Assembly (NCBI GenBank): GCA_020161335.1
Contig: JAIUOJ010000019.1
Span: 1-32,549 of the forward strand
Length of the DNA: 32,549 nt
Direction of reading: 5' to 3'
Source: Pseudomonadota bacterium
GTDB lineage: Bacteria > Pseudomonadota > Gammaproteobacteria > Xanthomonadales > Xanthomonadaceae
Shown: piece by piece, positions 1-32,549 of the stretch
Layout of the letters: the number at the start of each line of letters is the position of its first letter
Numbering within the stretch: position 1 is the stretch's first letter
Translations under genes and position numbers: made by a program
Notes under the pieces: generated by a model
Told to the model about the DNA's origin: nothing
Databases searched by the model: none
What the model saw: the letters and a program-made list of their open reading frames with translations, nothing else

Positions 1-296
1 GCGCCGACCTGGTGATGACGCCCGACTCCGGCCCCATGCACATCGCCAACGCCATGGGCACGAAGGTGCTAGGCCTGCACGCGGCCAGCAACCCGGCGCG
101 CAGCGGCCCCTACTCCGACCGCCGCTACTGCGTGGACCGCTACGACGACGCCGCGCGCAAATACCTGCACAAGCCCGCGGGCGAGCTCAAGTGGGGCACC
201 AAGATCGAGTTCGACGACGTGATGGACCTGGTGACGGTGGACGACGCCATCGCCGCGTTCGAGCGCTATCGCGCCGACGCCGGGCACGGAAACTGA
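1..296 (+). CDS. Glycosyltransferase family 9 (heptosyltransferase-like), C-terminal fragment
   Basis: The window opens inside this gene; the reading frame runs from base 3 and only the last 97 residues are present. The segment TPDSGPMHIANAMGTKVLGL is the nucleotide-sugar-binding signature of family GT9, the ADP-heptose:LPS heptosyltransferases (WaaC/WaaF/WaaQ-like), in which the D-S-G-P-x-H-x-A run contacts the donor. GT9 enzymes act at the cytoplasmic face of the inner membrane, adding sugars to the lipopolysaccharide core. The tail (GTKIEFDDVMDLVTVDDAI) looks like a normal family C-terminus and ends in TGA. The nearby DUF6165 gene fits an LPS-biosynthesis neighbourhood. The family assignment is firm; the exact sugar or acceptor cannot be told from this fragment. 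Confidence 0.85.
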   Translation, partial: ADLVMTPDSGPMHIANAMGTKVLGLHAASNPARSGPYSDRRYCVDRYDDAARKYLHKPAGELKWGTKIEFDDVMDLVTVDDAIAAFERYRADAGHGN

Positions 297-423
297 TCCG
301 ACGGTGTCTGGAAACCTCCGCCAGGCCCGGTGCGATGTCGAGGGCGCGCGAACCAGGGGCTCACGCGGAGGTCATTGGCCGGCCCACGCATCAAGGCACG
401 TTCGCCAGAAGGTACGTCACGAC

Positions 424-945
424 ATGGTGAGGCCCAAACGCATGCGTCCATTTCCTTGCCTGCTCGCGCTCGCCCTGTGGTTGCCGGCCAGTGCATTCGC
501 GCAGACCGTCTTGTCGTTCGAGACTGCGGCGACGCCGAAGCAGTTCGACACGATCAGGGCCAATATCGGCGACTTGATCGAGAGATTGACCGAGGACGAA
601 CGCGAAATGGCCGTCATGGACGGTCGCCCGCCGGACCCCGTGGACGCCTCCGTGTTCATGGTGGAGACCTTTGACCTGAACGGAGACGGCCATCCGGAAC
701 TGCTGTTCCGCGCCTCCACCAAGGCGGAGTGCATGTCGTCCGGCTGTCCGACCTACTTCCTGATGGGAACGGCTCGCGGCCATGCGCCGCCGGCGGAACC
801 GGGCTTCCCGCATTCGATCGGCAACAGCTTCGAGCCGGCCACGATCCTCGCCTCGAAGACCAACGGCTTCCATGACATCCACATGGAGGGCCGAGGGTTC
901 GAGCATCGGCGAACTTGGGATGGCGCGCACTACCAGCAGCGCTGA
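424..945 (+). CDS. Small exported protein with EF-hand-like loop, unknown function
   Basis: A 173-residue protein that I do not recognise. The start at 424 is chosen because AGAAGG at 407-412 lies 11 bases upstream and the frame then opens with a signal peptide (residues 1-26, hydrophobic CLLALALWL core, ASAFA-Q cleavage); ATG 442 is an alternative. The mature part has a helical, acidic segment (about 38-66) and then DLNGDGHPEL at 84-93. This matches the D-x-N-x-D-G-x-x-E calcium loop of EF-hands and FG-GAP/VCBS-type proteins, so calcium binding is possible. Cys103 and Cys108 could form a disulfide in the periplasm. It is probably periplasmic or secreted. It stands between an LPS glycosyltransferase and a convergent DUF6165 gene, and no operon partner is obvious. 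Confidence 0.7.
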   Translation: MVRPKRMRPFPCLLALALWLPASAFAQTVLSFETAATPKQFDTIRANIGDLIERLTEDEREMAVMDGRPPDPVDASVFMVETFDLNGDGHPELLFRASTKAECMSSGCPTYFLMGTARGHAPPAEPGFPHSIGNSFEPATILASKTNGFHDIHMEGRGFEHRRTWDGAHYQQR

Positions 946-970
946 CCCAAAACCGGCCATCAGGGACATG

Positions 971-997
971 CTCGCCGCCGGGCCTGCCGGCGGCGAG
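971..997. terminator. Strong hairpin between convergent genes
   Basis: CTCGCCGCCGG at 971-981 and CCGGCGGCGAG at 987-997 form a perfect 11-bp stem with a 5-base loop, between the ends of two convergent genes (945 and 1039). Neither side has a U-rich run, so it is not a textbook intrinsic terminator. Its position makes a bidirectional transcription block or 3'-end stabiliser the likeliest role. Confidence 0.5.
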
Positions 998-1038
998 CGA
1001 GGCCCTCACATCACCGGAAAACCACCTCAGCTCATGGC

Positions 1039-1446
1039 CTAGGCGCCGGACCCGCTGCCGTAGTCCTGGTACGACTTCTCCTCGACGTAGGCCGAGCCCA
1101 GCGCGAGGTTGATGTCCTTCTTGATGCGGGCGCGGGTGTCGTTCTCGAAATACACGCTGCGCGCGAGCTTGATGAATTCGTCGTCGAAGGCCTGCGCCTT
1201 CTCCTTGATGCGGATGTCGTCCTCGATCACCCAAAGCCGCTCGTTGACCGCCTTGAGATCGGCGCGCAGCTTGACGATGTCGTGGCCGGCGGCCGGGTGC
1301 GCCATCCAGGTGGTTTCCAGCGCATCCAGCTCGTTGCGCACGTTGGCGAGCTTGGCCGGGTCGGACATGCGCTCGGACTTGATTTGCAGGATCGCGATCT
1401 TGTCCAGCAGCTCGCCGAACGACACGGGCACGGAAATCTCGGACAT
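1039..1446 (-). CDS. DUF6165 family protein
   Basis: A 135-residue soluble protein beginning MSEISVPVSFGELLDKIAIL. That opening, and the helical, charged body with IKSERM, LETTWMAHP and VNERLWVIEDDIRIKE, correspond to DUF6165, a small family often found among LPS or glycan biosynthesis genes; its biochemical role is not known to me. The ATG at 1446 is used because the family N-terminus starts exactly here; the frame stays open upstream to 1566 but that extension is low-complexity Arg/Gly and overlaps the intergenic region before the tRNA. Predicted structure is largely alpha-helical with coiled-coil potential, without signal peptide or membrane segment. The GT9 gene two loci away supports an envelope-glycan context. 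Family call is from memory of the N-terminal pattern. Confidence 0.75.
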   Translation of the reverse strand: MSEISVPVSFGELLDKIAILQIKSERMSDPAKLANVRNELDALETTWMAHPAAGHDIVKLRADLKAVNERLWVIEDDIRIKEKAQAFDDEFIKLARSVYFENDTRARIKKDINLALGSAYVEEKSYQDYGSGSGA

Positions 1447-1569
1447 GGGCGGCAACCTGCGGCGAATCGGGCCGCCTAGTCTACCCGCCGCGCCTTGTCC
1501 GCCGGGACCCCGGCCCGTATGATTGCGCCCCCGGCGTTCAGTGCCGGGACCGCGCAACACCCGCATTCC

Positions 1570-1660
1570 GGGGAGGTGGCAGAGCGGTTGAATGTACCTG
1601 ACTCGAAATCAGGCAGGCGTTTATAGCGCCTCGGGGGTTCGAATCCCCCCCTCCCCGCCA
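1570..1660 (+). tRNA. tRNA-Ser (anticodon CGA)
   Basis: A complete type II tRNA. The acceptor stem is GGGGAGG at 1570-1576 pairing with CCTCCCC at 1650-1656, followed by discriminator G1657 and an encoded CCA (1658-1660). The anticodon stem CCTGA/TCAGG encloses the loop CTCGAAA, giving anticodon CGA at 1604-1606, which reads serine codon UCG. The long variable arm (about 1614-1632, with pairing GGCG/CGCC) is diagnostic for serine. The T-arm is GGGGG-TTCGAAT-CCCCC. A terminator follows 15 bases downstream, so it is probably transcribed alone. Confidence 0.97.
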
Positions 1661-1674
1661 GATCGCACGCCAGG

Positions 1675-1694
1675 GCCCCCGCAAGGGGGCTTTT
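1675..1694 (+). terminator. Intrinsic terminator of tRNA-Ser
   Basis: GCCCCC (1675-1680), loop GCAA (1681-1684) and GGGGGC (1685-1690) form a 6-bp GC stem with a stable GNRA-type tetraloop, followed directly by TTTT and then GCTTTG. Placed just after the tRNA, this is a classical Rho-independent terminator. Confidence 0.88.
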
Positions 1695-1905
1695 GCTTTG
1701 GGCGGGCTTGCGCGCACCGGGGCCGGGGTCGCGCAGGCTGTGCGGGCGGCGCGTCGCAAATCGACGTGGCGGCCGGCCCGGAAGCGACGCGGATCGTCAC
1801 TTCCGGGCACCGGGAACGCGCTGGCGGTCGCGGATCGGGCAGGCACGAGTCCTGCTAGTCATTCATCGACCCTGCCTCACCAGAGCCCTGCCCCGTACCG
1901 CCGTC

Positions 1906-2037
1906 ATGCGATTTCCCGACCCGCGCCTCCCAGACTCGATGTTCCGCAAGCTCGGCGACCAGGCAGGCATGCTGCTGCTGCGCGCGGCGCTGGTGCTGGC
2001 CCTGCTGTTCGCCCTGCTCGGCGGCTATCCGGGCTGA
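1906..2037 (+). CDS. Possible 43-residue single-helix membrane protein
   Basis: A short frame from ATG 1906 to TGA 2035-2037. The product would have a charged N-terminus (MRFPDPRLPDSMFRKLGDQ) and one strong hydrophobic helix (AGMLLLRAALVLALLFALLGGY), the layout of a small inner-membrane protein. I do not recognise it. No clear Shine-Dalgarno lies before the ATG, and the frame stays open upstream to 1693, so this could be chance coding in GC-rich DNA. In favour is a clean helix that fits one membrane span. The rest of the 1661-2193 stretch holds the tRNA terminator and the hairpin repeat; nothing else is supported there. Confidence 0.35.
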   Translation: MRFPDPRLPDSMFRKLGDQAGMLLLRAALVLALLFALLGGYPG

Positions 2038-2058
2038 TCCCCGGGCCGCGCCCGTCCC

Positions 2059-2133
2059 TGTCATCCCGAGCGCAGCGAGGGATCTGCAAGTCCGCGACTG
2101 CCGGCGAGATGCCTCGCTGCGCTCCGGATGACA
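2059..2133. repeat. Dispersed hairpin repeat (CATCCCGAGCGCAGCGAGG type)
   Basis: Arms TGTCATCC at 2059-2066 and GGATGACA at 2126-2133 pair perfectly, and inner arms GAGCGCAGCGAGG (about 2069-2081) and CCTCGCTGCGCTC (about 2112-2124) extend the stem, with an ~30-base unpaired centre. I know this sequence type as a common intergenic repeat in many bacterial genomes. Here it lies between the doubtful small ORF and the end of the convergent glycoside hydrolase gene, where it could end transcription from both sides. Confidence 0.75.
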
Positions 2134-2193
2134 GCTTCGAAAGCCGCCCGCCGCCGACGGCCACACGTCGCCATCGCGATCATCCCCTCGGCG

Positions 2194-4671
2194 CTACGGC
2201 TTCGCCAGCAGCGCCTGCGCCGCGTGCACGAGGTAGAGGTAGCGCGCGCCCATGTCGATCACGTACTCGTTCTGGCCCCAGAAGAACGGCCAGTCCTCCT
2301 TGTTCTCAGGCAGGTCCGGCTTGAGCACCAGCACCCCGGGCACGATGCCGCCGGCGATGAACGAGAAGTCGGCGCGGTTCATGCCGTAGGCCACCTGCTT
2401 CGACTTCGCGCCCACCGCCGACACGAACGAGATGTTCGAATCGGGATGGGTGCCGTAGAGGTAGTTCAGGCCCTGCAGCGTCGGCTCGATGTCGAACAGG
2501 TCCGGGAACGCGCCATGCAGCGCGTAGTTGGTGCTGGCCATGCCGATCACGGCGCCATTGCCGGCCCAGCCGCCGCGCGTGATCGGCACGCCGTACGGGT
2601 TCTCCGACACCGTCTCCGCGCGTTCCCGATGATAGGCCTCGGCGCGCCTGCGCAGCTTCGTGCGGAACCCGGCATCCATCTTCGGCAGCGCGGCCACGGC
2701 GATGGCGGCGTTGGACGCGAAGCGCTGGTCGATCGCCGGCCACAAGGCTTCGACGCGTTCGGCATAGGTTGCATCGCCCGTCGCCAGCAGCAGTTGCACC
2801 GCGGCGCGCAACTGCTCGTCCTCGGGATGGCCGCCGGTGGTGTTGCCGACGCGGAACAGGTTCGGCTCTCGGCCCTGCTCGAACAGCCACACCTTCTTCG
2901 CGGTGGCCAGGCATTCGTCGGCGAGCGCGTCGTTGTATCCGCGCAGCGCGCGGCTCGCGGCGGCCAGGGCGGCCGCCGAGCCATGGTTGAGCGCGGTGGT
3001 ATTGGTGGTGAACGCCAGCCGGTCGTCGTTGGGCGACGCCGGATCGGAGGGATCGTCGACCTTGCCATCGGTCTTGCTCGCCGCATCGCCCAGGTGGGTG
3101 TACTGGCCGAGGTCGGGTTCGACGATGCCGGGGATGGCGTGGCCGAACACGCGGTGCTGCGCGATCAGCGCCAGCGTGCCGTGCTCGATCTGCTGAAGCA
3201 GGTCCGGCACGCCGTCTGGCCGGTGGAGCTCGACGTGCTGTCGCTTCTGGTCGATCGTGGTCTCGTCGCGCAGCGGGCGGAACTGTTCCCAGGTGTCGAC
3301 CAGCGCCATCACCGTGGCGTAGTGCGTCTGGGTGCGGATGTCGAAGTCGCCGGCGTCGAACCAGCCGCCGTAGTTCAGCCCCGGGATGTGCTCGCCAGGC
3401 TGGAACGGGGAATCGAGGTCGGGCCCCTGGCCGAACAGGTCGAAGTGCTGGCGGTTGGGCGCCACCTGCCGCGCGTCGTCCATGTGCGAGCGGCCGTGCC
3501 ACACGCGATAGGCCTCGTTGACGAACATGTGGTCCATCTGCACCGGGAAGAACACGTCGAGCGTGGTGTGCCAGGCACCGGCATAGGCATCCGCGGCGAT
3601 GCGGAACGCGTTCGTGCGCTGGCCGGCCGCCTCGATCACGTAGAGGCCCGGCTCGCGCACGGCGGAGAAGTCGTAGGTGTAGTACGCGTAGCGCAGGTAC
3701 CGGCCCCAATGCACGGCATCGGCGGCATGGGCTTCGTGTTCACTGCCGTCGGCGGCGATGCGCAGCAGCCGTGCGCGACCGGGCGCCGCGGCATTGCGGT
3801 CGGCCTCCAGCACCGCGACCTTGCGCTGCGCCGGGTGGTAGCCGACCTGCGAATGGCCGATCACGGTCTCGCGCGTCCAGCCGGGCACGGTGTTGCCTTC
3901 GATGGTCCACTCCAGCACCGTGCCGGTGCGCTTCGCGGGCAGCAGGCCACGCACCACGTACCAGCCGTTCTGCGCCTGGTTGCGGCCGTCGAACAGGCCC
4001 AGCTCGCCGCTGTTCGAGGTGATGGTGACGCGTCGCTGCGCATCCTCGGGCGCCAGCGTCAGCGTGCGACCGGACGCCATCGGCAGGCGCACCGTCTTGC
4101 CGCCGGCATCGCGTCCGCTCGGACCGGCCGGGTACAGCGGCAGCTGGCCGCCGCCGCGCTCGGTCACCCAGGCCTTGCCCCAGTACGCGGAGGGCAGGAA
4201 TTCGAGGTTGAAGCCGGCCTTGCCTTCGAGCGCCTTCGGCAGCGGCGCGTCGAGCACCACCCGCACGGTCACGCCGCCGCCCGAGGGCGACACCCGGATC
4301 GCGTACGCGAAGCCCTCGGCGGCATAGCCCAGGCGCGTGGTGATCGTGCCGGTATGCGCATCGACCTGGCGATCGACCATCAGCGCCACCGGATCCCACT
4401 GTTCGGGCGTGGGACTGAGTCGGACATCGCCGTTGGTCGCCGTGCGCACGCCGTGGTGCACCAGTTCCACGCCGGCGTGCTTGGCGTCGCTGAACAGTCC
4501 GTCGTAGTAGTTGTTGAACACCAGCACGTCGAGGCCGCGCTTGCTGAAGTACTCGAGTTCGTTGAGCGCCAGCGGCGCCTCGGCGGCGGTCCCCGGGGCC
4601 GCGACGGCAAGCGCCAGCAGGAGGCCGGCCAGGCGACGGATGTGCGGGGACGACAAGCGGGACGGGGTCAT
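2194..4671 (-). CDS. Secreted glycoside hydrolase family 9 enzyme (cellulase-type)
   Basis: An 825-residue protein with an N-terminal signal peptide (LAGLLLALAVAAPGTAA). Residues about 30-260 form a beta-rich domain with no known function to me. About 270-370 (GHSQVGYHPAQRKVAVLEAD) is the Ig-like CelD_N domain, and the rest is the GH9 (alpha/alpha)6 barrel. GGWFDAGDFD near residue 438 carries the two Asp of GH9 (base and water-positioning residue), and WGQNEYVIDMG near 801 carries the acid Glu. GTHPDSNISFVSAVG near 744 aligns with the family's C-terminal region, but the usual PHHR signature is absent. GH9 enzymes hydrolyse beta-1,4-glucans or related glycans by inversion; a cello-oligosaccharide, xyloglucan or glucosaminide target is possible. 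ATG 4671 is chosen because it opens the signal peptide. The LacI-type palindrome 20 bases upstream suggests sugar-dependent repression. Monocistronic. Confidence 0.9.
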   Translation of the reverse strand: MTPSRLSSPHIRRLAGLLLALAVAAPGTAAEAPLALNELEYFSKRGLDVLVFNNYYDGLFSDAKHAGVELVHHGVRTATNGDVRLSPTPEQWDPVALMVDRQVDAHTGTITTRLGYAAEGFAYAIRVSPSGGGVTVRVVLDAPLPKALEGKAGFNLEFLPSAYWGKAWVTERGGGQLPLYPAGPSGRDAGGKTVRLPMASGRTLTLAPEDAQRRVTITSNSGELGLFDGRNQAQNGWYVVRGLLPAKRTGTVLEWTIEGNTVPGWTRETVIGHSQVGYHPAQRKVAVLEADRNAAAPGRARLLRIAADGSEHEAHAADAVHWGRYLRYAYYTYDFSAVREPGLYVIEAAGQRTNAFRIAADAYAGAWHTTLDVFFPVQMDHMFVNEAYRVWHGRSHMDDARQVAPNRQHFDLFGQGPDLDSPFQPGEHIPGLNYGGWFDAGDFDIRTQTHYATVMALVDTWEQFRPLRDETTIDQKRQHVELHRPDGVPDLLQQIEHGTLALIAQHRVFGHAIPGIVEPDLGQYTHLGDAASKTDGKVDDPSDPASPNDDRLAFTTNTTALNHGSAAALAAASRALRGYNDALADECLATAKKVWLFEQGREPNLFRVGNTTGGHPEDEQLRAAVQLLLATGDATYAERVEALWPAIDQRFASNAAIAVAALPKMDAGFRTKLRRRAEAYHRERAETVSENPYGVPITRGGWAGNGAVIGMASTNYALHGAFPDLFDIEPTLQGLNYLYGTHPDSNISFVSAVGAKSKQVAYGMNRADFSFIAGGIVPGVLVLKPDLPENKEDWPFFWGQNEYVIDMGARYLYLVHAAQALLAKP

Positions 4672-4690
4672 GGTGGAGGCGCTCCCTGGG

Positions 4691-4714
4691 TCGAATGTTA
4701 ACGCTAACATTCGA
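4691..4714. promoter_or_regulatory. LacI-family operator-like palindrome upstream of the GH9 gene
   Basis: Arms TCGAATGTTA (4691-4700) and TAACATTCGA (4705-4714) are exact inverted copies around a four-base ACGC centre. The core TGTTAACGCTAACA differs by one base from the TGTTAGCGCTAACA-type sites bound by many LacI-family repressors and resembles the xyl-box described in Xanthomonas. It sits 20 bases before the GH9 start codon, a place where a bound repressor would block transcription. No LacI-type gene is in the window, so the regulator would be encoded elsewhere. Confidence 0.8.
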
Positions 4715-4902
4715 GCGCCCGCGAAGCCTGTCGCGGCGCAGCAACTTCGAAAAACCCTTTCGATCCGATGACTTGCGCCAACCACGGCGGTGGCGGAGGG
4801 ACGTCATGGCCGACCGGCCCGCACGGGCACGTTCCGCGCGCGGCGGGCGCGCCGATTCACCGCCCCAGCCCTGGCCCGGACAGCCGCGCGCCCGCGGACA
4901 GC

Positions 4903-5856
4903 TCAACCGCGCGGGTGATGCTTCGCGTGCAACTGCTTGAGGTGTTCGCGCGCGACGAGGGTGTAGATCTGGGTGGTGGACAGCGAGCTGTGGCCGAGCA
5001 GCATCTGCAGCGCGCGCAGGTCGGCGCCGTGGTTCAGCAGGTGGGTGGCGAAGCTGTGGCGCAGGCCGTGCGGGCTGATCCGGCGCGGATCGATGCCGGC
5101 GGCGGCGGCGTGGCGCTTGATGGTGGCCCAGAACTGCTGGCGGCTGGGCGGCTCGCCGGACGCGGCGAGGAACAGCGTGGGCAAGGCGCGCTTGCCGGCG
5201 ATCGCCGGGCGCGCTTGCGCGAGATAGCGCTCCAGCCAGTGCTGCGCCTCCTCGCCCAGCGGCACCAGGCGCTCACGCGAGCCCTTGCCGGTGACGCGCA
5301 ACACACCCTGGCGCAGGTTGACCGCGGTCGCGGGCAGGTTCACCAGCTCGCTCACGCGCAGGCCGCAGGCATACATCAGCTCCAGCATCGCGCGGTCGCG
5401 CAGGCCGATCGGCTGCGTAACGTCGGGCGCGTCCAGCAGCGCGTCGATCTCGGCTTCGCCCAGCGCCTTGGGCAGCGCGCGCGGCAGCTTCGGCGCCTCC
5501 ATCAGCGCGACCGGATCGTCCTCGCGCACGCCGCGCCGGCGCAGTTGCGCGAAGAACCCACGCAGGGCCGCCAGCAGGCGCGCGTTGCTGCGCGCGGAAT
5601 AGCCGTCGCGCGTGCGCCAGGCGAGGTAGTCGAAGAGCGCGCCGCGGTCGAGCGCGGCCAGCCCGCCGTGGCGTCCGTCGCGCCAGCGTGCCAGCGCCTC
5701 GAGGTCGCGGCGATAACTGTCGAGGGTCTGCCGCGCGGCGCCGGTCTCCGCCCACAGCTGGTCGAGGAAGGCGCGGATCGCATCGCCGTCGGCATCGCGC
5801 AGCGGCGGCAACTGCTGCGTGCGCTGTCGACGTTCCGCGGGCGTGCTGCTGGGCAT
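4903..5856 (-). CDS. xerD: Site-specific tyrosine recombinase XerD
   Basis: A 317-residue recombinase. Residues 21-115 are the SAM-like DNA-binding core domain and 130-317 the catalytic domain. All catalytic residues are in place: Arg167 (ACGLRVSEL), Lys191 (TGKGSRER), His263 and Arg266 (HGLRHSF), His289 ([10 protein letters not shown]) and nucleophile Tyr298 (QIYT). With XerC, XerD resolves chromosome dimers at dif during division, activated by FtsK. Length and motifs fit XerD rather than a phage integrase, though XerC/XerD discrimination from sequence alone is not absolute. ATG 5856 is used; an in-frame GTG at 5862 is an alternative. The gene is divergent from the RDD gene with about 40 bases between starts. 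The 4715-4902 stretch downstream of it shows no gene. Confidence 0.92.
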
Positions 5857-5898
5857 CGCCACAGCTTAGCGGACAGTCGGAACCGGTATCCTGTGGCG

Positions 5899-6375
5899 AT
5901 GCCCGCACCCCGTGTTCCCGCCCCCGCCGACAGGCCCGCCGCCATCGTCTGGCGCCGCCTGCTGTCGCTGCTCTATGACCTGCTGCCGGTGCTCGCGCTG
6001 TGGTTCGCGCTGGCGGTGCCCTTCATGCTGGTCGACGTGGCGCTCAGCGGCGGCGACACCCACCACAACATCCGACCCTTCAGTGCGCTGCAGTGGCTGC
6101 TGTGGCTGGCCTGCTGGGGCGTGACCGGGGTGTATGCGACCACCAGCTGGCAGCGCGGCGGGCAGACGCTGGGGATGCGACCGTGGCGCATCCGCGTGGT
6201 GGCTGCGGACGGCGGCACGCCGACGCGCGGCGCGCTGTGGCGGCGCTACGCGGTGGGACTGGTGTCGCTGCTGGCGGCGGGCCTGGGCTTCTGGTGGGCG
6301 TGGATCGACCGCGACCGCCTGGCCTGGCACGACCGCGCCAGCGGCACGCGCGTGGTACGCCTGCCCAAGGCCTGA
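5899..6375 (+). CDS. RDD family integral membrane protein
   Basis: A 158-residue protein with the RDD layout: WRRLLSLLYDLLPVLALWFALAV (first helix, with the family Arg and Asp), a second helix at LQWLLWLACWGVTGVYATT, the conserved QRGGQTLGMRPWRIRVV, and a C-terminal helix SLLAAGLGFWWAWIDRDRLAWHDRASGTRVV, whose W-H-D-R-x-S-G-T end is typical. RDD proteins are inner-membrane proteins of mostly unknown role; some are proposed Na+(Li+,K+)/H+ antiporters. In related genomes I recall RDD genes next to xerD, which is the case here, but transcribed away from it. The start ATG 5899 is the first after the divergent promoter gap. Confidence 0.85.
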   Translation: MPAPRVPAPADRPAAIVWRRLLSLLYDLLPVLALWFALAVPFMLVDVALSGGDTHHNIRPFSALQWLLWLACWGVTGVYATTSWQRGGQTLGMRPWRIRVVAADGGTPTRGALWRRYAVGLVSLLAAGLGFWWAWIDRDRLAWHDRASGTRVVRLPKA

Positions 6376-6391
6376 ACCCGCCGGCCGCCGA

Positions 6392-6410
6392 TGCCGCGCG
6401 CCGCGCGGCA
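6392..6410. terminator. Hairpin between convergent RDD and kup genes
   Basis: TGCCGCGC (6392-6399), GCC loop (6400-6402) and GCGCGGCA (6403-6410) form an 8-bp perfect stem in the short gap between the stop codons of two convergent genes. No U-run follows on either strand, so termination is an inference from position. Confidence 0.45.
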
Positions 6411-6419
6411 CGCGCTGCC

Positions 6420-8354
6420 TCAGATTTCCACCTGCGCGCCGAGCTCCACCAGCCGGTTGCCCGGGATGCGGAAGAACTGGTTGGCCGGCGCGGCGTTGCG
6501 ATGCATGAGCGCGAACAGCTTGTCGCGCCATACCGGCATGCCACGGTGCTTGTTGGCGACGATCGTCTCGCGGCTGACGAAGTAGGTCGTCTCCATCGGA
6601 TCGAAGTGGATGCCCTCCTGGTCGCAGGAGCGCATCAGCGCCAGCGGCACGTCCGGCGTCTCCATGAAACCGAAGCGCACGATCACGCGGTAGAAGTCGT
6701 CGCCGATCGATTCGATCTTCAGCCGCTTGTCGCGCGCGGCATAGGGCACGGTCAGCGTTTCCGCGGTGAGGAACACGTTGCGCTCGTGCAGCACCTTGTT
6801 GTGCTTGAGGTTGTGCAGCAGCGCGTGCGGCACCACGCCCTTGTCGCTGGTCAGGAACACCGCCGTGCCGGGCACGCGCACCGGCGGCGCCAGCATCAGC
6901 CCGGGCAGGAAGACGTCCAGGCGGATGCCTTCCTTCTGCACCTCGTCGTGCAGGATCTGGCGCCCGCGGCGCCAGGTGCGCAGCAGGGTGAACAGGATCG
7001 TGCCCAGCACCACCGGGAACCACGCGCCCTGCAGCACCTTGGCCGCGTTGGCGACGAGGAAGGCCATGTCGATGACCAGGAACAGCGCGCACAGCGGCAG
7101 TACCCAGCGCCGCCAGTTCGGCCACAGCGCGTGCGCCACGATCGCCAGCAGCAGGGTGTCGATCAGCATCGTCGCCGACACCGAGATGCCGTACGCGGCC
7201 GCCAGCGCGGACGACGTGCGGAAACTCAGCACCAGGCCGATGACGATCACCATCATCGTCCAGTTGATCGCCGGGATGTAGATCTGGCCGATGGTGTCGC
7301 TGGAGGTGTGCTTGATGCGCATGCGCGGGATGTATCCCAGCTGCATCGCCTGGCGCGCCACCGAGTAGCCGCCGGTGATCACCGCCTGGGAGGCGATCAC
7401 CGTGGCCATGGTCGCCAGCACCAGCATCGGCCAGCGCGCCCATTCCGGCACGCCGATGTAGAACGGGTTCTGCACCGCCGCCGGATCCTCGAGCACCAGC
7501 GCGCCCTGCCCCAGGTAGTTGAGCATCAGCGACGGCAGCACGAAGAAGTACCAGGCGTAGCGGATCGGCTTGGCGCCGAAATGGCCCATGTCGGTGTAGA
7601 TCGCCTCGCCGCCGGTCACCGCCAGCACCACCGCGCCGAGGATGAACACGCCACCCCAGGTATGCTCGACGAAGAAGTTGGCGGCCCACCACGGGTTGAT
7701 CGCGTGCAGCACCTCCGGCTCGTGCAGGATGTTGGTCACCCCGAGCGCGGCCAGCGCCAGGAACCAGACGATGGTGATCGGCCCGAACACCTTGCCCACC
7801 TTCGCGGTGCCGAAGCGCTGGGTGGCGAACAGCGCGACCAGCACCAGCAGCGTGATCGGCACGATCCAGTGGTGCAGGCGCGGTGCCACCACCTCCAGGC
7901 CCTCCACCGCCGACAGCACGGAGATCGCGGGCGTGATCACGCCGTCGCCGAAGAACAGCGAGGCGCCGAAGATGCCGAGGATGCCGACGACGTACGCGAT
8001 GCGCGAATCCTTGGGGAAGCAGCGCTGGGCAAGCGCCATCAGCGCCATGATGCCGCCCTCGCCGTCGTTGTCGGCGCGCATGATGATGGTCACGTACTTC
8101 ACCGTGACCACCAGCGTCAGCGCCCAGAAGATCATCGACAGCACGCCGAGCACGGTGTCGTGGTTGGCCACCAGGCCGTAGTGCGGCGAGAACGCCTCGC
8201 GGATGGTGTACAGCGGGCTGGTGCCGATGTCGCCGAAGACGACGCCGATGGCGCCGACCACCAGTCCGGCCAGGCCGATGTGGCCGTGGCCGTGCGCATC
8301 CCCGGGATGCGCGCGCGCCGGCGCGGGGGCCGGCTTGGGAACGTGTTGCGACAT
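6420..8354 (-). CDS. kup: Low-affinity potassium uptake protein Kup
   Basis: A 644-residue K+/H+ symporter of the KUP/HAK/KT family in the inner membrane. The first transmembrane segment has the family signature [22 protein letters not shown], followed by [15 protein letters not shown] and [20 protein letters not shown]. About twelve hydrophobic segments fill residues 25-480, and a soluble C-terminal domain of ~150 residues ends in [18 protein letters not shown], a normal Kup terminus. The His-rich N-terminus ([12 protein letters not shown]) may be a lineage feature. It starts 31 bases after ruvA and is probably cotranscribed with ruvC-ruvA. I recall kup sitting between ruvA and ruvB in xanthomonads; here ruvB does not follow. 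Length and motifs are normal, so the gene is probably functional. Confidence 0.96.
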
Positions 8355-8385
8355 GGTCTGGTCGGGTCTGGACAGGTGGGGACTG

Positions 8386-8973
8386 TCAGCGAAGCGCGGA
8401 CTGTAGCGCCTTTCGGATGATGGTTTCAGCGGGATCGCCGTCGACGGCGGCCGCCTTGGCCATCTTTTGCGCCTCGGCCGGCTTGTAGCCGAGCTGCTGC
8501 AGGGCGATCGTGGCCTCCGACAGCGCGTCCGCCGGGCCCTGCGGCAGGACCGCCGGGCCGGCGCCTGCGAAGTCGGCGGCACGGTCGCGCAGTTCCACCA
8601 CCATGCGTTCGGCGGTCTTCTTGCCGATGCCCGGGATCTTGGTCAGCGCCGCCACGTCGCCGGCCTGCACCAGCAGCGCGAACTGGTTCACCGACACCCC
8701 CGACAGCACCGCCAGCGCGATCTTCGCGCCGATGCCGCTGACCTTCTGCACGTCGCGGAACAGGCGCCGCTCGGCCTCGGTGAGGAAGCCGTACAGCGAC
8801 ACGCTGTCCTCCTTCTGCGCGTAGTGGGTGAACAGCGCCACTTCGCGGCCGGCGTCGGGCAGGTCGTAGAACGTGCTCATCGGCGCCTCCAGCTCGTACC
8901 CGACGCCGTGCACGTCGACCACCAGCCACGGCGGCTGCTTGTGCGCGAGGACGCCCTTGAGCCTGCCGATCAC
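8386..8973 (-). CDS. ruvA: Holliday junction DNA helicase subunit RuvA
   Basis: A 195-residue RuvA: OB-fold domain I ([31 protein letters not shown]), domain II with two helix-hairpin-helix motifs ([15 protein letters not shown] and [18 protein letters not shown]), a flexible Ala/Gly/Pro linker (about 135-148) and the RuvB-binding domain III ([21 protein letters not shown]). RuvA tetramers bind four-way junctions and load the RuvB motor for branch migration. The start is GTG at 8973: translation there gives the canonical N-terminus and GAGGG lies 7 bases upstream. It lies downstream of ruvC with an unusually long, structured 127-base gap, and kup rather than ruvB follows. Confidence 0.96.
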
Positions 8974-8996
8974 GGTTGCGCCCTCGGGGCGCCGCG

Positions 8997-9092
8997 GGAA
9001 GGGAGAATCGTGAATGGCGAATCGGCAGATCGGGACGATGCCGCGCTGTGCATCACGCCTGCTCCATTGCCCAGTCCCGATTCCCCACTTCC
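8997..9092. repeat. Imperfect inverted repeat in the ruvC-ruvA gap
   Basis: The left part (GGAAGGGAGAATCGTGAATGG, 8997-9017) and the reverse complement of the right part (9064-9092) share GGAAG, GGGAATCGGG-like and AATGG blocks with mismatches and small gaps. An inner pair GATGC/GCATC flanks the centre. It looks like a decayed copy of a dispersed hairpin element with short GAATCG/GAATGG units. It occupies almost the whole ruvC-ruvA spacer. Confidence 0.45.
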
Positions 9093-9100
9093 TGCTTTCG

Positions 9101-9622
9101 TCATTTCCGGCTCCAGGCCAGTTGCGTGCCCACGCCCAGCCGCCTGGCGGTGGCGCGCACGTGGGCATGGGTGATGGCGATGGCCAGCGCATCGGCGGCG
9201 TCGGCCTGCAGCTTGCCGTGCAGGTTGAGCATCAGCCCCACCATGTGCTGGATCTGCGCCTTCTCGGCGCCGCCCTTGCCGACCAGCGCCAGCTTCACTT
9301 CCGTGGCCGCGTACTCGTGCACCGGCAGGTCGCGCAGCACCACCGCGCTGATCGCCGCGCCGCGCGCCTGCCCCAGCTTCAGCGCCGAATCCGGGTTGCG
9401 CGCCAGGAACACGCGCTCGATCGCCACCTCGTGCGGGCGCCATTCCTCGATCAGCGCGGTCAGGCCGACCAGCAGCCGCTTCAGGCGCAGCGGGAATTCA
9501 CCTTCGCCCAGCAGCACCAGCGCGCCATTGAACACGTGCGTCGCCCGCCCCGTGTCGTCGACGTCGATGATGCCGACGCCGGTACGCTGCGAGCCCGGGT
9601 CGATGCCGAGGATCCTGGTCAC
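9101..9622 (-). CDS. ruvC: Crossover junction endodeoxyribonuclease RuvC
   Basis: A 173-residue RNase H-fold resolvase. The four acidic metal ligands are present: Asp8 ([11 protein letters not shown]), Glu69 (AIERVF), Asp141 and Asp144 ([15 protein letters not shown]), equivalent to D7, E66, D138 and D141 of E. coli. The DNA-contacting stretch KLGQARGA and the basic segment [17 protein letters not shown] are also intact. RuvC acts as a dimer, cutting Holliday junctions processed by RuvAB. It starts 9 bases after yebC ends, so the order yebC-ruvC-ruvA-kup reads as one transcription unit. Confidence 0.97.
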
Positions 9623-9631
9623 GTCGCCCGC

Positions 9632-10363
9632 TTATGCGTAGGCATCGTCGCCCAGTTCGGCATTCGAGTAGACGTTCTGCACGTCGTCGAGTTCCTCCAG
9701 CCAGCGCAGCAGCTTCACCACCTGCTGCGCGGTCTCGCCGTCGACGGCGACGTCGTTGTCGGCGCGCAGGGTCACCTCGGCCAGCTCCGGGGCGAGGCCG
9801 GCGGCTTCCATCGCCTGCCTGACCTCGGCGAACGCGTCGGGTGCGGTGACCACGTCGATCGCGCCGTCTTCCGGATACACCACCACGTCGTCGGCGCCGG
9901 CCTCGATCGCGGCATCGGTGATCCGGTCCTCGCTGGCGCCCGCGCCGTACGACAGCACGCCCAGCTTCCTGAACATGAAGGCGACCGAGCCCTCGGTGCC
10001 GAGGTTGCCGCCGAACTTGCCGAAGGCGTGGCGCACGTCGGCCACGGTGCGCACCCGGTTGTCGGTCAGGCAGTCCACGATCACCGCGACGCCGCCGGGC
10101 GCGTAGCCCTCGTAGCGGATCTCCTCGTACTCGACGCCTTCGAGCTCGCCGGTCGCCTTCTTGATCGCGCGCTCGATGGTGTCCTTGGTCATGTTGACCG
10201 ACAGGCCCTTGTCGATCGCGGCGCGCAGCCGCGGGTTGCCCGCCGGATCGCCGCCGCCGGCACGGGCGGCCACGCCGATCTCGCGGATGATCTTGGTGAA
10301 CATCTTGCCGCGCTGCGCGTCGACGGCGTTCTTGCGTGCTTCGATGGAAGGGCCGCGTCCCAT
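9632..10363 (-). CDS. yebC: YebC/PmpR (TACO1) family protein
   Basis: A 243-residue cytoplasmic protein of the three-domain YebC fold. The N-terminus is [29 protein letters not shown], with the basic helix region followed by [34 protein letters not shown]; the middle domain contains [23 protein letters not shown] and [18 protein letters not shown], all strongly conserved in the family. YebC proteins were first described as DNA-binding regulators (PmpR in Pseudomonas), but family members are now linked to ribosome function, including relief of stalling at proline runs. It lies between an alpha/beta hydrolase gene (33-base gap) and ruvC (9 bases), the common yebC-ruvC arrangement. First residues are 'GRGPS' where many homologues have 'GHSKW', a variant I consider lineage-specific. 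Confidence 0.95.
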
Positions 10364-10396
10364 GGGTGACCGTGGTCTGGTGCTGGAAACCGCGAA

Positions 10397-11071
10397 TTAT
10401 ACGGTCGGCGCCGTCGTGGCATGGTCGAACCGGCCCTCGCGCAGGAAGTGGGCGGCCTGGCGGGCGGCCTCCGGCGACAACACCAGTCCGCTGTGGCTGG
10501 CGTGGACCAGGCAGTGGTCGCACAGGCCGGGCAGGTGCGTCTCGCCCACGCCGACGGTGCCGTCGGAGTCACCGTCGACGGCGGCCAGCAGCCGCCCGAT
10601 GCCGCGCGGCACGTCGCCCGCCACCACGCCGACTTCCTGGCCACCGTCCCACGCGGCCAGGCCATCGCGCAGCAGCGCAGCGCTGCGGCCGAGGATCGGC
10701 GACGACCAGCGGTGCGCGCCCAGCACGCGCGCCGTGCCGCTGCCGCGCAGGGGTGAGCCGAGGCAGACCACGCGCCGCACCGGCAGCGCCGGGGCCCGGC
10801 GCAGCGCCTCCAGCGCGACCAGGCCGCCCAGACTGTGGCCGACGAGGTGCGTGGCCGGCCCGTCGCGCAGGCGCTCGACCAACGCCGGCACCGCCCGCTC
10901 CGGCCCGCCGAGGACGCTGTCGTAGCCCCAGACCTCCGGCTCGAAGCCGGCCGCACGCAGCTTCGCCGCCAACGGCGACAGCCACAGCCGCGCGTTCCAG
11001 ATGCCGTGCAGCAGCAGCACGCGGCGCGTGTCCGCGAGCGCTGGCGATGCAGGGGGGCAGGAACGCGACAT
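10397..11071 (-). CDS. Alpha/beta hydrolase (PGAP1/lipase-like)
   Basis: A 224-residue hydrolase without signal peptide. VLLLHGIWNARLWLSPLAAKL holds the HG oxyanion-hole motif after strand 3, HLVGHSLGGLVALEAL the nucleophile elbow with Ser80, DSDGTVGVGETHLPG (about 168-182) the acid region, and HASHSGLVLS the probable catalytic His193, so the triad looks complete. The order and the 'DGTV..ET..pG..dH' segment resemble esterase/lipase proteins of the PGAP1-like or DUF676-type groups. The substrate is unknown; a lipid or short acyl ester is plausible. ATG 11071 is chosen because residues upstream are Arg-rich and lack homology features. It precedes yebC by 33 bases and could share its transcript. 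The 11072-11291 gap is the divergent promoter region for this gene and the phosphatase; I see no clear promoter or operator in it. Confidence 0.8.
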   Translation of the reverse strand: MSRSCPPASPALADTRRVLLLHGIWNARLWLSPLAAKLRAAGFEPEVWGYDSVLGGPERAVPALVERLRDGPATHLVGHSLGGLVALEALRRAPALPVRRVVCLGSPLRGSGTARVLGAHRWSSPILGRSAALLRDGLAAWDGGQEVGVVAGDVPRGIGRLLAAVDGDSDGTVGVGETHLPGLCDHCLVHASHSGLVLSPEAARQAAHFLREGRFDHATTAPTV

Positions 11072-11291
11072 GCCCCGATTGGGCACCGTCGCCGAACCCC
11101 GGCGCAAGCCCCGCGCGCGGCAAACGGCGAAGTGAGCGGTTACGCGCCCCGCGGTCGACGCCGGTGCGACCCCCGTGGACGCCCGCCCGCGCCGAGAGGC
11201 CCGCGCCGTCCCCCGACACCGCGCCATGCGCCGCACGTGCCCATGGTGAAGTCCGGTAGGCAGCATCGCGATTCGGGCTTAACCTCGCCCG

Positions 11292-12482
11292 ATGCCCGTC
11301 CCTTCCCGCCCCGCCCGCCCGCCGGCACGCCCGGGGGCGCGCCTTCCCCGGATCGTATCCACGGCGGCGCTGTGCCTGGTCGCGCTGCTCGCCACCGCCC
11401 TGTCGCCGCCGCTGCACGCGCAGGCGGGCGATGTCCAGGCCGCGTCCGCGGCGACCCTCGACGACGGTCCCTACGTGTTCCGTGTCGACGGCAGCGGGCT
11501 GGAAGCCTTGTGGGTCTGCGCGGGCGAGATGGTGCGCGTGGTGCAGCCACCGGCGGCCGGGCGCGGCATCGCTCCGCGCTGCGGCTTCCCGCATCCGGCG
11601 GTGGTGCCGTCCGCGCTCGCCGATCCCGAGTCGGTGGCCCTCGGCGATCGCCGCATCGTCGCGCTGTCGGACATCCACGGCCAGTACGACCTGATGCTGC
11701 GCCTGCTGCGCGCGCACGCAGTGATCGACGGCGACGACAACTGGTCGCTCGGCCGCGACCACCTGGTCATCACCGGCGACGTGTTCGACCGCGGCCCGCA
11801 GGTCAACGAGGTGTTCTGGATGCTGTTCCGCCTGCAGCAGCAGGCCCATGAAGCCGGCGGCGCAGTGCACTTCCTGCTCGGCAACCACGAGACGATGGTG
11901 CTGTACGGCGACCTGCGCTACATCCATCCGAGGTACGTGGAGGTGGCGCGCGTGCTCGGGCGCAGCTATCCCGACCTGTACGGCGCGGACTCGGTGATCG
12001 GCGGCTGGCTGCGCACGCGCCCGGTACTGCTGAAGCTGGGCGACACCCTGTTCCTGCACGGCGGGATCGCGCCGGAAAGCCTCGACCTGGTCGAACGCAT
12101 GGACGAGACCAATGCCGCGTACCGCGCCTCGCTCGGCGTCGCCAAGGGCATCGTGCAGGCCGACCCGGCCACCGCGCGCCTCTACAGCGGCAAACGCAGT
12201 CCGATCTGGTACCGCGGCTACTTCAACGGCGACCTGTCCACGCAGGCCGTGGAGGCGCTGGTGGACCGGCTGGGCCTGGCCCGCATCGTGGTGGGCCACA
12301 CCACGATGGATGAAGTGGTGAGCTTCCACGAGGGCCGCATCGTCGCGATCGACAGCGGCATCAAGCGCGGGCAATCCGGGCAACTGCTCTTCATCGACGG
12401 CGGCCAGCTGAGCCGCGGCCTGCTCGACGGCAGCCGCGAACCCGTGCCCGCACGCGACGCCGCGCCCGAAGACAAGGACTGA
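11292..12482 (+). CDS. Exported calcineurin-like metallophosphoesterase
   Basis: A 396-residue protein. A long, Arg/Pro-rich n-region precedes a hydrophobic helix (TAALCLVALLATALSPPLHAQA, about 24-45), so it is exported or N-terminally anchored. The dinuclear-metal phosphoesterase motifs are complete: Asp127 and His129 (LSDIHGQYD), Asp163 (ITGDVFDRGP), Asn198 and His199 (LLGNHETM), His256 (FLHGGIAP) and His336 (VVGHTTMD). The DIHGQ/GDVFDRGPQ forms resemble PPP-type and Shewanella-like protein phosphatases, so a phosphoprotein or small phosphoester in the periplasm may be the substrate. It is transcribed alone, divergent from the hydrolase gene and convergent with the GNAT gene. Start ATG 11292 is the first in frame; a shorter start inside the n-region is possible but none is obvious. 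Confidence 0.88.
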   Translation: MPVPSRPARPPARPGARLPRIVSTAALCLVALLATALSPPLHAQAGDVQAASAATLDDGPYVFRVDGSGLEALWVCAGEMVRVVQPPAAGRGIAPRCGFPHPAVVPSALADPESVALGDRRIVALSDIHGQYDLMLRLLRAHAVIDGDDNWSLGRDHLVITGDVFDRGPQVNEVFWMLFRLQQQAHEAGGAVHFLLGNHETMVLYGDLRYIHPRYVEVARVLGRSYPDLYGADSVIGGWLRTRPVLLKLGDTLFLHGGIAPESLDLVERMDETNAAYRASLGVAKGIVQADPATARLYSGKRSPIWYRGYFNGDLSTQAVEALVDRLGLARIVVGHTTMDEVVSFHEGRIVAIDSGIKRGQSGQLLFIDGGQLSRGLLDGSREPVPARDAAPEDKD

Positions 12483-12508
12483 GCCACGGCCCGCGCGGAC
12501 CGTCGACG

Positions 12509-13042
12509 TCAGTCGCGGCCGGATGCGTCGGCCGGACGGCGCAGGATGAATTCGAGGTCGCGGGTGGCGCCCACGGGAAACAGGTATTCGCCGACCTTGG
12601 CGAAGCCGTGGCGCGCGTAGAAGCGCTGCGCGCCGAAGTTCTCCGACCACACGCCCACCCACAGCGTGCGCCGCCCGTCGCGCAGCAGCCAGTCCATGGC
12701 GACGGCCATCAACCGCGCGCCTTCGCCGCCGCCCTGCCAGCCCTGGCGCAGGTACAGGCGCTTGATCTCGCCATCGCCGGGCGCGACCCCGGGATGCGGC
12801 AAGCCGCACGGACCGGCGGCGACATGGCCAACCGCTTCGCCGTCATCCTCGGCCAGCCAGATCGCGTAGTCCGGATGTGCCAGGACCGTGCGCTGCCGAT
12901 CGACCGCGTAGGCTTCCTCGAGGAAGGCCGCGAGGTCGTCCGGCGCATAGGAATGGCCGAAGGTCTCGGTGAACGTGCGCGCGGCCAGCGCGGCGACGAC
13001 ACTCGCATCGTCCGCGGTGGCGCGGCGGATGGCGAGGGTCAT
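12509..13042 (-). CDS. GNAT family N-acetyltransferase
   Basis: A 177-residue GCN5-related acetyltransferase. It begins LAIRRATADDASVVAALAARTF, the usual GNAT motif C. Motif A, the acetyl-CoA pyrophosphate loop, is IKRLYLRQGWQGGGEGARLMAVAMDWL, with Q/R-x-x-G-x-G spacing around residues 99-106, and motif B is WVGVWSENFGAQRFYARHGFAKVGEY. These are the features of Pfam GNAT proteins that acetylate small amines, antibiotics or protein N-termini; the acceptor cannot be told. It starts only 4 bases after the aspS stop codon, so it is expressed with aspS and probably translationally coupled, but no functional link with aminoacylation is implied. Confidence 0.88.
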   Translation of the reverse strand: MTLAIRRATADDASVVAALAARTFTETFGHSYAPDDLAAFLEEAYAVDRQRTVLAHPDYAIWLAEDDGEAVGHVAAGPCGLPHPGVAPGDGEIKRLYLRQGWQGGGEGARLMAVAMDWLLRDGRRTLWVGVWSENFGAQRFYARHGFAKVGEYLFPVGATRDLEFILRRPADASGRD

Positions 13043-13046
13043 CGCA

Positions 13047-14807
13047 TCAGGCCTTCGGGCGCACCTGGACGTGCACTTCCGCCAGCTGCGCGTCCGGGAT
13101 CGGCGACGGCGCGCCGGTCATCAGGCACTGCGCGCTGGTGGTCTTGGGGAACGCGATCACGTCGCGGATCGATTCGGTGCCTGCGATCAGCGCGGCAATG
13201 CGGTCGATGCCGAAGGCGATGCCGCCGTGCGGGGGCGCGCCGTACTTCAGCGCGTCGAGCAGGAAGCCGAACTTCAGCTCGGCTTCCTCCGCACCGATGC
13301 CGAGCAGCTCGAACACCGCGCTCTGCATCGACGAACGGTGGATGCGGATCGAGCCGCCGCCGATCTCGTTGCCGTTGAGCACCATGTCATAGCCACGCGA
13401 CACCGCGGTCGCCGCGTTCGCGCGCAGGTCGGCCTCGTCGTCGACGGCCGGCGCGGTGAAGGGATGGTGCAGGGCGACGTAGCGCCGTGCCTCGTCGTCC
13501 CACTCGAACATCGGGAAGTCGGTGACCCACAGCGGCGCCCAGCGGTCCTCGACCAGTCCGAAGTCCTTGCCCGCCTTGAGCCGGATCGCGCCCATGAAGT
13601 CGCTGACGGTGGAGTACCTGCCGGCGCCGAAGAAGACCATGTCGCCGTTGCCGGCGCCGACGTGCGCCACCAGCGCCGCGAACGCGGCCTCGTCGAAGAA
13701 CTTCTGGATCGGCGACGACACCTCGCCGTTGTCGCCGATCTTGATGTAGGCCAGCCCCTTGGCGCCGTACTTGGCGGCGTGCGCGGCGTAGTCGTCGATC
13801 TGCTTGCGCGACAGCGACGCGCCGCCGGGAATGCGCAGCGCGCACACGCGGCCGCCGGCGTCGTTGGCCGGGCCGGTGAACACGGCGAACTGGCTGTCCT
13901 TCACCAGGCCGGCGACATCGACCAGCTCCAGCGCGATGCGCAGGTCGGGCTTGTCCGAGCCGTAGCGGCGCATCGCCTCGGCGTAGGTCATGCGCGGGAA
14001 CTCGGGATCGAGGTTGATCCCGGCCACCTCGCGCAGCACGTCGCGGACCATCGCCTCGACGGTGTCCTGCACGTCGCGCTCGGACACCCATGCGAATTCC
14101 ATGTCGAGCTGGGTGAACTCGAGCTGGCGGTCCGCGCGCAGCGCCTCGTCGCGGAAGCAGCGCGCGATCTGGTAGTAGCGGTCGAAGCCCGCCATCATCA
14201 GGATCTGCTTGAACAGCTGCGGCGACTGCGGCAGCGCATAGAACTCGCCCGGATGCATGCGCGCCGGCACCAGGAAGTCGCGCGCACCCTCGGGCGTGGC
14301 CTTGGTCAGGATAGGCGTCTCGATGTCCTGGAAGCCACGCGCATCCAGCCAGTGGCGCAGCGCGCTGACCAGCCTGGTGCGCGTGCGCAGCTTGCGCTGC
14401 ATGTCCGGGCTGCGCAGGTCGAGGTAGCGGTACTTCAGCCGCGTCTCCTCGCCCGGGTTCTCGTGGTGGTGGAACGGCAGCGGCTCGGCCTTGTTCAGCA
14501 CCTCGATGGCCTCGGCCACGACCTCGACCTGGCCGGTGCGGAGCTTCGGGTTCACCGACTGGCGGCGGCGCACCACGCCGGTCACGCGCAGGCAGTCCTC
14601 GTAACCCACCTTCTCGGCGGTGGCCACCACCGCGGCGTTGCCGGCCGCGTCCGACGGCTCGGCCACAACCTGGACGATGCCCTCGTGGTCGCGCAGGTCG
14701 ATGAAACAGACCCCGCCGAGGTTGCGGGCGACGTCCGCCCAGCCGCACAGGGTCACGGTCTGCCCGATCAACGTCTCGTCGACCAGGCCGCAGAAATGGG
14801 TACGCAT
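13047..14807 (-). CDS. aspS: Aspartyl-tRNA synthetase
   Basis: A 586-residue class II synthetase that charges tRNA-Asp. The N-terminal OB-fold anticodon-binding domain ([29 protein letters not shown]) is followed by motif 1 ([23 protein letters not shown]), motif 2 ([27 protein letters not shown]), the bacterial GAD insert (about 290-420) and motif 3 ([16 protein letters not shown]). Length matches bacterial AspRS. Leu30 aligns with the residue found in E. coli AspRS, where discriminating and non-discriminating enzymes differ, which suggests, but does not prove, a discriminating enzyme. The ATG at 14807 gives the family N-terminus MRTHFCG and has GGAG 7 bases upstream. A GNAT gene follows at 4 bases. 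The usual upstream fmdB gene is separated by an opposite-strand gene. Confidence 0.98.
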
Positions 14808-14944
14808 GGAGGCTCCGGGTGTACGATCCGCCGGCAGCCGCCGGAGGGGGCGCCATTCTAGCCGGTTGCGTGCCCCGGGACGGCAGGGATGCCCGTGCAT
14901 GGATGCGGTGTTCGTCATCCGTTCCATCACGATGGGAGATCGAC

Positions 14945-15841
14945 ATGCGCCAGTGGTTCGCTCCACTCCTGCTTGCCGCCGGCTTCATCCTCGGCGCGAC
15001 GCCCGCCCCGCCCGCCCGCGCGCAGGCCGAAACCCGCGCCTACGCGCCCGAGGACCTGCGCACGCTGTCGCGGCGCGACCAGGAGCGCGTGATCCGGCTC
15101 GAATACCGCGAGCAGTCGCGCGGCCGCGACATCCCCGATGACCAGCTGCGCTTCTACATCGACCAGGTCAACCAGTCGAACTGGACCTTCAGCCGGATCA
15201 AGCAGGACATCGCGCGTTCGCTCGCCGGGAGCGGCGGTCCGCAGCCACCGGTGGGCGGCTCGACCGTGCGCTGCGAGAGCAGCAACGGCCGCTCGCGCAC
15301 CTGCGACACCGGCTGGGCCGGGCGCGCGCGCCTGGTCAAGCAGCTGTCCAGCACGCGCTGCGTCGAAGGCAGCAACTGGACGTCCAGTCCCGGCCGCGTG
15401 ACCGTGCACGGCGGCTGCCGCGCCGACTTCGGCCCGCTCGCCGGTCCCGCCCCGGGACGCGAGATCCGCTGCGAGAGCACCGACAACCGGCGCCGCGAAT
15501 GCGCGATGGGCGTGGCCGGCAGCGCGCGGCTGGTCCGCCAGCTGTCGAGCACGCGCTGCACCGAGGGCAGCAACTGGGGCACGCGCGGCAGCACCCTGTG
15601 GGTGGACCGCGGCTGCCGCGGCGTGTTCGAGGTGAGCGGCGGCGCCGGCAGCGGCTATACCGTGACCTGCGCCAGCGAGCGCGGACGCACCAGCACCTGC
15701 GCCTGGGACGCGCGCCAGGGCCGTCCGTTCCTGCAGCAGCAGCTCTCGTCCGCCTCCTGTCGCGAGGGCAGCACCTGGTCGTACCGGGGCAACGCGATCC
15801 AGGTCAGCGGCGGTTGCCGCGGCCTGTTCGGCGCGCGCTGA
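14945..15841 (+). CDS. Secreted protein with three DUF3011 repeats
   Basis: A 298-residue protein with a signal peptide (residues 1-27, cut near PARAQA). Residues 31-94 are helical and charged ([36 protein letters not shown]). Then come three repeats of about 60 residues with the DUF3011 pattern C-E-S...C...LVxQLSSTRCxEGSxW...V.xGCRxxF. Cysteines are spaced almost identically: 110/120/139/158, 176/186/205/224 and 242/252/272/291, so each unit probably has two disulfides. Each unit also repeats the phrase QLSS, suggesting duplication inside the gene. DUF3011 has no biochemical function known to me; the export signal and cysteines indicate a periplasmic or extracellular role. ATG 14945 has GGGAG upstream. 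It is encoded opposite to, and between, aspS and fmdB. Confidence 0.85.
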
Positions 15842-15853
15842 GGCGCGGGGGAC

Positions 15854-16189
15854 TCAGGCGTCGGTGGCCTTGGCCGCCGGCGCCGCCGGGGCAGGCTTGT
15901 CCGCCGGCGCGGGGGCGGGCTTGGCGTCGGCACCCGCGGTCGCGGCCCCTTCGGCCGGCTTGGCCGCGCCTTCGCCGCCTTCGGCGAGGTTGCGCTTGCG
16001 ATCGCCGTCCTTCTTGAAGTCGGTCTCGTACCAGCCGCCGCCGGCGAGCCGGAACGAGGGCGCCGTCACCTGGCGCTTCACCGCCGCCGCGCCGCACGAC
16101 GGGCACGCCGACGGGTCGGGATCGGACAGCTTCTGCAGGCGGTCGAAGGCGTGGCCGCATTCCGTGCAGGTAAAGGCGTAGATCGGCAT
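15854..16189 (-). CDS. FmdB family zinc ribbon protein
   Basis: A 111-residue protein. MPIYAFTCTECGHAFDRLQKLSDPDPSACPSCGAA is the FmdB-type zinc ribbon, with Cys8/Cys11 and Cys29/Cys32 as zinc ligands, followed by VKRQVTAPSFRLAGGGWYETDFK, a conserved core. The C-terminal third (about 72-111) is Ala/Pro/Lys low-complexity, as is common in this family. The family is annotated as putative regulatory proteins, after FmdB of Methylophilus, without clear biochemistry. In many proteobacteria fmdB lies directly upstream of aspS, and here the pair remains on the same strand but with an opposite-strand DUF3011 gene in between. Its stop is 12 bases from the convergent DUF3011 stop. Confidence 0.93.
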   Translation of the reverse strand: MPIYAFTCTECGHAFDRLQKLSDPDPSACPSCGAAAVKRQVTAPSFRLAGGGWYETDFKKDGDRKRNLAEGGEGAAKPAEGAATAGADAKPAPAPADKPAPAAPAAKATDA

Positions 16190-16281
16190 CGCTGTGCTAC
16201 CGGGTGGATGTCGGCACGCTATTCTGGGGCCACGGGCCCGGTTTTCAAGCGTGTGTCACGAAGGACGCGGGGGAAGCGGCG

Positions 16282-16968
16282 ATGGATTTCTACAACCTGT
16301 TGCGATCCGCCGAGGAGCTGCTGTTCGAACTCGCGGCGATGATCCTGCTGTATCCACGCACCCTGTGGCGCAGCCTGCGCCGCCCGCTGGCGTTGCAACA
16401 CCGCATCGACACCGAGTTGGGCCAGGAAGGCGTCCACCGCTTCGACGACATGGTCTCGCCGCCGGTCTGCCTGCTGGTCTCGGTGGCGATCGGCAACGCG
16501 GTCGGCCCCCAGAGCGGCGATGGCGGTACCAGCAGCGCCCTGGGCCACTGGGTCCAGCAAAGCTTCTACAACGACCTGGTGTTCACCGCGTTGTTCTTCG
16601 CGATGACCCCGCTGATCCAGAGCTGGCTGCTGCTGCGCGCGCGCGGGCTGCCCTTCAACCGCGTCAACATGCGGCGGCCGTTCTACCTGCAGGCCTGCCT
16701 CGTCTCGCCGATCGCGCTGTCGCTGCCGCTGGCGCTGCAGGCCCTCGACGTGGGCGCGCCGACGTGGCTGAAGATCGGCACCGGGTTGCTGGCACTGGCC
16801 AGCAGCGGGCTGTACCTGTTCAACAACGCCCGCGTGGTCATGCACCAGCTCGGGGTGGGCGCGCTGCGCGCGCTCTGGATGTCGGTCCTGGGCGTTGCCA
16901 TCTCCTGGCTGCTGTGCCTGGGCATGTTGCTGCTGCTGGTCGATCCCTCGAAGGCGGCGCAGGCCTGA
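16282..16968 (+). CDS. Multi-pass inner-membrane protein, unknown function
   Basis: A 228-residue protein. ATG 16282 is preferred because GGGGGAAG lies just upstream; the frame is open further up to 16204 without recognisable features. The first 40 residues (MDFYNLLRSAEELLFELAAMILLYPRTLWRSL) carry an amphipathic helix and a short membrane segment. Further hydrophobic segments are at about 71-90, 111-130, 148-170, 174-192 and 201-221, suggesting five or six spans with the basic loops inside. This looks like a permease-like hypothetical protein with a faint resemblance to YIP1-type proteins; I do not recognise a defined family. It is divergent from fmdB, sharing a 92-base promoter region, and convergent with the antiporter gene. 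Confidence 0.75.
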   Translation: MDFYNLLRSAEELLFELAAMILLYPRTLWRSLRRPLALQHRIDTELGQEGVHRFDDMVSPPVCLLVSVAIGNAVGPQSGDGGTSSALGHWVQQSFYNDLVFTALFFAMTPLIQSWLLLRARGLPFNRVNMRRPFYLQACLVSPIALSLPLALQALDVGAPTWLKIGTGLLALASSGLYLFNNARVVMHQLGVGALRALWMSVLGVAISWLLCLGMLLLLVDPSKAAQA

Positions 16969-17014
16969 GCCGGCGCGCGCGCCCTGCCCCGGCGCGTGCG
17001 CGTTGCCGGTCCCC

Positions 17015-18223
17015 TCAGGGATGTCCCGGCGCGACTGCCGGGCCGGCGCCCGGGGGCTCGTCGAGCGACGTCGGCAGGCCATGGTCCTCCGCCGGATCGA
17101 CGTCGAACGGCGTGCGGAACACGAGCGAAGGCAGCAGCGTGGTCAGCGTGGCGTAGAGCAGCAGCCCGCCGAACAGCGCCGGCCCGATGTCGAACCGCGC
17201 CAGCAGGATGCCGGCCAGGACCAGGGTGAAGATCAGCGTCGGCGACAGCGCGAGGGAAACCCGCAGGCTGTTGGCGGCGCTTTCCGCGCGGAACAGCAGC
17301 CTGCGCTGCGCCCACAGGATCCCGATGCGCGCGGGCAGCACGACCAGGGTCAGCGCAAGTCCGATCCACAGCGCATCGAGGCTCAAGGCCTCGACCGGCA
17401 CCTTCGTGCCCGCGCTGAAGAAGTAGAACGGCACGAAGAACGACGCGAACAGGCGCACCGCATGCAGGTTCTCCTGCGACGCCAGGCGCGGCATGCGCGC
17501 CTGCAGCAGGCGTGCGATCAGCCCCGCGACGAACGCGCCCACGAGGTAGTAGACGCCCAGCTTGTAGGTGACGAAGGCCGCCACCAGGCCCACCATCACC
17601 AGCAGCGAGAACTCCGAACCCGGCGCGTGCGGCGCCACCCAGCGGCCCAGCCCCACGAACACCAGCGGCAACCCCACCACCATCGCCACCATCACCAGCG
17701 ACGACACGGCCAGCTCCATCGGGTCGCCCGCCTGCAGCACGAAGAACAGCACCGCCAAGGCAAGCAGTTCGCCGGCGATGGCCTTGCTGGTCACCCAGAA
17801 GCGCTCCTGTTCGTCCAGGCCCAGGCGCGCGAGCGAGTCGAGGATGAACCCGGTGGACGGGGTGAGCAGGGCCAGCGCCAGCAGCGCCGCGGCCTGCCAT
17901 TGCAGCGCGAAATAGCGCCAGGCCAGCCAGGCCACGACGCCCAGCGTGGCCACGCGCACCAGCAGGTGCGCCACCAGCGGCACCCACCCGCGCCGCAGCG
18001 CGACCAGGTCCACTTCCAGCCCCGCGAACAGGAACAGCGACGAGATGCCGAGCGTGGCCAACAGGGCCACCACCGCGTCGTGCGAACGGTCGCCCCAGGC
18101 CAGCATCGCCACGATCCCGAACACGAGGCAGGTGAGCGGCGCAGGGATCTTCCAGCGCTGCAGCGCGCGGGGCACGACCAGCAGGCCGAAGATCAACAGC
18201 AGGTAGACGAGTTCGCGGCTCAT
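17015..18223 (-). CDS. Monovalent cation:proton antiporter (CPA2 family)
   Basis: A 402-residue integral membrane protein with about twelve hydrophobic segments. It carries CPA2 traits: an N-terminal GLLVVPRALQRWKIPAPLTCLVFGIV, the conserved LLATLGISSLFLFAGLEVDLVAL in the third or fourth helix, LALLTPSTGFILDSL, and KAIAGELLALAVLFFV. It ends after a proline/acidic tail (PFDVDPAEDHGLPTSLDEPPGA) with no TrkA-N domain, unlike KefB/KefC. The family exchanges Na+ or K+ for H+ across the inner membrane for pH or cation balance; the ion is unknown. It is separate from the YbaL-type antiporter at 23795. Monocistronic, with the lipoprotein gene upstream on the same strand at 84 bases. Confidence 0.88.
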   Translation of the reverse strand: MSRELVYLLLIFGLLVVPRALQRWKIPAPLTCLVFGIVAMLAWGDRSHDAVVALLATLGISSLFLFAGLEVDLVALRRGWVPLVAHLLVRVATLGVVAWLAWRYFALQWQAAALLALALLTPSTGFILDSLARLGLDEQERFWVTSKAIAGELLALAVLFFVLQAGDPMELAVSSLVMVAMVVGLPLVFVGLGRWVAPHAPGSEFSLLVMVGLVAAFVTYKLGVYYLVGAFVAGLIARLLQARMPRLASQENLHAVRLFASFFVPFYFFSAGTKVPVEALSLDALWIGLALTLVVLPARIGILWAQRRLLFRAESAANSLRVSLALSPTLIFTLVLAGILLARFDIGPALFGGLLLYATLTTLLPSLVFRTPFDVDPAEDHGLPTSLDEPPGAGPAVAPGHP

Positions 18224-18307
18224 GGCGCGGGCGTTCCGTTCGCTCAGGCCCGCAAGCCGGGCGCGGCGCGCATCATCCGCCCGGCGGCGGCACGATTCAA
18301 TCGCCGG

Positions 18308-18997
18308 TCAATGCCCCCAAGGCGCCGGCGGCAGCGCGACCGGGGTCGTCAGGTCGAACTCGACCTGGAACAGGCGCCCGCCCGGGCGGCTCAGCTCGTA
18401 CAGGAAGCGCCGCTGCGGCTCGATGTCCATCGCCCAGGTGTTGGTGACCGATGCGTTGAGGCCTTCCTGCTCGAACATCGCGATCGACTCGGCGTCGACC
18501 GGGAACTCCTGGCGCTGCGCGGTGCCCGGCGTGTCGGTGTCGCCGCCGTACATCGTCACCGCGTCCTCGCTGCCGTCCTCGTGGCGGTGGTCGTGCTTGA
18601 GGCGCAGGCCGCTGGCGGTCCGGGTCAGCACCCAGGTGCGCGAATGATCGTCGCCGACATGGAACGGCACCTTCAGTTCGCGCTTCGGATCGTCGCAGCC
18701 GCGCACGTGCATCACCAGCGGCTTGCCCTCGAAGGCATCGGGCTCGGGCGACTTCGGCTCGTTGGCGACGATGCGACCGGCGAAGGCCTGTCCGCAATGG
18801 CTGGCGAGCGCGGCGAGGAAGGCGTCGGCCGGCGCATCGCCGGTGTCCTCCACGTTGGCTGCAACGTCATGGCCCTCGGCGGCGGCATCGGCACGGGCCG
18901 CGGCATTGTCACTGCGGTCGCCCTCGTTGATCCGCACGCAGGCGCAAAGCGCGAAGGCCAGCGCCGCCACCGACACGATCTTGATCGAATTGTTCAT
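18308..18997 (-). CDS. Putative lipoprotein, unknown function
   Basis: A 229-residue protein with a short lipoprotein signal: MNNSIKIVSVAALAFALCAC, with LCA-C at Cys20 as a plausible lipobox. After that comes a low-complexity acidic/Ala linker (21-55). The body starts with FLAALASHCGQAFAGRIVANEP and includes KPLVMHVRGCDDPKRELKVPFHVGDDHSRTWVLTRTASGLRLKHDHRHEDGSED, then a beta-rich end. Cys68 and Cys100 could form a disulfide. The alternation of strands and the H-D-H-R-H-E-D run give the look of a small beta-barrel/lipocalin-like periplasmic protein, but I do not recognise the family. It lies upstream of the CPA2 antiporter on the same strand, with 84 bases between, so it may share a transcript. 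Confidence 0.75.
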   Translation of the reverse strand: MNNSIKIVSVAALAFALCACVRINEGDRSDNAAARADAAAEGHDVAANVEDTGDAPADAFLAALASHCGQAFAGRIVANEPKSPEPDAFEGKPLVMHVRGCDDPKRELKVPFHVGDDHSRTWVLTRTASGLRLKHDHRHEDGSEDAVTMYGGDTDTPGTAQRQEFPVDAESIAMFEQEGLNASVTNTWAMDIEPQRRFLYELSRPGGRLFQVEFDLTTPVALPPAPWGH

Positions 18998-19041
18998 GCG
19001 GACACCGTACCCGCCGCGGCCAGCTGCCGCAACCCGATGGC

Positions 19042-21015
19042 TCAGCCGTACAGCGCGAGCAGTTCGGCCTCCGCCGACTCGAGTTCACTGCGCAACGTCG
19101 CCTGACGCACGGCCAGGGCCGCGACTTTCGCGCCATCGGCGTAGGTGTCGGGATCGGCCAGGTCGCGTTCGACGGACGCGATCTCGCGCTCGATGTCCGC
19201 GACCCGCGCCTCGGCCTTGCCCAGCTTGTGCGGATTGACCTTCACCGACTTGCCCGGCGGCGGCGCCTGCGCCGCTTCAACCTGCGCAACCGGCTTGGCT
19301 GCAGGCGTGCGCAGTTCGCCGGCATTGCCGCGCGCACGCAGCCACGCCGCGTATTCGTCCAGGTCGCCCTCGAACGGCTTGACCACGCCATCGGCGACGC
19401 GCCAGAACGTGTCGCTGACCAGGCCGATCAGATGGCGGTCGTGCGACACCAGCACGATGGCGCCGGGGAAATCGCTCAATGCCTCGGCCAATGCCTCGCG
19501 CATTTCAAGATCAAGGTGGTTGGTGGGTTCGTCGAGCAGCAGCACGTTCGGCTGGCGCCACGCGATCAGCGCCAGCGCAAGGCGCGCGCGTTCGCCGCCG
19601 CTGAAGCCATCGATGCTCTCGAACGCGCGGTCCCCCGGGAAGCTCCACTTGCCGAGGAAGTTGCGGAACTCCTGGATCGCCACGTTCGGCGAAATCTCGC
19701 GCAGGTGGTCGATCGGCGACGTGCCGGCGACCAGCGCTTCCACCGTGTGCTGGGCGAAGTAGCCGATGCGCAGGTCGGTATGCGCGTAACGCTCGCCTGC
19801 AAGCAAGGGCAGGTCGCCGACCAGCGATTTCACCAGCGTGGACTTGCCGGCGCCGTTGGGGCCGAGCAGGCCGATGCGGTCGCCTGCCTCCAGTCCGAAG
19901 CCGACGTTCTCCAGGATCACGACACTGTTCGTGACTGTCCCTTCTCCCGCCTGCGGGAGAAGGTGATCCGAAGGATCGGATGAGGGCGCAGACGTGCGCA
20001 CGCCCTCACCCCGGCCCTCTCCCGCACGTGGGAGAGGGGGAGCAGCGGCATACCCGCAAGTGCCATGGTTGATGCGCAGCAACGCGTGCGGCAGCTTCGC
20101 CGGCGCGGGGAAATCGATCCGCACCTCGCGCTCGGCGCGCACCGCTTCGGTGTCGGCCATCTTCGCCAGGCGCTTGACGCGCGACTGCGCCTGCTTGGCC
20201 TTCGCCGCACTGGCCTTGAAGCGGTCGATGAAACTCTGCAGGTGCGCGCGCTCGGCCTGGGTCTTCTCATGCGTGATCTGCTGCAGGCGCAACTGCTCGG
20301 AGCGCTGGCGCTCGAACGAGGTGTAATCGCCGGTGTACAGCTTCGCCTTGCCGCCATGCAGGTGCAGCGTGTGGGTGCAGACGTTGTCGAGGAACTCGCG
20401 GTCGTGCGAGATCAGCAGCAGGGTGCCCGGATATTTCAGCAGCCACTGCTCAAGCCACAGCACGGCATCGAGGTCGAGGTGGTTGGTGGGTTCGTCGAGC
20501 AGCAGCAGGTCGCTGGGCGTCATCAGCGCGCGCGCCAGGTTCAGGCGCACGCGCCAGCCGCCGGAGAACGTGGACACGGCGCGCTGGTGCGTGTCGCCGG
20601 GGAAACCCAGCCCGTGCAGCAGCTTGCCGGCGCGCGCGGTGCCGTCGTAGCCGCCGACTTCCTCCAGCAGGTGGTGCGCTTCGGCCACCGCTTCCCAGTC
20701 CTCGGCGGCCAATGCGTCGGCCTCGGCCTTCAGCGCCGCCGCCACGCGGGCATCGCCTCCGAGCACGAAGTCGATGGCCGCATCCGGCAGCGACGGCATT
20801 TCCTGCGCGATCGACGCGATGCGCACGCGATTGGGGATGTCGAGGTCGCCGCGGTCGGCCTCCACCTCGCCACGCACGGCGGCGAACAGCGAAGACTTTC
20901 CGGTGCCGTTGCGGCCGACCACGCCCAGGCGCATGCCGGCGTGCAGGGACAGGTCGACATCGGACAGCAGGAGGCGTTCGCCGCGACGGAGGGCGAAATT
21001 CTTGAAGGCGATCAT
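19042..21015 (-). CDS. ABC-F family ATPase, YheS type, with in-frame repeat insertion
   Basis: A 657-residue soluble protein with two ABC domains. NBD1 has Walker A GRNGTGKS (34-41), signature FSGGWRVRLNLARAL and LLLLDEPTNHLDLD; NBD2 has GPNGAGKS, FSGGERARLALALI and a second DEPTNHLDLE. Between them is the ABC-F linker (QRLRLQQITHEKTQAERAHLQSFIDRFKASAAKAKQAQSRVKRL), and a C-terminal coiled coil (about 590-657) ends the protein. Order and sequence match E. coli YheS (637 residues), an ABC-F factor acting on ribosomes. At the start of NBD2, after LRINHGTCGY, where YheS continues 'GDRIILDSI', about 33-40 residues derived from a palindromic repeat (bases 19940-20038) are inserted, before VILENVGFGLEAGDRIGLLG. 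The frame is kept, so the protein is probably active, but the insert sits near the nucleotide-binding face of NBD2. Confidence 0.93.
   Translation of the reverse strand: MIAFKNFALRRGERLLLSDVDLSLHAGMRLGVVGRNGTGKSSLFAAVRGEVEADRGDLDIPNRVRIASIAQEMPSLPDAAIDFVLGGDARVAAALKAEADALAAEDWEAVAEAHHLLEEVGGYDGTARAGKLLHGLGFPGDTHQRAVSTFSGGWRVRLNLARALMTPSDLLLLDEPTNHLDLDAVLWLEQWLLKYPGTLLLISHDREFLDNVCTHTLHLHGGKAKLYTGDYTSFERQRSEQLRLQQITHEKTQAERAHLQSFIDRFKASAAKAKQAQSRVKRLAKMADTEAVRAEREVRIDFPAPAKLPHALLRINHGTCGYAAAPPLPRAGEGRGEGVRTSAPSSDPSDHLLPQAGEGTVTNSVVILENVGFGLEAGDRIGLLGPNGAGKSTLVKSLVGDLPLLAGERYAHTDLRIGYFAQHTVEALVAGTSPIDHLREISPNVAIQEFRNFLGKWSFPGDRAFESIDGFSGGERARLALALIAWRQPNVLLLDEPTNHLDLEMREALAEALSDFPGAIVLVSHDRHLIGLVSDTFWRVADGVVKPFEGDLDEYAAWLRARGNAGELRTPAAKPVAQVEAAQAPPPGKSVKVNPHKLGKAEARVADIEREIASVERDLADPDTYADGAKVAALAVRQATLRSELESAEAELLALYG
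19940..20038. repeat. Palindromic repeat inside the yheS-type coding region
   Basis: Three stems in 99 bases (33 codons): CCTTCTCCCGC (19940-19950)/GCGGGAGAAGG (19953-19963); TGAGGGCG (19981-19988)/CGCCCTCA (20001-20008); and CCCTCTCCC (20015-20023)/GGGAGAGGG (20030-20038) with loop GCACGT. On the coding strand it translates as PLPRAGEGRGEG, then GVRTSAPSSDPSDHL, then LPQAGEG. The same stem sequences recur at 31890-32052. Confidence 0.85.
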
Positions 21016-21055
21016 GGGGCGCGGATTCTACCGGACCCGCCCCCTGTGCCAGGCA

Positions 21056-21076
21056 CTTATGCCGTCCAAGCATAAG
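21056..21076. promoter_or_regulatory. Inverted repeat upstream of the TonB-dependent receptor
   Basis: CTTATGC (21056-21062) and GCATAAG (21070-21076) are exact 7-base inverted arms around a 7-base centre. The inner TGC-N7-GCA fits the T-N11-A rule for LysR-type regulators. It lies 91 bases before the receptor ATG in the locally AT-richer 21016-21166 gap, where the promoter must be. A short transcript hairpin is the alternative. The regulator is unknown. Confidence 0.45.
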
Positions 21077-21166
21077 AAGATGGCCACAATCACTTTCGGT
21101 TATTTGTTAGCCGGAGGTTAAGCTGAGCCTCCACCAAGATCCTGCAGCCGTCCAATAGGAACCCCC

Positions 21167-23602
21167 ATGGTCCGTCACCCCCTCGCTGCGGCGCTCCTGA
21201 CCGCCCTGATCACCCCTGCCGCACTCGCCCAGTCTCCCGCCCAGACGTCCGCCGACACCAGCTCGACCCTCGACACGGTGATCGTCACCGGTACCCGCGT
21301 CTCCGATCGGACCGTGGCCGAATCACAGTCGCCAATCGACATCATCACCTCCGAGGCTCTGGCCTCGACCGGCACCACCGAACTGGCCACCGCACTGGCC
21401 CGTGTGTTGCCATCCCTGAACTTCCCGCGTCCGGCTCTCGTGGACGGCAGCAGCGGCGTGCGACCGGCTCAGCTCCGCGGGCTTGCTCCGGATCAGGTGC
21501 TTGTCCTGGTCAACGGCAAGCGCCGTCACCTGGCTGGCCAACTCAATGTCAACGGCAGCATCGGACGTGGCTCGCAGACCGTGGACCTCAACACGATCCC
21601 GGTTTCGGCGATCGAACGGGTTGAAGTCCTGCGCGATGGCGCATCTGCCCAGTATGGTTCCGACGCCATCGCCGGCGTGGTCAACATCGTGCTGAAGGGA
21701 TCTGACCACGGCGGCAGCCTGGCCGTCGACCATGGTCGCTACTCCGCCGGAGACGGCGCACAGGCACGTATTTCCGGCGACGCCGGCGTGTCCCTGGGCG
21801 ACGGTCGTGGCTTCCTGCACGTTGCCGGCCAGATCAGCCGGCAAGACGAAACCAATCGCGCCGGGCCTTACCAGGGCACCGCGCCCAACACCGGCAACAA
21901 CCCGGACGTCGGTGAAGTCGCGTTCAAGTTCGGAGATCCCGCAGCCGACTACAAGAGCGTATCGGCGAACTTCGGCTTCGACCTCAAGGAAGGAGTCAAC
22001 CTCTACGCCAACGCCATCGCCAGCAATCGCGACATCACGTCCTTCGCGTTCTACCGTTCGCCCAACCACAGTGGCCAGGGTGCGTTGCTGGCACAGGTTT
22101 ACCCGGACGGTTACGTGCCCGAAATCAACCAGATTTCCAGGGACCGCTCGATCGTCGCCGGCATCAGGGGCGCCACCGACGGCGGCCTCACATGGGATGT
22201 GAGCTACAACCATGGCATCAGCAAGTTGTTGTTCTATACCCGCAACTCGATCAATTATTCGCTGGGCGCGAGCAGCCCGACCAGCTTCTACGATGGCTCG
22301 CTCGAGTACACCCACAACATACTCAACGCCGACTTCACCAAATCGCTGGACTGGGGCCTGGCGTATCCGGCCACGCTGTCGTTCGGCGCCGAATACCGCG
22401 AGGAAAAGTGGAACCAGTCGCCAGGCGAACCAGCCTCGTACAGCAATGGCGGCGCGCAGGGCTTCGGCGGCTTCACCCCGCTCAACGCCGGCCGCCACAA
22501 GCGCGACAACACGGCGGTTTATGCCGGCTTGGAGGCGGACGTCACCGACGGCTTCTCGGCAGGCGCGGCCGTCCGCTACGAGGACTACTCCGACTTCGGC
22601 AGCGAAACGTCAGGCAAGCTATCGGCACGCTACGCCTTCAATGACGCGATCGCGCTGCGCGCGACCATCGCCAGCGGCTTTCGCGCGCCATCCCTTGCGC
22701 AGCAGAACTACCAGGCGATTACCAGCACTTCGGTCAACGGCGTATTCACCGAACGCGGCACGTTCCCGGCGACCAGCGCCGCGGCGCTGGCCCTGGGCTC
22801 CGAGCAGTTGCAGGCCGAGACGTCGCTGTCCTACAGCCTGGGCCTGGTATTGCAGCCTGTCGATCGCCTGTACGTCACCGTGGATGCCTACCAGATCGAG
22901 ATCGATGACCGTATCGTGTTGTCATCGGCGCTGGACATCGACCCGACCAGCAGCAGCAATGCGGGCAATCCGTCGCGGGTCGCCGCCGCACAAGCCGCGC
23001 AGGCACTGCTGGCCAGCCTCAATATCACGGGCGTCACCGCTTTCAACTATTTCACCAATGCCCTCGACACTCGCACGCGCGGTGTCGACGTGGTCGCCAA
23101 CTACGCCGTTCCGCTGACCGCCGGCACGCTGAACCTGACGGCCAGCTACGGATACAACAAGACCGAGATCACCGGCGTCGCCGCCGACCCGGCCGCATGG
23201 GCTGCTTTCGCAGCGCTCTCACCCTCGCGCATCGGCCGCGACGAGCGCGGGCGCATCGAGGACAGCTTCCCGCGCGACAAGTTCGTGTTGGGCACCGCGC
23301 TGAATCTGGAACGGTGGGACCTCGCCGCCGGTGCGACCCGCTACGGCGAACTGACCACGCGCCATGCCAGCGATCCGACGCGCGACCAGACCTGGTCCGC
23401 GAAGTGGATCCTGGACGTTTCCGCCAACTTCCGCCCGGACCAGAATTGGACGTTCACGCTTGGCGCGGACAACCTGCTGAACGAATACCCGGACGAAACC
23501 CTGTTCGTCAATTCGACCAGCGGGCAGTTCAAGTACAGCAGCTATTCGCCGTTCGGGTTCAACGGTGCATTCGTGTACGGCAAGATCGGATACAGATGGT
23601 GA
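21167..23602 (+). CDS. TonB-dependent outer-membrane receptor
   Basis: An 811-residue outer-membrane transporter. The signal peptide (residues 1-21, LLTALITPAALA-Q) is followed by a TonB box, DTVIVTGTR (36-44). Next come the plug domain (about 50-170: SPIDIITSEALASTGTTELATALARVLPSLNFPRP, QVLVLVNGKRRHLAG and the conserved IPVSAIERVEVLRDGASAQYGSDAIAGVVNIVLK) and a 22-strand barrel ending in aromatic W811 (GFNGAFVYGKIGYRW), the beta-assembly signal. The region DNLLNEYPDE is typical of the last strands. Import substrate cannot be read from this; the plug resembles the large xanthomonad group for iron complexes or sugars. It starts with AGGA upstream of ATG 21167. It is transcribed alone, ending at a strong terminator. 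The codon choice looks less GC-extreme than in neighbouring genes. Confidence 0.95.
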   Translation: MVRHPLAAALLTALITPAALAQSPAQTSADTSSTLDTVIVTGTRVSDRTVAESQSPIDIITSEALASTGTTELATALARVLPSLNFPRPALVDGSSGVRPAQLRGLAPDQVLVLVNGKRRHLAGQLNVNGSIGRGSQTVDLNTIPVSAIERVEVLRDGASAQYGSDAIAGVVNIVLKGSDHGGSLAVDHGRYSAGDGAQARISGDAGVSLGDGRGFLHVAGQISRQDETNRAGPYQGTAPNTGNNPDVGEVAFKFGDPAADYKSVSANFGFDLKEGVNLYANAIASNRDITSFAFYRSPNHSGQGALLAQVYPDGYVPEINQISRDRSIVAGIRGATDGGLTWDVSYNHGISKLLFYTRNSINYSLGASSPTSFYDGSLEYTHNILNADFTKSLDWGLAYPATLSFGAEYREEKWNQSPGEPASYSNGGAQGFGGFTPLNAGRHKRDNTAVYAGLEADVTDGFSAGAAVRYEDYSDFGSETSGKLSARYAFNDAIALRATIASGFRAPSLAQQNYQAITSTSVNGVFTERGTFPATSAAALALGSEQLQAETSLSYSLGLVLQPVDRLYVTVDAYQIEIDDRIVLSSALDIDPTSSSNAGNPSRVAAAQAAQALLASLNITGVTAFNYFTNALDTRTRGVDVVANYAVPLTAGTLNLTASYGYNKTEITGVAADPAAWAAFAALSPSRIGRDERGRIEDSFPRDKFVLGTALNLERWDLAAGATRYGELTTRHASDPTRDQTWSAKWILDVSANFRPDQNWTFTLGADNLLNEYPDETLFVNSTSGQFKYSSYSPFGFNGAFVYGKIGYRW

Positions 23603-23640
23603 GGAAGCCGGGGCATCCTTCCGCCCCCGGAGAGCACGAC

Positions 23641-23668
23641 GCCCCGGCTGCAACCGGGGCATTTTCTT
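23641..23668 (+). terminator. Intrinsic terminator of the TonB-dependent receptor gene
   Basis: GCCCCGG (23641-23647), loop CTGCAA, CCGGGGC (23654-23660), then ATTTTCTT. The 7-bp GC stem and following U-rich tract lie 38 bases after the receptor stop codon. It separates that gene from the next one on the same strand. Confidence 0.88.
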
Positions 23669-23794
23669 GTCCCTCGCGCCGGCGATTCGAAACCCCGCTC
23701 TCGTCGCACCTCCCGCGATTGCGCGCATGATTTGCCCGATGCCGCCGCATCCGCCAAACTGCGGTTCCATACGGCGAGACCCACCGCTGCCTCG

Positions 23795-25534
23795 ATGCAC
23801 CATGACACCGACCTGATCAACATCGTCGCAGTCGGCCTCGCCGTGGCATTCGTGCTCGGCGCGCTGGCCAACCGGCTGCGCATGTCGCCCCTGGTCGGGT
23901 ACCTCATCGCCGGCATCATCGTCGGCCCGTTCACCCCTGGCTTCGTCGCCGACCAGGAGCTGGCCAACCAGCTGGCCGAGATCGGCGTGATGCTGCTGAT
24001 GTTCGGCGTCGGCCTGCATTTCTCGCTCAAGGACCTCATGGAGGTCAAGGCGATCGCGATTCCCGGCGCGATCGCGCAGATCAGCGTCGCCACCGTGCTC
24101 GGCTGGCTGCTGGCCTGGGCGATGGGCTGGTCGCCGATCAACGGGTTCGTGTTCGGCCTCGCGCTCTCGGTGGCGAGTACCGTCGTGTTGCTGCGGGCGA
24201 TGGAGGAACGCCGGCTGCTGGAGACCCGGCGCGGGCGGATCGCCGTGGGCTGGCTGATCGTCGAAGACCTCGCCATGGTACTGGCGCTGGTGCTGCTGCC
24301 GGCGCTGGCCGAGGTGCTTGGCGAAGGCAGCGGACAGGCGACCGCGGCCACCGGCGCGGCCGCGGAGGCGGCCAAGCACGGCATGCTCGGCACGATCGTC
24401 TACGCGATGGCCAAGACCCTCATCCAGGTCTCGCTGTTCGTCGCGGTGATGCTGGTCGTCGGGCGCCGCGTGATCCCATGGACGCTCGAGCGCATTGCCG
24501 GCACCGGTTCCCGCGAACTGTTCACCCTCTCGGTGCTGGCGATCGCGCTCGGCGTGGCGTTTGGCTCGGCGATGCTGTTCGGCGTGTCGTTCGCGCTGGG
24601 CGCGTTCTTCGCCGGCATGCTGCTCAACGAATCCGAGCTCAGCCACAAGGCGGCGAACGATTCGCTGCCTCTGCGCGACGCGTTCGCGGTGCTGTTCTTC
24701 GTCTCGGTCGGCATGCTGTTCAACCCGATGATCCTGGTCGAACACCCTTGGCAGGTGCTGGCCACGTTCCTGATCATCGTGCTCGGCAAGTCGCTCGCGG
24801 CTTACTGGATCGTGCGCCTGTTCAAGCATCCGAAGGCGACCGCGCTGACGATCTCGGTCAGCCTCGCCCAGATCGGCGAGTTCTCCTTCATCCTCGCCAG
24901 CCTCGGCGTGGCGATGAACCTGCTGCCCGAAGCCGGGCGCGACCTGATCCTCGCCGGCGCGCTGCTGTCGATCGTGGTCAACCCGCTGCTGTTCGCATGG
25001 CTGTCCCGGCGGGAGGCGCGGCAGGCGGCTGCGGAGGAAGCGAAGAAGGTCGCCGAAGCCGAACCCGACGAGCCCGCAGTGCCCGACAGCGTGGTCGACC
25101 ACGCCATCCTCGTCGGCTACGGGCGCGTCGGCAGCCAGCTTGCCGAACTCCTGCAGCAGCGCGGCGTGCCGCTGGTGGTGATCGAGGACGATGCCGACCG
25201 CGTCGCGCGTGCGCGCGCCGCCGGCCTGCATGCGGTGCGCGGCAACGTCGCCTCGGAGCCGGTGATGCTCGAAGCCGCGCCGGAGCGCGCGAAGATGGCG
25301 ATCTTCGCCATGCCGCAGGCGCTGGAGGCCGGCGAAGCGATCGAACGCATGAAGGCGATCAACCCCGCGATCACGGTGCTGGCGCGCGCGCACAGCGATG
25401 CGGAAGTCAGGCACCTGCTGCAGCACGGCGCCGACGGCGCGGTGCTGGCCGAGCGCGAACTCGCGTTCTCCCTCGCCGAAATGGTGATGGCCACGCCGCC
25501 CTACCGCCCGGTGCGCGCGCCAGCCGCGTCCTGA
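23795..25534 (+). CDS. ybaL: YbaL-type (Kef-like) cation:proton antiporter with TrkA-N domain
   Basis: A 579-residue inner-membrane antiporter. Opening MHHDTDLINIVAVGLAVAFVLGALANRLRMSPLVGYLIAGIIVGPFTPGFVADQELA closely follows E. coli YbaL. The twelve-helix CPA2 unit runs to about residue 420, with FGVGLHFSLKDLMEVKAIAIPGAIAQ, SVASTVVLLRAMEERRLL, GSRELFTLSVLAIALGVAFG and NESELSHKAANDSLPLRDAFAVLFFVSVGMLF. A charged linker leads to a C-terminal TrkA-N (RCK) domain beginning HAILVGYGRVGSQLAELL with the G-x-G-x-x-G NAD-binding motif. Role: K+/H+ (or Na+/H+) exchange controlled by nucleotide binding. ATG 23795 is used since the conserved N-terminus starts here. The terminator at 23641-23668 makes the gene transcriptionally separate; 23669-23794 must hold its promoter, not resolved by eye. 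Confidence 0.93.
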   Translation: MHHDTDLINIVAVGLAVAFVLGALANRLRMSPLVGYLIAGIIVGPFTPGFVADQELANQLAEIGVMLLMFGVGLHFSLKDLMEVKAIAIPGAIAQISVATVLGWLLAWAMGWSPINGFVFGLALSVASTVVLLRAMEERRLLETRRGRIAVGWLIVEDLAMVLALVLLPALAEVLGEGSGQATAATGAAAEAAKHGMLGTIVYAMAKTLIQVSLFVAVMLVVGRRVIPWTLERIAGTGSRELFTLSVLAIALGVAFGSAMLFGVSFALGAFFAGMLLNESELSHKAANDSLPLRDAFAVLFFVSVGMLFNPMILVEHPWQVLATFLIIVLGKSLAAYWIVRLFKHPKATALTISVSLAQIGEFSFILASLGVAMNLLPEAGRDLILAGALLSIVVNPLLFAWLSRREARQAAAEEAKKVAEAEPDEPAVPDSVVDHAILVGYGRVGSQLAELLQQRGVPLVVIEDDADRVARARAAGLHAVRGNVASEPVMLEAAPERAKMAIFAMPQALEAGEAIERMKAINPAITVLARAHSDAEVRHLLQHGADGAVLAERELAFSLAEMVMATPPYRPVRAPAAS

Positions 25535-25565
25535 GACCGCTTGCGCGGCATCGGCGCGGCGAGCG

Positions 25566-27833
25566 TCAGGCCGCCGCGGACGCCGTCGGCGGGACCTTCC
25601 AGATCTCGTCCAGCGGCACCGGCCGCGCGTAGAGGTACCCCTGCCCCCAGTTGACGCCAAGGTCGCGCAGGCAGCGGTGCGTGGCTTCGTCCTCGACGAA
25701 CTCGGCCACGGTCACCAGCCCGTGCGCCTTGGCCACCGCCACCGCCGCGCGCACGATCTCGTAGTCGCTGCCCCGCTCCGAGGCATGGCGCACGAACTGG
25801 CCGTCGATCTTGATGATGTCCACCGGCATCTGCCGCAGGCGCTCGAAGTTCTGCACGCCGCTGCCGAAATCGTCCAGGGCCATCTGGCAGCCCAGCGCGC
25901 GCAGGTCCATGAACAGCTTCATCGCCGGCTCGAAGCGCGACACCACCGCGGTCTCGGTCAGTTCGAAGCACAGCATGTCGTACGGCACCGGGCAGTCGCG
26001 GAGCAACTCCGACAGGCGGTTGCGGAACGAGTCCGACGAGAGGCTCGCGCCGCTGAGGTTCACGCCCACCCGCGACATCGTCGCGCAGAACCCGGGGTTG
26101 GCATGCATGTACGTAAACAGCGACTCGACCACGGCCAGGTCGAGTTCGGCCACGTGGCCGTTGGCCTCCAGTTGCGGGATGAAGCGGTACGGCAGCACCA
26201 GCTCGCCGGCCGCGTCGCGCAGGCGACACACCACCTCCCCGCAGAGGCCGGCCGCCTCCGGCAGGCCGTCGATGCGCACGATGCGCTGCATGTGCAGCTC
26301 GATCTGCCCGGAACGGATGCGCGAGATCGCGTCGGCGGCGTCGCTGAAGCGCTGGCGCCGGTCGGCCACGGACAGGCCTTCGCCTGGCGACTGCTGCGCG
26401 TGCACCGGCTCGGTCTCGCCGCGCTGGCGCGCCTGCATCGCGGCCTCACAGGCATCGGCGATGCAGTCCTGCAGGTGCGCTGGCGACAGCGACTGCGGCG
26501 CCGCGATGCCCAGGTACGGGGTCATGCGCAGGCTGGCACCTTGCCAGGCGAACGCGTGCTTCTGCAGCGCATGCAGCGAGTCGCGCCACGCCGCATCCCC
26601 CTCGCGGGCATCGCCCTCGGCCGGCAGCAGCACGAACTGCGCGCCGCCGAGGTGGTAGGCCTGCACCGTCGGCTCGACCACGGCCGACACCTCGCGCAGC
26701 AGCGCCAGCTCCGCCGGCCAGCCGTAGCTCGCCACCAGGCGGTCGATGTGGTCGAAGGCCAGGAACCCGACGCCGGGCGGCGGTGCCTGCAGCCGCATCC
26801 ACGCATCGTGCAGCGCGGTGGCATTGGGCAGGCCCGTGGTGGGATCGCGGCGCACCGCCCGCTTGAGCCGCGCATAGGCGTCCCGCCGCTCGCGGTTGAC
26901 CAGGTACGAGCCGACCAGCAGCAGCGCCATCACGTTGAGTTCGAGCACGTGCGCCAGCAGCGGGCCGACGCCGGCGAGGTCATGGGTGCGCTGCGCCTGG
27001 TCGGCGAGCACGTGCAACTGCACGAAATGCACGATGAGCAGGAGCGGCATCGACCACGCGGGCGGCAGCACCAGGATGCCGGCGATCAGCACCGCGCCGA
27101 CCGTCAGCCGGTAGTCGTAGAGGAAGGTGAGCCAGGCCTCCGGACCGACCGACAGGGCGCCGCTGTCGACCCACCAGGCCACCAGCAGCAGCGCGCCGAG
27201 CATTGCCCAGAAGCCCAGGAAGCGTCGCACCGGCCGCGCCTGTGGCTGGCCGTCGGTCCAGAACAGCAGCAGGGGCAGGGTCGCGCAGGCCACGCCCACG
27301 TGCTTGGCCAGGAACTGCTGCATCCCTTCGTTGGCCAGCACCCAGCCCGGATGGCCGTAGACCAGGTGCGACAGGATCACCAGCGCCGCCCAGCCCAGCG
27401 GGAACAGCACCAGCCCGAACGCCACGAACTTCGGCATGTCGCGCACGCCGAAGGGGCGTTCGCCGCCGAACGGGGCGCCGATCCAGCGCGCGCACGCCGC
27501 CGTCCAGGCGAACTTGAGCAGGGTGTTGGCGGCGACCAGCGGGAACTCCGTCCAGCGCATCGCCCACAGCTGGTCCATCCACAGCAGGCGCAGCACCCAG
27601 CCGAGGAAAATCGCGAGGAAGCCGATCGCCAGCACCCGGCGATCGCCGCACAGCATCGCCACCATCAGCAGCAGGCCCGCCTGCAGGTGGATCAGCGAGG
27701 CGGTGCCGGTGCTCCAGGTCTGGCCGAAATAGTTCGCGACATAGTCGATCTCCACGCCCTGCAAAAGCAGGGCCGCGGCCGCGACCGTCGCCGCCTCGAT
27801 CCACCAAGCCCGCCGTCCCGCCAGCACGCCCAC
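25566..27833 (-). CDS. Membrane-anchored EAL domain protein with degenerate GGDEF region
   Basis: A 755-residue protein. Residues 1-310 hold about eight hydrophobic segments (MASE-like sensory membrane domain). A short linker leads to a degenerate GGDEF-like region (about 325-470: RDPTTGLPNATALHDAW; the active site reads LGGAQF in place of GG(D/E)EF), so diguanylate cyclase activity is unlikely. The EAL fold covers about 500-750. EAL itself is EVV (near residue 533), but the catalytic Glu remains, as do VNLSG (Asn), FELTETAVV (Glu, near 627), LDDFGSG (two Asp, near 656), IKIDGQF (Lys, near 676), VAEFVED (Glu) and GQGYLYARPV. Cyclic-di-GMP phosphodiesterase activity is thus possible but uncertain; a binding-only sensor is the alternative. 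The start is GTG 27833 with GGGGGA 8 bases upstream. The 27834-28075 gap before clpB has no gene. Confidence 0.88.
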   Translation of the reverse strand: MGVLAGRRAWWIEAATVAAAALLLQGVEIDYVANYFGQTWSTGTASLIHLQAGLLLMVAMLCGDRRVLAIGFLAIFLGWVLRLLWMDQLWAMRWTEFPLVAANTLLKFAWTAACARWIGAPFGGERPFGVRDMPKFVAFGLVLFPLGWAALVILSHLVYGHPGWVLANEGMQQFLAKHVGVACATLPLLLFWTDGQPQARPVRRFLGFWAMLGALLLVAWWVDSGALSVGPEAWLTFLYDYRLTVGAVLIAGILVLPPAWSMPLLLIVHFVQLHVLADQAQRTHDLAGVGPLLAHVLELNVMALLLVGSYLVNRERRDAYARLKRAVRRDPTTGLPNATALHDAWMRLQAPPPGVGFLAFDHIDRLVASYGWPAELALLREVSAVVEPTVQAYHLGGAQFVLLPAEGDAREGDAAWRDSLHALQKHAFAWQGASLRMTPYLGIAAPQSLSPAHLQDCIADACEAAMQARQRGETEPVHAQQSPGEGLSVADRRQRFSDAADAISRIRSGQIELHMQRIVRIDGLPEAAGLCGEVVCRLRDAAGELVLPYRFIPQLEANGHVAELDLAVVESLFTYMHANPGFCATMSRVGVNLSGASLSSDSFRNRLSELLRDCPVPYDMLCFELTETAVVSRFEPAMKLFMDLRALGCQMALDDFGSGVQNFERLRQMPVDIIKIDGQFVRHASERGSDYEIVRAAVAVAKAHGLVTVAEFVEDEATHRCLRDLGVNWGQGYLYARPVPLDEIWKVPPTASAAA

Positions 27834-28075
27834 GTCGGCATCCCCCAGGGGCGGCCCGGCCGGGCGGCCCCGAATGCGACTCTACACCGCTTGCCGGCTG
27901 CCGCCGGCGCCCGGGCCCCAAGCCCCTTCCCGGGCGAGACCGCGGTGCGGACAGGCCCTTCAAGTGCCCAACGGAAAACGGCGCGCCGACCGGCCCCCGC
28001 TGGTCGCGGCCAGCCGGGCGCGGCGCCGGGACAAGGCGCCGGGCCCGCCGGGCGGCGGGCGTGGACAGGTTGGGC

Positions 28076-30661
<2,586 letters not shown>

Positions 30662-30712
30662 CGGGAATCCCTCGGAATCAGGTGGCCGGCCCAAGGCCGA
30701 CGATACTCCCCC

Positions 30713-30740
30713 AGATGCGGCCTTGCAGGCGACTTGCAAG
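30713..30740 (-). promoter_or_regulatory. Sigma-32-like heat-shock promoter of clpB
   Basis: On the minus strand CTTGCAA (30740-30734) and CCGCATCT (30720-30713) are 13 bases apart. The sigma-32 consensus is CTTGAAA, 11-16 bases, CCCCATnT, so there is one mismatch in each box. Transcription would start about 45 bases before the clpB ATG, a normal leader length. clpB is a classic sigma-32 gene, which supports the reading. Confidence 0.6.
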
Positions 30741-30775
30741 CGTCCGCGCGCGGTTTCCTTCGCGACGGCCGGCCG

Positions 30776-31306
30776 TCAGTCCGGCGCCAGCCAGCCCTCG
30801 TAGCGGATCACGCGGCCGACCAGCGGCAGCCGGGCCTCCACCTCGAACCGGTAACGCCCATCCTGCTCGAACTCGCGACAGCGCACGCCCTCGAACAACG
30901 ATGCCGGCAGCGGCAGCAGCCCGAACAGCCGCACCCCGTCGACGCGCCACCAGATCGCCCCGTCGTTGCCGAGCAGCGCATAGCGGAACTGCAGCGGGCC
31001 CAGCCGCTCGCGCAGGCGCCCGTCGCGGAAGGACAGCCGGGTCGCCATTGGCCGCCCGCCGAAATCGCGTCGCCAGGTCTCGCCGCGGGCATCGGCGATC
31101 ACCTCCACGGTGGTCGCCACGTCGCGCGCGGAACCGGGCAGGCCGGCGACGCGCGCGCACAGCCGCGCCAGCGGGTTGCGCCCGCGCTCGATCGTCGCCA
31201 CCCCCGACCAGTGCCCATGGCCCTGCGCGCCGTGCAGCCGGCGCAGGGATTCGGGCAGGCGGAAGAACGACGCGCCGAGCGCCTGCTGGAACAAGGTGGG
31301 GGACAT
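30776..31306 (-). CDS. DUF4166 domain protein
   Basis: A 176-residue soluble protein. [57 protein letters not shown] is the DUF4166 pattern: a short LF..LG..F..LP..LR..H start, GxGxxxRGxNP, and a body of beta strands with [44 protein letters not shown]. It ends at [11 protein letters not shown]. The family has no known biochemistry to me; the strands suggest a lipocalin/START-like beta sandwich. The ATG at 31306 fits the domain start; ATG 31345 would add 13 residues without similarity. It lies between clpB and pgeF on the same strand, in a position not found in E. coli, with its 3' end 115 bases upstream of the clpB ATG. Confidence 0.78.
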
Positions 31307-31385
31307 GCGCGGCGCGTACGGCGGAGCGGAGGGGGCGCAAAGCATAGCCGGGCGCGGCCCGGCTGCGCAGTCGCGCGGTCGCCTG

Positions 31386-32312
31386 TCAGGTGCTGGCGGC
31401 GGGTCCCATCCAGGCGAGCGTCGCGAGGCGTCCGCTGCGGCCATCGCGGCGATGCGAGAAGAAGCGCCGCGCATCGGAGATCGTGCACAGGTCGCCGCCG
31501 TGGATGTCGGCGGCATGCATCCCGGCTGCGGCGAGCCGCCTGCGGGCGAGCGCGGGAAGGTCGGCGAGCCAATGGCCTTCGCGGGTGGGCGAGAAACAGC
31601 CCACAGCGCCAGCGTCGGCCGACACGAACGCATCGAACACGTCCCGCCCGACCTCGTAGCGCGACGGACCTGCCGCCGGGCCGATCCAGGCCATGACGCG
31701 CCCGGCCGGCGCGCGCATCGACGTCAGCGTCGCTTCCAGCATGCCCTTCGACAGCCCGGGCCAGCCGGCGTGCGCGGCTGCGATCTCGCTGCCGTCCTTC
31801 GCCGCGAACACCACCGGCAGGCAATCGGCGGTGAGGATCGCCAGCACCACGCCGGGGGTGGAGGTGACTGCGGCATCGGCCTGCGACTCGCCCTCACCCC
31901 GGCCCTTTCCCGCAAGCGGGAGAGCGGGAAGAGCCACCGCCGTCGCTGCGGCCCCAAGGTTCAAGCCTGCGGCAACGCCGGCCTCGCCCGTGCCTTCCGG
32001 AATGCGAGCCCGTCCCCCTCTCCCGCTTGCGGGAGAGGGTTGGGGTGAGGGCCCGGCCGGTGCCTCGAACCGCACCACGTCCGTGCCATGCACCTGCTTC
32101 AACCAGTGCGGCGTGGACGGCAAGCCGAAGCGTTCGACGAGCTCCGCGCGATTGCGCGCGACCACTTGCGGATCATCGCCATCGACGGCACGGAAGTTGC
32201 CGAGGTTGAAGGTGTCGAACGGTGCCTGCGAGGCGCCCGCGCCGTGGCGCAGCGTGGTGAACGCATGCACGTTCGCCGGGAACGGGGCGGTCGCGGCCAC
32301 GCGCGCGCTCAA
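31386..32312 (-). CDS. pgeF: Polyphenol oxidase/laccase-domain protein PgeF (YfiH), with repeat insertion
   Basis: A 308-residue member of the YfiH/PgeF family, which corrects mis-incorporated serine in peptidoglycan precursors (UDP-MurNAc-L-Ser). Key residues are His75 (KQVHG), Cys164 (TADCLPVVF) and His181 (AAAHAGW), the conserved zinc-site triad. The usual length is about 240-250; the excess is a repeat-derived insert at residues about 88-141 (bases 31890-32052), placed between the strand ending RFEAP and [12 protein letters not shown], in a surface loop of E. coli YfiH. HAGWPGL replaces the conserved HAGWRGL (Pro185). The start is TTG at 32312, overlapping the rluD TGA as TTGA, typical of translational coupling; GTG at 32300 is an alternative. 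The last residues ([11 protein letters not shown]) are those of the family. Confidence 0.93.
31890..32052. repeat. Palindromic repeat doublet inside pgeF
   Basis: Outer arms GCCCTCACCCC (31890-31900) and GGGGTGAGGGC (32042-32052) are exact inverted copies. Inside each is a stem of the CCCGC(AA/TT)GCGGG family: CTTTCCCGCAAGCGGGAGAG (31905-31924) and CCCTCTCCCGCTTGCGGGAG (about 32015-32034). The central ~90 bases are a GC-rich spacer. The unit reads in frame through both hairpins, about 54 codons. Same family as the element at 19940-20038. Confidence 0.88.
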
Positions 32313-32549
32313 CGGCGCGTCCTCTCCGCCTCGGCGTGCGCCACGGCATCGGTGCGCAATTCGGCCATCAGCGCCTGCAGGTCGGCCGGCACCGGCGCGC
32401 TGCAGCGCACCGGCGCGCCGGTCGAGGGATGCGTGAACTCCAGGGTTTCCGCGTGCAGGGCCTGGCGCTTGAACCCGCGCAGGGTCGTGGCCAGCGCCTC
32501 CGACGCGCCCTTGGGCAGCTTCAGCGGGCCGCCGTACATCGGATCGCCG
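32309..32549 (-). CDS. rluD: 23S rRNA pseudouridine synthase RluD, C-terminal fragment
   Basis: The window ends inside this gene; only the last 79 residues are seen, from [44 protein letters not shown] to the stop TGA 32311-32309. The motif GDP.YGG...LPKG....L...L..F.RQALHA..L.F.HP is the conserved C-terminal end of RluC/RluD-type synthases. RluD makes pseudouridines 1911, 1915 and 1917 in helix 69 of 23S rRNA; the neighbouring pgeF and clpB follow as in E. coli, which favours RluD over RluC. Its stop codon overlaps the TTG start of pgeF (TTGA), suggesting translational coupling. Confidence 0.88.

Follow-up and report, generated by a model that had tools for sequence, protein, structure and literature searches.

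Among the palindromic repeats described in bacteria are REPINs, in which two inverted units surround a spacer, and the Rickettsia palindromic elements (RPEs), which were reportedly the work of Ogata, Claverie and co-workers. In the extracts of the RPE literature drawn on here, these elements are palindromic repeats of several families, many of which lie in frame in conserved genes, and an RPE-bearing Gmk is active with its insert (PMC10969869, PMC2229807). The GTAG/CGTC REPs are portrayed, in the parts of their survey used here, as 20–40-bp hairpins that form homo- and heterodimers and are located mostly between genes that point the same way or converge (Di Nocera et al. 2013, PMC3733652). The same extracts place some of these REPs in frame within genes including recBCD, record different REPs at about the same recB site in two Xanthomonas species, and note that heterodimers are common in several published REP families (PMC3733652). 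Table 1 of a further source, likewise used in part, gives REPs of Xanthomonas and Stenotrophomonas that border a RAYT and carry GT(A/G)G at their head (PMC2817692).

The locus described here lies in a window of 32,549 nt, which is contig C19 of a Luteimonas genome (G000; 3.56 Mb, 252 contigs, 95% complete). Within it, hairpin repeats of one family, termed family A, are read in frame inside two conserved genes, pgeF and yheS.

An inverted hairpin doublet read in frame in pgeF

The pgeF gene carries an inverted doublet at window positions 31890–32052, which is read in frame as residues 87–141 of the 308-residue PgeF protein. The inverted-repeat arms (31890–31934 and 32008–32052) are 45 nt each, 87% complementary and 73 nt apart. 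The first-pass annotation had described such a doublet in an open pgeF frame, and a covariance model of the family confirmed both arms with E-values of 2.3e-13 and 1.4e-10. Its proposal that the same family is present in pgeF and yheS was likewise upheld by the model, but the supposed matching build was not, since the pgeF element consists of two A1 units with tags outward, whereas the yheS element is a heterodimer of unlike units (A1–A2) with tags inward. The features of the window, followed by two loci elsewhere in the genome, are:

19042–21015, minus strand: yheS, ABC-F ATPase, 657 aa, its frame uninterrupted by the insert
19937–19964, minus strand: A2-type partner hairpin of the yheS element (covariance model 30.3 bits, model positions 13–40; A2 pattern on the tag side)
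20002–20041, plus strand: A1 unit of family A, located in the linker between the YheS domains (covariance model 61.6 bits, E 1.9e-11)
31386–32312, minus strand: pgeF (peptidoglycan editing factor / YfiH), 308 aa, its frame uninterrupted by the insert (residues 87–141)
31890–31929, plus strand: family A unit (A1) forming one arm of the pgeF doublet; the gene reads it in antisense orientation (covariance model 58.0 bits, E 1.4e-10, whole-genome search)
31930–32012, no strand: interior of the pgeF doublet, not common to the pgeF doublets of other species
32013–32052, minus strand: family A unit (A1) forming the second arm of the pgeF doublet; the gene reads it in sense orientation (covariance model 69.4 bits, E 2.3e-13, whole-genome search)
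L132 1077–1116 and 1589–1629 (G000 contig C23): family A units at the recB end and in the recD interior
L017 1500–1621 (G000 contig C12): in-frame A1–A1 pair between the halves of an RND permease, residues 473–513

PgeF profile models matched both flanks of the insert. The distance between the WLxQVHG and TADCLP motifs is 97 residues in the window PgeF and 46 in that of the nearest species (G012), which has a short loop and no insert, indicating an addition of ~51 residues. The best solved relative, 1rw0, aligns to PgeF residues 2–83 and 141–302, with about four residues of its own between these segments. An AlphaFold model of PgeF has a mean pLDDT of 86.8 and values of ~98 in much of the core, while residues 105–139, situated between strands 79–81 and 147–150, fall below 50. 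The insert is predicted to be disordered in an otherwise confident model, and the earlier suggestion that the doublet supplies useful protein segments finds no support in these low pLDDT values. No whole copy of the doublet interior was found elsewhere in the genome.

Alignment of thirty genome copies gave a 40-nt A1 consensus, GCCCTCACCCCRRCCCTCTCCCGCAAGCGGGAGAGGGGGC, which comprises a 13-nt 5' tag (GCCCTCACCCCRR), an 11-bp stem and a 2-nt loop. When the unit was folded as DNA, its hairpin was beaten by only 1 of 200 shuffles (z −3.4); since the copies hardly differ from one another, they show little covariation. The other type of unit, A2, is unlike A1 and reads CCTTCTCCCGC..GCGGGAGAAGG, after which comes a tag of the GGATGAGGG type. 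An A2 partner lies on the tag side, 14–46 nt away, in 18 of the 55 A1 units of the genome, with the tags facing inward, and the A1–A2 heterodimer is the common dimer of this genome. The A1–A1 pairs comprise three inward ones, including the RND permease copy, and two outward ones, including the pgeF copy.

The thirty-unit consensus (GCCCTCACCCC ... GGGGGC) contains neither a GT(A/G)G tetranucleotide nor a CGTC tag beside the stem, in agreement with the original description of the stems as GTAG-less. A search of the window and four loci with Rfam 15 at gathering score returned only sX4 and tRNA, with no family match at the element; the sX4 sRNA match (75.1 bits) is at window 1560–1711 and overlaps a tRNA match (58.2 bits). 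A further inverted repeat of different sequence is present at window 2042–2150, with 44-nt arms that are 80% complementary and 21 nt apart.

Placement of family A in its own genome

Because a loose pattern search at 3 mismatches yields mostly chance matches (98, vs 55 with the pattern reversed), copies were counted with the covariance model. The tally comprises 55 matches of at least 39 bits in 45 clusters; 150 of 3030 first-look candidates were scored, and the copy numbers are therefore lower bounds. Gene context was assigned by family searches together with a codon-usage caller, for which 15 segments of the window served as training data. The caller did not call pgeF as spanning its element, and pgeF was added to the tally separately.

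Four of the 45 sites are internal and in frame (pgeF, yheS, recD and the RND permease), two form C-terminal tails (recB and lipB), and 39 are apparently intergenic. The recD copy consists of three family A hairpins between the N-terminal and ATPase domains. The intergenic sites lie between same-strand genes in 29 cases, between convergent genes in seven and between divergent genes in one, with a single called neighbour in the remaining two. Genes that flank the same-strand sites include atpD/atpC, sucC/sucD, nrdA/nrdB, glyQ/glyS and ftsZ/lpxC, and one pair consists of complete tandem paralogues. Open frames across the elements at C125, C26:11076, C80 and C23:331 were judged non-coding, and the element at C74 overlaps the end of a called ORF. 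Family A thus has REP-like features in the broad sense: a 40-nt hairpin with 55 matches in 45 clusters, mainly intergenic and rarely between divergent genes. It also behaves as a protein-coding palindromic repeat in its four internal hosts, with the nearest species empty at both pgeF and yheS.

According to the first-pass annotation, this family regularly lands in loops of coding genes. The presence of copies in coding loops stands, given the four internal in-frame copies and the filling of the same loops in several species, but regular landing in genes does not, as most tallied sites are apparently intergenic (39/45). The opposite outcome that it had considered, in which copies break most of the genes they enter, was not observed: no gene broken by family A was seen among the 29 same-strand neighbour pairs compared with Pfam, the other 16 of the 45 sites being outside this pair test. 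Both neighbours matched Pfam as separate genes in 26 of these pairs, and in three pairs one neighbour had no match.

We also considered whether the unit is unusually open to translation, and rejected this candidate. On average 4.97 of the six frames of a family A unit are open, compared with 5.16 of six for shuffles of its letters. With about five of six frames open and shuffles alike, the unit is not tuned for translation, and the in-frame copies are best seen as those that selection has spared.

The same loops and linkers in related species

Family A is found in Luteimonas and also beyond its family, elsewhere in the order; in the genus the counts rest on at most 127 scored candidates, so that these numbers, which include reverse-strand matches, are lower bounds. 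The PgeF set comprised 56 loci, of which 54 loops were parsed (G038 and G016 were not) and 49 of the parsed loops are from Luteimonas; G006 gave no PgeF match. Family A occurs in five of the 51 Luteimonas PgeF loci searched (G000, G010, G024, G002 and G028), always in the same loop. These bearers do not form one clade, their inserts are read in two frames, and their WLxQVHG-to-TADCLP lengths range from 81 to 186 residues. All five are rich in family A (5/5; rank test 0.002, kinship not removed). G000 and G010 have both insertion points in common but not the interior or the arm variant, and the insertion point in G024 is a few codons earlier and in another frame than that in G000. In the wider group, for which 80 named PgeF loci were searched, a doublet is present in the loop of one metagenome-assembled genome (L199), and L176 and L168 have weak single matches there. 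The tags point outward in all six pgeF doublets (G000, G010, G024, G002, G028 and L199; the loci include L060, L063, L073, L128 and L199), and outward family A pairs occur at other places in relatives as well.

Changes were counted on a quick tree built from the YheS and PgeF cores of 50 species (804 columns), in which seven of the 50 rows are under half filled and G006 is absent. The PgeF insert requires four changes on this tree, at least three of which are forced by starred branches, and the YheS linker shows 13 changes of state.

Several other features of the PgeF loop were observed. In G028 and G002 (L073 and L128), it holds long glycine-rich repeats, with 137 and 186 residues from WLxQVHG to TADCLP. 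By eye, hairpin-like relics seem to be present in the loop of G017, G018 and G027. When G012 was compared with the window (L267 against L288), YheS was 99% identical in its first half and 90% in its second, and the PgeF parts were 80–83% identical; this contrast hints at recombination.

The YheS set comprised 50 loci, of which 49 were parsed (G038 was not), and G007 and G041 were left out as fragments. The linker between the two ABC domains is 13–18 residues long in 27 of the 49 species, including G012, which has no insert, and 28–70 residues long in the other 22. Of the filled linkers, six contain family A or its variants, ten family B and three family C, and three are unassigned; lone A-pattern matches in the linkers of G005 and G047 were taken to be fortuitous. 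Family B consists of inverted arrays of a GGGATTC-like heptad, in frame at the linker (L269, L270, L271, L275, L281, L284 and others; window equivalent about 19917–20060). It includes a GTGATTCG variant (among others in G005, G024, G029, G033 and G042), whereas the genome counts used the GGGATTCGGGA pattern. Peptides from frames near ruvA/ruvC suggest another family B copy at window 8960–9190. Family C consists of inverted TGTAGGAGC...GCTCCTACA-like units, which are GTAG REPs by their head; it is translated in frame in the linkers of G003, G044 and G016 (L273, L276 and L279) and is abundant in these genomes. Three unrelated repeat families therefore occupy one YheS linker.

Close relatives differ at this site: G036 is filled and G020 and G040 are empty, G022 is filled and G032 is empty, and G031 is filled and G008, G011 and G025 are empty. 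The occupying family was compared with its abundance in the genome, kinship not being removed in any of these tests. Family B fills the linker in ten of 16 B-rich genomes and in none of 33 others (Fisher 1e-6), and a stricter set of seven gives 7/16 vs 0/36 (p 9e-5). Family C does so in three of ten C-rich genomes and in none of 39 others (Fisher 0.007), and family A in five of 29 A-rich genomes and in one of 20 others (Fisher 0.38; rank test 0.046). Families B and C fill the YheS linker where they are abundant; for family A the link to copy number is weak. The inserts of G022 and G036 both contain AATARDSGVGSRES, and many filled linkers start GYAA. Insert-bearing YheS alleles may have been exchanged between species by recombination, which would lower the number of events. 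In the RecD linker, the model identifies family A in G000 and G010, and peptides alone suggest it in G002, G028, G039, G046 and G050.

Origin of the in-frame copies and comparison with known systems

We consider it probable, at about 70%, that these are REP-like non-autonomous repeats that are not aimed at loops, are tolerated in frame only at permissive loops, and have been refilled there by the repeats abundant in different lineages. The pgeF insert would then be a doublet of a hairpin repeat whose family is mostly intergenic, inserted without regard to genes rather than directed to the PgeF and YheS loops. As the unit is GC-rich, most frames would stay open; insertions that shift the frame or enter the folded part of a conserved gene would be lost, and in-frame copies would persist in permissive loops, where the fold tolerates a disordered segment. 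Because permissive places would be few, the same loops would be refilled in different lineages by the repeats abundant there. The PgeF insert itself is most likely a neutral, disordered loop extension.

Certain observations sit uneasily with this reading. All six pgeF doublets have outward tags, yet inward pairs prevail in the window's genome (18 A1–A2 and three A1–A1, vs two), a pattern that fits a shared old insertion or another constraint too. The identical insertion point of G000 and G010, the possible exchange of alleles (G022/G036 and the GYAA starts) and the weak tie of family A in YheS to copy number also count against it. A single old pgeF insertion, kept or lost by species and homogenized with current repeats by gene conversion, would account for the uniform tag orientation and for the two insertion points that G000 and G010 have in common without a common interior or arm variant. 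We nevertheless regard it as rather unlikely, since the inserts of G024 and L199 differ in position and frame, an origin at the genus root would need many separate losses on the tree, and conversion leaves the three unrelated families at the YheS site unexplained. The insertion machinery could instead prefer certain sequences or structures, so that the same spots are struck often and not only tolerated. By eye, all three families enter YheS shortly behind TGCGGCTAY, and TGCGGTT lies a few codons before the pgeF inserts of G000 and G010; however, the empty CGY-to-FGL linker is only 13–18 residues long, so that such coincidence is expected from selection, and a target preference seems to us quite improbable. 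Adoption of the segment for some useful role in PgeF or YheS is less probable still and would surprise us. The genes stay open and relics seem to be present in G017, G018 and G027, but the interior is not conserved, lengths in the five bearers vary widely, the insert is predicted to be disordered, and the nearest species lacks it.

The means by which family A moves bears on a further alternative, in which it is an ordinary REP mobilized by a RAYT that has been lost or missed here. Hairpin units, dimers and intergenic placement suit this idea, as do a PF01797 match in 33 of 52 Luteimonas and a weak rank correlation between family A and RAYT counts across 120 genomes (rho 0.26, p 0.004, without correction for kinship). 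The search for a RAYT-type partner that the first-pass annotation had proposed nonetheless gave no PF01797 match in the genome of the window, and eight of 24 A-rich Luteimonas (this genome and seven others: G011, G040, G014, G018, G025, G006 and G009) are without one. Presence of family A was not associated with presence of RAYT in the 120 genomes (Fisher p 0.11, 0.64 and 1.0 at 1, 3 and 5 copies), the correlation within the genus was rho 0.10 (p 0.48), and family A has no GT(A/G)G head. We judge this alternative unlikely; a resident RAYT is not needed for the present abundance of family A. The pgeF and other junctions were compared by eye with diverged empty sites only, and no target site duplication was caught; nor was a transposase or a recent jump of family A with clean junctions seen.

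Tolerance in permissive loops might have a larger consequence, which we offer tentatively. Certain protein loops could be reusable docking places for genomic parasites, in which unrelated families alternate as each rises, as in YheS, and which family A uses in PgeF and RecD, with family A moved by a non-RAYT enzyme; the loop would record past repeat outbreaks and may in time give new sequence.

These findings extend a phenomenon already familiar from Rickettsia and from occasional intragenic REPs. Within a single genus, about fifty species can be compared in which the same gene is either filled or empty, and in one linker the filling repeats are unrelated. With such a set one can test if in-frame insertion is targeted or merely sieved by selection, and if an insert is ever put to use. 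Such loci naturally document the places at which proteins put up with inserted DNA, and a loop that admits tens of additional residues is a convenient site for a protein tag. The abundance of family A in the A-rich species without a RAYT match raises the question of its mover. Among the best matches in open-licence PMC articles, we saw none that describes family A or its peptides, or that reports a loop used by more than one repeat family.

Compared with REPINs, the elements share the inverted pair, but the common dimer here joins unlike units (A1–A2) and no RAYT match accompanies it. The likeness to RPEs, as far as the extracts of those reports go, lies in in-frame palindromic repeats in conserved genes and is drawn at the level of description; unlike RPEs, the repeats here reside in a GC-rich Luteimonas host, and a single linker holds, depending on the species, any of three unrelated families. 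The GTAG/CGTC REPs, as represented in the same partial way, resemble family A in their hairpins, dimers, mainly intergenic placement and hosts that include recB and recD, but family A has neither tag beside the stem, whereas family C, found in YheS of three species, has the GTAG head. With the RAYT-linked REPs of Xanthomonas and Stenotrophomonas, on the evidence of the material cited, family A shares the bacterial family, hairpin units, dimers and clusters, but no GT(A/G)G head and no flanking RAYT were found for it. For the occupation of a single site by different REPs, the only precedent we encountered is recB in two Xanthomonas species (PMC3733652). The behaviour described here is of a known kind; family A and the use of one linker by several families are its new parts.
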